From the NCBI GenBank assembly GCA_005116955.1, contig SWDI01000002.1, forward strand, positions 347,608 to 411,607: a stretch of 64,000 nt of DNA, written 5' to 3'. Shown here one piece after another: positions 1 to 64,000 of the stretch (positions within the stretch are counted from its first letter, which is position 1; the number at the start of each line of letters is the position of its first letter). A program made the position numbers and the translations under genes. Below the pieces are notes generated by a model. The model had not been told where the DNA came from, made no database searches, and worked only from the letters and a program-made list of their open reading frames with translations. The stretch is from Nitrospira sp. GTDB taxonomy: Bacteria; Nitrospirota; Nitrospiria; Nitrospirales; Nitrospiraceae.

Positions 1-97
1 TACGCCAATACAACAAGCAGCCGAAACCCGTGAAGTGGAAGTACTTCGAGGCGTCACGTCGAATTACTCCCGAATCAATCGTTACAGTCCACTAGCA

Positions 98-430
98 ATG
101 GCACGGATTTCTGTCTTCTTGGCAATTCTGCTCGTCGTCCTCACCTTCAACGCCTATGCCTGTGTCCTGCCGTTGCCACAAACAGGTGAGATGGACTGCT
201 CCTCAGGGACGGAGGAGCCCGTACGCGGAACATGCGATGCGTTTCTCGACATAGGCCCGCAATCACAGTTTGTATCTCACGCCACCGCCAATACGGACCA
301 TCTGGAATGCGCGTTGCCCGTTCAGCTTCTTCCCGATACGTTCGTTCCACTTGTTCGAATCACTAACCCACCACGTAGCGCCAATACACCCATCCATCTT
401 TCGATCCACACAACGGTCCTGAGGATTTGA
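98..430 (+). CDS. Small exported protein of unknown function
   Basis: A 110-residue protein that I do not recognise. The start at 98 is chosen because the protein then opens with MARIS followed by a hydrophobic stretch (about residues 5-18) and an AYA-C junction near residue 22, the pattern of a Sec signal peptide cut by signal peptidase I. The same frame is open upstream to 35, but that extension would bury the signal. The mature part has three further Cys (about residues 34, 46 and 71) and a proline-rich C-terminus, and shows no domain I can name. It lies directly before a copper-storage-like gene, so a role in copper handling in the periplasm is possible but only from position. Confidence 0.5.
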   Translation: MARISVFLAILLVVLTFNAYACVLPLPQTGEMDCSSGTEEPVRGTCDAFLDIGPQSQFVSHATANTDHLECALPVQLLPDTFVPLVRITNPPRSANTPIHLSIHTTVLRI

Positions 431-541
431 TACCCCCTTTCCGTTTTGCATTTGACTCTAGGCTACCAAGCAACGCTTGACAGTTCCTTTTCTCTAGATC
501 CACGCGATCAACCTAGACCCGAGAGCACACAAGGGGGATGT

Positions 542-1084
542 ATGTCAGATATCAGCAGAAGAACATTTGTGACCACCAGTGCATCGCTACTGACTACTGG
601 TGTGTCGTTGATGATGTCGCGAGGGGTAGCGGCTGCCGCACACGATGCGGGCCATGGTCCGATGCGAGAGCCTCAGGCACTCCCGGACTCTTCGCTTCTC
701 CACATGTCAGGCGAAGCGACCACCATGGACGGCCACCGCATGAGCGAGGAGATGCGACGCTGTATTCAGCTCTGCCAAGACTGCCATGTGACCTGCATCC
801 AAATGATCGATCATTGCTTAAAACTTGGAGGTCGGCATGCAGCCCCTGACCATATCCGGTTATTGATGGACTGTGCACAGCTCTGCACGACGACCGCCGA
901 TTTCATGGCGCGGAAGTCTTTGCTGCACGACCGCACGTGCAGCCTCTGTTCCGAGATCTGTCGGCTCTGCGCGAAGAGCTGCGAACAGGTAGGAGGAGAC
1001 GATCAGATGGTAAAGCAATGCGCCGAGCTCTGCCGTCGCTGCGCCGGATCTTGTGAACATATGGCATCGAAAGGAGCAGCGTAG
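542..1084 (+). CDS. Four-helix-bundle copper-binding protein (Csp-like, DUF326), exported
   Basis: Predicted 180-residue copper storage protein. The N-terminus carries a Tat-like signal: SRRTF near residue 5, then a hydrophobic segment ending in AAAA. From about residue 75 the protein is rich in Cys pairs spaced as CxxxC and CxxC (for example CIQLCQDC, CSLCSEICRLC, CAELCRRC). This spacing points Cys into the core of a four-helix bundle, where this family binds many Cu(I) ions. The start at 542 follows a purine-rich AAGGGGG site; an upstream in-frame start at 446 would hide the Tat motif. Export suggests periplasmic copper storage or detoxification. The family assignment is firm; copper as ligand is from family knowledge. 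Confidence 0.85.
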   Translation: MSDISRRTFVTTSASLLTTGVSLMMSRGVAAAAHDAGHGPMREPQALPDSSLLHMSGEATTMDGHRMSEEMRRCIQLCQDCHVTCIQMIDHCLKLGGRHAAPDHIRLLMDCAQLCTTTADFMARKSLLHDRTCSLCSEICRLCAKSCEQVGGDDQMVKQCAELCRRCAGSCEHMASKGAA

Positions 1085-1125
1085 CACGTCGAATCACCGA
1101 ATAACTTGATACGGAAAGTACACAC

Positions 1126-1149
1126 CCGGCCGCCATTCTTGGCGGCCGG
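1126..1149. terminator. Hairpin downstream of the Csp-like gene
   Basis: A perfect 9-bp inverted repeat (CCGGCCGCC / GGCGGCCGG) with a 6-base loop lies 42 bases after the Csp-like stop codon. There is no clear T tract, so it may be a weak or factor-assisted terminator, or an RNA-stabilising hairpin. Confidence 0.45.
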
Positions 1150-1276
1150 TCCATGCAGAGTGGTTCAATTCGATCTTCCCTGGACGCAACCCTGGCCGTT
1201 ACGGCATATCCCCCGTCAAAATTTGCTGTTTTCTTGTCAGGTTCTCCCCCCTCAGTTAGACTTTTTTCACACAACC

Positions 1277-2686
1277 ATGGCACGAGCACGCGCAGTAGAA
1301 CATCAGCGGCCTCGATCAAAAACCACTCCGACCGAAGAGGCCACACTCGGGATCGCCAAGCTTCAGGAAGTGTTGGCAGCGATCAATGACCTTAGTCAGG
1401 AAGGCTTTCCATATCGTGATGCTGCGCAAAGCAAAGCCGAGCTGCAGTTTCGCGAGTGCCTGCGTCACGCGTTCGGCGAGCGATCCCAGGAGTTTCAAAC
1501 CTATCACAACTTCAAACTTCGTACGGCGGACAAGGCCGAGGTGGCCCAGAGCCTTACTGTCATTAAGGGCCTCATGCACACCTTGGAAGACCGGAAGCTG
1601 GAACTTCAGGGACTCAAACCCCCACCAAAACCAGAGCCATCACCCGAGGCAATTCTCAGCAATACAGCTCGTATGGTGTTGGTCCCGTCTACACCCCAGC
1701 CCACTGTGACGGAACCGACACCCTCGCCGATGACTGTCGCTGTGGCCATGACAACAAATGTGGAACCGTCGATTGCTCCTCTGCTCCCCATACCTCAATC
1801 ACAACCGCCCATGCCGGAGCCTGCGATCCTTGCGCCTGCACCGACCCTGATTCCAGTGCGGACACCGACTCCAACTCCTACGCCATCTCCAACACCGTCG
1901 CTGACACCCATGCCTGGCATACCCCAGCCACCTCCTCTCTCCGTCGCCGTCGCCACCCCCATCCCTTCCCCTCCTCCTGCACCCGCAGCTCCGCCAAGGT
2001 CATCAACGATTGAGAGACCAATAGAAGTCGTGCCATCGCCCATAGCCGCTCCGATCGTTTCCTCAATGCCAACACAACCACACATCCCTCCCCCACCCCC
2101 TATGTCGAATAATCCATCGATGCACCCAGAGTTGTCGCTAAGTCTGATCCATGCTCCGCAAGATCCCCCGGCAGGCAAGCAGGCAATTGGCTTGAGTATC
2201 GCGCGGGTGATTGAGTCCACACCCGACCAAGATCCACTCAATCTCGTCAGAAAAGTCTGCCTTCGCTTCCACTCCGTAGCCCGCCAGCTCCGACTTCGGA
2301 AAGACTATCGTCCGACACTTGAGGTCGATGACGATCATGACCTACAGGACCTCTTGTGCGCATTATTGAAGGTGGAATTTGACGAAGTCTCGACCGATGA
2401 ATGGACACCACCCTATACAGGAGGCACACCAAGAACGACACTCCTGGTCAATCGAGATCAGATCGCAATCGTGGCGAAGAAGACCGGACCAGGAGTGACC
2501 ACGAAGGAACTTGCCGATCAGGTCGCAGCGGACACCGCCTATTATCGAGCGCAAGGGCGATGCGCAACTGTATTTTGCTTCATATACGATCCAGAAGGCC
2601 GCATCGGGAGCCCGAAACGGCTGGAAACCACCCTAACAAGCGTGAGCGAGCACTGCCGGGTCGAAGTGCTGGTTGCGCCAAAGTGA
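1277..2686 (+). CDS. Proline-rich protein with C-terminal degenerate PD-(D/E)XK nuclease-like domain
   Basis: About 469 residues in three parts. Residues 1-115 are charged and probably helical. Residues 115-285 are a low-complexity linker of Pro, Thr, Ser and Ala (including TPTPTPTPSPTP). Residues 320-469 resemble a PD-(D/E)XK domain known from accessory and defence-related proteins: the stretch HDLQDLLCALL, then FDEV, EWTPPYTGG, and FCFIYDPEGRI match that family as I remember it. The acidic positions that normally follow are changed: the Asp after the GG turn is Thr (PRTTLLV) and the Glu of ExK is Val (IVAKK). The fold may be kept while nuclease activity is lost. Start 1277 (ATG) is preferred over an upstream TTG at 1106. 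Function is unknown. Confidence 0.6.
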   Translation: MARARAVEHQRPRSKTTPTEEATLGIAKLQEVLAAINDLSQEGFPYRDAAQSKAELQFRECLRHAFGERSQEFQTYHNFKLRTADKAEVAQSLTVIKGLMHTLEDRKLELQGLKPPPKPEPSPEAILSNTARMVLVPSTPQPTVTEPTPSPMTVAVAMTTNVEPSIAPLLPIPQSQPPMPEPAILAPAPTLIPVRTPTPTPTPSPTPSLTPMPGIPQPPPLSVAVATPIPSPPPAPAAPPRSSTIERPIEVVPSPIAAPIVSSMPTQPHIPPPPPMSNNPSMHPELSLSLIHAPQDPPAGKQAIGLSIARVIESTPDQDPLNLVRKVCLRFHSVARQLRLRKDYRPTLEVDDDHDLQDLLCALLKVEFDEVSTDEWTPPYTGGTPRTTLLVNRDQIAIVAKKTGPGVTTKELADQVAADTAYYRAQGRCATVFCFIYDPEGRIGSPKRLETTLTSVSEHCRVEVLVAPK

Positions 2687-2852
2687 GACCATGACTAAAT
2701 CAAACTTAAAGAGGATTCCTTCCATTGCAGCATCATCCAAGGCCATGAAAGTCAAGCCCGAGTTGACAGGGCACAATGACCCTGCTATAAGGCAACCCAC
2801 TTCCGGGGCCATTCCGTATACCATTCATGGTCCAGCTCCGGGAGATCAAGGG

Positions 2853-3107
2853 ATGTCTGACCGGGCGTACGTGCTCATCAATGTTCTCCCTGGACAGACA
2901 GCTGCTGTCGTTAAAGCGCTAGGGGAAATTAAAGAGATAAAAACGATTGATCCCTGTTGGGGCAAGCCGGACATTATTGCAATAGCTGACATAGTGGACC
3001 AAGATGCGTTGACCCAACTGGTCTTGAGTCGCATACATCGTATCGAAGGAGTGACCCAGACCGATACTCACCTCGTATACAGGCTGAAGGAGGCCAGAAC
3101 AAAATGA
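2853..3107 (+). CDS. Stand-alone Lrp/AsnC ligand-binding (RAM) domain protein
   Basis: An 84-residue protein matching only the effector-binding, ACT-like half of Lrp/AsnC regulators, without the DNA-binding helix-turn-helix. The segment AYVLINVLPGQ and the later GKPDIIAIADI and GVTQTDTHLVY follow the usual beta-alpha-beta pattern. Such small proteins form multimers that bind amino acids or interact with full-length Lrp proteins. Start 2853 is chosen because GGGAG lies 8 bases upstream and the core domain begins right there. The frame is open to an ATG at 2691, which would add 54 residues of poorly structured sequence, so the longer form cannot be excluded. Its stop overlaps the next start (ATGA). 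Confidence 0.75.
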   Translation: MSDRAYVLINVLPGQTAAVVKALGEIKEIKTIDPCWGKPDIIAIADIVDQDALTQLVLSRIHRIEGVTQTDTHLVYRLKEARTK

Positions 3108-3589
3108 TCCGAAAGGACTATCTCGCCATCGTCGCCCTTTCCGTTTTCGCATTTGGATGTACCGGTGTGCAGCACCCCATCCAACCTGACGTCGTTGAAG
3201 TCACATTACCGGCATCGGCAGACCGGGTGAAAGCGGCTGTGACTAAAGTTTTGGCAGACGACAACTACGATGTGGATTGGAAGGATGGAACGCAGCTTCA
3301 GACAGGCTACAGGGGCGAGCAGCCCAGTATCTGGGATTGGCTCGTGCGAGGACGGTTCGGTGTGGTCAGGAGCCGTGCCCAAGTGGCTGTGACGGCGGAA
3401 ACTGACCAGAGCTCTCGTCTCCGGCTACAAGTCTCGTCGGAAGGCAAGCAAACGATGTTCGATGGATGGGTTCCCACCCAACCTCAAGCTCCTCAAAGTG
3501 CTGAAAATAAGATCCGTTTGGTTAAGAATGAGTTGAAGATCGTACAGACCACGTACACAACCGAGACCTTCTACGGATCGAAACCTTAG
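3104..3589 (+). CDS. Putative lipoprotein of unknown function
   Basis: 161 residues with a short hydrophobic N-terminus and a lipobox FAFGC at residues 15-19, so Cys19 should be lipid-modified. The start ATG overlaps the stop of the Lrp-type gene, indicating translational coupling. The mature protein has alternating hydrophobic stretches (VTLPASADRVKAAVTKVLADD) recalling small outer-membrane lipoproteins that sit beneath the membrane, but I cannot assign a family. It ends 4 bases into the convergent response-regulator gene on the other strand. Confidence 0.65.
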   Translation: MIRKDYLAIVALSVFAFGCTGVQHPIQPDVVEVTLPASADRVKAAVTKVLADDNYDVDWKDGTQLQTGYRGEQPSIWDWLVRGRFGVVRSRAQVAVTAETDQSSRLRLQVSSEGKQTMFDGWVPTQPQAPQSAENKIRLVKNELKIVQTTYTTETFYGSKP

Positions 3590-5001
3590 ACAGGCTCTTT
3601 TTCCGCGCCTTCAGTCTCTTCTCCAAGATCCAGGCCGAAACGCTCTGCCATACGGTAGAGCGTTCGCCTATCGATGCCAAGGATCTTCGCCGCTTTCACC
3701 TTATTTCTCTTCGTTTCCTTGAGCACACGAGTCAAATGCCGCTTTTCCACTTCTTCTAGGGTCAGAGACACCTCATCAAGCTGATCGACTTGTGAAAGTC
3801 GTGCATCAGCGTCATTGGTTGCATGCTGGCGAATCACCTCAGGTAAGTCTTCAGGCGTCAGGAGAGGCCCGTGGCTTAACGATACGGCGCGTTCAATCGC
3901 ATTTTCAAGTTCTCGAACGTTGCCTGGCCATCGAAATTGAGTCAAGAGCGCCATCGTTTCCGGGAGGACTCCTCGCACCGCGTGCTGCATCCCTGCCGCG
4001 CACTTTTGTAAGAAGTGATGCACCAGCATCGGAATGTCTTCCCGCCGGTCGACCAATGACGGCAACGTGATCGGAACGACTTTCAATCGGTAGAAAAGGT
4101 CGTCTCGAAACTTTCCCTCCTTCACCAGCTGCTCAAGATCTCGATTAGTTGCAGCGATGATCCGGACATCGACTCTGGTGGATGTTGTGCTCCCAACTCG
4201 GCGGACCTCCTGGTCCTGCATGACCCGTAACAACTTCACTTGTAACGCCTGTCCAAGCTCACCAATCTCGTCGAGAAACAGCGTCCCTCCAGTGGCTGAT
4301 TCAAAGAGCCCGATCTTGGTCCCGATTGCCCCCGTGAAGGCCCCTTTCTCATGTCCGAACATCTCCGATTCCAGCAAGGTATCAGGCAACGCACCGCAAT
4401 TGACCGGGATGAATGGCTTGTCCCGGCGGGGACCGTTCGTATGAATAGCCCGAGCAATGAGCTCTTTCCCGGTTCCGCTTTCCCCCTGGAGCAGGACCGT
4501 GCTTTTGCTCTCCGCCACGCGCGCGACCAGCTTGTACACCTCCAACATGGCCGTACTGCTCCCGACTAACGGAGACCACGCGTCCTTGCTCTTCAACTCC
4601 TCTCGGAACCGCGCATTCTCTTGGAGCAATCGACAGTGATCCAACCCTCGTTTGACTACCAGTTTGATGTCCTCTTTCTTGAACGGCTTCGCCAAGTAAT
4701 CGTACGCCCCTTGCTTGATCGCTTCGATCGCGCCCTCCAAAGAGCCGAATGCAGTAAGCACCACCACGACCGTATTCGGACTTACTCGTTTGAACTCCCG
4801 CAAGACCGTGAGCCCATCCACCGCACCCATGCGGATGTCCGTCAGTACCAAATCGACCCGTCCCTGGCGTCCACGCGCAATGACCGCTTCTCCACCCGCA
4901 AACGCCTCGACGTGATATCCCTCCTTTCTGAGGGCTTCCGCCAATAATTCACGTGCAACCGCATCGTCGTCGGCCACCAAAATCGTCGCTGGTTGCATCA
5001 C
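3586..5001 (-). CDS. Sigma-54-dependent response regulator (NtrC/AtoC/ZraR type)
   Basis: 471 residues with the three classical parts. The receiver (1-125) has the acidic pocket DDD at 11-13 and phosphoacceptor Asp55 in LTDIRM. The AAA+ domain (about 150-385) has Walker A GESGTGKE, the sigma-54-contacting loop GAFTGA, the LDEIGEL Walker B and a final R-finger region. The Fis-type helix-turn-helix at the C-terminus (KAAKILGIDRRTLYRM) binds DNA. It activates sigma-54 promoters when phosphorylated. The gene overlaps the stop of its kinase by 4 bases (ATGA), so the two form a two-component pair. I found no convincing -24/-12 sigma-54 promoter nearby, so its targets are unknown. Confidence 0.93.
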   Translation of the reverse strand: MMQPATILVADDDAVARELLAEALRKEGYHVEAFAGGEAVIARGRQGRVDLVLTDIRMGAVDGLTVLREFKRVSPNTVVVVLTAFGSLEGAIEAIKQGAYDYLAKPFKKEDIKLVVKRGLDHCRLLQENARFREELKSKDAWSPLVGSSTAMLEVYKLVARVAESKSTVLLQGESGTGKELIARAIHTNGPRRDKPFIPVNCGALPDTLLESEMFGHEKGAFTGAIGTKIGLFESATGGTLFLDEIGELGQALQVKLLRVMQDQEVRRVGSTTSTRVDVRIIAATNRDLEQLVKEGKFRDDLFYRLKVVPITLPSLVDRREDIPMLVHHFLQKCAAGMQHAVRGVLPETMALLTQFRWPGNVRELENAIERAVSLSHGPLLTPEDLPEVIRQHATNDADARLSQVDQLDEVSLTLEEVEKRHLTRVLKETKRNKVKAAKILGIDRRTLYRMAERFGLDLGEETEGAEKEPV

Positions 5002-6170
5002 GCCTCCTCTTTCCTGCGAATAGGTTCTCTTCGCATCGCCGGCAATGTCATCGTCACAATCGTGCCACGCCCAATCTCACTGGCCAACACCAGGCTCCCA
5101 CCATGAGCCACCACCGATTCGTGGCTCAAGAATAGCCCCAAGCCGGTCCCCCTGCCAACTGCCTTTGTCGTAAAAAACGGTTCAAAGGCTTTTTGTGCGT
5201 CTTCCTCTGGCATACCGCATCCTGTGTCCTGCACCTCGATCATGATCACCAACAGTGACATACCATCTGCAACCAGCCGACCGCAGTCCAGTTCAGCTGA
5301 CGATGCCTCGCGACTTCCTGCCATGACGGTGACTTTCCCCTGGGCAGGGGTTGCGGCAAGCGCATTGGCCAGGACATTGACCAATACTTGATGGATTTTT
5401 TCTTTGTCCGCCCACACCAGCGGAAGGGCCTTTGGAATGTCGACCGTCAAAGTGATCCCTTTCTCATGGAAAGCCGGCTCCATCAAGACCGCCGAGGGGC
5501 AAACCACTTCCTCCACAGGAAGCCATTGCGGCTCAGGCTGGCGCGGCCTGGTAGAAGACAATAGGTCCTGAATGATTCGAACGACTCGCGTGAGCTGATC
5601 ATCGATAATGGCCACTCGCCTCCTCATCTCCGGCGTCGCACCAGGTTCCTCAGCCAGAGCCTGGACATGCCATGCGATTGAGTGCAGCGGTGTGCCCACC
5701 TCGTGCGCTACGGAGGCCACGAGCTGTCCCACCGCCGCCAAGCGTTCAGACCGGTTCAGCTGATCTTTCGCCTGGACGAGCTGCGTGTTGGCTTTGAGTA
5801 GATTCTCGGTTTCTCGGGCTAATGCCGCCCTCGCCGCCTCTTCTCGTGCCTTCCGCTCTTCCCAACTCACACCCAGATATGCCACCGACAGCAGAACGCC
5901 GACGACGACGCTTCGATTGATGACCGCAGCTTGAAACCGGCCCGGCTTCGTCGGTTGGAGCAGACCTGAATACGTCGCCATGACACAGCCCAGCACCGTC
6001 ACCAACATGATCATTCGATTCCGAAGGGTGGTCACCAACAAAATCGGCAACACATACCCATACGCACCGACAACGTTGGCCGGGGCGAATTCTTCAATGA
6101 TGAAGATGATGAGAAAGCAGGCAGCCGCGATGGCCAGCACGAGGCGGTCACGATGCGTCATGGCAATCAT
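4998..6170 (-). CDS. Membrane sensor histidine kinase, partner of the NtrC-type regulator
   Basis: 390 residues. The N-terminal 100 residues contain about four hydrophobic segments and little periplasmic loop, so the signal is probably sensed within or near the membrane. A short coiled coil (105-145) leads to the HisKA domain with H156 in [11 protein letters not shown]. The catalytic domain has the N box ([11 protein letters not shown]), G1 (DTGCGMP) and G2 (GRGTGLGL). This is the ZraS/AtoS-like class that pairs with sigma-54 activators. The gene is transcribed first and overlaps the regulator start by 4 bases. The stimulus is not evident from the sequence. Confidence 0.92.
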
Positions 6171-6240
6171 CGATTCACTCCGCTTGGCCGAGAATCATAG
6201 CCGCTGGATCGAGAATGTAGGGAATTCTTCACGGAAGTAC

Positions 6241-8493
6241 TTACACAAGAGGGCGGGTCAAACGCAACAGAGCCGCAAGTCGTTCAAATCGGGAATCTTG
6301 GGTCAATTCCTCCACCGGCAGACTCAACTTCCGACACCAATTCGGATGCTGGTCTACCGTCCCTGGAAGATTGGCTTGGACACGGGTGCCGATGACATCA
6401 TCAATATTGGCCAAGACCATCCACGCAGGGGTGCGGGCCAGAAACTGATGAATACCTTCCATCAACTCAGTCGTCATGATCGGCACCAGGGTAGGATCCT
6501 CAGATACACCAGCCGGTAGGAGCCCTTGAGACTTCAAGGCCGTGAGAATCCCTGCCTTTTCTCGATGCCGTTCCGCCCACATCGCATTTCGCGCGGCCTC
6601 TGAAGGAAAGAGGCCTAATGTGGATCGGGTGTCGATATCCACGCCTTCCCAATACCCCACCAACGTTGGAAGATCGTGGGTTGTGACAACGGCGAGTGCT
6701 TGAGCAGGATACTGAGTCGGGGGCTTCCACCCTCCCCAGTGTTCTCGCTCAAAATAGAAGACACGGTACGATAAGACGCCAGCTGGTCCGAGTCGGTCAC
6801 GCACCCAATCGGGAACGGTGCCCAGATCTTCACCGATCACCAGCGCCTTCGCCCGTACACTTTCCAACGCCAAAATCGCCAGGAGTTCGTCATCCCGGTA
6901 ATGCACGTAGGTCCCCATCGCCGGTGGAAGACCACGGGGAATCCAAAACAGTCGAAAGAGCGCCATGACATGATCGATCCGTATCGCTCCCCCATAGCGG
7001 AGGTTATTACGGAGTAATTGGGTAAAATACTGGTAGCCGCTCGCTCGCAGACGTAATGGATCAAGTGGAGAAAATCCCCAATTCTGTCCCTCAGGGGCAA
7101 ATGCATCAGGAGGCGCACCGCAGTCAGCCTGGAACGCCAGGACATCTTGATTGAGCCACCCATCGGCACCATAGCGATCGCTTCCCAGGGCAAAGTCATG
7201 GTACAAGCCGATCGGCATACCGACCTCGTGCGTCTTCTTCACCACCGCAAGCAACTGGTCCGCGGCCAGCCATTGCAGATATTGGAAAAATCGCACCCGC
7301 GACATCCGCTGACGCCGAAATTCCTCCACGGCCTCCGACGTTGGAGTTCGATAGGATTCCGGCCAATCCTCCCAGACAGCTGAAGCCGGTTGGGCAGACT
7401 GCCGTTCTTCCTCCAGAGCTTGAAACACTGCATAGTACGACAGGGATTTACCTTCCCGCTCCGTGAAGTGCTGGAAGTGTCTCCCCCGATCCGTCATGGG
7501 CTTCAATTCCGGTTCGACCCCTTCGAAATTGTCCCGCACAAATACCTGATAGCACAGTTCGAGCACCTCGCGTTTCACCAACCTCACCGCGTCATAATCC
7601 ACGAACTCGCATCGACGAGCCGCGTCGATCCTCGAGCGGACTGAGGGATCGGCAAGCCGGCGTTGCACATCCGGGCCCATCCAGCACTCTGGAACCTGGG
7701 TCACATCGATGTATAAGTCGTTCAGAAATAGGCGGCTGGTGGGCGAATAGGGACTCATGTGATAGGGCTTGGCATTCTTAAGCGCGTGGAGCGGGTTCAA
7801 CCCAATCACCGCAGCGCCCAGACATTTTCCTGCCCACTCGACGACGGCACCCAGATCTCGAAAGTCGCCGACCCCCCAATTGTGATGACTCCGCAATGAG
7901 TAGAGCTGCAACGCAACGCCCCACCACCGCACACCCTGCTGGAGTTCATCAGGAATGTAACAACGATCCGGCGCAACGATGAGGCGGAAGGTGGCTTCCG
8001 TATTCGTGCCGCCTCCCTTTGTATGAGCGGTGACTGAGTAATAGCCAAGCGGCAGGTCTTGCGGACATGCCAACGCGACACGAACAAATCGACGTCCCTG
8101 AATCGTTCGGGTCTCTTCAACTTTGAGACCAGGCCCCTCCGCTCGCTCACAGTGCGTGGCTCCGTTCTCCGCGCAGAGTAACCACTTGATGGAAAGAAGC
8201 GAATCGTCCGAGCTCTCGCATGGTACATACAGCGACCAAGTCCCCGCCTCTCGTCCTAACCGCAGAACATGAACCGGTTCGCAGCCTCTGAGCCACCACT
8301 GGTTATCCCATGCCTCTAACTCAGAAATGAGCTCCTCACGATTCGAAACCCGAAGATTCATGGCAACAAGAATGGCCCGTCGCGTCTCATCCGTCGTCAC
8401 ATGGTGCGTTCCAGCGATGTCGTAATAGTCGGCACCAATCCCTGCCCGATCGGCCAACATCCGCAAGAGGTCGCTTTCAGACTGATCGTACAT
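6241..8493 (-). CDS. malQ: 4-alpha-glucanotransferase (amylomaltase, GH77)
   Basis: About 750 residues, the size of the long E. coli-type MalQ with an extra N-terminal domain (about 1-190) before the GH77 barrel. The enzyme moves alpha-1,4-glucan segments between chains during glycogen or maltodextrin use in the cytoplasm. The catalytic residues are visible: nucleophile Asp in RIDHVMALFRLFW, acid/base Glu in GEDLGTVP, and the third Asp in TTHDLPTLVGYW. ATG at 8493 gives the usual N-terminus of the family; a TTG at 8523 is also in frame. It lies alone between the two-component genes and the secretion operon, all on the minus strand, with no sign that they share a function. Confidence 0.92.
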   Translation of the reverse strand: MYDQSESDLLRMLADRAGIGADYYDIAGTHHVTTDETRRAILVAMNLRVSNREELISELEAWDNQWWLRGCEPVHVLRLGREAGTWSLYVPCESSDDSLLSIKWLLCAENGATHCERAEGPGLKVEETRTIQGRRFVRVALACPQDLPLGYYSVTAHTKGGGTNTEATFRLIVAPDRCYIPDELQQGVRWWGVALQLYSLRSHHNWGVGDFRDLGAVVEWAGKCLGAAVIGLNPLHALKNAKPYHMSPYSPTSRLFLNDLYIDVTQVPECWMGPDVQRRLADPSVRSRIDAARRCEFVDYDAVRLVKREVLELCYQVFVRDNFEGVEPELKPMTDRGRHFQHFTEREGKSLSYYAVFQALEEERQSAQPASAVWEDWPESYRTPTSEAVEEFRRQRMSRVRFFQYLQWLAADQLLAVVKKTHEVGMPIGLYHDFALGSDRYGADGWLNQDVLAFQADCGAPPDAFAPEGQNWGFSPLDPLRLRASGYQYFTQLLRNNLRYGGAIRIDHVMALFRLFWIPRGLPPAMGTYVHYRDDELLAILALESVRAKALVIGEDLGTVPDWVRDRLGPAGVLSYRVFYFEREHWGGWKPPTQYPAQALAVVTTHDLPTLVGYWEGVDIDTRSTLGLFPSEAARNAMWAERHREKAGILTALKSQGLLPAGVSEDPTLVPIMTTELMEGIHQFLARTPAWMVLANIDDVIGTRVQANLPGTVDQHPNWCRKLSLPVEELTQDSRFERLAALLRLTRPLV

Positions 8494-8656
8494 ACCGGGA
8501 GTGTGAGTGAAGGGCTGGATCAAGTCAAGGCAATGCAGACTCTGGACCCGTTGATGGGATCGGCGGGAAAATCAACGATACAGGTGTCGCCAAACTGGCG
8601 GGACCACACGAACTGAGCAACGGCAGGTCAACGCTGACTCACGCCTCAGACAGCTT

Positions 8657-10012
8657 CTAACTCAGTGTATGGAGACTGCCAGTTGCACGGGCGAGATTGA
8701 CCCGAGCAGCGTTGAGCTGAAAGAGTGCGCTGACGAAGTTTTCTCTGGCACGGGCTACTGACGAAAGCCCATTGGTGAGTTCAAAGTGACTAGTGGAGGT
8801 TAGGACGGCATAACGTTCTCGCGCAAGATCCAGTTCTTTCGTCGCCATCTGTAACCCAGTCTGCGCAATGCCAACTTGTTCCTTGGCCGCTGCCAGTGAG
8901 GCGAGCGCATCGTGCACTTCCATCTTGATGTGGTTGAGCACCGATCTCATGCGTAACGATTCTTGCTGCCACTGGCTTCTGGCTTGGGCAATGCGACCTT
9001 CACGCTGGGCTCCGTCAAAGATGGGAATCTGGAGGATCAGCGCCATATTGTAAGTGTCGAGCGTGTTGCTCCAACGATTGCCGATGAGCCCATACTCTCC
9101 CTGAGCCACCAGCGACGGCAACCGCTCCCCAGTGATGGAAGCATAGGTCAGCTCCAAAGCTTTCACACGGGTGTGCTGTGCCTGAAGCTCTGGCCGTTGC
9201 CTCAATGCAGCTTCCACCGCCCCCTGCGGCGTCGAGACATCCGACATATCTGTCAGCCATTCATCGGTCAGAACGAGAGTAGTTTCCGTGGGCAGTGCGA
9301 GCAGGTTGACGAGACTCAGTTTGCTATGTTCAAGATCATACTGCGAAGATGACCCTTGTTGCCGCTCCGCAGCCAGCTGCGCTTCCAGCCGTGCGATATC
9401 CAATCCTGTGGCCAGCCCTCCCCGTTGCCGTTGCCTGACAGTGCCGAGTAATTCATTCATGACCTGCTGATTCGCCTCGTGCATCTTGATCATGGCGGTG
9501 GCCTTCAACCCTTCCATATAGGTAAGCGCCACACTGGCCATCGTGTCCAATTTCTTGGCTTCCGCTTCCTGCTCAGTCATCTGGAGTGATTCCCGTGAGG
9601 CCCGCCACCGCTGAATTAAACTGAGGCTGAACAGATTCTGCGTGGCGGTGACCCTCGTATCAAAAATGCTGAAGGGATCGGTACGTACCGGCGAGAGCCC
9701 GATAGTACCGAGAAATTGTGTTTGCCTGGTCTGTCGCGCATTGGCGGAGACATTGGGCAACATGGCGCCCAACTGGGTTCGCACCTGACCCTTGGCCTCC
9801 TGAATTCGTTCTTTGTACAACAGCACGTCAGGATTGTTATCAACGGCTGCGGCCAACGCCCCCTTCAAGGTGAGCTGAAAAGGCTGTTGTGGAAAAGGTT
9901 GAGACAGGCCACCACTCGATCCATCGGTTAACGCATCAGCCCATACAAAGTCCGCAGCAAGGACTCCGACAGCCAGCAGACAGAGCCCAAGAGGGGCAGA
10001 TGATTTCACCAT
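8657..10012 (-). CDS. TolC-family outer membrane channel of a type I secretion system
   Basis: 451 residues with an N-terminal signal peptide (hydrophobic residues 7-23, cut near WADA). The mature protein has the two-repeat TolC pattern with long helices and the typical phrases NNPDVLLYKERI, LPSLVAQGEYGLIG and IPIFDGAQREGRIAQA. It forms the outer-membrane tunnel for the ABC exporter and adaptor encoded just upstream. The gap to the HlyD gene is 4 bases, so they are co-transcribed. It is a paralogue of the TolC protein at 35189-36541; both contain a GGxATGLDxARLExQL stretch. Confidence 0.93.
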   Translation of the reverse strand: MVKSSAPLGLCLLAVGVLAADFVWADALTDGSSGGLSQPFPQQPFQLTLKGALAAAVDNNPDVLLYKERIQEAKGQVRTQLGAMLPNVSANARQTRQTQFLGTIGLSPVRTDPFSIFDTRVTATQNLFSLSLIQRWRASRESLQMTEQEAEAKKLDTMASVALTYMEGLKATAMIKMHEANQQVMNELLGTVRQRQRGGLATGLDIARLEAQLAAERQQGSSSQYDLEHSKLSLVNLLALPTETTLVLTDEWLTDMSDVSTPQGAVEAALRQRPELQAQHTRVKALELTYASITGERLPSLVAQGEYGLIGNRWSNTLDTYNMALILQIPIFDGAQREGRIAQARSQWQQESLRMRSVLNHIKMEVHDALASLAAAKEQVGIAQTGLQMATKELDLARERYAVLTSTSHFELTNGLSSVARARENFVSALFQLNAARVNLARATGSLHTLS

Positions 10013-10016
10013 CCGA

Positions 10017-11411
10017 TCACCGCTCCCTTAGGCTTTCCTTCATTGACTTGAGTAAGGGACTTAGCAAATACTCAATGATGCGGCGCTGCCCAGTCTTGAT
10101 CTCGACGGTCACAGCCATCCCAGGAGAAAGATTCACCTGTTTACCTTCGACGTGCATCGTCGACCGATCCATATTGACTCTCGTTGGGTACACCAGCCCG
10201 ACTTTTTCGATGGAAACGGCATCGTCGGAGACGGTCAGTACAGAGCCTGGAATCGTGCCATATAACGTGAACTGGAACGTTTCGACCTTAATCTCGACCG
10301 GCTGGCCTTCCTTCACAAACCCCACATCCTTGTTTTCTACCTGCGCCTCGACCTCAACCGGATGGTCCTGCGAGACGACGAGGAGCAGCTGCTGAGCTGG
10401 GGTCACCACACCGCCAACGGTATGCACCGCTAGCTGTTGCACCACGCCGTTGATCGGCGCGACAAGCCGCTGCAAACCGGCCTTTTGTCCAGCCTTCGTG
10501 ACTTCTTGCGAGAGCGAGAGAGCCTTGGTTTCGAGCGCCGACAGTTCCGCCTGTTTGCTCTGCTGGAATTCCAACCGCATGGCCCGATAATGCTTCTCAG
10601 CCTCGGCGAGCGCCGCCTGATCTTGTTGGAGCTTCCTCTTTTGCCCGGCTAACTCTTGCACCTTGTCAATGCGCTGCCCTTCAGCCTGGAGAAAGTCCAT
10701 CTTCGTAACCGCTTCATGCTCCAGCAGCTTCTTATAGGCCTCGGCACGTTCTGTCTCCATCGGCACCGTGGCTTCCAAGCGGAGAATGTTCTCTTTGGTT
10801 TGCTCGACCGCAGCCTGACGCTGATCAACCAGGTATTGAGCTGCCGCCATCTTGGCCTGATATTCGGCGAACTGGTCACGCAACAACTGTTGTTGCAACA
10901 AGACAGAGACGCTCTCTGAATCTGGAGGGGCCTCAAATGTGGACTGCCCCTTGATCAGGGCTCGCAATCTCGCCGCTTCCACTTTCGCCGCTCGATATTC
11001 ATTGAATGCCCGGTCACGGTCGGCGCGATTGAGGGTCGAATCGAGCTCGATCAGCACATCGCCTTGTTTTACCGCTTGTCCATCCTGGACCTGAATGGAA
11101 GCAATGACCCCTGTTTCGTAGGGCTGGACGATCTTCGAGTACCCGCTGGGGATGATCTTGCCCTGAGCCGTCGCCACGATATCGATCCAACCGAACGTGG
11201 TCCACAGCATTCCGGTAGTGAAAGCCGCCAAGATGGTCCAGAGGAGCGCTCGGCCGATCGGCGAGGGCGGTGCCTGCTGGATTTCCAATACCGCCGGCAG
11301 AAATTCTGTGTTACACCCGCCGGGAGCAGACATGCCGGCCAGCTGGCTTGATTCGGATTGCCACGCTGTCTTCCACACTATCCAATGTCGTGAGAACGCT
11401 CCCAAGATCAT
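10017..11411 (-). CDS. HlyD-family periplasmic adaptor of a type I secretion system
   Basis: 464 residues. A cytoplasmic tail (1-50) precedes one transmembrane helix (about 53-72), then a lipoyl-like half (GVIASIQVQDGQAVKQGDVLIELD), a long coiled-coil hairpin (about 130-310) and a second lipoyl/barrel half. This is the standard plan of a membrane fusion protein that joins the inner-membrane ABC exporter to TolC. The start ATG at 11411 has GAGGG a few bases upstream and lies 9 bases after the exporter stop. The order exporter, adaptor, TolC in one operon fits a complete type I machine. Confidence 0.93.
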   Translation of the reverse strand: MILGAFSRHWIVWKTAWQSESSQLAGMSAPGGCNTEFLPAVLEIQQAPPSPIGRALLWTILAAFTTGMLWTTFGWIDIVATAQGKIIPSGYSKIVQPYETGVIASIQVQDGQAVKQGDVLIELDSTLNRADRDRAFNEYRAAKVEAARLRALIKGQSTFEAPPDSESVSVLLQQQLLRDQFAEYQAKMAAAQYLVDQRQAAVEQTKENILRLEATVPMETERAEAYKKLLEHEAVTKMDFLQAEGQRIDKVQELAGQKRKLQQDQAALAEAEKHYRAMRLEFQQSKQAELSALETKALSLSQEVTKAGQKAGLQRLVAPINGVVQQLAVHTVGGVVTPAQQLLLVVSQDHPVEVEAQVENKDVGFVKEGQPVEIKVETFQFTLYGTIPGSVLTVSDDAVSIEKVGLVYPTRVNMDRSTMHVEGKQVNLSPGMAVTVEIKTGQRRIIEYLLSPLLKSMKESLRER

Positions 11412-11420
11412 CCTATCCCT

Positions 11421-13601
11421 CTACCCTGTACAGACTTGATGTGCATGTAAGCGCGCATACAACCCACCGACATGTAGCAGCTCATCATGCGACCCCTGCT
11501 CAACAATCTCTCCCTTTTCGACGACATAAATGCGATGGGCGGGCCGCACCGTACTCAGTCGATGCGCAATGATGAAGACCGTACGCCCCTGACTGATCTG
11601 TGCCATGTTCTGCTGGATGACCGCTTCGGATTCGTAATCCAGCTCGCTGGTCGCCTCATCGAAGATCAGAATACGAGGATTGGCGACCACGGCCCGTGCA
11701 ATGGCGATTCGCTGACGCTGCCCTCCCGACAACGTACATCCGTGCTCTCCGATCACGGTGTCATATCCATCTCCCAATTCCAGAATGAACTCATGGGCAC
11801 CGGCCAATTTCGCCGCCTGAATCACCTGTTCCATACCCAGCCCTGGGTCCGTCAACGCAATATTGCTCCGCACCGAGCCGTTGAACAGGAAATTTTCCTG
11901 CAGCACGACTCCCACTTGCCTGCGGAGCCAGGCAGGATCGACCTGCGCCAAATCCACGCCATCTACCAACATACGCCCCCGTTCCGGCACATAGAGACGT
12001 TGTAACAATTTCGCGATCGTGCTTTTCCCAGATCCAGATCGCCCGACAATACCGATCACTTGCCCAGGCGCGACGGCAAACGAGACCTTGCGAAGGATCT
12101 CCGGACCGTCAGGCCGATAGCGAAAGGTGACCTCATCGAACCGCACGTGGCCCGTCACATGGGGAAGCGTCGTCCGATTCTGGTTATATGAAGGCTCAGG
12201 CTGCGTATTGAGTACATCACCCAACCGCTGGACGGAAATCCCGACTTGCTGAAATTCCTGCCAGAGATTGACCAAGCGCAAGAGCGGCCCTGTTACCTGT
12301 GCTGACAGCATATTGAACGCGATCAACTGCCCGATACTGAGATCGCCTTCAATCACACGATACGCACCGACCCACAAGACGGCTACAGTGGTCACCTTTT
12401 GAACACACGCCGCTGATTGACCGGCAATCATCATCAGACTGGTGGCTCGAAAACTCGACCGGACATAGCCGGCCAGTTGTTCCTCCCACTTCCGCACAAG
12501 CGGAGGTTCGACCGCCATGGCTTTCACGGTTTGGATCCCGCTGATCGCTTCGACTAAGAAGGCCTGGTTTTCGGCGCCTCGGTTGAACTTTTCATGCAAG
12601 CGCACTCGGATCGCCGGAGTAATGGCGATCGACAGCAACACATACATTGGAAGCGAGCCCATGACCACAAGCGTGAGCGTGGGACTGTAGAACCACATCA
12701 CCGCAAGGAAGACCATGGTAAAGATCACATCCAACACCACAGTGACCGCATGGCTGGTCAAGAATTGGCGGATCTGCTCTAACTCGCGCACACGTGCGAC
12801 CGTGTCACCGATCCGTCTCGCTTCAAAATAGGACAAGGGAAGCGCCAGAACGTGTCGAAAGAGTTGCGCGCCAAGACTCACATCGATCCGGTTCGTGGTA
12901 TGGGCAAAAAGATAACTGCGGAGCCCACCCAACATCGCTTCAAAGACCGCCAGCGTAATCATACCGATGGCCAATACATGGAGCGTGGTAAAGCCTTTAT
13001 GGACAAGCACCTTGTCGATAACCACTTGGGTGAAGAGCGGGGTCAACAGCGCAAAGAGCTGAAGGAAGAACGACGCCACCAACACCTCGCCGAAGAACTT
13101 CCTGTACTTGACGATCGCGGGGATAAACCACGTGAAATCGAACTTCAAGTCTTGCAGACGGACATGGGCTCGCTTGGTACACAAGACCAATTCTCCGGTC
13201 CACATCGACTCGAACTGTTCGCGGGAGAGCACGAGCGGGCGCGCTTCGATTGGGTCCTGGACCAACACCTTCTCCGCTTCGACCTTCGCCAGCACGACAT
13301 AGCGGCCATCAGTCCGTTTTGCCATGGCAGGCAGCGGTGTCCCCTGGAGTTTGCTCCACGTGGTACTGACCAGACCGGCCTTCAGTCCGAGATGTTTAGC
13401 CGCACGGAGGAGCTCGGTATCTGAGAGGGCTTGCCCGGACTGTGCAAACTGATGCCGCAGCTGCGCCCCATCGGCGGGAAGATCATGAAAGCGAGCGAGG
13501 ATGAGGAGACAGATCAGGCCGCTATCTGCCGGTGATCCATTCAAAGAGGCAGTGGAGCTGTGGTGCACCTGTTGCGGTCCTGAATTGTTCATGGGAGCCA
13601 C
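11421..13601 (-). CDS. Type I secretion ABC transporter (permease/ATPase, HlyB-like) with inactive C39-like domain
   Basis: 726 residues: an N-terminal peptidase C39-like domain (about 20-150), six transmembrane helices (150-450) and a nucleotide-binding domain (480-726). Walker A GRSGSGKST, signature LSGGQRQR, Walker B ILIFDEATSELD and the H-loop IIAHRLSTV are intact. In the C39 domain the residue equivalent to the catalytic Cys is Ser (DSGLICLLILARFHD), so it should bind but not cut substrate, as in HlyB. That predicts RTX-type substrates without a double-glycine leader. GTG 13601 is preferred because AGGTGG lies upstream; ATG 13592 is the alternative. An RTX-like fragment lies upstream. 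Confidence 0.92.
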   Translation of the reverse strand: MAPMNNSGPQQVHHSSTASLNGSPADSGLICLLILARFHDLPADGAQLRHQFAQSGQALSDTELLRAAKHLGLKAGLVSTTWSKLQGTPLPAMAKRTDGRYVVLAKVEAEKVLVQDPIEARPLVLSREQFESMWTGELVLCTKRAHVRLQDLKFDFTWFIPAIVKYRKFFGEVLVASFFLQLFALLTPLFTQVVIDKVLVHKGFTTLHVLAIGMITLAVFEAMLGGLRSYLFAHTTNRIDVSLGAQLFRHVLALPLSYFEARRIGDTVARVRELEQIRQFLTSHAVTVVLDVIFTMVFLAVMWFYSPTLTLVVMGSLPMYVLLSIAITPAIRVRLHEKFNRGAENQAFLVEAISGIQTVKAMAVEPPLVRKWEEQLAGYVRSSFRATSLMMIAGQSAACVQKVTTVAVLWVGAYRVIEGDLSIGQLIAFNMLSAQVTGPLLRLVNLWQEFQQVGISVQRLGDVLNTQPEPSYNQNRTTLPHVTGHVRFDEVTFRYRPDGPEILRKVSFAVAPGQVIGIVGRSGSGKSTIAKLLQRLYVPERGRMLVDGVDLAQVDPAWLRRQVGVVLQENFLFNGSVRSNIALTDPGLGMEQVIQAAKLAGAHEFILELGDGYDTVIGEHGCTLSGGQRQRIAIARAVVANPRILIFDEATSELDYESEAVIQQNMAQISQGRTVFIIAHRLSTVRPAHRIYVVEKGEIVEQGSHDELLHVGGLYARLHAHQVCTG

Positions 13602-13605
13602 TCTT

Positions 13606-13975
13606 GTGCCACCTCTACCAGATAAAGTCGCTACGTCATGGTCCGAGCGCCGATTGTATCAACGGATCGGAACGGTTCTGACTTCTCTTAGAGGGGGGAC
13701 TGTCCAACGGAAGTGGGTATGAACGGAGACAGACAAATGGGGAGTGAGCGAGAGCTTAGGAAGCCATTGTTTTGTGATAGATGGATCGTATGCAAACCGA
13801 TAGGCAGCAGGTGCAATGATTCGCAGATACCAGAGGGGCAATCAGCTCATCGTTTATGAAGGTACAGGCCGTTGATGCAGCTCTCGTATTGCGAAACGTG
13901 GACTCGAACTGCTTGCGAACTGCAGCGTACTTGCGGGGCACTGACGAGGATTGCGCAATTTCGGTCGCACCCCCT
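13606..13975. other. Intergenic stretch between RTX remnant and ABC exporter
   Basis: About 370 bases with no convincing gene on either strand. It presumably holds the promoter of the secretion operon on the minus strand, but no clear -35/-10 pair could be picked. Confidence 0.4.
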
Positions 13976-14005
13976 GAAGGGCTCCCCCGGATGAGGGTGC
14001 CCTTC
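13976..14005. terminator. Hairpin after the RTX-like remnant
   Basis: A 7-bp stem (GAAGGGC / GCCCTTC) with a 16-base inner region lies 15 bases beyond the stop of the RTX-like fragment on the minus strand. No T tract follows, so its role as terminator is uncertain. Confidence 0.3.
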
Positions 14006-14020
14006 TGAGGATCGAGATGA

Positions 14021-14290
14021 TTATAGGAGAATGTCCGTGCCAGCCCCTCCCACAACGAGCGCCGGACTGCCGACGAGCTGAATCTCAAACTCTGCCGCAG
14101 CATCCGCATTGGTGTTGCCCTGCAGAACGCCCCCGACATACCGGAGGTGTCCAGCCGTAAACGCGCCGCCCCAGATGAAGGCCTGATTGCCAGCTGCCAA
14201 ACTATTGGCATCAATCGTGCTCAGATCGATCCGGTCGCCGAGCGCAGCGCCCGCTCCGGCAAAACCAATGATGGCGTCCTTACCCAAACC
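14021..14290 (-). pseudogene. C-terminal fragment of an RTX/serralysin-like secreted protein, truncated next to an IS
   Basis: About 90 codons on the minus strand encode the typical end of RTX-type type I substrates: a segment like DAIIGFAGAGAALGD, then RIDLSTIDAN, NQAFIWGGAFTAGHLRY, GVLQGNTNADAAAEFEI and VGSPALV, close to a C-terminal secretion domain of the M10 serralysin kind. No Asp/Gly-rich nonapeptide repeats or catalytic domain remain. The frame runs straight into the end of the ISL3 element at about 14290-14310, so the 5' part was probably lost when the IS inserted or by a later deletion. The fragment lies directly upstream of, and in the same direction as, the type I exporter operon, and so is probably the remains of its cognate substrate. 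Confidence 0.75.
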
Positions 14291-14299
14291 CGCTGGGCT

Positions 14300-15645
14300 T
14301 TCGCTAACTGAAATTCTGGGTCATCTCCTTCCCGAGTGGGTGATTTCGGCCTGATTTCATATCGGGTCGAGCATGCAGGTGAGGACTTTCAGGCGCAGGT
14401 ACTCCTCGTCGCGTAAGCCATAGCTTCGCCGCTGAATGACGCGGATCTTATTGTTCAGACCCTCGACGAATCCTAAGGCGACCGTGTTCTCCGGCTTGCA
14501 GTAGGCCGCGATACCGTCCCAGTGCCGGTCGATCATCTCGGCAAACTTCTCGTAGGGCTTCAGGCGCTGCCATTTGAGTGAGGCGCGCCAGTTCTCGAAG
14601 AAGCGCCGAGCCCAGCCTTCCCGCTCGTAGTCCCAGAGCTGCCCGAACTCCTCCTTAAGGAGGTAGGCCGTGTTCAATCGCCTGTTGGCCTTGAGCAACA
14701 GCTTCAAGCTCCGGCGCCCATCCGTCGTCAGGTTCTCCCGGTGCGACAGCAGCGTGTACTGCTGGCCTTTGATGAACCGCCGATCCTTCCCCGTCAAGCG
14801 GTAGTACTCGGCCTTGCGCACCGTGTCCAAGGCTGCGCCCAGGTGGCGTAACACGTGGAACTTGTCGAACAGAATGGCCGCGTACGGCGCGTGCTCCGGC
14901 TTGCGCGTCGAGTTGCGGAACGCTTTCCACATGTCCATCACGGCCAGCCGTATCTTCTTGCTCTTTGACAAGCCCAGCCACTGGTAGAACGCGTCCATAC
15001 TCTCTTCTGAGCGGTCCTTGCCCCCGAACCAGATCGGCTGTCGTCGTGCCAAGTCGCTGACCACGATACGGTAGGTGTGCCCCTTGCGGATTGAGCTCTC
15101 GTCGATCCCGACTACCTTTGGAGTAGGCGTCCCCGCTCGACGCAACTGCTCCTGCATGTACTGCGCGTCGAGGGCCTTGATTGTTTTCCAGTTCAGCCTG
15201 GTTTCCTCGGCAACGTCCTTGATCGTCATGGTCCGGCAGCGCCGTCCCACGAAGAAGGCGAAGCGGTTGGTGTGGAATGGATTGTCCGCCAGCCAGTCCA
15301 AGGTTTCCTGCTTCACCTTGCCGCACGTCTTGCACTCGACGCGACGAATCTCCACCTCCAGGTAGACCCGCGTGTCCCCGCAGGGCAGGTCGCGAACGCG
15401 GCGTATCTTCCGATCGTACCAGGCGTGATGGACGCACCCGCAGGCTCCGCATGCCGCTTTTTTCCCGCCGGTGGAGGCGAACGACGCGAGCCTTCGGGTC
15501 ACCGAAGATGCCTCGTATCGTTGGGCTTGGCCGGAAATCAGGAAAGCGGTAGGTGGCCCAGAGGCGTCGGTATGTTCGCATCCGGCGATCATGCCAGATG
15601 CTCAGCCCACCTCACACACAGAATTCACGCTCCTATCCTCAAGAA
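14300..15645 (-). mobile_element. ISL3-family insertion sequence (approximate ends)
   Basis: The element is defined by an ISL3-type transposase on the minus strand. Its ends are not sharp: reading inward from the left I see GAAATTCTGGGT and reading inward from the right GAATTCTGTGT, a weak inverted pair at about 14310-14321 and 15622-15632. No certain target duplication was found. It truncates the RTX-like gene on its left; on its right lies a remnant of an outer-membrane protein gene. Confidence 0.7.
14357..15592 (-). CDS. ISL3-family transposase (N-terminus apparently frameshifted)
   Basis: 411 codons. A zinc-ribbon region (CGACGCVHHAWYDRK, then CKTCG) precedes a helix-turn-helix (TIKDVAEETRLNWKTIKAL) and a DDE catalytic core: Asp in VGIDESSIRKGH, Asp in AVMDMWKAF and a late Glu in GFVEGLNNKIR. 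The first 45 residues of this frame do not look like the family. The other minus-strand frame, starting at 15581, encodes MRTYRRLWATYRFPDF and FGDPKARVVRLHRREK, which fits the usual N-terminus, and both frames meet at a run of six A (plus-strand T at 15458-15463). The true protein may need a frameshift there, or the gene is mutated. Confidence 0.85.
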   Translation of the reverse strand: MIAGCEHTDASGPPTAFLISGQAQRYEASSVTRRLASFASTGGKKAACGACGCVHHAWYDRKIRRVRDLPCGDTRVYLEVEIRRVECKTCGKVKQETLDWLADNPFHTNRFAFFVGRRCRTMTIKDVAEETRLNWKTIKALDAQYMQEQLRRAGTPTPKVVGIDESSIRKGHTYRIVVSDLARRQPIWFGGKDRSEESMDAFYQWLGLSKSKKIRLAVMDMWKAFRNSTRKPEHAPYAAILFDKFHVLRHLGAALDTVRKAEYYRLTGKDRRFIKGQQYTLLSHRENLTTDGRRSLKLLLKANRRLNTAYLLKEEFGQLWDYEREGWARRFFENWRASLKWQRLKPYEKFAEMIDRHWDGIAAYCKPENTVALGFVEGLNNKIRVIQRRSYGLRDEEYLRLKVLTCMLDPI

Positions 15646-15776
15646 ATGGCGTTTCTCGCGCGTCATTTGCCCACTCACCAGGGAGAAGAGCCTGTTTTCG
15701 AAGAATCTACGTAAGCGCGAACTTTTATAGCATTACAAAATGAGCGAGAGTCTATTTATCGTATTGTTTGGTCCAT

Positions 15777-15905
15777 GATTTCCCTTACGAGCTAGGGGAC
15801 GTTTTTCATAACCCTGTCGGTTGGTCTGTGGCCGGCTTCGTTTGGAAATCTTGGATGATATTCCAAGCTCGCAGGACATCGACGGTCAGGGCTGCGCCAT
15901 AGGCG
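15777..15905. repeat. Left copy of an imperfect direct repeat (3' end of the OMP gene)
   Basis: This stretch aligns in the same orientation with 17319-17440. Both begin GATTTCCCTTAC and include GCTCGCAGGACRTCGASGGT and GCCATAGG, with scattered substitutions. The right copy is the end of the outer-membrane protein gene plus its downstream sequence. The two copies bracket the small island at 16.0-17.1 kb. Confidence 0.75.
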
Positions 15906-15915
15906 CTGGCTTCCT
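15806..15915 (-). pseudogene. Remnant of the 3' end of an outer-membrane protein gene
   Basis: In the minus frame ending with TGA at 15806, the translation reads YGAALTVDVLRAWNIIQDF then QTKPATDQPTGL. This matches the C-terminus of the protein at 17348-18376 (YGVALTLDVLRAWHTIQDF, RTKPTTDQPAAS). Only about 35 codons are recognisable, with no upstream body, so this is a duplicated or left-behind gene end, not a working gene. Confidence 0.75.
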
Positions 15916-16048
15916 TTGGTCCACCTTCTTCCTGGATGGAAACGGATGCAACGCATTAGAAGAAACTGCGCACGAAATGCCTTGCACACCCATACCACTT
16001 GCAGCTATCACTTCATGGTATGAGAATCTGAGGTCAAATGGGTATGCC

Positions 16049-16396
16049 ATGGGAGTTATTTCACTCAAACTACCCGAAGAAATACTCGAGGCCAGCCGTC
16101 GTTGTGCTGACACGCTGCACCTTTCTCGGTCGGCATACATCCGTCGCGCTATTATTTATGGAATCGAGAACAGCAACTGGAGTGACGAGATCTCAGAGAG
16201 GGAGCTGGAATCAGTCGGATCGCTTCGATGTGGATCTGGATGCGCCTGTGTTACACTAGAGGCATGTCAGACCTCCCTGCCCATCAGTCCACGCCTTCCT
16301 TTAAACTGCTGCCCGCGTATCTTGGCACGACGTCAATCGAGGACACCATCAAAACAGCACGAGGTCGCAGGGTGCTCTGGTTGGAAATTTTATTGA
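16049..16396 (+). CDS. Ribbon-helix-helix (CopG-like) antitoxin-type protein, possibly degraded at the 3' end
   Basis: The first 45 residues, starting at ATG 16049, read MGVISLKLPEEILEASRRC and then LSRSAYIRRAI, a good match to CopG-type ribbon-helix-helix antitoxins as I recall them (a beta-strand followed by two helices, with SRSAYIRRAI as the second helix). After about residue 60 the resemblance ends, and the frame runs on to 16396, overlapping the next gene by more than 130 bases. This suggests a frameshift or an altered tail. RHH proteins usually bind their own promoter and neutralise a toxin. No MazF/PemK toxin follows; instead there is a nucleotidyltransferase module. Confidence 0.45.
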   Translation: MGVISLKLPEEILEASRRCADTLHLSRSAYIRRAIIYGIENSNWSDEISERELESVGSLRCGSGCACVTLEACQTSLPISPRLPLNCCPRILARRQSRTPSKQHEVAGCSGWKFY

Positions 16397-16602
16397 ATGA
16401 CCAATTGGATCTGACGCCCTGGCAATCCGAACCGGCAGTGCAAGAAGCCCACAGGACGGCCTGCCGATGGTATACCCACTACCGCCGCCTGCTGACCTAC
16501 CTCTTTAATCGTACCCCGCTCCCGATCGACGCAGGCCCAATTGATTTTCGCGAGTATCGAACATTCGCCGAGGCGGTCTACTTTGCCTACGCTCACCGCT
16601 GA
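16264..16602 (+). CDS. Uncharacterised protein partnering a nucleotidyltransferase-like gene
   Basis: 112 residues from ATG 16264 (MSDLPAHQ); I do not recognise a family. It is rich in aromatic residues and Arg (CRWYTHYRRLLTYLF, FREYRTFAEAVYFAYAHR) and probably helical. It overlaps the start of the downstream nucleotidyltransferase-like gene, the arrangement expected for a two-gene toxin/antitoxin or AbiE-like pair in which the first gene is the control partner. That role is inferred only from order and overlap. Confidence 0.5.
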   Translation: MSDLPAHQSTPSFKLLPAYLGTTSIEDTIKTARGRRVLWLEILLNDQLDLTPWQSEPAVQEAHRTACRWYTHYRRLLTYLFNRTPLPIDAGPIDFREYRTFAEAVYFAYAHR

Positions 16603-17113
16603 GTCTCTCATCGAGCTCCTCACCAGATATGTTGCCGACACGGACACCTGGGTAGACCTTCTCCTCGTCGGCGGCTTGGCCCTGCACGCCTACGGAGTCC
16701 CTACCCGAGCGACATTCGATGTGGACGCCGAATTGCAAGGTCCACTGATGCCGCTGAGGGATTATCTCACGGCCCAGAAGATTCCGACCGATCTGACCCA
16801 AAATTTTTCAGGGTGGTCCGTAGTGGCCATGCCTCCGGGATACCGGGACCGTGCCGTTGATCTCATCAACCGCCCTCGTCTTCGTATCCGTGTCCTGTCG
16901 CCCATCGATTTTGTGATTGCCAAGCTTCGTCGCGGAACGGAGCTTGACCTCGACGATGCATTCTTGGTGGCTCGACATCACCACCTCTCTCCCGAGACTA
17001 TTCAGGACAGTGCACGAGAAGCACTCACGGCCTCTCCAGAAGACACCACGCTCTTTCTCTTTCAGAAAACGGTCGATTTATTCTGCGCAAACCTCGCATC
17101 TTCAAACGGCTAA
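16583..17113 (+). CDS. Nucleotidyltransferase-fold protein (AbiEii/DUF6036-like)
   Basis: About 176 residues. The segment LLVGGLALHAYGVPTRATFDVDAEL has the GG...T.DVD pattern of nucleotidyltransferase-fold proteins such as AbiEii toxins and DUF6036. A second acidic/Lys motif follows (VLSPIDFVIAKLRRGTELDLDDA), typical of the family. The start is ambiguous: TTG 16583 gives LPTLTAESL right at the domain, while an in-frame start at 16541 adds 14 residues. It overlaps the end of the 16264 gene and sits in a small island bracketed by direct repeats. A toxin in a type IV-like pair is plausible but not shown. Confidence 0.65.
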   Translation: MPTLTAESLIELLTRYVADTDTWVDLLLVGGLALHAYGVPTRATFDVDAELQGPLMPLRDYLTAQKIPTDLTQNFSGWSVVAMPPGYRDRAVDLINRPRLRIRVLSPIDFVIAKLRRGTELDLDDAFLVARHHHLSPETIQDSAREALTASPEDTTLFLFQKTVDLFCANLASSNG

Positions 17114-17318
17114 GAGGGGGTTCAGAACACAAAGGGTAAGACCGGCATGAGTAGGCTCTCACGTTTTCTGAGTAGATGACTCACTCGTACCTGCATGCCG
17201 GAGGCAAGAGCGACCTATCCGTTCTCCCCCTGCTGATCAATGGCCTTGTCCCAGGTGAGCCCTGAGCCGCATGAAATCAACATGGTCGGGAGTAGTTTTG
17301 TAGGCTGGGGTGGCCTAG

Positions 17319-17440
17319 GATTTCCCTTACAAGTTAAGCGACGCTGGTCATGACGCTGCAGGCTGGTCAGTTGTGGGCTTCGTTCGGAAGTCCTGGATAG
17401 TGTGCCAGGCTCGCAGGACGTCGAGGGTCAGGGCTACGCC
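17319..17440. repeat. Right copy of the direct repeat flanking the island
   Basis: Same-orientation counterpart of 15777-15905. It covers the last codons of the outer-membrane protein gene and about 28 bases beyond its stop. The position, at the 3' end of a gene, is like that of some integration sites, although neither an integrase nor sharp core ends are visible. Confidence 0.7.
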
Positions 17441-18376
17441 ATAGGAGGGGCCATAGTCTCGCTCTGAGAGGTGCCCCATGCTGTCATTCCAGGTTTCGAA
17501 GCGCACGGGCCCGGCGGACGCGGCTAACGACCAGGCGAACTGCTTCTGGCTTTGCCCCGTGGTATTCACGAAAATCCCGGAGTCCCACATGAGCGCCAGC
17601 TCAATTTCCCACGTAGGAATGGTTTCACCCGACTCAGTTGTCCGGTACTGACCGAATGCGATGGCCGGCTGCACCAACCCTGCCGTGCTTCTCACGGCAT
17701 GAAGCACGGCCCCGTTGTCCTGATAGCTGATTCGTCCCAGCACGGAAGCCCGCAAGCTCACATCGCCCCACCTGTCACTATGATACAGGGTTGGCGTAAT
17801 CGGCATCCGCCTAATCCCGGCGCGAAGAAACCCTTGCTGATAAATCGTGCCGACTGAAAACCCGGCACCCGCAAAGATCACTTTTGGACGAAAGAGCGGA
17901 AACCACCGTGTCACGGACCCATCGATCATCACATCGGTCTCTTTCCGAGCGTCCACGGTCGGAACCGACGGGAGTTGGCGAAGCTGATGCACGACTTTAT
18001 TCTGAAAATACTGACTGGGTTCATCACTCGTCGGGCTGATGCCGGCCGTGAGGTTCGTACTCCACCCTTGGAAGATCCCACCCCAATGTTGCGTCCAGCT
18101 GAGTGTAATCAAGTTGAAGCCGAGTGTATTGCCTACCGTAGAATCGTACTTGTTCCCCAACCCATCAACCGGAGTAAATCGATTGAGGGTCAGTCCTCCC
18201 GTCAATGTCGAATATTGATCCGGGAATGCCGTACTTCCCCAGTGCACTGAAGGGGCAGGGTTTTCACTCCAGGCCGGAGTGGAGATGATTCCGACGAGCA
18301 GCAGCACACCACTGATCTGCGTCGCTCTTCGTCGCCAAGACCATGGCATTACTCTTAATGACAACTCCCGCTTCAT
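17348..18376 (-). CDS. Predicted outer-membrane beta-barrel protein, unknown function
   Basis: About 342 residues with a signal peptide: basic residues (WRRRATQ), hydrophobic GVLLLVGIIS, cut near TPAWS-ENP. The mature part alternates polar and aromatic residues (NTLGFNLITLSWTQHWGG, VIFAGAGFSVGTIYQQG, RFETWNDSMG), as expected for a barrel of roughly ten or more strands. No named family was recognised. ATG 18376 is preferred, with GGTGG upstream, over TTG 18382. A 35-codon copy of its 3' end persists at 15806-15915, indicating duplication or rearrangement around this locus. Confidence 0.65.
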   Translation of the reverse strand: MKRELSLRVMPWSWRRRATQISGVLLLVGIISTPAWSENPAPSVHWGSTAFPDQYSTLTGGLTLNRFTPVDGLGNKYDSTVGNTLGFNLITLSWTQHWGGIFQGWSTNLTAGISPTSDEPSQYFQNKVVHQLRQLPSVPTVDARKETDVMIDGSVTRWFPLFRPKVIFAGAGFSVGTIYQQGFLRAGIRRMPITPTLYHSDRWGDVSLRASVLGRISYQDNGAVLHAVRSTAGLVQPAIAFGQYRTTESGETIPTWEIELALMWDSGIFVNTTGQSQKQFAWSLAASAGPVRFETWNDSMGHLSERDYGPSYGVALTLDVLRAWHTIQDFRTKPTTDQPAAS

Positions 18377-18676
18377 TGGCAAAGACCACCTTTCATGAAA
18401 GACATCTAGCCTGGTTCCGACCAGTCATATGAAGGATTACACCCAGCATGTTGAAATGCCGGAAACGGGCGAATTCTACACGACTCAGACGAAGCTGGCG
18501 ACTAAATTAGTTACGGTAAATTATCGATGACTACAACGATCAACCCATCGTCTGCATTACTCAGACTAACTGATTTGTCACTGCGTCTCTCGACAGGCTT
18601 CTCAATCCTATGCTAGCTTACGAACTCGTTTTTCTATATCTCATTCCTTTCCACGCGAGAGCTGACAGGCTCAGAC

Positions 18677-20095
18677 ATGTTCAAGAAAATCTTGATCGCC
18701 AATCGCGGTGAAATTGCCATGCGGATCATCCGCGCTTGCCGCGAATTGAACATCGCCACCGCTGCCATCTATTCCGAAGCAGATTCGACAGGGATTTACG
18801 TCAAGAAGGCGGACGAATCCTACCTGGTCGGCCCAGGGCCGGTGAAGGGGTTCTTGGATAGTAAGCAGATCGTCGACCTGGCCCGACGGATCGGCGCCGA
18901 TGCCGTCCATCCTGGGTACGGATTTCTATCTGAAAATGCGGAGTTCGCTGAGCTCTGCCAGGCGTCCGACATCACATTCATCGGCCCCTCTACCCATGCC
19001 ATTACCCTGATGGGCAGCAAGGTCAAGGCGCGCGAGCTGGCCGAATCCACCGGCGTGCCGATTGTGCCAGGTACAGATGGGGCAATTACCACCCTCAAAG
19101 AAGCCCTGGCCTTCACAAAAATGGCGGGCTATCCGGTCATGATCAAGGCAAGCGCCGGCGGCGGCGGTCGCGGGCTTCGTGTGGTCCGGTCTGACGATGA
19201 GCTGCGAGAGAACATGGAGGTTGCAGCACGCGAGGCCCAGGCCTCCTTCGGCGACGGCAGCGTCTTCATCGAAAAGTATATCGAGCGGCCCCACCATATC
19301 GAGTTCCAAATACTGGGCGATAAGCACGGAAACATCATCCATCTTGGAGAACGAGACTGTTCGATCCAGCGACGACACCAGAAGCTGATTGAGATCGCCC
19401 CCTCGTTGATTCTAACCCAGGAACTCAGGGAAGAGATGGGCAACGCCGCCATCGCCATCGCGCGCGCGGTGAACTACGACAACGCAGGCACCGTGGAGTT
19501 TCTGCTCGATCAAGAGGGCAAATTCTACTTTATTGAGATGAATCCGCGCCTTCAAGTCGAGCACACGGTGACAGAGCAGATCACAGCCATTGATATCGTG
19601 CGGAATCAGATTAAGAGCGCGGCGGGCCTGCCGCTCAGCATCCAGCAAAAGGACGTGATCCTCCAGGGTCACGCAATCCAGTGCCGGATCAATGCGGAAG
19701 ACCCGAAAAACAATTTCCTGCCCTGCACGGGCACGGTCACGGCCTACCTCTCTCCCGGTGGAATCGGTGTGCGCATCGACGGCGCCGTGTACAAGGATTA
19801 CACGATCCCGCCCTATTATGACGCTCTGCTGGCCAAGTTGACGGTTCGGGGCCGCACCTGGGAAGAAACCGTCAGTCGTATGCGCCGGTCCCTTGAAGAA
19901 TACGTGCTCCGTGGAGTGAAAACCACGATTCCCTTCATGGAAGCGATTATGCAAGAGCCTGACTTTATTGCGGGTCGTTTCGACACGTCGTATCTGGACA
20001 CCCATCCTGAGTTGTACTCGTATCACGAGTTTGAGCAGCCGGAGGATCTGGTACTGGCACTGTCTGCCGCGATCGCCGCCTACGAAGGGCTCTAA
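18677..20095 (+). CDS. pycA: Pyruvate carboxylase subunit A (biotin carboxylase)
   Basis: 472 residues, the size of a stand-alone biotin carboxylase. It carboxylates the biotin on subunit B using ATP and bicarbonate. The fold is clear from FKKILIANRGEIAMRIIRAC, the HPGYGFLSENAEFA loop, the ATP-grasp glycine loop KASAGGGGRGLR, ERDCSIQRRHQK and the catalytic EMNPRLQVEHTVTE. By sequence alone it could be AccC of acetyl-CoA carboxylase, but the next gene encodes the carboxyltransferase and biotin carrier of the two-subunit pyruvate carboxylase, 43 bases downstream. It would supply oxaloacetate for the TCA or reductive TCA cycle. Confidence 0.9.
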   Translation: MFKKILIANRGEIAMRIIRACRELNIATAAIYSEADSTGIYVKKADESYLVGPGPVKGFLDSKQIVDLARRIGADAVHPGYGFLSENAEFAELCQASDITFIGPSTHAITLMGSKVKARELAESTGVPIVPGTDGAITTLKEALAFTKMAGYPVMIKASAGGGGRGLRVVRSDDELRENMEVAAREAQASFGDGSVFIEKYIERPHHIEFQILGDKHGNIIHLGERDCSIQRRHQKLIEIAPSLILTQELREEMGNAAIAIARAVNYDNAGTVEFLLDQEGKFYFIEMNPRLQVEHTVTEQITAIDIVRNQIKSAAGLPLSIQQKDVILQGHAIQCRINAEDPKNNFLPCTGTVTAYLSPGGIGVRIDGAVYKDYTIPPYYDALLAKLTVRGRTWEETVSRMRRSLEEYVLRGVKTTIPFMEAIMQEPDFIAGRFDTSYLDTHPELYSYHEFEQPEDLVLALSAAIAAYEGL

Positions 20096-20138
20096 TTCAA
20101 ACAAACCCTCTGCTTCCTAAAGAGATGCATTAACCATC

Positions 20139-22094
20139 ATGGCGAAAAGACGACCACCAACGAAGAAACCGAAGAAAAAGACCAGATTGTCCGCTCCGGC
20201 GATCAAGACCTCAAAAAGCGTCGCGTCCCGCCCCAGCGAGTTCACGATCACACCGGCCGCCGGTAAACCGGTCCTGATCACGGATGTCGCGCTGCGGGAC
20301 GGCCATCAGTCGTTGCTGGCGACGCGCATGCGTACGGAAGATATGCTGCCCATTGCGCAAAAGCTTGATGGGGTCGGCTATTGGTCGCTGGAAGTCTGGG
20401 GTGGCGCCACGTTCGACACCTGCTTGCGCTTCCTCAAAGAAGATCCCTGGGAACGGCTCAGGGCCCTGCGGGCCGCTATGCCCAACACCAAGCTTCAAAT
20501 GCTGTTGCGCGGACAAAACCTAGTCGGCTATCGCCATTACGCTGACGACGTGGTGGAGCGGTTCATCGAACGGTCGGCCACGAACGGCATCGATGTCTTC
20601 CGCATCTTCGACGCCCTGAACGACGTGCGGAATCTCGATCGGGCTGTCAGCGAGGTGAAGGCTTGCGGCAAACATGCGGAAGCCACCATCTGTTACACCG
20701 TCAGCCCGGTCCATAGCATCAACCGGTTTGTGGATCTGGCCAAGAAGTTGGAAGATCTGGGGACGGATACGATTTGTATCAAAGACATGGCCGGACTCTT
20801 GGCCCCTCTCGACGCCTACCATCTGGTGCGTCGCCTGAAGGCTGCCGTCAAGGTCCCACTTCATCTCCACTCGCATTACACCTCCGGTATGGCGTCCATG
20901 ACCTCGTTGATGGCGATACTCGGAGGCCTCGATATGCTCGATACCTCCATCTCTCCGTTGGCAGGGGGAACCTCCCACCCAGCAACGGAAACCGTCATCG
21001 CATCGCTCCAGAATACCCCCTACGACACGGGACTGGAGCTCGCATCCTTCCAGCCGATCACTGAGCATTTCAGGACCGTGCGTCGTAAATACCGTCAGTT
21101 CGAAAGCGACTTCACCGGTGTCGATGCGGAGATTCTCACTTCACAAATCCCAGGAGGGATGCTGTCGAATCTGGCGGCACAGCTCACTGAGCAGAACGCA
21201 CTGGACCGGATGAAAGAAGTCCTCGACGAAGTCCCGCGTGTGCGAAAGGAAATGGGCTATCCTCCTCTTGTCACCCCGACCAGTCAGATCGTCGGCACAC
21301 AGGCAACACTCAATGTGTTGACCGGTGATCGATATAAAGTCATCACCACCGAAACGAAAAACTATTTCTTGGGATTGTATGGCCGTGCTCCTGGACAGGT
21401 CGATCTCGACGTGATGGCACGCGCCACCGGCGATGAAACGCCAATCAAAACCAGGCCGGCTGATCGCCTGGAGTCGGAATTGGATGAGGCGAAAAAAGAG
21501 CTTCCGGACTCGGCTCAGACCGTCGAGGACCAGCTGTCGTTCGTGCTGTTTCCCGCCATCGCTCGAGACTTTTTCGAAGCCCGCGAGAAAGGCGAGCTAA
21601 CACCCGAGCCGCTCGAACTTGGATCAGCCAAAGGCCCAACTACCGCTCACGAACTGCACTTGGCCCCCGTCGAATTCAACGTGACGGTGCACGGTGAGAC
21701 CTATCATGTGAAGGTCTCGGGGTCTGGCCGAAAGATCGACGGACGCAAGCCCTACTATATCCGTGTCAACGATAAGCTCGAAGAAGTGTCGCTCGAACCC
21801 ATCCAGGAAGTGCTCGCTGGTGTCCCGGAGTCCCAGGAGACAGGATCAGGAGGAAAGCCAAAACGGCCGAGGCCGTCGAAGCCAGGCGATGTGGCTCCAC
21901 CGATGCCCGGTCGAGTCGTCAAGGTGTTGGTTGCCGTTGAAGATCAAGTCAAGACTGGCGATCCTCTGTTGATCATTGAAGCGATGAAGATGGAAAGCCG
22001 GGTGCCGGCGCCAATCGATGGGAGAGTCGTTGCGATTCTGACTGCCGAGGGCGACAATGTGAAGACGGATGAAACGGTCATCCAACTGGAGTAA
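20139..22094 (+). CDS. pycB: Pyruvate carboxylase subunit B (carboxyltransferase plus biotin carrier)
   Basis: 651 residues. A Lys/Arg-rich tail (1-35) precedes the HMGL-like carboxyltransferase barrel (about 45-320; TDVALRDGHQSLLATRMRT, WGGATFDTCLRFL), a conserved helical carboxylase domain (320-480) and a C-terminal biotinyl domain with the biotin site EAMKMES at about 620. A Thr/Pro/Lys linker joins the last two. The same plan occurs in oxaloacetate decarboxylase alpha, but there are no membrane beta/gamma subunits nearby and a biotin carboxylase sits upstream, so carboxylation of pyruvate is the likely direction. The very basic N-terminal extension is unusual for the family. Confidence 0.9.
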   Translation: MAKRRPPTKKPKKKTRLSAPAIKTSKSVASRPSEFTITPAAGKPVLITDVALRDGHQSLLATRMRTEDMLPIAQKLDGVGYWSLEVWGGATFDTCLRFLKEDPWERLRALRAAMPNTKLQMLLRGQNLVGYRHYADDVVERFIERSATNGIDVFRIFDALNDVRNLDRAVSEVKACGKHAEATICYTVSPVHSINRFVDLAKKLEDLGTDTICIKDMAGLLAPLDAYHLVRRLKAAVKVPLHLHSHYTSGMASMTSLMAILGGLDMLDTSISPLAGGTSHPATETVIASLQNTPYDTGLELASFQPITEHFRTVRRKYRQFESDFTGVDAEILTSQIPGGMLSNLAAQLTEQNALDRMKEVLDEVPRVRKEMGYPPLVTPTSQIVGTQATLNVLTGDRYKVITTETKNYFLGLYGRAPGQVDLDVMARATGDETPIKTRPADRLESELDEAKKELPDSAQTVEDQLSFVLFPAIARDFFEAREKGELTPEPLELGSAKGPTTAHELHLAPVEFNVTVHGETYHVKVSGSGRKIDGRKPYYIRVNDKLEEVSLEPIQEVLAGVPESQETGSGGKPKRPRPSKPGDVAPPMPGRVVKVLVAVEDQVKTGDPLLIIEAMKMESRVPAPIDGRVVAILTAEGDNVKTDETVIQLE

Positions 22095-22232
22095 TCCCAT
22101 CACCGGCTCGACCTCATGCCACCGTAAGCCCGGGGGGCTTGTGCTGCATATCGAGAGGCTATTGCAAAACTATCAATTGGAGAGCATCGCACATCTATTG
22201 CACGGACCTAAAGGCTCATCGCAGAATCTCAG

Positions 22233-22353
22233 AGGATGGTGAAAAAGCTCGTCCAGCAAGGCCGCAGCGAACGAAAGGCCGAGGCGTACGCGGTTGGTAC
22301 GTTGAGGCCTTGAGTGATGCGAGAACGACGCTGGCGGGCTTTTTCACCATCCT
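22233..22353. repeat. Palindromic intergenic repeat, copy A
   Basis: About 121 bases bounded by a perfect 15-base inverted pair (AGGATGGTGAAAAAG ... CTTTTTCACCATCCT). The inside holds further complementary arms (CCAGCAAGGCCGCAGCGA, then GCGAGAACGACGCTGG). It matches copies at 30406-30464 (half) and 51200-51322 (inverted orientation). The transcript could fold into one long hairpin. Confidence 0.85.
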
Positions 22354-23284
22354 CGTCCTCTGTCTCGTATCGTCCTTCATGACCGCTTGTGCTCCACCCT
22401 CACAAATCCCGCCCTATTTTGAAACGTTGGAACGCGCCCCGATAGAACGCATTCCCATTAAAACCATTCTCGTCCATGGTCAACGGATTGCCTATCTCGA
22501 TGTTGGTAGTGGCCCGCCGGTCATTCTCATCCACGGCTTTGGCGGATCGATGTGGCAATGGGAGCATCAGCAACATGCCTTGTCTCAACATTTTCGTACC
22601 CTGACACTCGACCTACCCGGATCTGGGTTGTCCGATAAACCGGACATTGAGTACCTGCCGGATCAGATGTTGGAGTTCTGTATCGGATTCATGGACGCCC
22701 TGCAGATTCCTCAGGCTACACTGGTCGGCAATTCTATGGGCGCAGGGTTGGCCATTGGCATGACCTTGACCCACCCCACCCGTGTCAATAAGCTCGTGCT
22801 CATCAGCGGACTACCGTCTCAGGTCATGGCCAAGCTCACCAGCCGGTCGTTCAGGCAAGCGCTGGAATCTCGAGCCCCTTCCTGGCTCGTCTCCTTCGGC
22901 AACTGGCTGTTCGGCGGGCTGGTCACCGATTCTGTCCTGAAAGAAATCGTCCGCGACCACACCCTCCTCACCCCGGCCGTCATCGATCGGTCCAACCAGA
23001 ACCGCCGACGCCCCGGCATCATCAAGCCCATCATGGCCGTCAGAAATGCCCTCCCTTCCTGGGAAACCGATTTCGCCCCACACCTCAGCAGCATCACGCA
23101 CCCAACCATGATCATCTGGGGTGAGCACGATCGGGTGTTCCCCCTGGCTGTGGGTGAAGAGCTGCATTACCGAATTCGCGGATCCACGTTCCTCAGAATT
23201 CCCAAGGCCGGTCATATGCCACAATGGGAACGGCCAGACCTAGTCAACCGATCGGTGATCGCGTATATTCAACCGTCACCCTGA
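22310..23284 (+). CDS. Alpha/beta hydrolase, probably membrane-anchored lipoprotein
   Basis: The hydrolase domain begins near HGQRIAYLDVG and contains LIHGFGGSMWQWE (oxyanion region), the nucleophile elbow GNSMGAG, the acid in GEHDRVFP and His in KAGHMPQWE, so all catalytic parts are there. Substrate unknown. The start is the uncertain part. TTG 22310 gives a hydrophobic leader and a lipobox-like FMTAC, but its first codons lie inside the palindromic repeat; ATG 22379 would give a cytoplasmic enzyme beginning MTACAPP. I prefer the leader form because the Cys/Pro stretch after it looks like a lipoprotein tether. Confidence 0.8.
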   Translation: MSDARTTLAGFFTILVLCLVSSFMTACAPPSQIPPYFETLERAPIERIPIKTILVHGQRIAYLDVGSGPPVILIHGFGGSMWQWEHQQHALSQHFRTLTLDLPGSGLSDKPDIEYLPDQMLEFCIGFMDALQIPQATLVGNSMGAGLAIGMTLTHPTRVNKLVLISGLPSQVMAKLTSRSFRQALESRAPSWLVSFGNWLFGGLVTDSVLKEIVRDHTLLTPAVIDRSNQNRRRPGIIKPIMAVRNALPSWETDFAPHLSSITHPTMIIWGEHDRVFPLAVGEELHYRIRGSTFLRIPKAGHMPQWERPDLVNRSVIAYIQPSP

Positions 23285-23336
23285 ACAGAGGGGTCGAGTG
23301 GGATCCCCACTCGTTATCTTCAAGAAGGAGCCTACG

Positions 23337-24002
23337 ATGCAGACGAGATATGCTGGTTTCATTGGCACCACGCTGTGCCTTTCACTTGGCCTTGTTGGAT
23401 GTCAAACGATGGGAGGGTCAACTGGCGCTGGCTTTTCCTACAAGAATATGCCGGTGGCAAATGGAACTGCTGTTGCGGGGGAAGGCAACAAGGTCCTCTT
23501 CAAGGGCGACCCGTTGACGCTCGCCGGCAACGGGGTCAAAGTCGGCGACGCGCTCCGCGATGTGAAGGTCGCGCAGAACGACTTGTCCCTCGTGAACATC
23601 GCGCAGACCAAAGGCGCGGGAAAAGTCCGTATCATCAGTGTGGTCCCCTCGCTCGACACCCCGGTCTGCGAACAACAGACGCATCTTCTAAGCGAGCGCA
23701 ATAAAGGCCTTGATAAGATGGTCGAACTCATCACCGTGAGCGTCGATACGCCCTTCGCCCAAAAGCGGTTTGCGGCAGAAGCGAAAATCGCCAACGTCAC
23801 CTTCCTGTCCGACTACCGAGGTGCCGAGTTTGGCAAGACGCATGGTCTCTTTTTGGAAGGGCCACACATTTTGACGAGAGCGGTCCTGGTCGTCGATAAG
23901 ACGAACACCATTCGTTATCTTCAAGTTACCCCGGAGCTCACTCAACTCCCGGATATGGAAGAAGCCTTGCAATTTGCTCGTCGATTGGTGACGGAGAGTT
24001 AA
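23337..24002 (+). CDS. Thiol peroxidase (Tpx)-like lipoprotein lacking the resolving cysteine
   Basis: 221 residues. An N-terminal leader with lipobox LVGC places Cys22 as the lipid anchor, so the enzyme is exported, unlike usual Tpx. The body matches Tpx: PSLDTPVCEQQT with peroxidatic Cys111, then VELITVSVDTPFAQKRF. In E. coli Tpx the motif RFCGAEG supplies the resolving Cys; here the equivalent is RFAAEA (Ala146), and the mature part has no other Cys apart from the anchor. It must use an outside thiol or act as a 1-Cys peroxidase. The start at 23337 has AAGAAGGAG upstream. It likely removes peroxides in the periplasm. Confidence 0.85.
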   Translation: MQTRYAGFIGTTLCLSLGLVGCQTMGGSTGAGFSYKNMPVANGTAVAGEGNKVLFKGDPLTLAGNGVKVGDALRDVKVAQNDLSLVNIAQTKGAGKVRIISVVPSLDTPVCEQQTHLLSERNKGLDKMVELITVSVDTPFAQKRFAAEAKIANVTFLSDYRGAEFGKTHGLFLEGPHILTRAVLVVDKTNTIRYLQVTPELTQLPDMEEALQFARRLVTES

Positions 24003-24027
24003 CGAGAAGATCGCTCGAAGCTGAGCT

Positions 24028-24057
24028 CCTGGGGGAGCGTTGAGTCGCTCTCCCAGG
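24028..24057. terminator. Hairpin after the Tpx-like gene
   Basis: A 12-bp near-perfect stem (CCTGGGGGAGCG / CGCTCTCCCAGG, one mismatch) with a short loop lies 26 bases after the Tpx stop and 27 bases before the transhydrogenase start. No T tract follows on the plus strand. Confidence 0.45.
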
Positions 24058-24083
24058 TACCTCCTCACCTTCCAAAAACTCTA

Positions 24084-25487
24084 ATGGCTCATTACGATTT
24101 GCTCGTCATCGGCACGGGACCTGCCGGCCAAAAGGCTGCCATTCAGGCAGCCAAGCTCAACAGAAAGGTCGGAATCATCGAGCGAAAGGCCCTCGTCGGT
24201 GGGGTCTGCATCAATACCGGCACCATTCCAAGCAAATCCCTCCGCGAAGCGGTGCTCTACCTCTCCGGGTTTCGACAGCGAAATATCTACGGAGGTGACT
24301 ACCGCGTCAAAAAGAAGATCACGATCGAAGACTTGGCCTTCCGCGCCAATCATATCATCAAGCACGAGATCGAGATCGTGCAGAATCAGATGGCCCGGAA
24401 TCAGGTCGATATGGTGTTTGGTTCCGCCAGCTTTCTCGATCCCCATCGTCTGCGCATTCAACGAGAGCATGGCGCGCTTGAGCTGACGGCGGACTATATT
24501 GTCATCGCCGTGGGGACAGAACCGGCTCGGCCGTCCCACATTCCGTTCGACGACCATACGGTCATCGATACGGACGGCCTCCTAACCCTGAAACACATCC
24601 CCGACACCATCGTTATTGTCGGAGGCGGAGTGATCGGAACGGAATACGCCTCGATGCTCGCTGCCTTGGGAATCCCCGTCACCCTTATCGACAAACGACC
24701 ACGGCTGTTGGAGTTCGTGGACGCTGAGATCATTGACACGCTCCAACAATGCATGAAAGATCTCGGTGTGACGCTGTATCACGATGAAGAAGTCCTCGCG
24801 ATCAAGCAAGAGAGGAACAATTCTATTCACGTGTCCTTGCGGAACAACCGGCCGATCCAGACGTCAACACTCATGTACGCGATCGGTCGCATCGGGGCGA
24901 CACGGATGCTGAATTTAGAAGCCATCGGATTGCAACCGGATACCCGAGGACGGATTACCGTGAATGAACACCTCCAAACCTCGATTCCTCACATCTATGC
25001 AGCCGGTGATGTCATTGGTTTTCCGGCACTAGCCTCGACGTCGATGCAACAGGGCCGTCACGCGGCCTGCCATGCATTCGGTCACTCGGATCGCACGGAC
25101 ACCACGCTTCTCCCGTATGGCATTTACGCCATTCCTGAAATCTCCATGGTGGGACGAAACGAGGAAGAACTCACGCAGGCAGCCATCCCCTTTGGAGTTG
25201 GCATCGCCCGTTACAGGGAGATTGCCCGCGGGCAGCTCATCGGCGACGAAACCGGCATGCTCAAGCTACTGTTCCACCGGGACACCAAACATCTACTGGG
25301 CGTTCATGTTATCGGCGAGGGAGCGACTGAGCTCGTCCACATCGGCCAGGCCGTCATGGCTTTTCACGGCAAGATCAATTATTTTATCGACACAGTCTTC
25401 AATTATCCGACCCTGGCCGAATGTTACAAAGTCGCAGCCCTAGACGGCCTGAATCGTATGTCAGGACCCTGGGTTCCCTACATCTGA
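24084..25487 (+). CDS. sthA: Soluble pyridine nucleotide transhydrogenase (Si-specific)
   Basis: 467 residues of the pyridine nucleotide-disulphide oxidoreductase family. The FAD-binding GTGPAGQKAA and the second Rossmann loop GGGVIGTEYAS are clear. At the redox position the motif is GGVCINTGTIPSKSLREA: one Cys followed by Thr, not the CxxxxC disulphide of lipoamide dehydrogenase, which identifies it as SthA. The C-terminal dimer domain has HVIGEGATELVHIGQAV. The enzyme exchanges reducing equivalents between NADH and NADPH in the cytoplasm, useful for an autotroph balancing biosynthesis and respiration. Confidence 0.92.
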   Translation: MAHYDLLVIGTGPAGQKAAIQAAKLNRKVGIIERKALVGGVCINTGTIPSKSLREAVLYLSGFRQRNIYGGDYRVKKKITIEDLAFRANHIIKHEIEIVQNQMARNQVDMVFGSASFLDPHRLRIQREHGALELTADYIVIAVGTEPARPSHIPFDDHTVIDTDGLLTLKHIPDTIVIVGGGVIGTEYASMLAALGIPVTLIDKRPRLLEFVDAEIIDTLQQCMKDLGVTLYHDEEVLAIKQERNNSIHVSLRNNRPIQTSTLMYAIGRIGATRMLNLEAIGLQPDTRGRITVNEHLQTSIPHIYAAGDVIGFPALASTSMQQGRHAACHAFGHSDRTDTTLLPYGIYAIPEISMVGRNEEELTQAAIPFGVGIARYREIARGQLIGDETGMLKLLFHRDTKHLLGVHVIGEGATELVHIGQAVMAFHGKINYFIDTVFNYPTLAECYKVAALDGLNRMSGPWVPYI

Positions 25488-25556
25488 CAGTACAGTGTGT
25501 GATGTGCGAGACCTCTCGTACGTGAGAGCCGCAACACATACCGAAAGGAGTAGCCT

Positions 25557-26225
25557 ATGTCATTTTCAAACCACCTGCGCAAACTTGCCACATCCATCTG
25601 GAATGCCCAGCTAAGCCATCCCTTCGTCGTAGCCCTCGGCAACGGCACGTTGCCTGAACAGAAATTTAGATACTACATTCAGCAAGACGCCAGATTTCTC
25701 GGCGATCTGGCACGTGTGTTTTCCGCCGCCGCACTGAGGGCACCTGATTCGGAATCGGCCTTGCGGTTCAACAAGCTGGCAGAAGAGACTATCATCGTCG
25801 AGCGGAGCCTGCATGAGAGCTACGGAAAGAAATGGGCACTGACGGCGAAGCAGATGACCTCTGTCCCGATGGCGCCAACAAACTATGCCTACACCAGACA
25901 CATGCTGGCCGTCGCCGCCGCAGGCACCGCGGCAGAGATCACCGTCGTCGCGCTCCCCTGTGCCTGGGTCTATTGCGTCGTGGGGCAACACCTTTTGAAG
26001 AAAGGTGCGCCGCCCAAGAATCATCCCTACCGCGACTGGCTCATGCTGTATGCGTCGCCGGAGTTTGCCCAAGTACAGCTCTGGATGCGGAAGAAAGTCG
26101 ATCAGTGGGCCAAGACCGCCGGCAAAGAAGAACTGCGGCGCATGGAAGACTCATTCATCATCAGTTCACGTTATGAGTGGATGTTCTGGGATATGGCGTG
26201 GAACGAAGAGAAGTGGCCGGTATAG
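25557..26225 (+). CDS. tenA: TenA-family thiaminase II / aminopyrimidine aminohydrolase
   Basis: 222 residues, typical size. TenA salvages thiamin pyrimidine. Conserved parts are visible: SHPFVVALGNGTLP, the substrate Asp44 in YYIQQDARFL, the catalytic Cys135 in ALPCAWVY, and the C-terminal FIISSRYEWMFWDMAW with its Glu. The start has GAAAGGAG upstream. I looked for a TPP riboswitch in the preceding 70 bases and saw none. The following SemiSWEET gene starts 2 bases after this stop, so they are co-transcribed; the link between the two functions is unclear. Confidence 0.9.
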   Translation: MSFSNHLRKLATSIWNAQLSHPFVVALGNGTLPEQKFRYYIQQDARFLGDLARVFSAAALRAPDSESALRFNKLAEETIIVERSLHESYGKKWALTAKQMTSVPMAPTNYAYTRHMLAVAAAGTAAEITVVALPCAWVYCVVGQHLLKKGAPPKNHPYRDWLMLYASPEFAQVQLWMRKKVDQWAKTAGKEELRRMEDSFIISSRYEWMFWDMAWNEEKWPV

Positions 26226-26227
26226 CA

Positions 26228-26482
26228 ATGGACGGAGCCATGATCCTCGGGATAACGGCCGGAACCTTGACCACGGTTGCCTTCATTCCCCAACTCGCGA
26301 AGGCCTTCAAATCAAAGTCAACCGGCGATTTATCCTGGGGAATGGTGCTGACGTTCACGATCGGCGTGCTGCTATGGCTGATCTACGGAATCTGGATCGA
26401 TTCGCTGCCTGTGATTCTGGCCAATGCAGTGACCCTTCTTCTCCAGCTTGGCATCGTCTCACTCAAAATCAAATACGGGTAG
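26228..26482 (+). CDS. SemiSWEET sugar transporter-like protein
   Basis: 84 residues with three hydrophobic helices (about 5-23, 37-55, 60-79) and the PQ-loop motif FIPQLAKAFKSKSTGDLSW in the first helix and loop. SemiSWEETs dimerise to form a passive sugar channel in the inner membrane. The start ATG 26228 follows the tenA stop by 2 bases; upstream in-frame starts lie inside tenA. The substrate cannot be read from sequence. Confidence 0.88.
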   Translation: MDGAMILGITAGTLTTVAFIPQLAKAFKSKSTGDLSWGMVLTFTIGVLLWLIYGIWIDSLPVILANAVTLLLQLGIVSLKIKYG

Positions 26483-26933
26483 CACAGAAGAGTCTCGCTC
26501 GCAGCAAACAATCCCCTGCAAGATCATGAACGTCTTTAGGGTGTTATCCAATCTGCTTACGCCGCTGGGAGCCGTGCCGAGCTAAAGCGGCACGCAAGAT
26601 CGATCGTAGCTGAGATTAAGAGCGGTGCTCGTTCGACGCACACGTTGAGACATCACACCCCTTGCTCGCATTACAAGCAGCCGGATGGAAGATAGTAGAA
26701 GATGGGGCCGTTGCGAGCAGATGGACATCTCGATCAGTTCGACGAGACCAGTCACGATAAAGCAGAGCGGGGAGGCCAAAGGACTGGGTGGGCAAGTACT
26801 AAATCCTATTCCTCCCGTACAAATTCAAGAGCAAGGCGTGGTCCCCTGCCAGCATAAGTAATGCATTTATCACAAAAGGAATAAGAAAAGAGTACGGGTT
26901 AACAAATGGCAAGAACATGGAGGTGGAAATAAC
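26483..26933. other. Gene-free stretch
   Basis: About 450 bases between the SemiSWEET gene and the next small gene. The few open frames here are short and have no family resemblance. No tRNA, terminator hairpin with a T tract or repeat copy was recognised. Confidence 0.4.
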
Positions 26934-27275
26934 ATGGATGAAGAGACGAAACGAACAATTGATGCCCTCTTGGAAGATTCGAAAACAAAGTCTCGATCTT
27001 CCTCAAAGAGAAACTCTCCGACAGCAATCTCCATTGATCCCAACGTCAGATGCCTACGAGTATATCCTGTCGAAGATAGCCGCAAAAGTGCCCCGGAGTT
27101 GAAGACCATCGGCATAAAGATGACCCGCGAACAAGCGCTGCATCTCGCACGAGTTCTCTTGGCGGTCACACAAGAGTGGGATGAAATTGATGTAACTGCG
27201 TATAGATTCGATAAACGTAAGAGCGATGGGACATATCACATTACAGTCACAAGCTTTCGACCTGCAGACGAATAA
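26934..27275 (+). CDS. Hypothetical protein
   Basis: 113 residues; not recognised. A charged, Ser/Lys-rich N-terminus (1-35) precedes a compact part (RCLRVYPVED, IGIKMTREQALHLARVLLAV, EIDVTAYRFDKRK, YHITVTSFRP) that looks like an alpha/beta domain. The start is supported by GGAGGTGG 7-8 bases upstream. It stands alone between a gene-free region and the toxin/antitoxin pair on the other strand. Confidence 0.55.
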   Translation: MDEETKRTIDALLEDSKTKSRSSSKRNSPTAISIDPNVRCLRVYPVEDSRKSAPELKTIGIKMTREQALHLARVLLAVTQEWDEIDVTAYRFDKRKSDGTYHITVTSFRPADE

Positions 27276-27346
27276 TCTGTTAGGCGCTCTTTGGAATGGC
27301 CAATCAGCCTCACACAAGGGTGCGGGCCGTGCATAGAAGCCAACGG

Positions 27347-27631
27347 CTATAACTTGAGGAGCCGGGCAGCGTGGTGAACGGTGAGAATATGGATCTCGTC
27401 ATGAATGAGCCTATAGACGATTCGGTAGGAGCCTTGGATCACCTCCCGGATCGCTGGATTATTGGCTTCCGGGACAACACGTCCGGATTGAGGGAAGGTA
27501 GGCAATCGCTCGACTGCTGCAATCAGTTGTTGCCTGACAAGTTCAGCGTAGTGAGGAGAGTCTTGGGCAATGAACTGCCGGATGGACTGAACATCTTCTA
27601 TGGCCCGACGAGTCCAGATCAGCGGAGTCAT
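27347..27631 (-). CDS. ParE/RelE-family toxin
   Basis: 94 residues of the RelE/ParE superfamily: WTRRAIEDVQSIRQFIAQDSP, then FPQSGRVVPE, REVIQGSYRIVYRLI and the final ILTVHHAARLL. The GRVVPE and SYRIVYR motifs fit the ParE branch (gyrase poisons) more than RelE ribosome-dependent nucleases. The start overlaps the stop of its partner by 4 bases (ATGA), the usual order with antitoxin first. Confidence 0.85.
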   Translation of the reverse strand: MTPLIWTRRAIEDVQSIRQFIAQDSPHYAELVRQQLIAAVERLPTFPQSGRVVPEANNPAIREVIQGSYRIVYRLIHDEIHILTVHHAARLLKL

Positions 27632-27810
27632 GTGAGGAGCTGACGAACGGCTTCGGCATGAGGCACCGTTTCACCGGCATCAGATTGGCGTATGCCCTCT
27701 TCGACCTTTGCGAGGAAACAGAGCCGTTCGATCGCGTCCTCAAATGTGGCCGTGTCAGGAAGCCCCTGGACGACCTGCAGAATCTTTTGTTTCATCGTAT
27801 CGGTAGCCAT
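27628..27810 (-). CDS. Antitoxin partner of the ParE-like toxin
   Basis: 60 residues (MKQKILQVVQGLPDTATFEDAIERL at the start, then EEGIRQSDAGETVPHAEAVRQLL). Short proteins of this kind, with the phrase LPDTATFEDAIERL and a PHAEAVRQ tail, precede ParE toxins in many bacteria and neutralise them through the C-terminal part. It is the first gene of the pair and overlaps the toxin gene by 4 bases, so it probably represses its own promoter. Confidence 0.8.
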   Translation of the reverse strand: MATDTMKQKILQVVQGLPDTATFEDAIERLCFLAKVEEGIRQSDAGETVPHAEAVRQLLT

Positions 27811-27940
27811 GGCCGATCACCTCGCAGAACATCACTGTAGGACACTTTCCTTCATGCGTCAACTGAGCAGGGCTAGGATTGGAGGTCTAGCAGAGGGATA
27901 ACCCATCGCTTTCCCTAACGCCTGTTCGATTGGATGTTTA

Positions 27941-30349
27941 TTATGACTTTTGTCTCGCCTTCGCCAATGCCAACGCCATGGCGCCGATCGGCTGAGGCGC
28001 TCGCGCCGCCTGATTAGACACCAACGGCCCGTGCCCGCGTGAGTCACGTGCTGACTGACTCCCGGGCTGAGCCTGACCAGATGGACGGCTGGCCGCATCC
28101 TCCAGACGCATCGTCAGCGCAATCCGCTGACGCTTCAGATCAACGTCGATCACCTTCACCTTGACGATCTGGCCCGGTTTGACCACCTCGTGTGGATCTT
28201 TGATAAATTTATTGGCTAGCGCCGACACATGCACCAGCCCATCCTGATGTACGCCGATATCGACGAAGGCCCCAAACGCCGCCACATTCGTGACCACTCC
28301 CTCCAGGACCATGCCTGCCTGCAGGTCGCTCAGAGATTCAACCCCCTCCCGGAAACTTGCCGTCTTGAACTCGGGACGAGGGTCTCGGCCTGGCTTTTCC
28401 AGCTCGACAAAAATGTCCCGTACCGTCGGTATCCCGAATTGTTCATCGGTAAAATCAGTCGGCGCCAAGCCCTTTAAGACCGCCGGCTGACGCATCACGT
28501 CGGTAATCCCGGATCCCAGTCGCGTCAGAATGCGTTCAACCACGGGGTAGGCCTCTGGATGCACGGCAGAACGATCCAAGGGATTATCGCCATCGGGAAT
28601 GCGCAGGAAGCCTGCCGCCTGTTCGAATGTTTTTTCACCAAGACGCGGAACCTTACGGATCGCCGTCCGGTTTGGGAACGGCCCGTTCGCATTGCGATAG
28701 TCCACAATATTCCTGGCCAATGCCTTATTGAGGCCCGAGACCCGTTCCAACAAAGGCACCGAAGCCGTGTTGACGTTCACGCCCACCGCGTTGACGCAAT
28801 CTTCAACCGTGGCATCAAGCGATCGCGCCAAGGCCCGCTGATCGACGTCATGCTGATATTGCCCCACTCCAATCGCCTTCGGCTCGATCTTCACCAGCTC
28901 GGCCAGCGGATCCTGTACGCGCCGAGCAATCGACACCGCGCCTCGCAAACTGACATCCAACTCGGGGAACTCGGCTGCGGCGAAGGCCGATGCCGAATAG
29001 ACCGACGCCCCTGCCTCACTCACCACGAGTTTCATAACATTGTGTTCAGGTCGTTGCGCGGCGACTAGCTTAATCACCTCGCCGGCCAACTTATCCGTCT
29101 CCCGACTAGCCGTCCCATTCCCAATGGACAGCAATTCCACGCCATGCTGAACGACGAGACGAACGAGCGACTGTAATGACCCCTGCCAATCATTGCGAGG
29201 CTGATGCGGATAGATGGTTTCCGTCGCCAATAATTTCCCCGTCGCATCGACCACCGCCACTTTGCACCCGGTGCGAATACCTGGATCCAACCCGAGGATC
29301 ACTTTTGGCCCAGCCGGTGACGCCAATAACAACTCATGCAGGTTCCTGGCGAAAATCTTGATCGCCTCAGCCTCGGCCGCTTCGCGCAATTGCACCAAGA
29401 GCTCGGTGCTGATCTGGAGATGCATCTTGACACGCCACGTCCATTCACACACACCGGCTAGCCATTTGTCCGCGGGTCGCCCTCGATCTTCGATGCCCGC
29501 GTGAGCGACAATCGTTGCCACGCAGGGATGGGGAACGACCTTGTCCAGAGCCTCTCCTAAACCCAGTTCAAGTTTCAAGACTCCCAGCGAACGACCTCGG
29601 AATAACGCAAGGGCCCGATGCGACGGAATGGTCTTGATCGACTCGGCATACGCATAGTAGTCACGAAACTTCTCCTCTTCCGCCGTTTCCTTGTCTTTCA
29701 TCACCGTCGACGTGAGGACACCCTGGTCCCACAACCGCGTCCGCAACACGGCTAAGAGATCGGCCGTTTCCGCAAACCGCTCCATCAGAATGTCCCGTGC
29801 CCCTTCCAGCGCAGTCTTGGTATCAGGCACATTGATCGCCTCCACCCCTTCGGCAGCCGGCACAACGCGGATGTACTTGAACGCTTCTTGCTCGGGATCC
29901 AGCCTCGGATCAGCCAAGAGACTATCGGCCAACGGTTCCAACCCAGCTTCTCGGGCGATCTGCGCGCGTGTGCGCCGCTTCGGTTTGAACGGAAGGTACA
30001 GATCTTCGACAGCCTGCTTGGTGGTCGCGGCTTCGATACTCGCCCGCAATGCATCCGTGAGCTTCCCCTGTTCTTCAATCGAACCCAAGACAGCCGTGCG
30101 GCGCTCTTCCAATTCGCGCAGATAGAGCAATCGTTCCTCCAGCGTGCGCAGGTGTGTATCGTCCAGGTTACCAGTCGCCTCTTTCCGATAACGTGCGATG
30201 AAGGGCACTGTCGCCCCGCCGTCGAGCAACGCCACGGCTGCAGAAATCTGATGGACTCCGACACTGAGCTCCTTGGCGATGATCGGAACAATCTTGATCT
30301 GCACGGCATCTGGAGATATCTGAATCGTTTCAGTTGTCATCGGTCTCAT
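27941..30349 (-). CDS. tex: Tex family RNA-binding transcription accessory protein
   Basis: 802 residues, the normal Tex length. Order seen: N-terminal helical domain with [17 protein letters not shown], a YqgF-like domain with [17 protein letters not shown], helix-hairpin-helix repeats ([20 protein letters not shown] and [20 protein letters not shown]), and an S1 RNA-binding domain ([19 protein letters not shown]) at about 660-730, followed by a Pro/Gln/Ala-rich tail. Tex binds nucleic acid and transcription machinery. Two ATG starts, 30349 and 30340, are both possible. Confidence 0.95.
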
Positions 30350-30405
30350 TAGCCTATGTTTCCGAACGCGTCAGCGGTCCGCGCTCTCTGAGAATTGGAC
30401 AGCGA

Positions 30406-30464
30406 TTGGTACGTTGAAATCTTGAGCGATGCGAGAAGGGCGCTGGAGGACTTTTTCACCATCC
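30406..30464. repeat. Palindromic intergenic repeat, half copy B
   Basis: About 59 bases match the right half of copy A: TTGGTACGTTGA, then TTGAG, GATGCGAGAA, CGCTGG and CTTTTTCACCATCC. The left arm is missing, so no long hairpin can form. It lies between the tex start and the stop of the NlpC/P60 gene. Confidence 0.8.
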
Positions 30465-30466
30465 GC

Positions 30467-31180
30467 TTACTGAGCAAGGGTTCCAAACGCAGCAAATAGT
30501 CGCCCTGCAAGGTAATAGGTCCCGCTGGCGTCGCCCACGTGCTTGCGTCGGAGGAAATCATTCAGGACTCGCCCATCCGGGGCTTTGCGTGTGTCCGGAT
30601 GCTTGAGATTCATACGATACCGTTCAATCCCTGCTGACACCGAACTGACGAACACCACGGTCCCATCGAGGTCCACCTTCTCAACGACACCAACATGCGT
30701 GAGCGGGTCGTTCGGCAATCCATCTCGGTTGAAATCCCACGTGTTGTGGAAAAAGACCAGATCTCCAGGATGGACGATGGGGCCATAGTGAATCCGCCCA
30801 TGTTCTACCACATGGGTAAAGATACGCCCAACGCCGTTACCGCCATCAAGTTCGCCGAGCCCACCGTACAAGTCCACCAGCTGCGAGGCGTAGACGCCTC
30901 GAACAAAGCCTGAACAATCTGGAGTATAGTTCCGTCCATCCACCTGAATGCGGGACTGTCCGACAAACCTCACCGCTGTCTTCGCCAGCGCCATCTGCCG
31001 TGGAACGCCCTGTACCATGGCACAGCAATGAGCTCCACGTGTGCCCATCGTAGGAATCATACTCCTCTGATCTGGTACAGGCTGACGTCCGGTCACAGCA
31101 CACCCGCCGAGCGTGCCTGCAACCAGCAAGGTCACGAGAGCGAGCCTGAAGGAATGCCTGTCGCCGACTGACCTCATCAT
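30467..31180 (-). CDS. NlpC/P60-type cell-wall hydrolase, lipoprotein
   Basis: 237 residues. A leader with LVAGTLGGC gives a lipobox, Cys27 being the anchor. The NlpC/P60 catalytic Cys is in TPDCSGFVRGVY and the His in DPLTHVGVVEKV, with the HPGDLVFFHNT strand between. Such enzymes cut peptide cross-links of peptidoglycan, or act on related amides, outside the inner membrane. It lies between fumC and tex, all on the minus strand, but with a half repeat before tex. Confidence 0.85.
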   Translation of the reverse strand: MMRSVGDRHSFRLALVTLLVAGTLGGCAVTGRQPVPDQRSMIPTMGTRGAHCCAMVQGVPRQMALAKTAVRFVGQSRIQVDGRNYTPDCSGFVRGVYASQLVDLYGGLGELDGGNGVGRIFTHVVEHGRIHYGPIVHPGDLVFFHNTWDFNRDGLPNDPLTHVGVVEKVDLDGTVVFVSSVSAGIERYRMNLKHPDTRKAPDGRVLNDFLRRKHVGDASGTYYLAGRLFAAFGTLAQ

Positions 31181-31231
31181 GCTTCAGTATACCGACCAGC
31201 GGCTGTAAGACAATACCTGCGTGCGGTTCAA

Positions 31232-32668
31232 TTACCCTCCCGCGCTCCCCACCGGTCCACCCGGTTCGGTCATACGCCAAGGATCAAGGAGTTGCGCGAG
31301 GCGTTTATCCGGCAAGACCTTTTGGTCTTTTGCCATCTGCCTGACGGTCTTACCTGACTTGTAGGCATCCTTCGCCAGTTTGGCCGCAGCTTCGTAACCG
31401 ATCTCCGGTGCCAAGGCAGTACACATCGCCAAGCTTTCCTCGATGAGGCTTTTACATCGCTCCTCGTTCGCCTTGATCCCTTCAATACACTTGACCGAGA
31501 AGTTGTTGGAGGCTGTGGCCAGCAGCTCAATGGACTGAAGAAGATTGTAAGCCATCACCGGCATCATGACGATCAGCTCGAAATTCGCCGCCTGTCCACC
31601 GACCGTCACCGTCACATCGTTCCCGATCACTTGCGCACAGACCATCGTGACGGACTCGGCGATCACCGGATTGACCTTCCCCGGCATGATTGAAGAACCA
31701 GGCTGCGTCTCTGGCAGATTGATTTCGCCGAGCCCGCACCGAGGCCCGGAGCCGAGCCAGCGAATATCATTGGCGATCTTCATAAGACTCACGGCCAGTG
31801 TACGCAGACACCCGCTCGCCTCCACAAGGGAGTCCTGTGCCGATTGAGCCTCAAAATGATTCTTGGCTTCCTTAAACGAACAGCCGGTTTCTTTGGAAAT
31901 AATGGCCATGACTTTTTTTGAAAATTGCGGATGGCAGTTTAGCCCTGTGCCGACGGCGGTTCCTCCCAATGCAACTTCGATCAAAGCTACCTGGGCTTGT
32001 TTGACCCGCTGAATGCCGAGCTCGATCTGCCGTGCGTAGCCGCCAAATTCCTGCCCAAGGCGAACCGGCGTCGCATCTTGTAGGTGCGTACGCCCAATTT
32101 TTACAATCTGATCAAACTCCTTCGCCTTACGCTTCAACGCCTTATGCAATCGAGTCAGCGCCGGCAGCAGCTGCTGCTGCATCATTTCCGACGCAGCAAT
32201 GTGAATAGCGGTTGGAATCACATCGTTGCTCGATTGGCCAAGATTCACATGGTCGTTCGGATGCACCAACTTGCTGCCACGCGCGCCACCGAGCAGCTCC
32301 GTTGCGCGGTTCGAGATCACCTCGTTCGTATTCATATTGGTAGACGTGCCGGACCCCGTCTGGAAAATGTCGACCGGGAACTCGACATCCAGCTTGCCAT
32401 CGACCACTTCAGTCGCCGCCAGTTTGATCGCTTCAGCCGGTTTTTTGTCCAACAAGCCAAGGGAGTGATTCACCGTCGCGGCAGCTCGCTTGATCATCCC
32501 CATGGCCCGGATAACTGCACGTGGCATGCGCAGCGAACTGATCGGAAAATTCTCGATCGCGCGCGCGGTCTGCACTCCGTAATAGGCCTCAACGGGAACA
32601 GCCAGTTCCCCCATGGTATCTCGTTCCATTCGAGTCGAGGCTGACGGCTTGTTCTGATCCTGTTTCAT
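31232..32668 (-). CDS. fumC: Class II fumarate hydratase
   Basis: 478 residues, the normal size of a homotetrameric class II fumarase. Family marks are present: GSGTSTNMNTNEVISNRA, the HPNDHVNLGQSSND substrate region, and the signature GSSIMPGKVNPV. The enzyme interconverts fumarate and malate. GGAG stands about 9 bases before ATG 32668. An insertion sequence begins only about 90 bases upstream of the start, so the native promoter may have been split or replaced. Confidence 0.95.
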   Translation of the reverse strand: MKQDQNKPSASTRMERDTMGELAVPVEAYYGVQTARAIENFPISSLRMPRAVIRAMGMIKRAAATVNHSLGLLDKKPAEAIKLAATEVVDGKLDVEFPVDIFQTGSGTSTNMNTNEVISNRATELLGGARGSKLVHPNDHVNLGQSSNDVIPTAIHIAASEMMQQQLLPALTRLHKALKRKAKEFDQIVKIGRTHLQDATPVRLGQEFGGYARQIELGIQRVKQAQVALIEVALGGTAVGTGLNCHPQFSKKVMAIISKETGCSFKEAKNHFEAQSAQDSLVEASGCLRTLAVSLMKIANDIRWLGSGPRCGLGEINLPETQPGSSIMPGKVNPVIAESVTMVCAQVIGNDVTVTVGGQAANFELIVMMPVMAYNLLQSIELLATASNNFSVKCIEGIKANEERCKSLIEESLAMCTALAPEIGYEAAAKLAKDAYKSGKTVRQMAKDQKVLPDKRLAQLLDPWRMTEPGGPVGSAGG

Positions 32669-32741
32669 GCACAGTGCTCCATGGTAAGAGGTTCCAACTC
32701 CTTGCGGGCGTCATGATAAACTCAGCCCGCTCACTTTCACA

Positions 32742-32757
32742 AGAGCAGACAACATGA
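32742..32757. repeat. Left target-site duplication of the ISNCY element
   Basis: AGAGCAGACAACATGA is repeated exactly at 34170-34185, immediately outside the other end of the element. A 16-base duplication is long for an insertion sequence. Confidence 0.85.
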
Positions 32758-34169
32758 GTGTAGCTAGCACATCATCTGTCCGCTTTTTGTAGCACATGAT
32801 CTGTCCGGTTTAGGGTGCGTCCTCAAGGAGGGCCACCATGACACGGGCGACAGTCCTACAGGAGGTGAGACGGATGCGGTTTGAAGAGCTGTACGAGCGG
32901 CGACAACGGCGGGAACTCACGATGGTGGAAGCGGCGGAGATCTTGGGGGTGACAGAACGGACATTTCGGCGGTGGAGTACGCGCTATGAAGCGGAGGGGA
33001 TCGAGGGGCTGGAGGATCGACGGCTGGGCCGGGCTTCAGCCTGCGCGGCCCCCGTCGACGAAGTCCTGCAGCTGGTGACTCTGTATGAGACCCGGTATAC
33101 GGGATGGACCGTCAAACATTTTCATGAGCGCTGGCACAAGGACCATGGCGGGACCCGCTCCTACACGTGGACCAAGAATCGGTTGCAACGGGCTGGACAG
33201 GTCGCCCCTGCCCCTCGCCGTGGCGCGCATCGCAAAAAGCGACCGCGCAAGCCCTTGCCGGGCATGATGCTGCATCAAGAGGGCTCGACCCATGAGTGGG
33301 TGCCGGGCTGTCAGTGGGATCTCATTGTGACGATGGACGATGCCACCAGTGAGCTCTATTCGGCCTTCTTCGTCGAAGAAGAAGGGACGATGAGCAGCTT
33401 CCAAGGGCTGCGGGAGGTGATTGAGGCCAGAGGGTTGTTCAGTTCCCTCTATACCGATCGAGGGACGCACTATTGGTATACCGAGGCAGCCGGGGGCAAG
33501 GTCGATAAGACCCGGCTCACGCAGGTCCACCGCGCCTTACAGCAACTGGGCATCACGCTGATCCCGGCCTATTCGCCGGAAGCGCGGGGCCGGTCGGAGC
33601 GCGTCTTTCGCACGTTACAAGATCGGCTGCCCAAAGAGTTGGCCCTGGCGGGGATTACGGAGATGGCGGCGGCCAATGCGTTGCTCCGTACCCGATTCAT
33701 CCCGGCCTACAACCAGCGGTTTGCGGTCCCCGCCGCAGAACCTGGCACCGCGTTTGTGCCCTGGGTGGGAGCCAGTCTGGTTGATGTGCTGTGTGTGCAG
33801 GAGGACCGCGTCGTCGCCAACGACAATACGGTGCGCTATCAGGGCCTGCATCTACAGATTCCGCCCGACCAGCACCGGTTCCATTATGTGAAGGTCACGG
33901 TGCGGGTCCACGCCCATCCGAATGGCACGTTGGCAGTGTTTCATGGCCCACGATGCTTGGCACAGTATCAGCCAGATGGGCGGATGATCGAGCCGGGTGG
34001 GACTCCGGCAGGCCGTCGCAGCCCGACCCGTGGAGCGGGCGACCGATCGATCGTGGATCCTCGACCAATTGTGCGCGAAAGAATTTCGGCGCGCGGCTGA
34101 AAAACGTGGAGCGGAACACACCGGACAGATCATGTGCTACAAAAACCGGACAACTTAACTTGCTATCTA
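32758..34169 (+). mobile_element. ISNCY-type insertion sequence (about 1.41 kb)
   Basis: The ends are set by the 16-bp direct repeats. Near both ends, inverted with respect to each other, is the block TTTTTGTAGCACATGATCTG followed by TCCGGT; outside it lies a second, degenerate unit of the same type (on the left TAGCACATCATCTGTCCG; weaker on the right). One transposase gene fills the inside. The element interrupts the region upstream of fumC. Confidence 0.88.
32838..34100 (+). CDS. ISNCY-family transposase
   Basis: 420 residues. An N-terminal helix-turn-helix (MVEAAEILGVTERTFRRW) is followed by a second DNA-binding segment and an integrase-like core: Asp in LIVTMDDATSELYSAF, Asp in SLYTDRGTHYWY, and Glu in YSPEARGRSERVFRTL, giving a DDE triad. 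The C-terminus has a beta-rich domain (VHAHPNGTLAVFHG). This matches the ISNCY group related to IS481-like rve integrases. The frame is intact, so the element may still move. Confidence 0.92.
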   Translation: MTRATVLQEVRRMRFEELYERRQRRELTMVEAAEILGVTERTFRRWSTRYEAEGIEGLEDRRLGRASACAAPVDEVLQLVTLYETRYTGWTVKHFHERWHKDHGGTRSYTWTKNRLQRAGQVAPAPRRGAHRKKRPRKPLPGMMLHQEGSTHEWVPGCQWDLIVTMDDATSELYSAFFVEEEGTMSSFQGLREVIEARGLFSSLYTDRGTHYWYTEAAGGKVDKTRLTQVHRALQQLGITLIPAYSPEARGRSERVFRTLQDRLPKELALAGITEMAAANALLRTRFIPAYNQRFAVPAAEPGTAFVPWVGASLVDVLCVQEDRVVANDNTVRYQGLHLQIPPDQHRFHYVKVTVRVHAHPNGTLAVFHGPRCLAQYQPDGRMIEPGGTPAGRRSPTRGAGDRSIVDPRPIVRERISARG

Positions 34170-34185
34170 CAGAGCAGACAACATG
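34170..34185. repeat. Right target-site duplication of the ISNCY element
   Basis: Exact copy of 32742-32757 (AGAGCAGACAACATGA). The identity of both copies suggests a recent insertion. Confidence 0.85.
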
Positions 34186-34344
34186 ACTCCCCCTGACATA
34201 GCCAGAAATTCTCGACCGTCGGCACACGTAGATCTATGGGCACTTTCGAACCCACGCGAACAATGGCAGTCAATATGTCTTGAGGTGTCACCCGATGAAA
34301 CGGTTTAGAATGAGTGATTCATGAGCGGCGTACCGACAAACAAG

Positions 34345-34370
34345 AAGGCCCGCCTGGGAAGGCGGGCCTT
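34345..34370 (-). terminator. Intrinsic terminator-like hairpin
   Basis: A perfect 10-bp stem (AAGGCCCGCC / GGCGGGCCTT) around TGGGAA. It is almost identical to the hairpin at 48888-48915. It lies downstream of the small membrane protein gene on the minus strand, where it is followed by a short T-rich end. Confidence 0.7.
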
Positions 34371-34453
34371 TGCGACAATCAGTGAATCCAGAGATCCATT
34401 CCGATCGCTCATTCTAGGCGAAGGACCCAGCGTGATGGGCTCCTCTCAGATCA

Positions 34454-34717
34454 TCACATACGAGCAATTTCTCCCTCGACTCCTTCAACTGTATTCGTCT
34501 TCGGCTGGAGCACGTACGCTGGTTCGCGTTTAGCGATCCGGAACACATGCACAATATCTATCCCCATCCCTGTCAATGCCAGGCCCCATCCACCGACAAT
34601 CATCCACCAGGCTAACGAAAACACATCCGAAGGCTGCTCGAAGTTGAAGACGGCCACGACCCCTCCGAGTGCCAGCACCATTCCGACTGTCACCAGCGAA
34701 TAGCTGAGAGTTTTCAT
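34454..34717 (-). CDS. Small membrane protein, unknown function
   Basis: 87 residues from ATG 34717, which has a perfect AGGAGG 6-7 bases upstream; the longer in-frame extension lacks this. Two hydrophobic helices (about 4-22 and 32-54) are joined by a short loop, followed by a basic and acidic C-terminal tail (RIAKREPAYVLQP). No family was recognised. The gene stands alone, with a strong hairpin downstream. Confidence 0.65.
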   Translation of the reverse strand: MKTLSYSLVTVGMVLALGGVVAVFNFEQPSDVFSLAWWMIVGGWGLALTGMGIDIVHVFRIAKREPAYVLQPKTNTVEGVEGEIARM

Positions 34718-35188
34718 CTTTGCCTCCTCAAACAGGTCAGGTGTTTGAATCGGTTCGACTGCTAGGCGAAGGTCTACACGCCTTTTCACTTGTGCAGAAT
34801 ATCGATCAAGACCTCCCCCCATAATTTATCCATTTCCGGCCTGATTACCATTTAAAATCGAGATGCCACTTGCCTCTTGTCTCGTATCAAGAGAAATCAT
34901 GACGACGATCTGCCTGACTGATTGGATCTGCGTGAAGCGGCTGGCATTACCATAGGCGTGAGCCCTTGCGCATGCCGATGACACTGAGGATAGTGCGGCG
35001 CACTCTACTCGGTTTCATCAAATACGCAATACGCAAAGATGACCCTAGCCGTAGATCCGATGGGGCCCTAGCCTTCGATGTACCGAATGACCCGATGAGC
35101 GATCGCGGGAACCAGCACGTCAGCAACGGCGCGATCGGCTGGCACAGTCTGGCGTGCTTTCTGACGCCAAGTTGAGATTGTGGCAGTA
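34718..35188. other. Gene-free stretch upstream of the small membrane protein
   Basis: About 470 bases. It should contain the minus-strand promoter of the 87-residue protein and the 3' flank of the TolC gene. Short open frames here show no family resemblance. Confidence 0.35.
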
Positions 35189-36541
35189 TTACTGATGACG
35201 CAGCTGTTCGACTTGTCCCTGGGCCCGGGCCAGATTGACCCGCGAGGCATGCACACGGAACAGTGCATCGATCATATTGTCTTTTGCCCGCACGAGTGAA
35301 ACCAACGCGTTTGACACTTCGAGCGTATTGGAGCTCAACGTACGGATACGCTCTCGAGCAAGACTCGTTTCGGTCATCGCAGCCTTGAGCCCGTCTTTCG
35401 CAATTCGCTGTTGTTCAAGAGATGCTTTCAGGGTAACCAGCGCGTCGCGCACTTCCATCCCAATCTGGTTTCTGACCAGAGCCAGTCTGTACTGCTCCTG
35501 GTTAAGCTCACTCAAGCTCTGCCCGATGCGCCCTTCCCGCTGCCCTCCATCAAAAATTGGGATCGACAACTGAACCCCAACATTGTACGTACCCGTATTG
35601 TTGGTAAGCTTATTACCAATCAGTCCATAGCTCCCTTCTGCCGACAGAGAGGGAAGCCGTTCACCCTTGACCGATTGTAAACTCAATTCGGCGGTCCTAA
35701 TCCGTTGCGCTTGGGCTTTGATCTCCGGTCGATTGACGCTGGCCTCGTCCATGATGCTCTCCAATGATGGCGGGCGGCCTTCGTAGGCTTTCATCTCGTC
35801 AATAAGCTGAAGCGTGAGGTCATAGCCCATTCCGATGAGGTTCAGGAGCGTCAACTTGGCACGTTCCACCTCCCCTTTGGCCAGCTCGAGCCGTTGCCGT
35901 TCATTCTCCAGTTGCGTTTCGAGTCGTGCCGCGTCCAGACCAGTCGCCATGCCCCCGGCTTGACGGTTTTTGACGAATGCGACCAGATCTTCATAGAGCC
36001 CCACGTTGGCGAATCGAGCCTCCATCGTCTGCTGATTGCGAAGCACCTCAAAGTAGGTCAGGGCCACCTTCGCCACGGTATCGTGCTCGGTCGTCGCGGA
36101 GTCCAATTCAGCAACCTGTAGAGCCGAGCGTGACGCCCGCCAGCGTTCGATTAAGCTCAGACTGAACAGGGATTGCGTGAAGGAGGCCCGACCATCCACG
36201 ATGTCGAACGGATCGGTACGCACTGGCGCGCCACCGATGGTGCCGAGGAAAAATGTCTGATGGTTATACTTGCCGGTCGATGCAATATTCGGGAGCAACG
36301 CGCCCAGTTGCGTGCGGGATGCGGCACGCGCCGCAGCGATACGTTCACGAAACAACCGGATATTGGGACTCTTATCGAGTGCTGCATCAATCGCCTCGGC
36401 CAACGACAACTTCAGGACTGGAAGATTCTCCAGCGGAAGCGTTGTGCTCTCCAGTGCCCAAACAAAACTTGAAAGTAAAAGCACGCCCGCGAAAACACAA
36501 ACCACCGCTATCCATTGACCGATTCGCACATAGTGAGTCAT
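35189..36541 (-). CDS. TolC-family outer membrane channel of the SecA-like export cluster
   Basis: 450 residues from ATG 36541: signal peptide (hydrophobic 8-30, cut near VWALE), then TolC repeats with DKSPNIRLFRERIAAA, GSYGLIGNKL and IPIFDGGQREGRIGQS. It is clearly related to the TolC at 8657-10012. It is the last gene of the long operon; 13 bases separate it from the adaptor stop. In the proposed system it is the outer-membrane exit. Confidence 0.93.
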   Translation of the reverse strand: MTHYVRIGQWIAVVCVFAGVLLLSSFVWALESTTLPLENLPVLKLSLAEAIDAALDKSPNIRLFRERIAAARAASRTQLGALLPNIASTGKYNHQTFFLGTIGGAPVRTDPFDIVDGRASFTQSLFSLSLIERWRASRSALQVAELDSATTEHDTVAKVALTYFEVLRNQQTMEARFANVGLYEDLVAFVKNRQAGGMATGLDAARLETQLENERQRLELAKGEVERAKLTLLNLIGMGYDLTLQLIDEMKAYEGRPPSLESIMDEASVNRPEIKAQAQRIRTAELSLQSVKGERLPSLSAEGSYGLIGNKLTNNTGTYNVGVQLSIPIFDGGQREGRIGQSLSELNQEQYRLALVRNQIGMEVRDALVTLKASLEQQRIAKDGLKAAMTETSLARERIRTLSSNTLEVSNALVSLVRAKDNMIDALFRVHASRVNLARAQGQVEQLRHQ

Positions 36542-36554
36542 GTCGCTCCTACGT

Positions 36555-37427
36555 CTACCGAGCCAAGTGAAACTTGACGGTACAGGCCAGCCCAGCCGGC
36601 AGCGCGTTATTGGGATTCGGCATTTCCAGACGGACGCCGAACGTCCCGCTTGCACTGTCGACTACACGATTCACGATAGTGACGTGAGCCTGATAGGTCG
36701 TTGCCGCATGACCTTCCGGATGCACGTCTGCCTTCATACCCGGTGCCACCTTCCCCAACAGGCTCAACGGCGCGAAGACTTCGATTCGCAATGGGTTGAT
36801 CTGTGCCAGTTTCAAGATCGGCGTCTTGCCGGCCAATTCACCGGGAGACAACAGCCGATCGACCACAACGCCGTTCAGTGGACTCGAGATGGTACGGAGA
36901 TTCAGGGCCGCCGTGGCCCGTTGCCATTCCAACCCATCAATGTGCTTCTTTTCCGTCGCCTCCAGATGCGCGATATCCGCGAGATTCCGTTCCGTCTCGG
37001 CCTCATCGAGCTCGTGCTTCGCAATCGAGTTCGATTTAAACAAATCCGTCGCCCGCTCGAGCTTTCTGGCACTGAAAGCCATTTTGGCCTGTGTGCTCTT
37101 GATCGTCGCCTCGGCTTCCGCCTTCGCCTTCGCCAGCACAACCGTGGCCTTTTCCACACTCGCCTCCAATGCGACAACTGCCTGCCCTTTGATCACCCAA
37201 TCGCCCCGTTCAACATGTACCGCCTGGATCATGCCTTCCACCGGCGACCCGATAGACACTTCAATATAGGGCTTCATAATGCAGGCCAGATTGTCGGAGG
37301 CATCACTCGCCGTCAGCCCGCCAAACCAGCCGATGGTAAGACAAATTGAAACCCGTGTGACAGCGCTACAACGACACAACCCATTCCTGACAGGTCCGAG
37401 GAACGATACTGAATCCATCTTCACCAT
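36555..37427 (-). CDS. HlyD/RND-type periplasmic adaptor of the export cluster
   Basis: 290 residues from ATG 37427. A hydrophobic N-terminal segment (about 22-38) acts as signal or anchor. The lipoyl-like halves (EGMIQAVHVERGDWVIKGQ and LRTISSPLNGVVVDRLLSPG) flank a coiled coil of about 75 residues, then a beta-barrel (VAPGMKADVHPEG). The size is that of short membrane fusion proteins. Its coiled coil is shorter than in the type I adaptor at 10017-11411. It lies between the SecA-like gene and TolC, as a third HlyD-type component of the cluster. Confidence 0.88.
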   Translation of the reverse strand: MVKMDSVSFLGPVRNGLCRCSAVTRVSICLTIGWFGGLTASDASDNLACIMKPYIEVSIGSPVEGMIQAVHVERGDWVIKGQAVVALEASVEKATVVLAKAKAEAEATIKSTQAKMAFSARKLERATDLFKSNSIAKHELDEAETERNLADIAHLEATEKKHIDGLEWQRATAALNLRTISSPLNGVVVDRLLSPGELAGKTPILKLAQINPLRIEVFAPLSLLGKVAPGMKADVHPEGHAATTYQAHVTIVNRVVDSASGTFGVRLEMPNPNNALPAGLACTVKFHLAR

Positions 37428-37446
37428 CGTGCGCTCGTCCCTTCCA

Positions 37447-39438
37447 TCATTCCACCCGTCCTGAAAACGCAAGCGTGGATTCAAGCTGATCTTCATGTTG
37501 AAGTAACTCACGACGCACACGGGCATGCACCCGTTCCGCCGACCATTGAGCCCAACGCACCACGCACTGTGCTGCCCATCCTTCCAGTGGCTCACCCAGT
37601 TTCAGAAGCACCGAAGCGACCCACCGGATGACCGTCCCCCCAGAGGCAACCAACAGTTCGTCATCCAAGGATGTCACGGTTTCGTAACTCCCAGGATCGC
37701 CTTGACGACCTGTCCGCCCGTAGAGCTGCCGATCGATACGTGTCGCTTCATGCCGTTCGGTCGCGATCACATGCAGTCCGCCAGCCTGTGCCACGGAACG
37801 AAGCAGTTTGATATCGGTTCCACGACCCGCCATATTCGTGGCCACGGTGACTCGTCCCGCTTCGCCAGCCGCCGCCACGACTGAGGCTTCTTCCTGGTCC
37901 TGCCTCGCATTGAGCACCACATGCTCGATCGTGGCCCTCGTCAGTTGCTGACTCAAGACCTCGGAGGCATCAACGGACCTTGTCCCCACCAAAATGGGCC
38001 GACCTTGTTTCTGCAACGCTACAATCCGATCCACAACTGCTTCCCATTTCTGCGCTCCCGTGGCGAACAAGCGCTCACCCAACCACCGGCGTTGAAGCGG
38101 GCGATTCGTCGGAACCGTGACGGTTGCAAGTCGATAGACGGTCCACAGCTCGCCGGCCACCTCCTGTGCGGTGCCGGTCATCCCGGAGAGCCAGAGATAG
38201 CGTCGGAAAAATCGCTGGTAGGTGATGCGCGCCAGCGGCCGGTTCATCGGCGTCACCGGGCACCCTTCCTTCAACTCGATCATTTGATGCAGCCCATGTT
38301 CCCAAGACCGATCTCCCATCACTCGTCCCGTATATTCGTCGATGATCTGCACTTTCTCACCACGCACGAGGTAGTGCACATCGCGCTGAAACAGATGGAG
38401 CCCAGTGAGCGCCTGCCGGACCAGCTCTTCCCTCCGTCTGGGGCCAGACCAGATGCCTGTGAGACTCACCGTGCGATCCATGAGTGCGGTCCGACCGCGT
38501 GAAGTGAGTCGGATGGTTCGCTCTCGGCCATCCAGTGAGAAATCCTGCCCCTGCACTAAGCCGCGAGCAAGGTTCAAGGCCGTCTCATAAATATCCTTCT
38601 CCGGCACCTCGCCCCCGGCACCGGAGATGATCAAGGGTACCCGCGCTTCATCCACCAACACACTATCGGCTTCATCGACAATGCCGAAACATAAGCCCCG
38701 CAAGACCAACTGCCGCAGCCTCGCCGCATCACCATAGAGCTGCTCCAGTTGGAGTTGGATGCGATTCGGCTGCCGCCCGACCACCAACCGGTCTCGGAGA
38801 TAGTCGAATGCCAGTTCTTTATTGCAGCAGTACGTCACGTCGCAACCGTACGCACTCCGTCGCGCGACCGGATCGAGCTCATGGATCACGGCACCGACGC
38901 TGAGCCCGAGCATCTCATAGAGAGGGGCCATCTCACGGGCATCCCGTCCCGTCAAATAGTCGTTGACCGTGATCACATGGACCGGCACCCCGGCCATAGC
39001 AACCGTCGCCGCCGCCAATGTCGCGGTAAGCGTCTTGCCTTCTCCCGTTGCCATTTCCGCGATGCAGCCGTTCAGCAAGACCCAGCCACCGAGAATCTGG
39101 ACGTCATAGTGCCGTTGACCTAGTGTCCGGTGCGCCACTTCCCGAATCAGGGCGAAGGACCTGCACACCCGCTCCTCCGAAAGACCCTCCCGACGCAAGC
39201 TCTTGCGCAACTGCGTCGCTCGTTCGGTGAGCTGCTCGTCCGACAGCCTTGAGAGCTCGTGGCCCTGCGTTGCTACCTGTTCGACAATCGTCGTATTTCG
39301 GCACCGCCTCACTCGGTGCCGGCGCAGCAGCGGACTGACCAGGCGAGCCCCTTGCCGGTCGAACCACCCCTCGTTGGGGACGTGCCGTTCTGGGTAGGCA
39401 CTGTGTAAGGCCGTGCGTTCGCGTGCCAGATCAAACAT
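37447..39438 (-). CDS. Shortened SecA-like ATPase
   Basis: 663 residues against about 850-900 for housekeeping SecA. Motor motifs are intact: Walker A MATGEGKTLT, DEADSVLVDEAR, SGMTGTA, GTRSVDAS, NMAGRGTDI and GRTGRQGDPG. The preprotein-binding region is present (EYTGRVMGDRSWEHGLHQ). After motif VI only about 70 residues remain, so the helical wing/two-helix finger and the zinc-binding tail are missing or highly divergent. The first 45 residues are also unlike SecA. It overlaps the M50-HlyD gene by 8 bases. It is probably an accessory motor for one substrate class and not the general translocase. Confidence 0.88.
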   Translation of the reverse strand: MFDLARERTALHSAYPERHVPNEGWFDRQGARLVSPLLRRHRVRRCRNTTIVEQVATQGHELSRLSDEQLTERATQLRKSLRREGLSEERVCRSFALIREVAHRTLGQRHYDVQILGGWVLLNGCIAEMATGEGKTLTATLAAATVAMAGVPVHVITVNDYLTGRDAREMAPLYEMLGLSVGAVIHELDPVARRSAYGCDVTYCCNKELAFDYLRDRLVVGRQPNRIQLQLEQLYGDAARLRQLVLRGLCFGIVDEADSVLVDEARVPLIISGAGGEVPEKDIYETALNLARGLVQGQDFSLDGRERTIRLTSRGRTALMDRTVSLTGIWSGPRRREELVRQALTGLHLFQRDVHYLVRGEKVQIIDEYTGRVMGDRSWEHGLHQMIELKEGCPVTPMNRPLARITYQRFFRRYLWLSGMTGTAQEVAGELWTVYRLATVTVPTNRPLQRRWLGERLFATGAQKWEAVVDRIVALQKQGRPILVGTRSVDASEVLSQQLTRATIEHVVLNARQDQEEASVVAAAGEAGRVTVATNMAGRGTDIKLLRSVAQAGGLHVIATERHEATRIDRQLYGRTGRQGDPGSYETVTSLDDELLVASGGTVIRWVASVLLKLGEPLEGWAAQCVVRWAQWSAERVHARVRRELLQHEDQLESTLAFSGRVE

Positions 39439-41578
39439 TGAAACGCGCCAGGAATACCTGACGCCCCTGTCGATACCATTGAGTCGCTAACGATTCTCGT
39501 CCATGATCGAATCGGACATAGACCCGCCCACCGACGTTGAGGAGAGCTTGTTGCAGCGGCAATGCTAAATCGATCTGGAACAGTTTCTTGAGCGCGGTGT
39601 GTCCCTTCGAATCGCGTGGATCAAGCGGCACCTGCCCTCCACCCTCGCTGCCCAAGGCCAGACTCGGCAGCTCGTCGCTGGCCGCTGGCACCAGGCGCGT
39701 GATCGTCGCCGGCATCGGGTCGGCCAACCGCTCCGACAATCGCACTTCCACGGCCTGGGTCTGATGCCGAATCAAGTCGATATCACCTTGATCGACAATC
39801 GTGCGGACGGTCATCGTCTTGAGGTTCACCACATGGGCCAGCACATCACCCCGCTTCACAAATCGCCCGAGCAGATCCTCGGCCTTAGAAAGGATGAATG
39901 TCCCTGCCACCTGACTTTTGATCTCAAGCTCTGACTGCCGCTCCTTCGCCCGAGCTAAACGCTGTTCGATGTACCGTTGCTCCTCTTCCAACATTTTCGC
40001 CTTCACCAAGTTGTCGACGAGTTGCTCTCGGACCCGGGCTTTGATTTCTTGCACCTGCGCGTCGAGCACCTTCACATCTGCTTGGACAACGGGGTCTGAA
40101 CAGACCACGAGCAGATCGCCAGGGTGGACCGTTGAGCCAGGCACCGCCACCACCTGTTCAACAAACCCATCAACCTGGGCTCGCACAAAGGCCTCCTCAG
40201 GAATCCAGACGATGCCCTCTGCCCTGCTCCGAAACGGCACCGGGATAAGCGTCAGCACGGCCATTACCCCGGCAACCAGTGCCAGGCTGACAGCCACAGC
40301 TCGCCCGCGCACCCGTCTGATCCTAGGACTTGTGAACAGATAGTGAATGCCCTTCCCAAGCGGCAATAGAAACCAGGTGCCGGCCGTCAAGACCGCAAAG
40401 ATGACACCCAGGAGAAATAACTGGTCCGTGAGATACAGGAGAATGGCAACGACGACCACTACCCGATAGAGAAACGATGACATGGCATAGGTGATGAACC
40501 AAGCCCGCTCACCTTCGGTCGCATGGGGGACCGGCGCATCGTCTCGTCCAAACAGGTATCGTTCACAGAGATACCCGAGATAGGCATTGGCACGTTGTCG
40601 GAGATTCGGAATTTCCAGAAAGTCCGCCAGGATATAATAGCCGTCAAAGCGCAGAAGCGGATTGGCGTTGAATACGACCGTGGAGATGCCAGCGATAAAA
40701 ATGGTGTTGTAGGCGAGGGTGCTCACCGTACCCGGCTCGACGCTCACCCAGATATACACGGCCATCGCGGCCAGCACCAATTCCACGATCATCCCTGCGG
40801 CTCCGACGACCACGCGCTGCCATTTATCGGCAAACGCAGATGAGGCCGAGGCGTCTACATAGGGCACCGGAGAGAGAACCAGGAGCATGATCCCCATGTC
40901 ATGCACCTCGCCACCAAACACTTTCACGGCGAAAGCATGGCCGAATTCATGCAGCGCTTTGATCACGGGAAAGAGCAGCCACAACAGTACGAGATTCTGC
41001 GGCGCGGTCACACGATCAATCAGATTGGCGCTCAGATCAGACCAGTGGGCAGCACCGATCAAAACAGCTGGACCAACAATGAGGCACCAGAGGACCGCAC
41101 CCCACCAGGAAAAGAAGGGGCGGACAAGCGAGGCCCCCTGCTGCAGAAACCGTTCGGGGTCAATGAGGGGAAACTGCCAGGCGAACACGCTCATCAGCCG
41201 CTTCTGCCATTTCTGCTGTTGCTGTTTGTCGTGGCGAGCCAACAGCTCGGCGGTGTCCGGTGGAATGTCGCACTGCAACACGTCCGCAGCATGCAGCTGT
41301 GCCAACAGTTGGACGACGTCCGGTTGTGTCGGCGCGTTGTCACCGAGCCGAGTCGAGACAAGCTCCCAGAGGTCCTGAACGGAGCGCGTGCCGTCCATCA
41401 AACCAATGAAGGAGAACGCAGCTGGAGAAAATCTGTGGAATCGCTCGTTCGATCGGTCCTGCAACACATACCAAATCTGTCCGCGATAGCGATGCCGATG
41501 CAGCACGGCATGGCTGCGAAGCCGCGGAGTGAGGGATGCCACGCGATACCAGGAGGGACTAAATAACGCTTCGCTCAT
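39431..41578 (-). CDS. PqqD-like / M50 metallopeptidase / HlyD fusion membrane protein
   Basis: 715 residues. Residues 25-105 resemble a PqqD peptide-binding domain (WYVLQDRSNERFHRFSPAA). The middle (155-430) is polytopic with the M50 zinc site H210EFGH214 and the second signature NANPLLRFDGYYILADFLE. A final transmembrane helix (about 430-450) leads to an HlyD-like part with lipoyl halves (VRAQVDGFVEQVVAVPGSTV, RFVKRGDVLAHVVNL) and a coiled coil (500-560). So one protein combines a candidate substrate-recognition domain, an intramembrane protease core and a periplasmic adaptor. Proteolysis itself is not proven by motifs. Confidence 0.85.
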   Translation of the reverse strand: MSEALFSPSWYRVASLTPRLRSHAVLHRHRYRGQIWYVLQDRSNERFHRFSPAAFSFIGLMDGTRSVQDLWELVSTRLGDNAPTQPDVVQLLAQLHAADVLQCDIPPDTAELLARHDKQQQQKWQKRLMSVFAWQFPLIDPERFLQQGASLVRPFFSWWGAVLWCLIVGPAVLIGAAHWSDLSANLIDRVTAPQNLVLLWLLFPVIKALHEFGHAFAVKVFGGEVHDMGIMLLVLSPVPYVDASASSAFADKWQRVVVGAAGMIVELVLAAMAVYIWVSVEPGTVSTLAYNTIFIAGISTVVFNANPLLRFDGYYILADFLEIPNLRQRANAYLGYLCERYLFGRDDAPVPHATEGERAWFITYAMSSFLYRVVVVVAILLYLTDQLFLLGVIFAVLTAGTWFLLPLGKGIHYLFTSPRIRRVRGRAVAVSLALVAGVMAVLTLIPVPFRSRAEGIVWIPEEAFVRAQVDGFVEQVVAVPGSTVHPGDLLVVCSDPVVQADVKVLDAQVQEIKARVREQLVDNLVKAKMLEEEQRYIEQRLARAKERQSELEIKSQVAGTFILSKAEDLLGRFVKRGDVLAHVVNLKTMTVRTIVDQGDIDLIRHQTQAVEVRLSERLADPMPATITRLVPAASDELPSLALGSEGGGQVPLDPRDSKGHTALKKLFQIDLALPLQQALLNVGGRVYVRFDHGRESLATQWYRQGRQVFLARFNV

Positions 41579-41640
41579 AGGGTTTCAAGTTTCCCCTCAC
41601 TCAACAACGTGGAACATAAAACTCCTCTGCGAGAGAGGTG

Positions 41641-43548
41641 TCACGGGAGCCACGTCCAAATAGTGAGTCTGATCCAATCCACGACTTGATGGGTCCAGAT
41701 CCAGATGAACGAGCGTCGATCGATCTCGATCTTCCCTGCCCCTTCCATCGCCGGGCGCAGACGGTCATGCGGCTGATCAAGAGCCGCTTCCACACGGAAG
41801 AAGTTGCGCCCATCCTTTGCCGTCGACACGGGTGTCATCTTGGCAACCGTGACCCCTACCGGGTCCGACGGAAAGGCCGAGAGCAACAGCTGCCCGTGCT
41901 GGCCCACCTGCACATCGGCGATATCACGCTCGTCGACTTCCAGTACCACCCGATAGCTGTCGAGCGGAGCAATCTCGAACAGCACCTTGCCCTTTTCAAC
42001 CGGTGAACCCAACGACTGGCTCAGATCTCCGCTGACGATGATTCCATCGAACGGCGCCAACACACGCGTGTGTGCGAGCTGATCATCAACGAGAGCAAGT
42101 TCCGACTCCACCTGATGCATCTGCGCGGTGGCAATCTCGACCTTGGCGGCCTCCCGCTCTGCCATCGCCTTATGATATTCCTTGCGATACTCTTCGAGCT
42201 TGCTCGCAGACTTCAGACGTTCGAGCCGTAATTCCCGATCGTCGAGCGTACAGAGGACATCGCCCACACGCACCATGTCGCCGGCTCGAAGAGGTGCCTC
42301 TCGGATATAGCCGTTGAAGGGAGCCGCAGCCGTTCGCTGAACGATCGGCTCCAAAATCGTCTTGGTCGACACTCGATACTCGCCCTCGGCTACGATACAG
42401 AAGAGCAGTAGGCCTGCAAGAGTCGCTGTCGTCACCTTCAACGCCACATGACTGGGGCCCAGCAAGTCATGAACGTATCGAGTGAGGGCATCCCAGACTT
42501 TCGCACCAATCCAACGATCGTCACGACGATGGATCTCCAGCACAGGACCGACCAGCGCCGCCACCGACCGGCACAGGACGACGCTCTTATCGTCGAACGG
42601 TCGTTCCGCCGGCCGTTCCAGCAAGAGGGCGCCGACGGCCTGCCCACTCGCCTCCAAAGGCACGCACAACAGCGCGCCACACCCATGGTCCTTGGCAAAC
42701 GCCGCATGGGCCTGCATCACGACTCCAGCCCCTTCCACCGGCGGGGGAAAGACGATCATTTCACGTTGATCAATCGCTTCATCCATGGCTTCGGCCAACC
42801 CACGAATCACATTGGTCTGTGCTTTGAATTCAGCACTATGGGACACCGCAGCCACGCAGGCGTGGCCGCTCTTTACAAACCCGAGACTCACCCGGTCGCA
42901 GGCAAGGCTTGTCGCCAGCGCATTCACCAACGCCATGGCTGAGGCATAAAACCGGTCATGCCCGACGGCCGTGGCGACCAGATCCAGTGCGGCTTGAATT
43001 CGCTCTCGCGTGCCTTTTTCGAGAACCACCGCTTCCCGCGCAAACAGTAGTTCGAGCCAGGCAGCCCCCCACTGCAGCTGCCGCATGAGCCCTTGCAACT
43101 CCGTCTCGGATCTCGGCCCGACTTCCAACACGACCACGCCATGCAGCGAACCACACACCTCGATGGGATAGCCGATTTCGCTAGAGCCGTTCTGCGTCCC
43201 ACCCTCAACCTGCTCACCACACACAATGAGACGCCGCCGTTCTGCCAACGTGCGCTCAGCGGTATGGGTGAGCTGTGTGAGATGCTGAAGGCCTTCAGGC
43301 CAGATGGCCACGGGAGAGAAAGGACCACGATCAGGCGGGCCAAAGAGCACGATGCCCGCCCGCACACCCTCGATCATGAGGCATTGCAGCGCCAACCAAT
43401 TCCGGCAAAAGGCCTCGACCGTCGTGGCCTCGGCAAAGGCGGTCCAGAGTGTATCATCCTGAGTTGCATCAGCTTGTGCCAGCGTGGCGACCAACGCATT
43501 CGCCTCCACTGTCTGACTTGCACGCTGTGAGCTGACCTGTTCGCTCAT
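41641..43548 (-). CDS. GAF-domain / HlyD adaptor fusion membrane protein
   Basis: 635 residues. The first 380 residues are cytoplasmic, with one or two GAF-like domains: one about 50-165 (GIVLFGPPDRGPFSPVA) and a second about 195-340 (ACDRVSLGFVKSGHACVAAV, GALLCVPLEASGQAVGALLL). One transmembrane helix follows (about 372-390), then a membrane-fusion part with lipoyl halves (NGYIREAPLRAGDMVRVGD, HTRVLAPFDGIIVSGDLSQ) around a short coiled coil. GAF domains usually bind small ligands, so export may be gated by a cytoplasmic signal. The gene lies between the surface-protein genes and the M50-HlyD gene. Confidence 0.85.
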   Translation of the reverse strand: MSEQVSSQRASQTVEANALVATLAQADATQDDTLWTAFAEATTVEAFCRNWLALQCLMIEGVRAGIVLFGPPDRGPFSPVAIWPEGLQHLTQLTHTAERTLAERRRLIVCGEQVEGGTQNGSSEIGYPIEVCGSLHGVVVLEVGPRSETELQGLMRQLQWGAAWLELLFAREAVVLEKGTRERIQAALDLVATAVGHDRFYASAMALVNALATSLACDRVSLGFVKSGHACVAAVSHSAEFKAQTNVIRGLAEAMDEAIDQREMIVFPPPVEGAGVVMQAHAAFAKDHGCGALLCVPLEASGQAVGALLLERPAERPFDDKSVVLCRSVAALVGPVLEIHRRDDRWIGAKVWDALTRYVHDLLGPSHVALKVTTATLAGLLLFCIVAEGEYRVSTKTILEPIVQRTAAAPFNGYIREAPLRAGDMVRVGDVLCTLDDRELRLERLKSASKLEEYRKEYHKAMAEREAAKVEIATAQMHQVESELALVDDQLAHTRVLAPFDGIIVSGDLSQSLGSPVEKGKVLFEIAPLDSYRVVLEVDERDIADVQVGQHGQLLLSAFPSDPVGVTVAKMTPVSTAKDGRNFFRVEAALDQPHDRLRPAMEGAGKIEIDRRSFIWIWTHQVVDWIRLTIWTWLP

Positions 43549-43578
43549 GATGGTGTTCGTGTTGCGAAGAAGAGAGGG

Positions 43579-43737
43579 TTACAGGGTAGGAAGCTGGTTG
43601 GAACCATTGGGTGAACAACCTATACGCATTGTGCCGCGACGGACCTCATCCTGGGCGATCACCGCATCCACCAGAAGACATCGTCGCTCAACCGTCCACC
43701 GCGGCTGATATCTGGTATGTTGTGCGTTGAACTTCAT
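43579..43737 (-). CDS. Small protein in the export operon, unknown function
   Basis: A 52-residue frame from ATG 43737 with AAGGGG 6-7 bases upstream. The sequence RWTVERRCLLVDAVIAQDE is faintly like the helix-turn-helix start of small DUF1153-type DNA-binding proteins, but the match is too short to trust. A longer frame reaches 43872 and overlaps the stop of the second ELWxxDGT gene by 4 bases. Coding is supported only by the ribosome binding site and the position. Confidence 0.35.
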   Translation of the reverse strand: MKFNAQHTRYQPRWTVERRCLLVDAVIAQDEVRRGTMRIGCSPNGSNQLPTL

Positions 43738-43868
43738 CGGCGAATTCCCCTTCTGCCCCCCGTCTCGTACCTCACGCAGTTCGGAGGGGGACGGACACCT
43801 GGCGCAAACGCCGAGAATGGTGTCAGTCCCCACTTCTTGCTTCACAAGATACGCTTCTCGTCTTCTCC

Positions 43869-45671
43869 TCACGCCGTCACGGTAATCGTCACCGTTGCCA
43901 GGTTGGATGTGGCTGTGCCGTCGCTGGCTCGGTAGGTGAAGCTATCCGTGCCGATGACCCCAGTGTTGGGCCGATAGGTAAACGTGCCGTTGGTATTGAA
44001 CGTCAGCGTGCCCTTGGTCGGACCAGTCACGAGCGCCGCTGTGAGCGGCTTCCCCTCTGGATCTCGGTCGTTGGTCAGAACATTGCCGTTGAGAAGAGCA
44101 TTGGCAGTGCCGATTTTCATGAGTTCTCTGTTAGAACTGCTCGTTTCGCCGCTAAAGAACAGCGTGCCGTTCACGTTGGCGAGTTCTCCAACGTTTGCCC
44201 CGGCTAAAACCCGTACGGTTCCTGCCACGGTTCCATCGCTTCTCCAGAGGTCGGAGTTGCTAGATCTGAAGTAGGCCACCCCATTCACATCAGTGATCAT
44301 TGGGCTGCCGTTAGCCCGGTCAGGCAACGTCATCCCACCGGGAGCCAGCGCAACCGTCCCCGTTGCGGTCCCATTACTCTTCCACAACTCGAAGGTACTG
44401 TTGTTACGGAAGAAGAGTTGATTGCCTACGCCGGTCAGATCACTGAAGGGTGTACTACCTGTCCCCGGCGTAATATCTTTAACCAAAACCGTCCCAGCCG
44501 TCGTCCCGTCGCTCTTCCAGAGTTCCCGACCGTTGACATCATTGTCAGCCGTGAAGAAGAGCGTACCGTTGACATTCGTCAGATATTGAGGATACGAATG
44601 GCGACTGGACCCCACCGCGATGTCTTTGACCAGCACAGTTCCCACCGCCGTCCCGTCGGTCTTCCATAGTTCGGTTCGATTGACCCCATCATCTACCACA
44701 AAGAAAAGAGTCTGATTAACCACTGTGAGGGAAGCGTCCTGCGACGACAGTGAATAGAAGGAACGAACCACCTGGGTCCCAGTCGCGGTCCCATCACTCT
44801 TCCACAAATCATACTTATCGGTTGCAGTGTTGAAAGCGGTGAAGAACAGCATGCCCTTGAAGCTCGTGAGCAGATTTGGAGAGGAGCTGGACAAGCCGAG
44901 GTAAATATCTTTGACCAAGACCGTCCCCGCCGCTGTCCCGTTGCTCTTCCACAGCTCTATACCATTAACCCCGTTATCGACCGTGAAGAAAAGTGTGCCA
45001 TTCACGTTGGTGAGGGAACCGGTATGCCAGCTGGAGTTTGGGAATCCAGAGGCGCTCCCAGGATTGATATCCTTCACCAAGATGGTTCCCCCTGCCGTGC
45101 CATCGCTCTTCCATAGTTCCCGACCGTTGGCTGCAGTCTCGGCGAGGAAAAATAACGTGCCGTTGACATTCGTAAGATATTGAGGATTCGAACCGCTGAA
45201 CCCAGCCACGATATCTTTGACCAAAACAGTCCCCGCCGCTGTGCCGTCGCTCTTCCATAATTCCCGACCATTGACCCCGTTATCGGCCGTAAAGTAGAGC
45301 AGGCCATTGACGTTGACGAAGTCATTTGGATTTGAACCAGCTCCGGTCCGAATGTCTTTGACGAGGACCGGTCCCCCACCCTTTGATAGCGTAAATGCAT
45401 CATTGACCACGATGGGCGGCTGATTGGTCAGATTGGTCAGAAAATGGACATCGCCGGTAGTGGTCCGTGTCTGTCCCGCGAGCAGATAGGTCGACGGAAT
45501 CGTCGGTGTAATGAAGCGGCTGTCGGCACTCAGTGTGCCTTGTATCTTGATACTGCCGATCCCAGTGGGCGTGCCGGTGACAAACCGGTCATTGCCATTG
45601 CCGAAGATCCCATCCACCGGGTTGACACTCACCCGCACGGTGCTCCCGGTCATCGATCCGGTCAGGACCAA
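43869..45671 (-). CDS. Second ELWxxDGT-repeat ORF, product of an out-of-frame tandem duplication
   Basis: 600 codons without an N-terminal export motif. It begins (TTG 45671) in the middle of what is, in the upstream gene, internal sequence (LTGSMTGSTVRVSVNPVDGI) and repeats that gene's second half: eight ELWKSDGT-type repeats set inside an Ig-like domain, ending TATSNLATVTITVTA. The copy differs at many residues from the first, yet the frame has stayed open. Its start overlaps the upstream stop by 10 bases, so it could be made by reinitiation or a -1 frameshift, or be the detached 3' half of a larger gene. Without the LEPR-XLL end it may not be exported alone. Confidence 0.7.
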   Translation of the reverse strand: MVLTGSMTGSTVRVSVNPVDGIFGNGNDRFVTGTPTGIGSIKIQGTLSADSRFITPTIPSTYLLAGQTRTTTGDVHFLTNLTNQPPIVVNDAFTLSKGGGPVLVKDIRTGAGSNPNDFVNVNGLLYFTADNGVNGRELWKSDGTAAGTVLVKDIVAGFSGSNPQYLTNVNGTLFFLAETAANGRELWKSDGTAGGTILVKDINPGSASGFPNSSWHTGSLTNVNGTLFFTVDNGVNGIELWKSNGTAAGTVLVKDIYLGLSSSSPNLLTSFKGMLFFTAFNTATDKYDLWKSDGTATGTQVVRSFYSLSSQDASLTVVNQTLFFVVDDGVNRTELWKTDGTAVGTVLVKDIAVGSSRHSYPQYLTNVNGTLFFTADNDVNGRELWKSDGTTAGTVLVKDITPGTGSTPFSDLTGVGNQLFFRNNSTFELWKSNGTATGTVALAPGGMTLPDRANGSPMITDVNGVAYFRSSNSDLWRSDGTVAGTVRVLAGANVGELANVNGTLFFSGETSSSNRELMKIGTANALLNGNVLTNDRDPEGKPLTAALVTGPTKGTLTFNTNGTFTYRPNTGVIGTDSFTYRASDGTATSNLATVTITVTA

Positions 45672-45698
45672 CGCCTGCAGGCGCCCCAGACCATAGGT
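43918..45698. repeat. Tandem duplication, copy B (1781 bp)
   Basis: The junction lies at 45698/45699, where sequence ending GACCATAGGT (also at 47461-47470) meets CCGTCGCTGG (also at 43918-43927). Copy A is 45699-47470. The copies are nearly identical at their outer parts and diverged in the repeat region. Confidence 0.85.
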
Positions 45699-48445
45699 CC
45701 GTCGCTGGCTCGGTAGGTGAAGCTATCCGTGCCGATGAACCCAGCGTTAGGCCGATAGGTGAACGTGCCGTTGGCATTGAACGTCAGCGTGCCCTTGGTC
45801 GGACCAGTCACGAGCGCAGCTGTGAGCGGCTTCCCCTCCGGATCACGGTCGTTGGTGAGAACATTAGCCTTAGTGACCTTCATGAGTTCTTGTCCAGTCC
45901 CAACCTGGACACCACTGAAGAACAGTGAGTCATTCACATTGGCGAGTTCATGGACGTTTGCGCCTGCTAGGACACGTACGGTCCCTGCAACAGTCCCATC
46001 GCTCCTCCACAGGTCATGGTTGTTGGCTCTGAAGTAGGCCAGCCCATTGATATCCGTAATCATCGCGCCACCGCCCTGGGGTAGCGTCAAGCCACTAGCA
46101 GCCAGGGCAATCGTTCCCGCCTCCGTACCATTACTCTTCCACAGCATCTCGATTCCATTCACCTGGGCGTGGAAGAAAAGTTGGCTCCCTACCTTTTCCA
46201 GTTCCCTGAAGATGGTATGCCCAGCCCCCGACGTGATGTTTTTGACCAGAACCGTCCCACCCGCAGTCCCGTCGCTCTTCCAGAGTTCTGTCCCTGTCGC
46301 GGACGTATTAGCTACGAAGTACAACCTGCCATTGACGTTCGTGAGGTGACTAGGCTCAGAAGTGCTACCCTCAGGGCTGAAATCCTTCACCATAATCGTC
46401 CCGCCAGTCGTGCCGTCAGTCTTCCAAAGCTTGTTGTGAGTACTGAAGCCATTATTGGCCGTGAAGAAGAGAGTACTGCCGACCGCTTCGAGGTTACTGA
46501 TATCAATCCAGCTATTCGGCGCGAAGCCTCCGACCCGTTGCGTCCCTGTAGCGTCGCTCTTCCATAAATTAGGGCCTGTCTTACCATCATTGGCCACAAA
46601 GAACAGCGTGCCATTAACAACAGTCAACTCTTCGATCCTCGAGTCAAGCGAACCCTCCCAGATATCCATGACCCGGACCGTCCCACCCTCTGTCCCGTTG
46701 CTCTTCCAGAGTTCCCGGCCTTTCACGCCATCATCGGCAGTGAAGAAAAGGGTCCCGTTGACGTTGACAAAGAGATCATTGAGCAAAAACGAGATTCCAT
46801 ACCCGGTCCCTGGCTTAATGTCCTTGACCCGGACCGTCCCAGGCCCTGTCCCGTCGCTCTTCCAGAGCTCCCGACCTTCCGCTGCCGTTTCAGCGGTGAA
46901 GAACAACTTGCCGTTCACATTCGTGAGGTGGTAGGGATTCGAGCTGCCAGCCCCTCCGACAATATCCTTCACCAGTACAGTCCCCTCTGCAGTTCCGTTA
47001 CTCTTCCAAAGTTCAACGCCATCCGCTCCATTTCCGTTATTGGCCGTGAAGAAAATAGTGCCGTTGATATTCACAAAGTTAGATGGGTTTGAGGCGCTGG
47101 CACCCGATAGGATGTCCTTGACGACGGACGCAACCTCAGAGAGAACACCATTCTGCTTCACCGTGAACGCATCATTGTTGGCGATGGGAGGCTGATTGGT
47201 CAGATTGGTAAGGAAATGGACATCCCCGGTGGTTGTCCTGGTCTGTCCCGCGAGCAGATAGGTCGTCGGAATCGTCGGCGAAATGAAACGGCTGTCGGCA
47301 CTCAGGGTCCCTTGTATCTTGATACTGCCGATCCCGGTGGGCGTGCCGGTAACAAACCGGTCATTGCCGTTGCCGAAGATCCCATCCACCGGGTTGACGC
47401 TGACCCGCACCGTACTCCCGGTCATCGAACCGGTCAGGACCAACGCCTGCAGGCGCCCCAGACCATAGGTATCGAGATTGGTGCTCGTCCCGCCCAGCTT
47501 CCCGTCCTGCCCCAGCGTCGTTCCAATATAGAGCTTCGCGTTTGTGAGGTTCCGCGCGGTGAAAGTGGTGATGGATTTGGCGGCCACATTCCCGCCGAGC
47601 ACATCGCCGAGCGTGAGGGTGGTGATAGTCCCATTGATGGCCACGGTCCCGTTCATATCAGTGGTGGCTGCGGTAAACGACGCCAATGGGCCGGCCGTCT
47701 GGATATCGTTCAGCGTGACGCGCCCATTGCCGCCGCTGGTGGTGATGGTAACGGCGGACGTGGTGGTCGTGCCGGTGAGTTTCAGATCCCAGCTCGTGCC
47801 GTCTTTGACGACCGTGCCAACCCCTGGACCAGTCAACTTGAACGTCACGGCGGTGCCATCAGCATCGCGCAGCGTGAGCACGGTGTTGCCGGTACGGCCC
47901 GGCACGGTACCGAACTGCCACACGACCGTAAACGAGGGCCTCACCTCGGTATTGTTCGCTTCTCCGGCTGTGCCTTCGGCCACGATGTTCGTCGCATCCA
48001 CCCGCGAGAGTAACTTATATGACCCGGCGGCTAAAGTATTGGGCATCGTCAGGTTGACCAACACACTACGAGACTGTCCAGGATTGAGCGGCGTGGCCGC
48101 CGTGGCCGTAGTCATGGCCGTCCCCAACAACACATCCGACGTGCTGAACGTGGTATCGGTCGAGGCATAGACACGCACTTGCGTGGACAGGGTGGCAGCC
48201 GTGGTCCCTTGGTTTTTCACTTGGACCGTCGCCGTTTCAACGTTCGTCGGCACACTGGGATCCGTCAGGGTATGGGCCGTCACGAGGCCGGTCAGGTCCG
48301 CCGCCAGTAAGATTCGTCCTTCCAGCGGTTCCAGCGTATACTCGGACGCTGGGCGTGGTGCATCGGTCGCACGATATGTACGTGGCCCTCCTTGCTTACC
48401 GCTCAACAACCCCCGGAGCTTCGAAACAAATACCCCCTCGCGCAT
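45662..48445 (-). CDS. LEPR-XLL surface protein with CARDB-like and ELWxxDGT repeat domains
   Basis: 927 residues. There is no Sec signal peptide; instead residues 41-50 read LEGRILLAAD, the LEPR-XLL motif found near the start of large surface proteins. Then come a CARDB-like domain (TVQVKNQGTTAATLSTQVRV, about 70-170), a beta-rich region (180-370) and an Ig/cadherin-like domain (PPIANNDAFTV ... FTYRASDG) that contains eight ELWxxDGTxxGT repeats between its first strand and the rest. The last codons (PMVWGACRRWS) are read out of frame across a duplication junction, so the native C-terminus is lost. A strong AAGGAGGTGA precedes ATG 48445. It is probably the substrate of the export genes downstream. 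Confidence 0.85.
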   Translation of the reverse strand: MREGVFVSKLRGLLSGKQGGPRTYRATDAPRPASEYTLEPLEGRILLAADLTGLVTAHTLTDPSVPTNVETATVQVKNQGTTAATLSTQVRVYASTDTTFSTSDVLLGTAMTTATAATPLNPGQSRSVLVNLTMPNTLAAGSYKLLSRVDATNIVAEGTAGEANNTEVRPSFTVVWQFGTVPGRTGNTVLTLRDADGTAVTFKLTGPGVGTVVKDGTSWDLKLTGTTTTSAVTITTSGGNGRVTLNDIQTAGPLASFTAATTDMNGTVAINGTITTLTLGDVLGGNVAAKSITTFTARNLTNAKLYIGTTLGQDGKLGGTSTNLDTYGLGRLQALVLTGSMTGSTVRVSVNPVDGIFGNGNDRFVTGTPTGIGSIKIQGTLSADSRFISPTIPTTYLLAGQTRTTTGDVHFLTNLTNQPPIANNDAFTVKQNGVLSEVASVVKDILSGASASNPSNFVNINGTIFFTANNGNGADGVELWKSNGTAEGTVLVKDIVGGAGSSNPYHLTNVNGKLFFTAETAAEGRELWKSDGTGPGTVRVKDIKPGTGYGISFLLNDLFVNVNGTLFFTADDGVKGRELWKSNGTEGGTVRVMDIWEGSLDSRIEELTVVNGTLFFVANDGKTGPNLWKSDATGTQRVGGFAPNSWIDISNLEAVGSTLFFTANNGFSTHNKLWKTDGTTGGTIMVKDFSPEGSTSEPSHLTNVNGRLYFVANTSATGTELWKSDGTAGGTVLVKNITSGAGHTIFRELEKVGSQLFFHAQVNGIEMLWKSNGTEAGTIALAASGLTLPQGGGAMITDINGLAYFRANNHDLWRSDGTVAGTVRVLAGANVHELANVNDSLFFSGVQVGTGQELMKVTKANVLTNDRDPEGKPLTAALVTGPTKGTLTFNANGTFTYRPNAGFIGTDSFTYRASDGPMVWGACRRWS
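45699..47470. repeat. Tandem duplication, copy A (1772 bp)
   Basis: Same-orientation counterpart of 43918-45698; the lengths differ by 9 bases (three codons). Both copies hold eight ELWxxDGT-type repeats. Confidence 0.85.
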
Positions 48446-48887
48446 CAGTCACCTCCTTGAAATGTTTCTACCGTGTTATTTGTCGTGTTTTTCAGATCTT
48501 GCGTTCAACGGTCCCCATCGTGAAGTTGGAAACCTATCGACGTAATCCCTCTGGGGGACATCATGGCCTGATGGCCATACCATACCAACGCGTTGTTTCA
48601 AACATGAAAGAACAGCAGGGTGATCAACGCCAATGAACACTACCCGTGAGCATGTAGCGCTCATCCATTTTGAGGAGGTGACGATAATCTGGTTCGGTTT
48701 GAAAGATCAAGCTCTATAATCCCATGGCGCAAATGACTAGAACTGGCCATCGGAATAGCACACATAATACGGATGACTAATAGTTCGTCAGATTCTGATT
48801 TGGTAGCGACGGGGTGGGATATTCAGTTTACAAGCACAGGATTTGCTCGCATTGATGACGGGAACAACGGACAGGACGCAGAAAGAA
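48446..48887. other. Promoter-bearing gene-free stretch before the export operon
   Basis: About 440 bases upstream of the LEPR-XLL gene on the minus strand. The ribosome binding site AAGGAGGTGA at the operon side is clear. No operator or unambiguous -35/-10 pair was identified, and no gene is evident. Confidence 0.4.
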
Positions 48888-48915
48888 AAAGGCCCGTCTG
48901 GGAAGGCGGGCCTTT
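48888..48915 (-). terminator. Intrinsic terminator of hsp20
   Basis: An 11-bp stem (AAAGGCCCGTC / GGCGGGCCTTT, one mismatch) around TGGGAA. On the minus strand it is followed by TTTTTC, a proper T tract, 27 bases past the hsp20 stop. Confidence 0.8.
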
Positions 48916-48941
48916 GTTTCTGGAGGCTTCTTCAGAACGTC

Positions 48942-49391
48942 TTACGCCACCTTCACTTCGATGGCCTTCGGCTTCGCCTTCTCCGACTTCGGCAGATGAA
49001 GGTTGAGTACCCCATCCTTAAAGTCGGCTTTCACCTTTTCCTCTTCAATCACATCCGGCAACGAGAAGGTCCGGACGAAGCTGCCATACGATCGCTCGAT
49101 CCGATGGTACTTCTTTCCTTTTTCTTCCTTCTCATGCTTCCGCTCGCCCTGAATTGTAAGCACGCCATCCTCCACTGTCACCTTGACGTCTTCCTTCTTC
49201 ACATCGGGAATTTCCGCTTTGATCTGATACTCCTGTTCGGTTTCACTGATGTCGACCGACGGCGTCCAATCCGCCACGATCATGGTTTCTTTCCCGTTGG
49301 TTTGCGACGCAGCCGGGCGCGCGAACATACGATTCAACCGATCTGAGACTTCCTCTAGCTCCCGAAATGGATCCCATCGTACGAGTGCCAT
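48942..49391 (-). CDS. Hsp20/alpha-crystallin small heat-shock protein
   Basis: 149 residues from ATG 49391, preceded by AGGAGGTTGCT. Typical features: MALVRWDPFRELEEVSDRLN, the alpha-crystallin domain (about 42-140) with KAEIPDVKKEDVKVTVEDGV and GVLTIQGERKHE, the GVLNLHLPK strand and an IEV tail (KAIEVKVA) that docks into neighbouring dimers. It holds unfolding proteins for refolding by ATP-dependent chaperones. It is a single gene with its own terminator. Confidence 0.95.
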   Translation of the reverse strand: MALVRWDPFRELEEVSDRLNRMFARPAASQTNGKETMIVADWTPSVDISETEQEYQIKAEIPDVKKEDVKVTVEDGVLTIQGERKHEKEEKGKKYHRIERSYGSFVRTFSLPDVIEEEKVKADFKDGVLNLHLPKSEKAKPKAIEVKVA

Positions 49392-49525
49392 AGCAACCTC
49401 CTCCTTGGCTTTCCATGTGGTTGTCAGGTTATCGTCGCTGGCGCCGCGCCGATTCAACTGCCTACCCGATAGATAAATCGACCGATGGGGAAGTCAAGAG
49501 CCTGCACTGCATGCAAATACGGGGA

Positions 49526-50659
49526 TTACCGGCGATCAATAGGCACATAGGGACGGTTATGTTCCCCGGAGTAGATTTGATCCGGCCGAAACAGCTTGTT
49601 TTCACGCAACTGCTCCAGCCAATGGGCCAACCAACCCGACACCCGCGATATGGCAAACAGTGGCGTAAAAAGATCGACATCGATTCCCATCTTGTCGTAG
49701 ATGATGCCGGAGTAGAAATCGACGTTCGGGTAGATACCCTTGCTGTTCAGCATGGCTCCGGCCGCTGTCTCCACTTCCAATGCAATTTCATAGAGAGGCG
49801 AACTTCCGCACTCTTTGAACAAGCGCCGACAAAGTCCCTGTAGGACCGTGGCCCGAGGGTCCTTGACTGTGTAGACGCGATGACCGAAGCCCATCAGTTT
49901 TTTCTTATTCTGCAAGGCACGTTCGACGTACGACCTCGCCTTCTCCGCCGTGCCGATCTCTCGAAGCATCACCACCACTTCTTCGTTTGCGCCGCCGTGC
50001 AGAGGACCTTTCAGCGCGCCGATCGACGACGCCACGACTGTATAGGGATCAGCCAGCGTCGACGCCGTGACCAGTCCCGTAAACGTGGATGCGTTCATGG
50101 TGTGTTCGGCATGAAGAATCAAACAGTCATCGAAGATATCCGCCCACACGGATGGGGCGACTGACTCAGTGAGCATGTATAAGAAGTTCTCGCTGAATCC
50201 GAGATCATCCCGCGGCGGGATCGGATCATCGCCGTGGCGCAGTCTTGCCCAGGCCGCGACGATCGTCGGCAGCTTGGCGACCAGTCGCACCGCGCTCCAA
50301 TAGTTATTCTCGACGTCCTTGACGTGACGGCCTGGATAAAACATGCCGAGTGCCGCCACCGCCGCCTGGAGCGCATCCATGGGATGGCCCTGTTCGGGAA
50401 GGCACTTCAGCAAATCAATGATACGGAACTTGATGCGCCGATGACGGGTCACGTCCATGGTCCATTGTTGGAATTCAGCCGCTGACGGAAGATGCCCGAA
50501 CAGCAGGAGATAGGCGGTTTCCAAATACGATGACTCTGCGCACAGGGTCTCAACTCGGATGCCGCGGTATTCCAGTATGCCGCGTTGACCATCGACATCG
50601 CTGATGGATGAGGTCGCTGCGGGAACACCAGCTAAACCTGGCATGAAATCATGGGGCAT
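49526..50659 (-). CDS. gltA: Citrate synthase
   Basis: 377 residues, in the size range of the smaller bacterial/archaeal-type citrate synthases. Catalytic residues are visible: His in LHAEHTMNASTF, His in GALKGPLHGGANEEV, and Asp in NVDFYSGIIYDKMG. The stretch KKLMGFGHRVYTVKDPRA is the usual substrate-binding loop. It condenses acetyl-CoA with oxaloacetate. 2-methylcitrate synthase is the main alternative, but no prp genes are nearby. It is encoded alone. Confidence 0.92.
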   Translation of the reverse strand: MPHDFMPGLAGVPAATSSISDVDGQRGILEYRGIRVETLCAESSYLETAYLLLFGHLPSAAEFQQWTMDVTRHRRIKFRIIDLLKCLPEQGHPMDALQAAVAALGMFYPGRHVKDVENNYWSAVRLVAKLPTIVAAWARLRHGDDPIPPRDDLGFSENFLYMLTESVAPSVWADIFDDCLILHAEHTMNASTFTGLVTASTLADPYTVVASSIGALKGPLHGGANEEVVVMLREIGTAEKARSYVERALQNKKKLMGFGHRVYTVKDPRATVLQGLCRRLFKECGSSPLYEIALEVETAAGAMLNSKGIYPNVDFYSGIIYDKMGIDVDLFTPLFAISRVSGWLAHWLEQLRENKLFRPDQIYSGEHNRPYVPIDRR

Positions 50660-50800
50660 GATGTACCCTCACAGGGGAAGAACTCTTATGGTACTTCGTT
50701 TTTACCCTACCATGACTATACGTCATTCTTGCAATGGAAAATCGCGCTTGGCATACTGAATTCATCGCGCATCGACAACGAGGGCCGGCTAGGGACGTGA

Positions 50801-51193
50801 ATGAAATACACAGCCTTCCTCCTGTACAACATTCTCATCCTGCTGGTCGGCATCGCGCACACGACCTCTGCCGGAACAGAAGAGGATGTGGTCGCCTTCG
50901 CCGTCGTCAGCGAGCTCCTCAAAGATAAGACACGGGTTCCGGCGAAAGTCGCAATCGAAGGATCGGTCACCGACATGAAGCTGCTGGCCTCCGATCACAT
51001 CCTGTCAAATTTAACCTGGAAACAATTGGAAATCTGTCACGCGCTAAAGCTCGAAGGCCAGAAGTCTTCAGAGGGATTCCGGATCCACTCAGTGCGCGCT
51101 ATCGACGGAGCCATGCTGCCGATGGTGTTACAGGGCTATGCGGGAGATTGCCTGCTCAAAAAGGCCTTGGAAGTGGTCCCCTTTGTCGATTAG
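50801..51193 (+). CDS. Exported hypothetical protein
   Basis: 130 residues with a signal peptide (hydrophobic 5-20, cut near TSAGT). The mature part is alpha/beta (VAFAVVSELLKDKTRVPAKVAIEG, HILSNLTWKQLEICHAL, MLPMVLQGYAGDCLLKKAL) with two Cys. No family was recognised. A GGGACG-like site precedes ATG 50801. It converges with the 51339 gene, with a palindromic repeat between them. Confidence 0.55.
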   Translation: MKYTAFLLYNILILLVGIAHTTSAGTEEDVVAFAVVSELLKDKTRVPAKVAIEGSVTDMKLLASDHILSNLTWKQLEICHALKLEGQKSSEGFRIHSVRAIDGAMLPMVLQGYAGDCLLKKALEVVPFVD

Positions 51194-51199
51194 CATCTG

Positions 51200-51322
51200 A
51201 CAGGATGTTGAAAAATTCCTCCAGCGTCGTTCTCGCGTCGCTCAGAGCCTCAACGTACCGCAGCGTACGCCTCGTCTCTTCGCTTGCTGCGGCCTTGCTG
51301 GAAGGCCTTTTTGAACATCCTG
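51200..51322. repeat. Palindromic intergenic repeat, copy C
   Basis: About 123 bases bounded by a 16-base inverted pair with one mismatch (ACAGGATGTTGAAAAA ... TTTTTGAACATCCTGT). The inside (CCAGCGTCGTTCTCGC, CCTCAACGTACC) is the reverse complement of copy A. It lies between two converging genes, where it could stop transcription from both sides. Confidence 0.85.
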
Positions 51323-51338
51323 TGGGTAACGCTGATCA

Positions 51339-51707
51339 TCAGATGGTACAGTCTGGGCACTGCTCCGGTTCCTGATCTGACTCGCGTTCCTCTAGAGTGA
51401 GGGGGAAGAGCATCCCACAGGATAGGCAGGATCGGATCTCAAAATAGGGAACGCCGTGCTCATCGAGTTCAGTCGGAAGGAGGAGCTCTCGTGGGTCATA
51501 CCCGACCAGTCCCTCGTCACTGAACTTGACCACGGCGAGTCGGTCGTTGAAGGCTTCGAACGTCGCTTCCTGTCCTTTGCGAGCAAGCATATGTCCAAGG
51601 ACAAAGACCGGCTGACCTTTACGCTTAATGCGGAGATCCTTGAGTGTTCGCTGGGAGGCAGTGGCACAGGCGAACTGACCGGCAGAGCTGGTTCCGACCC
51701 ACGGCAT
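51339..51707 (-). CDS. Hypothetical protein with C-terminal zinc-ribbon-like cysteines
   Basis: 122 residues; not recognised. The centre (RKGQPVFVLGHMLARKGQE, YDPRELLLPTELDEHGVPY) looks like a small beta domain, and the C-terminus has SCLSCG and, about 20 residues later, CPDC, which could hold one zinc ion. AAGG lies about 6 bases before ATG 51707; an internal ATG at 51590 is possible. The function is unknown. Confidence 0.5.
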   Translation of the reverse strand: MPWVGTSSAGQFACATASQRTLKDLRIKRKGQPVFVLGHMLARKGQEATFEAFNDRLAVVKFSDEGLVGYDPRELLLPTELDEHGVPYFEIRSCLSCGMLFPLTLEERESDQEPEQCPDCTI

Positions 51708-51799
51708 ACAGGACCTTGTTGCAAGAACACCATCGACCGAGATCTAATACATAGACTGAAACAATTCGTCAAGACTCGTCTTCTTACCAAGGAGTGACT

Positions 51800-52150
51800 A
51801 TGGCAGATATCACGATTTATCACAAACCGACCTGCACGACATGCCGACAAGCCGTACAGATGCTCAAAGACAGCGGCAAACCCTTCATGGCCATCAACTA
51901 CTACGAGCAATCATTTACCAAAGCACAGTTAAAAGCCCTCCTAAAGAAAGCCAACCTCTCCCCCAAAGACGTACTCAGAACCAAGGAAGATCTGTACCGC
52001 GAGCTTGGCCTGGCGAAGGCACAGCTCTCCGACGATGAGCTGCTCGACCTGATGGTAAAACACCCGGATCTGATTCAACGACCGATCGTCGAGAAAGGCA
52101 ACCAGGCAATGCTGGCAAGACCGGCGGACTCGATTAAAAAGCTCTTGTAG
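51800..52150 (+). CDS. ArsC/Spx-family thioredoxin-fold protein
   Basis: 116 residues from ATG 51800, with AAGGAG upstream. Thioredoxin-like fold with the active site HKPTCTTCRQAVQML near residue 10, then DVLRTKEDLYRELGL and QRPIVEKGNQAMLARP, the ArsC-family signature. Arsenate reductases need an R-[ST]-x(3)-E segment and Arg in the late loop; RTKEDLY and RP are compatible. Because a CxxC pair is present, it could also be a YffB/Spx-like redox protein. No ars genes are nearby, so arsenate reduction is uncertain. Confidence 0.8.
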   Translation: MADITIYHKPTCTTCRQAVQMLKDSGKPFMAINYYEQSFTKAQLKALLKKANLSPKDVLRTKEDLYRELGLAKAQLSDDELLDLMVKHPDLIQRPIVEKGNQAMLARPADSIKKLL

Positions 52151-52213
52151 GTTCTGGACTCCGAACCTCCATAACGGGCGATCGCAGAGGGAGTTCCACG
52201 CAAGCGGGATCAC

Positions 52214-53419
52214 TCAGCAATCGGAGACAGGCTCTGAGGGCGACCACCGAATCGTTCGTGTGTGTTGATCGACGGTGAAAACGACCTTCCCGTCCAGCGC
52301 GTCCAGTAGCAGCTCGCCTACCAAGACTCGTCTCCATCCTCTCAGGAGTGGGAGATCCAGAGCCGATCGATTCGTCTTGGCCTCGACTAACTCCTGGAGA
52401 TCGGCCGTGGTCGCCAACAAGGTCGGCGCAATCTCTTCTTCAAGTGCGCGCGCTTTGACGATCGCCTGCAGCAGCTCGACAAACCCGTTCGCTTCCGGCT
52501 CAGGCTTTCGCTCCTTGGTGAGCACCGGCCAAGCCGAGGGTGGAAGCGCAAGCGCCGCGTGAATCAGGGCGAGTATCGACTCTCCATTGCGGTCGATTTC
52601 TGACGCATGGAGACCTCTCACGTTGCGCAACTCATTCTGTTGTCGTGGTGGCTGTCGCGCCAGCTGCAGCAGTACTTCATCCCGGACGACCCGACTGCGT
52701 GGCACATTTCTCCGTTTCGCTTCCCCTTCGCGCCACACGGCAAGTTCCCGAAGCACCACGGCGGATTTCGGCTTGAGTTGATCCCATCCTCGTATACGCT
52801 GGTAGCGTTCTTGCGGCTCACGACGAGTCTCGCCGACGACCCCTTCAAGACGAGAGAACTCTTCATCCACCCACTGGAGCCTTCCAAGTTTCGACAGCCG
52901 ACCGTGCAGATGGTCATGGATGGCCAACAAAAACGTCACATCCTCCAACGCATAGGCCAGTTGATCGTGAGACAACGGGCGAGCACTCCAATTCGTAAAG
53001 GTATGGGCTTTATCCAGTCTCTTTCCATGCACCCGTTGGACCAGGTTGGCATAGGCGACCTGCGGGCCAAAGCCGACCATCGCCGCGGCAATCTGGGTAT
53101 CGAAGAACGGCTTCGGGATTTGCCCAGCATGGACGGCAAAGAGATCCAGGTCTTGCCGTCCGGCATGCACGACCTTCTGAACCCGCCCATCGCAGACAAT
53201 CTCCCAGAACCCATCGAGGGCGCCCCCAGAGAGAACGGCTGGAAAATCGATAATGGCGGCGGTGTGTTCGGTCGCAACTTGAATAAGTTCGAGCTTCGGC
53301 ACAAACGTCTCTTCACCCACGAATTCCGTATCGAGCGCCAGGCGAGGGCTGTCGCGCAGTTGCTCGCACAATTCATTGAGTGCAGGTGCGCTTGTGATGT
53401 AGTGCTGTGGAGTGGTCAT
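52214..53419 (-). CDS. rnd: Ribonuclease D
   Basis: 401 residues, close to E. coli RNase D. The DEDD exonuclease residues are in LALDTEFVGE (Asp and Glu), VVHAGRQDLDLFAV and YALEDVTFLLAI. The HRDC domain follows (about 210-290; ALVRELAVWREGEAKRRN-like). RNase D trims the 3' ends of tRNA and other stable RNAs. It is the last gene after malic enzyme and a J-domain protein; 12 bases separate it from the latter. Confidence 0.93.
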   Translation of the reverse strand: MTTPQHYITSAPALNELCEQLRDSPRLALDTEFVGEETFVPKLELIQVATEHTAAIIDFPAVLSGGALDGFWEIVCDGRVQKVVHAGRQDLDLFAVHAGQIPKPFFDTQIAAAMVGFGPQVAYANLVQRVHGKRLDKAHTFTNWSARPLSHDQLAYALEDVTFLLAIHDHLHGRLSKLGRLQWVDEEFSRLEGVVGETRREPQERYQRIRGWDQLKPKSAVVLRELAVWREGEAKRRNVPRSRVVRDEVLLQLARQPPRQQNELRNVRGLHASEIDRNGESILALIHAALALPPSAWPVLTKERKPEPEANGFVELLQAIVKARALEEEIAPTLLATTADLQELVEAKTNRSALDLPLLRGWRRVLVGELLLDALDGKVVFTVDQHTRTIRWSPSEPVSDC

Positions 53420-53431
53420 CGTACAAGTGCC

Positions 53432-54061
53432 TCACTCAGACGGGCTGTAGGAGCGATCCGGAGGCGACATCGGTTCCGTATTGCTGAGACTGAGATATTC
53501 CTTGAGAAACTGATAGGCTTCCAACATGCGGCGGAGTTCCGGTTCTGAACTGCGATCGCCGTTGTTCGCATCCGGATGCAACTGTTTCGCCTTGATTCGA
53601 AAGGCGGCTGTGACATCGGCGAGTGAACTGCCAAACTCCACCCCCATGATCGCATAGGCATCCACGGCGTTCGTCACCGCATGTGGACTCTCCGACAACG
53701 GTCCCGATCCGCTCGCGGCCTTGAGCATATCGGCGAGACTGACCCGCTTACGACGCCGTCGAGGGCGTTCACGAATTTCGCTGTCGAATTCATCCCACCG
53801 GTCTTCGACGAACTCCAGTCTGGATTCCAGACGCATGGCACCGCTCAGATCCCGAACAACCTCCAACTCTTCTTCGATCTCGACGAGAGATTTGATGACT
53901 TCCTCAAGCCCCTGTTCAACCTGAAAGAACCCATCCACTCGTTCTTCCATCATCGTATCAACGGCGAATTCCAAACTGTCTTCCGTCTTTGAACGGAGTG
54001 AACCAATGCGTGTCTGCATGCCGCTTCGGAACTTCAGAAATTTTGCAGTCGAGAACGGCAT
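53432..54061 (-). CDS. J-domain (DnaJ-like) protein with N-terminal coiled coil
   Basis: About 209 residues from ATG 54061. An acidic helical part (about 15-90; VEQGLEEVIKSLVEIEEELE) probably forms a coiled coil. A basic stretch RERPRRRRKR follows, then a C-terminal J domain (about 130-195) with DAYAIMGVEFGSSLADV and the HPD motif in KQLHPDANNGD. J domains stimulate DnaK ATPase, so this is a co-chaperone for a specific client. The glycine-rich and zinc parts of DnaJ are absent. Confidence 0.85.
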   Translation of the reverse strand: MPFSTAKFLKFRSGMQTRIGSLRSKTEDSLEFAVDTMMEERVDGFFQVEQGLEEVIKSLVEIEEELEVVRDLSGAMRLESRLEFVEDRWDEFDSEIRERPRRRRKRVSLADMLKAASGSGPLSESPHAVTNAVDAYAIMGVEFGSSLADVTAAFRIKAKQLHPDANNGDRSSEPELRRMLEAYQFLKEYLSLSNTEPMSPPDRSYSPSE

Positions 54062-54141
54062 GCCCCCCCAACCTTCAAAGAAGGCGCATTGTACCACACC
54101 AGATCGCCGGTCTGAAGGCTGTCGTCGAGGGTTGGCTCTTC

Positions 54142-55710
54142 TCAGTCTCGAGGGGGGGGATCATCAACGATGGGGGAATCGTCCACTTTTGCCCGTCTTC
54201 TGGCGACCCCGCTAGCTCGCGCCGCGGCGGCGACGGCCCGCGCGACACAAGGAACGACTGCTTTATCAAACACGCTGGGAATAATGTAGTCTTCACTCAA
54301 CGTGCCCTCTGGAATCACATGGGCGATGGCCTGCGCGGCGGCCAACTTCATGGCTTCATTGATCTCGCTGGCCTGAACATCGAGCGCGCCCCGAAAGATC
54401 CCTGGAAACGCGAGCGCATTGTTGATCTGGTTCGGATAATCCGATCGGCCGGTCGCGAAAATCGCGGCATGAGTGACTCCTAACTCCGGCGCAACCTCAG
54501 GATCTGGATTCGCCAACGCAAAGACGATTCGATTCGGAGCCATCAGATCGAGATCAGCAGCAGTCACCACATTGCCGACGGACAGACCGATAAACACATC
54601 GGCGCCTTTCAGCGCATCACGCAATCTGCCTTTCGGACTGTCTCGCGTCAAACAGGCACGAAGATCGGTTCGGCAGGCCCGTAGTTGCTCGGCCTCCCCA
54701 CACAAGATGATGCCCTCCTTGTCGCATCCCAGCAGATGTGTGGCACCCGCGGCCAACAACATTCGACAGCAGGCCGTTCCCGCGGCGCCAAGGCCATTGA
54801 CGACAATGCGAACCTGTTCTAGTTGTTTGCCCGTAACCCGGAGCGCATTCGTCAACGCGGCCAGGAGCACCACGGCCGTGCCATGCTGATCATCATGCAT
54901 CACTGGAATGTCGAGCGACTGTTTCAGCTTCTGCTCAATCTCAAAGCACCGCGGAGCACTGATGTCTTCTAAATTGATGCCACCGAATCCCGGCGCGATC
55001 CCCTGAACGATCCGCACGATGTCGTCCGGCTCTTGCGTACTCACACAGATGGGCCAAGCATCAATGCCGGCCAGTTCTTTAAAAAGCATGACCTTGCCTT
55101 CCATGACAGGAAGAGCTGCCTCCGGGCCAAGATTGCCTAATCCCAACACCGCGGACCCATCCGAGACCACCGCGACACTGTTGCTCTTACACGTAAAGGT
55201 ATACACTTTGGACTTGTCTTGTGCGATTGCCCGGGAGACACGACCGACACCCGGGGTATACACCATCGACAGGACATTCCGGGTACGGATGGGATATTTC
55301 CCCTCAACTCGAATCTTCCCCCCGAGATGCAGCAAGAAAATACGATCGGACGCCGACAGCACGGTCACGTCGGGCAGCTCGCCATTCCGGGTACGGATGG
55401 GATATTTCCCCTCAACTCGAATCTTTCCCCCGAGATGCAGCAGGAAAATACGATCGGACGCCGACAGCACGGTCACGTCGGGCAGCTCGCCCAGCCGGGC
55501 GACGACTTTTTCGCCGTGCTCCTCGTTCTGCACGTCGAATGTCATATCTCGAACCATGCGGGTCTTCGTCGCCGACACAAGATCGACGGCGCCGAGATTC
55601 GCTTGTTCTTCAGCCAAGAGCGCCGCCACTCTGGCAAAGATGCCGGGCTTGTTCGCGAGTTCGAGGCGAACCGTCAAGCGGTAGTTCGAATAGGGGCCAA
55701 TGTCTCTCAT
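54142..55710 (-). CDS. NAD(P)-dependent malic enzyme with N-terminal ACT domain and an internal 36-residue duplication
   Basis: 522 residues. An ACT domain (about 10-85; RLTVRLELANKPGIFARVAALL) precedes the malic enzyme body: the catalytic Tyr in MVYTPGVGRVSRAI, the metal/substrate region in MHDDQHGTAVVLLAAL, and the NAD(P) Rossmann loop VNGLGAAGTACC. It decarboxylates malate to pyruvate. Residues from NGELPDVTVLS to KYPIRTR, just before the catalytic Tyr, occur twice in a row without change. DNA shows two 108-base copies with only two silent differences. Whether the longer protein folds is unknown. First gene of an operon with the J-domain protein and rnd. Confidence 0.92.
   Translation of the reverse strand: MRDIGPYSNYRLTVRLELANKPGIFARVAALLAEEQANLGAVDLVSATKTRMVRDMTFDVQNEEHGEKVVARLGELPDVTVLSASDRIFLLHLGGKIRVEGKYPIRTRNGELPDVTVLSASDRIFLLHLGGKIRVEGKYPIRTRNVLSMVYTPGVGRVSRAIAQDKSKVYTFTCKSNSVAVVSDGSAVLGLGNLGPEAALPVMEGKVMLFKELAGIDAWPICVSTQEPDDIVRIVQGIAPGFGGINLEDISAPRCFEIEQKLKQSLDIPVMHDDQHGTAVVLLAALTNALRVTGKQLEQVRIVVNGLGAAGTACCRMLLAAGATHLLGCDKEGIILCGEAEQLRACRTDLRACLTRDSPKGRLRDALKGADVFIGLSVGNVVTAADLDLMAPNRIVFALANPDPEVAPELGVTHAAIFATGRSDYPNQINNALAFPGIFRGALDVQASEINEAMKLAAAQAIAHVIPEGTLSEDYIIPSVFDKAVVPCVARAVAAAARASGVARRRAKVDDSPIVDDPPPRD
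55275..55490. repeat. 108-bp tandem duplication in the malic enzyme gene
   Basis: Two head-to-tail copies, 55275-55382 and 55383-55490, each beginning CATTCCGGGTACGG. They differ at two bases, both silent. The period is a multiple of three, so the reading frame is kept. Confidence 0.95.
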
Positions 55711-55845
55711 GCAATGCCTCCGTTGGCTAGCGTATCATAACTCCCACGCAGGGCAAGAGCGATAAGACCCCGTCCGTACTCATTCACCCACGCCTCACCC
55801 CTCAATCCGTTGACGCTGTTCTCGCCACGATGCTAGGGTGCCCCC

Positions 55846-59526
<3,681 letters not shown>

Positions 59527-59559
59527 CAATCGGCTCATCCTTCCTGAGGAGGAGGATCT

Positions 59560-60135
59560 ATGAGACAGGTTCGCAGTGTCATGGCATCAAGCACGTTCGT
59601 TCTCGTCATACTCCTACTTCAGGGGTGCGCCGCAAAATGGTGGTGGGGATCGGAATCGGGGCAAGAGGGGCAGACTCAAGCAGAACTGATCAAGGAGCCC
59701 GTGATCACAGTGATACCTCCTGACGATAGGCACCTGACCGGCTCCCGAACCAGCCCGGCCATGCAGTCTGAGCTTCTCTCTCGAAACGCGACCGGCCTGG
59801 CCCATGAGACCTTTGGTGACGTCCTATTCGATTTTGATCAAGACACACTCAGGATGGAAGCGATGCGTGCCTTGAACGCTGACGCCAAACACCTGCGACA
59901 CGACCGAGCGCCCCGCCTCCTTTTGGAAGGGCGCGGCGATGACTTCGGCACGTCGGCGTATAATCTCGTGCTGGGTGAACGCCGAGCACGTAATGTGCTG
60001 TCCTACCTTCGGGAACTGGGACTCTCCATCGATGTCACGACAACAAGTTACGGAAAAGATCGCCCACTGTGTTTTGAGTATTCCGACGATTGCAGGCAGA
60101 GAAACAGGAGTGTCCATTTCGTCGTCAACGAATAG
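59560..60135 (+). CDS. OmpA-family lipoprotein (Pal-like)
   Basis: 191 residues. A leader with LLLQGC places the lipid Cys at about residue 23. The C-terminal OmpA-like domain (about 85-190) has FGDVLFDFDQDTLRMEA, LLEGRGDDFGTSAYNLVLG and ERRARNVLSYLRELG, the Pal arrangement that binds peptidoglycan diaminopimelate. It would tether the outer membrane to the wall. It starts 34 bases after the fusion gene and has GAGGAGGA upstream. No tol genes are nearby, so it may be an extra Pal-like protein. Confidence 0.88.
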   Translation: MRQVRSVMASSTFVLVILLLQGCAAKWWWGSESGQEGQTQAELIKEPVITVIPPDDRHLTGSRTSPAMQSELLSRNATGLAHETFGDVLFDFDQDTLRMEAMRALNADAKHLRHDRAPRLLLEGRGDDFGTSAYNLVLGERRARNVLSYLRELGLSIDVTTTSYGKDRPLCFEYSDDCRQRNRSVHFVVNE

Positions 60136-60261
60136 GCATATCCCACTCCGCCATGCGCTCCTTCTGGCCTGTGCCTGTTACACACAATTTACACGCTAAT
60201 TGTTGACAGGCGCCTGCGCTTTCATTAAGGTCCAACGATTCTTCCATCGTAGGAACCTTCT

Positions 60262-61815
60262 GTGTCTAAGCTCGCCGTCATCGACATTGGCACCAACTCG
60301 ATTCATATGGTACTGGCTGAAATTCTCCCCGATGCCAGTTTTAAGATACTCGATCGTTTTAAGGACATGACACGGCTGGGCAACGGCGTCTTTGCCACCA
60401 AACGGCTCTCGGACGAAGCTATGTCCAGAGCCCTGGACGTCCTCAAAACGTTGGTCACGCTGGCCCGGAACAAAGGCTTCGACCGGATCGTCGCCGTCGC
60501 AACCAGTGCCGTGCGTGAAGCTCAAAACGGCGGTGATTTCGTCTCCTTGCTCATGGAGCAGATGGGACTGAGGGTCAAGGTCATCAGTGGGGAGGAAGAA
60601 GCCCGGCTGATTTTCCTGGGAGTCAAGCACAGTATCGCCCTCCCAGATGGACCGACACTCGTCGTCGACATCGGTGGCGGTTCCGTCGAATTGATCGTGG
60701 GGAATCGAGATGGCCTGATCCACGGCAAGAGTCTCAAGCTGGGAGCAATCCGCTTAGCGGAACAATGCCTTCCCAAGACGCCTCCGTCGGAATCGATGAT
60801 GCGCGCCCTCAAGCAGGTCGTGATCACAGAGCTACGGGATGCGCTTGGATGCTTCAAGATAAAGAAGTTCCACTCCTTGGTCGCCACCTCAGGTATGGCG
60901 GGAAATGCCGGTGAGATCATCCATCTCCGTCATACCGGCCGACCATTGCCTCAGTTGAATCTTGCGACCGTGTCATTAAAGGATATCCGCAGCCTCGAAG
61001 CGGAGTTGGCTCGATCATCGGTGAAGGCTCGCCTGGCCATTCCAGGCCTGGACCCCAAACGGATCGACACCCTCTTGCCGGCGACCGTAGTACTCCGGTG
61101 TCTGTTGGAGCTGTCGGGCCTTCACGCAATCACGCTATGCGACAAGGCCATTCGTGAGGGTGTGATCTACGATTTTATCGTACGGCACCGAGAGGGGCTG
61201 AAAGCCGAACAGGATATTCCCGACGTGCGTCGTCGCAATGTGATCGGCCTTGCCCGACGCTGCCAGGCGCCAGAAAGTCACTCACTGCATGTGGCCAACT
61301 TGGCACTAAGTCTGTTCGATCAAACAAAGAGAGAACATCATTTAGGCCATCAAGAACGCGCCTGGCTGGAATATGCAGCCATCTTGCATGATGTGGGATA
61401 CCTCATCAACCCGAGGCAGCATCACAAACATGCGTACTACCTGATCAAGCATGGCGACGTAGGGGGATTGACGGCCGAGGACATCGATGTGATTGCCACC
61501 GTCGCCCGCTACCACCGGCGATCCGTACCGGCACTAAAACATGAAGAATTCACCCGTCTGACTCCACGTTTGCAACGTGTGGTCAAGATCCTGGCCTCGT
61601 TGTTACGGATCGCCGATGGACTCGATCGAACGCATTTCTCTCTGGTTCAGGCCGTGCACGTCAAGTTGGGAAAACAGATCACGATCCAAGTTCATCTGAC
61701 CGGGGACGCGGAGATGGAGTTGTGGGCCGCGAAGAGCAGAGCCGATCTTTTTGAACAAGTATTCCGCCGACGGGTTCAATTTTCAGGAATGACGCCGGAA
61801 ACTGGAAAGTCATGA
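60262..61815 (+). CDS. Ppx/GppA exopolyphosphatase/guanosine pentaphosphate phosphatase with HD domain
   Basis: 517 residues from GTG 60262. The actin-like N-terminal half has IDIGTNSIHMVLAE, VAVATSAVREAQN, SGEEEARLIFLG and VVDIGGGSVELIVG. The C-terminal part (about 330-480) carries an HD domain: LEYAAILHDVGYLINPRQHH and TVARYHRRS. This is the long Ppx/GppA form, which releases phosphate from polyphosphate or from pppGpp. The stop overlaps the first thymidylate-kinase-like gene by 4 bases (ATGA), linking these genes in one operon. Confidence 0.92.
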   Translation: MSKLAVIDIGTNSIHMVLAEILPDASFKILDRFKDMTRLGNGVFATKRLSDEAMSRALDVLKTLVTLARNKGFDRIVAVATSAVREAQNGGDFVSLLMEQMGLRVKVISGEEEARLIFLGVKHSIALPDGPTLVVDIGGGSVELIVGNRDGLIHGKSLKLGAIRLAEQCLPKTPPSESMMRALKQVVITELRDALGCFKIKKFHSLVATSGMAGNAGEIIHLRHTGRPLPQLNLATVSLKDIRSLEAELARSSVKARLAIPGLDPKRIDTLLPATVVLRCLLELSGLHAITLCDKAIREGVIYDFIVRHREGLKAEQDIPDVRRRNVIGLARRCQAPESHSLHVANLALSLFDQTKREHHLGHQERAWLEYAAILHDVGYLINPRQHHKHAYYLIKHGDVGGLTAEDIDVIATVARYHRRSVPALKHEEFTRLTPRLQRVVKILASLLRIADGLDRTHFSLVQAVHVKLGKQITIQVHLTGDAEMELWAAKSRADLFEQVFRRRVQFSGMTPETGKS

Positions 61816-62561
61816 CCGAATCCCACTTACTCACGACAGCCCCTCATCCTCATCCAGGAAAGCTGATCATCGTCGAAGGCATCGATGGGTCAGGCAAAAG
61901 CACCCAATTGCAACTCCTGCATAAGTGGCTTGAGTCCAAAGGCCACAAGGTGTTCTTTACCGAGTGGAATTCCTCGGAACTTGTGAAGGAAACCACGAAA
62001 CGAGGGAAAAAGTCGAAAAGCCTCACCCCGACAACGTTCAGCCTATTACATGCGACGGACTTTGCCAGCCGCCTGTATCATCAGATTCTCCCTCCCTTGA
62101 AGGCCGGCATGATCGTCCTCGCCGATCGCTATATCTACACGGCATTTGCACGCGACGTTGTGCGTGGCGTGGCCAACGAGTGGGTTCGGAAACTCTACGC
62201 GTTTGCGATCAAGCCTGACATGGCGTTTTACTTCAACGTCCCTATTGAAGTCGCCATCTCACGACTCCTGCGAGGCACTCGCGGCCAGTTCAAATACTAT
62301 GAAGCCGGCATGGACATGGACCTGAGCCCTGACGTGACTGAAAGCTTCCGACTCTTTCAATCGCGGATCCTCGCGGAGTACGACAAGATCGTTGGCGAAT
62401 ATGGCCTTTTGACAATGGATGCGACTCAAGATATCGAAACGCAACAGGAACAGATGCGGGCGCTTGTGGAAGCGGCGCTCCGTGGCTATAAACCAAGACG
62501 AGGCACCTATGGCCGACGCACGCTTTTTTGGCGACGGTTTGAAATACCTAGATCCGAGTGA
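61812..62561 (+). CDS. Thymidylate kinase-like protein 1
   Basis: 249 residues with intact Walker A EGIDGSGKSTQ (Lys29), the DRYIYTAFARDV segment that in thymidylate kinases holds the DR(Y/F) motif, and a helical C-terminus. The chain is about 35 residues longer than classical Tmk (about 210), and the middle (ATDFASRLYHQILPPL) differs from the usual QLLLFAADRAQH motif. It may phosphorylate another nucleotide or phosphate donor. It overlaps the Ppx gene by 4 bases and the next kinase-like gene by 53 bases. The true housekeeping Tmk may be elsewhere. Confidence 0.8.
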   Translation: MTESHLLTTAPHPHPGKLIIVEGIDGSGKSTQLQLLHKWLESKGHKVFFTEWNSSELVKETTKRGKKSKSLTPTTFSLLHATDFASRLYHQILPPLKAGMIVLADRYIYTAFARDVVRGVANEWVRKLYAFAIKPDMAFYFNVPIEVAISRLLRGTRGQFKYYEAGMDMDLSPDVTESFRLFQSRILAEYDKIVGEYGLLTMDATQDIETQQEQMRALVEAALRGYKPRRGTYGRRTLFWRRFEIPRSE

Positions 62562-63231
62562 CCTGAAAGGCAAGTTGATCGCCATTGAGGGAACCGACGG
62601 AGTGGGGCGAACGACGCACCTTGAAATGTTGCAGGAATGGCTGGAGGTCCAGGGCTACGGGGTGATGACGACCGGCTGGACCCGCTCCAACCTCATGTCC
62701 AAGACGATTGAGGTGGCGAAGGCCGGCAATATTCTTGACCGATGGTCGCTCAGTCTCCTCTATGCCACGGATTTTGCTGATCGCCTCGAACATCAGATCA
62801 TTCCGGCTCTTCGATCAGGGTTCGTCGTCCTGGCGGATCGCTATATCTATACAGCGTTCGCCCGCGATTTTGTGCGAAGCGCCGACCGCACATGGATCCG
62901 CAATGTGCTTGGGTTTGCGTTGATTCCCGACCTCGTATGTTACCTCCGTATTGACGTCGAGACTCTGGCGCTTCGAGTCATCGAAACCACCGGAATGAAC
63001 TACTGGGAATCCGGTATGGATCTCCGTCTTGGAGGGGACCTCTATGATAGTTTCAAGAAATACCAATCGCTGTTGATCGGAGAGTTCGACAAGATGGCCT
63101 TGGAATTTCGCTTCAACGTCGTCGACGCGCGAAAGTCTCCCGAAGAGATCCAGAACGAGCTTCGAGGGTACATTCTCCCAGTGTTACAAAACCACAAGCC
63201 TACGATCGACGCGAAAACATCCCCGTCCTAA
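62509..63231 (+). CDS. Thymidylate kinase-like protein 2 with Arg in place of the Walker A Lys
   Basis: 240 residues from ATG 62509 (MADARFFGDG). It is a clear relative of the preceding protein: ATDFADRLEHQIIPAL, DRYIYTAFARDF and ESGMDLRLGGD all align. In the P-loop, EGTDGVGRTTH has Arg34 where Lys is nearly always needed for phosphoryl transfer. It could be a regulatory partner of the first kinase, perhaps forming a heterodimer. The start lies inside the upstream gene, which fixes the two in tight translational coupling. The stop overlaps the convergent sixA stop by 4 bases. Confidence 0.8.
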   Translation: MADARFFGDGLKYLDPSDLKGKLIAIEGTDGVGRTTHLEMLQEWLEVQGYGVMTTGWTRSNLMSKTIEVAKAGNILDRWSLSLLYATDFADRLEHQIIPALRSGFVVLADRYIYTAFARDFVRSADRTWIRNVLGFALIPDLVCYLRIDVETLALRVIETTGMNYWESGMDLRLGGDLYDSFKKYQSLLIGEFDKMALEFRFNVVDARKSPEEIQNELRGYILPVLQNHKPTIDAKTSPS

Positions 63232-63761
63232 GACGATTCACCCGATTTCTTGTTCCGTGTTCGCTTACCCAAAACCCGCAATTGGAGCGGTGGCAACCAC
63301 CAGCGCAACCGCCCCTGATTCGGCTTGATGATGCCCTCTGCCTCGATGCATGCAGCGCCAGACTTCTTGAAAGGAAAGTTGGGAAGGAGTTTCCCACAGA
63401 GCAACAGGCTCACAGCTTGACCAAGCTGAGGTTCATGTCCCACACATATCACCACCGAATCCGAGGGAAGCGTGTTGAGAAGTGCGACAAGCTGCTCCGG
63501 CTTCGCTCCGACGGCCAACTCTTCCCGTGTCTCGACCTTCAGAACCGGACAGACGACCGTACGGAGCAGCCTCGCCGTATCGTAGGCCCGCACGAACGGG
63601 CTCGCAAACAGATGGGTCGGCTGACAGTCGAGCGCGGCAAGCCCTCCAGCGGCCTGCATGACGCGTTTTTTGCCTTTTTCCGTCAGCGGACGATTTTCTT
63701 CTGCTCCTTCCCACTCGTCGGGTTCTACGGCAATGCCATGGCGAATCAGAATACAGTCCAT
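63228..63761 (-). CDS. sixA: SixA-type phosphohistidine phosphatase
   Basis: 177 residues of the histidine phosphatase superfamily: the RHG signature in ILIRHGIAVEPDEWEGAEEN, ENRPLTEKGKKR, SPFVRAYDTARLL and the second His in ICVGHEPQLGQAV. SixA removes phosphate from phosphohistidine on Hpr or histidine-phosphotransfer domains, though in many phyla it is found beside polyphosphate genes and its target is unproven. It is divergent from the unidentified gene at the window end and converges with the kinase genes. Confidence 0.9.
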   Translation of the reverse strand: MDCILIRHGIAVEPDEWEGAEENRPLTEKGKKRVMQAAGGLAALDCQPTHLFASPFVRAYDTARLLRTVVCPVLKVETREELAVGAKPEQLVALLNTLPSDSVVICVGHEPQLGQAVSLLLCGKLLPNFPFKKSGAACIEAEGIIKPNQGRLRWWLPPLQLRVLGKRTRNKKSGESS

Positions 63762-63809
63762 ACGACCTCCCTATCTGGGGACTGAGCCTACCACACCGCA
63801 ACTAGACAG

Positions 63810-63837
63810 TTAACACAAGTTTAACCTCTTCGTGACC
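63810..63837 (+). promoter_or_regulatory. Candidate PHO-box-like triple direct repeat
   Basis: TTAAC at 63810, TTAAC at 63821 and GTGAC at 63832 are exactly 11 bases apart. This is the periodicity of PhoB/PhoP binding sites, whose unit varies between phyla (GTTCACC, CTTAACCT and similar). It lies about 60 bases before the ATG at 63895, beside phosphate-related genes. The match is by eye only. Confidence 0.35.
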
Positions 63838-63894
63838 GTTCTGGAATGATGACCGGATATCCTGTATGCAACTACAAAGGAAAGGAAGAAGACT

Positions 63895-64000
63895 ATGTCA
63901 GCACTCGAAGCACTTCGTCTGTTCGATAGCGGGGTTCTCTGGCGTCGGGCCGCTCATCTCGATCCTCTCGAGGTATGGAGCTTGGCCATGAAGGGAGTAC
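63895..64000 (+). CDS. Start of an unidentified gene, cut by the window end
   Basis: ATG 63895 with AAGGAAGAAG 5-8 bases upstream opens a frame that continues to the last base (35 codons; MSALEALRLFDSGV, then LWRRAAHLDPLEVWSLAMKG). The piece is too short to name a family. Its divergent arrangement with sixA, the ribosome binding site and the PHO-box-like repeat before it support a real gene. Confidence 0.6.
   Translation, partial: MSALEALRLFDSGVLWRRAAHLDPLEVWSLAMKGV

Follow-up and report, generated by a model that had tools for sequence, protein, structure and literature searches.

A PqqD/RRE-like, M50 and HlyD fusion protein encoded beside LEPR-XLL giants probably reads and cuts their N-terminal tag

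Results

Organization of the operon

The window analysed here is a 64,000-nucleotide stretch of a Nitrospira sp. contig (SWDI01000002.1), and the genes described below form an operon on its minus strand in the order P0002, P0003, GAF-HlyD, M50-HlyD, short SecA-like ATPase, HlyD, and TolC. P0002 (45662..48445, 927 aa), the presumed substrate, combines a LEPR-XLL leader with ELWxxDGT repeats and Big_9/tandem-95 regions (NF012209, TIGR04534), and its C-terminal end is Ig-like. The LEPR-XLL tag of P0002, LEPLEGRILLAAD, occupies residues 38–50 (48296..48334), and its NF012209 score of 19.3–20.4 bits lay above the cut-off of 17, which places P0002 among the LEPR-XLL proteins. P0003 (43869..45671) is a leaderless second ELWxxDGT copy in another frame, representing a partial tandem duplication of P0002. 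The GAF-HlyD fusion P0005 (41641..43548, 635 aa) is followed by the M50-HlyD fusion P0001 (39431..41578, 715 aa), for which the ORF boundaries given by the first-pass annotation were exact; the frame lies on the minus strand and is stop-free over 715 codons. This ORF shares 8 bases with the next gene, which encodes the SecA-like ATPase P0006 (37447..39438, 663 aa). The operon ends with an HlyD/RND-type adaptor, P0007 (36555..37595), whose true start is probably within the ORF, and a TolC-family outer-membrane channel, P0008 (35189..36655; OEP, 157.8 bits).

P0006 possesses DEAD, preprotein-binding, and second nucleotide-binding domains. Its GEGKT, VDEADSVL, ATNMAGRGTD, and GRTGRQGDPG motifs aligned with the canonical SecA of the same genome, which is encoded elsewhere, indicating that both nucleotide-binding domains are present. 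P0006 lacks most of the C-terminal scaffold/wing with the two-helix finger, and the alignment to canonical SecA stops within the scaffold. No ABC transporter was found among the operon genes, and the combination of an ABC protein with HlyD and TolC that marks a type I secretion system (T1SS) is therefore absent from the operon; a T1SS-like ABC gene is located elsewhere in the window (approximately 11475–13514).

A secondary locus of SecA_DEAD, Peptidase_M50, GAF, and HlyD has been published by Kamneva, Poudel & Ward in 2015 (PMC4452313). That locus has no ABC transporter, at times includes TolC, and occurs in taxa including Nitrospirae, Proteobacteria, and Planctomycetes, Methylobacterium extorquens AM1 being a strain named there; no substrate was named, and M50 was read as a possible pore (PMC4452313). 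The present operon has the same gene set (SecA_DEAD, M50/HlyD, GAF/HlyD, and HlyD) and is a member of this locus family. LEPR, PqqD, SapC, and DUF3467 were not found in the main text of PMC4452313; unlike that description, ours adds a substrate candidate, a PqqD/RRE domain, DUF3467, and SapC. The first-pass annotation of the M50-HlyD protein had included neither the SecA-like ATPase and the GAF-HlyD partner nor the work of Kamneva et al. (2015) on the locus.

Domain architecture of the M50-HlyD protein

The M50-HlyD protein was previously read as a PqqD-like domain, an M50 core, and an HlyD adaptor, and this reading proved right, with support for each of the three parts. The HlyD profiles PF13437 (38.6 bits) and PF16576 (33 bits) both scored above the Pfam cut-offs. 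The M50 profile PF02163 scored 26.2 bits against a gathering score of 27.2, and 31.7 bits, above the cut-off, in its paralogue. As the PqqD profile PF05402 reached 19.5 bits, below its gathering score of 23.4, we termed the N-terminal domain (residues 18–101; 41276..41527) "PqqD/RRE-like". A profile of 37 N-termini matched the solved PqqD structures 3g2b (E 0.0016) and 5sxy (E 0.11), and an AlphaFold model, obtained with a 72-row alignment (mean pLDDT 87.8), predicted three strands followed by three helices at residues 24–97, which is the order of PqqD/RRE domains. These two results strengthen the weak Pfam assignment.

In the same model, a helical membrane part extends over approximately residues 142–444 and is followed by a predicted HlyD/MexA-type periplasmic adaptor at residues 446–702 (39473..40243) with an α-hairpin at 496–549. 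Residues 445–704 aligned with MacA, MexA, EmrA, and HlyD structures with Z-scores up to 15.4 (14–15 for MacA/MexA); the fold-search matches listed for the whole model concerned the HlyD part only. The barrel-sandwich, α-hairpin, and β-barrel of HlyD/RND adaptors were all recognized. Full-length orthologues with 38–81% identity were identified in Nitrospira, alpha-, beta-, gamma-, and deltaproteobacteria, and Omnitrophota, the closest named relative outside the own genome being from a Nitrospira sp. MAG (81%).

Putative zinc site of the M50 core

The putative zinc/catalytic motif HEFGH (residues 210–214; 40937..40951) is at the residue positions assigned to it earlier. The FDGYY motif (residues 311–315; 40634..40648) lies in NxNPLLRFDGYY and contains the putative third zinc ligand D312. 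K207, H210, E211, H214, N304, N306, P307, D312, Y314, and D319 were identical in all 72 homologues, and HExxH was kept in each of 80 homologous loci, which were the best of those from 84,980 species genomes with genes called homology-first. The M50/site-2 protease pattern, H210ExxH214 together with N304..P307..D312G, is invariant or almost so among the 72 homologues. Because full-length orthologues exist and the putative catalytic residues are invariant, the ORF is not a chance reading frame. The invariance of H210, E211, H214, and D312 argues for a putative catalytic function.

The M50 part could instead serve as an inner-membrane pore or scaffold that replaces the ABC transporter and has no protease activity, with the SecA-like protein as the motor (Kamneva et al. 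2015, PMC4452313). The lack of an ABC gene in the locus, the adjoining SecA-like ATPase gene, and the several membrane helices would fit such a role, but a pore does not need the four zinc-type residues that are invariant in 72 of 72 homologues or the HExxH kept in 80 of 80 loci, and we consider it unlikely.

The LEPR-XLL tag and its association with the locus

In PMC10868602, LEPR-XLL is mentioned simply as one of the domains of a giant protein from Vibrio. No role for it was described in the literature searched, and the entry NF012209 gives a title without a mechanism. The tag usually consists of 15–110 mostly basic residues followed by [FL]-E-x-[LM]-E-P-R-x-L-[LF]-S-A-D, and the pattern did not occur in 5,926 reversed ORFs. 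A Sec-type hydrophobic core (h-region) was sought in the tags by hydropathy and none was found: the median of the best 15-residue value was 1.15 and no tag reached 2, compared with 2.4 for the membrane helices of the M50-HlyD protein.

Of the 32 locus-bearing genomes that were searched, 29 had LEPR-XLL proteins above the curated cut-off, most of them in frames of 4,000 to 14,390 codons; the same search gave matches in one of 14 named control genomes. Among 59 genomes around that of the window, all 15 with LEPR above the cut-off possessed the M50-HlyD protein, and none of the 29 genomes devoid of this protein had LEPR above the cut-off. Of 323 gammaproteobacterial species, 39 had LEPR and 51 had M50-HlyD, and the two co-occurred in 33 (p = 4.6e-26). 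Under a stricter LEPR cut, M50-HlyD was present in 26 of the 28 strong LEPR genomes (Fisher, 5e-22). These p-values are indicative because species are not independent points. The two remaining strong LEPR genomes, G156 and G279, had no M50-HlyD protein, which counts against our best explanation, and when six LEPR-only gammaproteobacterial genomes were re-searched in full for M50-HlyD, matches to the HlyD part only were obtained. The association of the locus with LEPR-XLL giants is new here, and these proteins are very probably its cargo. Since the M50-HlyD protein is encoded beside tag-sharing giants in many unrelated bacteria, it probably reads and cuts the tag.

The giants might also leave the cell through a classical ABC-type T1SS, with the locus only modifying, sensing, or regulating, as the GAF part and the signalling by site-2 proteases could suggest. 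ABC exporters of the superfamily were indeed present in all 36 genomes tested, and LssB-type matches exceeded the cut-off in 12 of them. Classical T1SS-type ABC exporters are present in many of the genomes, among them this one with its T1SS-like ABC gene in the window, which counts against our best explanation. The T1SS route is nevertheless improbable in our judgement: the adjacency and co-occurrence of LEPR-XLL with the M50-HlyD protein speak against it, and in G025, a 99% complete relative with both locus types and LEPR, the best LssB match (328 bits) was devoid of the N-terminal 150 positions.

Two clades with different tag ends

A second locus in the own genome, L006, encodes TolC, HlyD, a further HlyD without a GAF match, M50-HlyD, and a DUF4347 protein, the N-terminus of which is LLSLESRLMFDAAATATAAEV. 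The type B loci corresponded to one sister clade of the M50-HlyD protein (SH-aLRT 100), and SecA was found in none of 24 type B loci. The SecA-like ATPase, being absent from this clade, is therefore no general power source; the M50 core is retained there without any SecA, which also speaks against the combination of an M50 pore and a SecA-like motor considered above.

Type B tags end with FD[AG]A in all 12 loci where a tag was found, whereas type A tags end with [SA][AG], mostly followed by D (LSA(D/G)), in 20 of 20. A SecA-less sister clade with its own tag end (FD[AG]A versus LSAD) is a new observation. The A and B tags differ along one division of the tree, and their difference may represent a single event, so that a matching of protease and tag is supported but unproven. 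Tag conservation ends at D(+9), and this edge points to LLSA|D as the candidate bond to be cut.

Comparison with known systems

The best curated family for the M50-HlyD protein was the daptide intramembrane metalloprotease NF041824 (168.3 bits, residues 18–401); the score lies below the equivalog cut-off of 300, so that the protein is a relative and not a member. Daptide precursors carry the motif ELExMEAP and were found via an RRE domain fused to a site-2 protease; this protein, MpaP, has been proposed to remove the daptide leader (PMC10036551). Like MpaP, the M50-HlyD protein joins an RRE-like domain at its N-terminus to a putative intramembrane site-2 protease, and the leader motifs are alike. 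Judged from the motifs, [FL]ExLEPR in the tag resembles ELExMEAP, a likeness that is new here, and [FLIVMY][ED]x[LM]E was matched by 64 of the 73 tags of type A. An alignment of the two motifs would place a daptide-like cut directly past LEPR. The substrates of MpaP are modified peptides of small size, for which the ABC transporter is a separate protein, whereas the protein described here has a fused HlyD adaptor and a presumed giant-protein cargo.

The closest curated relatives of the M50-HlyD protein (daptide, YydH/LiaK) process short RiPP precursors, which would fit a locus that exports or matures another cargo such as small peptides, the LEPR tag being a surface-attachment signal handled elsewhere. 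We regard this as very unlikely, since neighbourhood clustering gave no short conserved ORF besides DUF3467 and the tag, which is similar to the leader of daptides, lies at the very N-terminal end of the giants encoded nearby.

The reading of the M50-HlyD protein as linked to the LEPR-XLL leader, made in the first-pass annotation, thus gained strong support from adjacency, co-occurrence, subtype-specific tags, and the likeness to the daptide RRE/site-2 protease. No work on such a link was found in the literature searched on PqqD with M50 and HlyD, on DUF4347, and on SapC/DUF3467 with SecA/HlyD.

Discussion

We propose that the M50-HlyD protein is probably the subunit that reads and cuts the leader and serves for docking in a secretion system of the HlyD/TolC type for LEPR-XLL proteins, a system without an ABC transporter. 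By analogy with daptides and other RRE proteins, the cytosolic RRE/PqqD-like domain would bind [FL]ExLEPR within the tag. In type A only, the truncated SecA-like ATPase would deliver or push the chain. The putative M50 zinc site would cut the tag, in type A near LLSA-D and in type B near MFD-A/GA, and the mature protein may reach the surface by a passage formed from the fused HlyD part, GAF-HlyD, the separate HlyD, and TolC. Cleavage of the tag by the putative M50 site is itself a probable step. The SecA-like motor in type A, the inner-membrane route, and the roles of GAF, DUF3467, and SapC have at best an even chance of being correct. The product was earlier supposed to be passed to the periplasm; having HlyD and TolC as partners suggests that it is exported from the cell instead.

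In T1SS with C39 leader-peptidase ABC exporters, an N-terminal leader, a membrane peptidase, an HlyD adaptor, and a TolC channel act together, and the system proposed here has a similar outline. Unlike C39-type T1SS, the locus has no ABC transporter, an M50-type enzyme would take the place of C39, and a SecA-like ATPase is present in type A only. Whether these features amount to a distinct route that takes giant surface proteins over both membranes with neither an ABC transporter nor a Sec signal peptide, in which LEPR-XLL is an export signal read by the RRE and cut by M50, with one branch using a truncated SecA and another without a dedicated ATPase, is a more tentative suggestion, which we hold to be possible but somewhat doubtful.

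Some of the largest proteins of bacteria carry LEPR-XLL, and no cargo has been named for the SecA/M50/HlyD locus since 2015. A known locus lacking a cargo and a known domain lacking a role belong together, and pairing them gives both a testable function, as a reader and a secretion signal, respectively. To our knowledge, the leader peptidases of secretion have so far been of the C39 type; if the proposal is true, an M50 enzyme joins them, leader recognition by RREs, so far a matter of small peptides, is widened to proteins that are thousands of residues long, and a job is found for the second SecA in these Gram-negative bacteria.

Further members of the locus were apparent from the 80 best homologous loci. 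GAF-HlyD and SecA were each present in 75 of them. A DUF3467 gene occurred in 24, almost always upstream on the same strand. A role of DUF3467 as a SecB-like chaperone gained no support: no SecB was among the matches listed, which included only weak COMMD/PC4-like ones with Z-scores up to 5.6 (model pLDDT 75). A SapC gene was identified in 17 of the loci, and the frequent presence of DUF3467 and SapC as additional members is newly observed here.

Genes recurring at the M50-HlyD loci

Roughly one locus in three (24 of 80; for example, L050:6823-7218 and L035:7408-7770) carries a DUF3467 gene 5' of the GAF-HlyD gene; none was found within the 64-kb window. The encoded proteins share the conserved sequence YANVCNxxSTREEVxLxFGxNQxW..LSDRIxLxPxAAKRL, and their predicted structure consists of a long helix and three strands. 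A SapC-family gene (PF07277) was present inside the locus in 17 of the 80 loci (for example, L073:12218-13072 and L031:12259-13092); in some of them, such as L073, it is flanked by the M50-HlyD gene on one side and the SecA gene on the other.

A deep type A-like member, L235 (genome G349), possesses GAF-HlyD, HlyD, and a LETRLLYSAD protein and lacks SecA. This locus possibly represents a third branch.

Presumed cargo genes and neighboring elements

P0003 was found to be a second copy, in a different frame, of the C-terminal half of the presumed substrate P0002 (window 43869-48445, minus strand), the two being joined within ..YRASDG/..YGLGRLQA. This arrangement corresponds to an out-of-frame partial tandem duplication, which may be either real or an effect of the assembly. 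The relatives L028 and L030 have one copy each, of about 890-940 aa. The presumed cargo gene at the type B locus of the genome that contains the window (L006:13576-16807) is divided between two overlapping frames of 568 and 612 aa, perhaps owing to a frameshift.

An ISNCY-family transposase gene (window 32838-34100, plus strand) lies immediately outside the TolC end of the operon. The window also carries a T1SS-like ABC exporter gene (about 11475-13514, in the ORF 11421-13601, minus strand), which scored 573 bits with TIGR03375, under the cut-off of that model; ORFs of 464 and 451 aa adjoin it.
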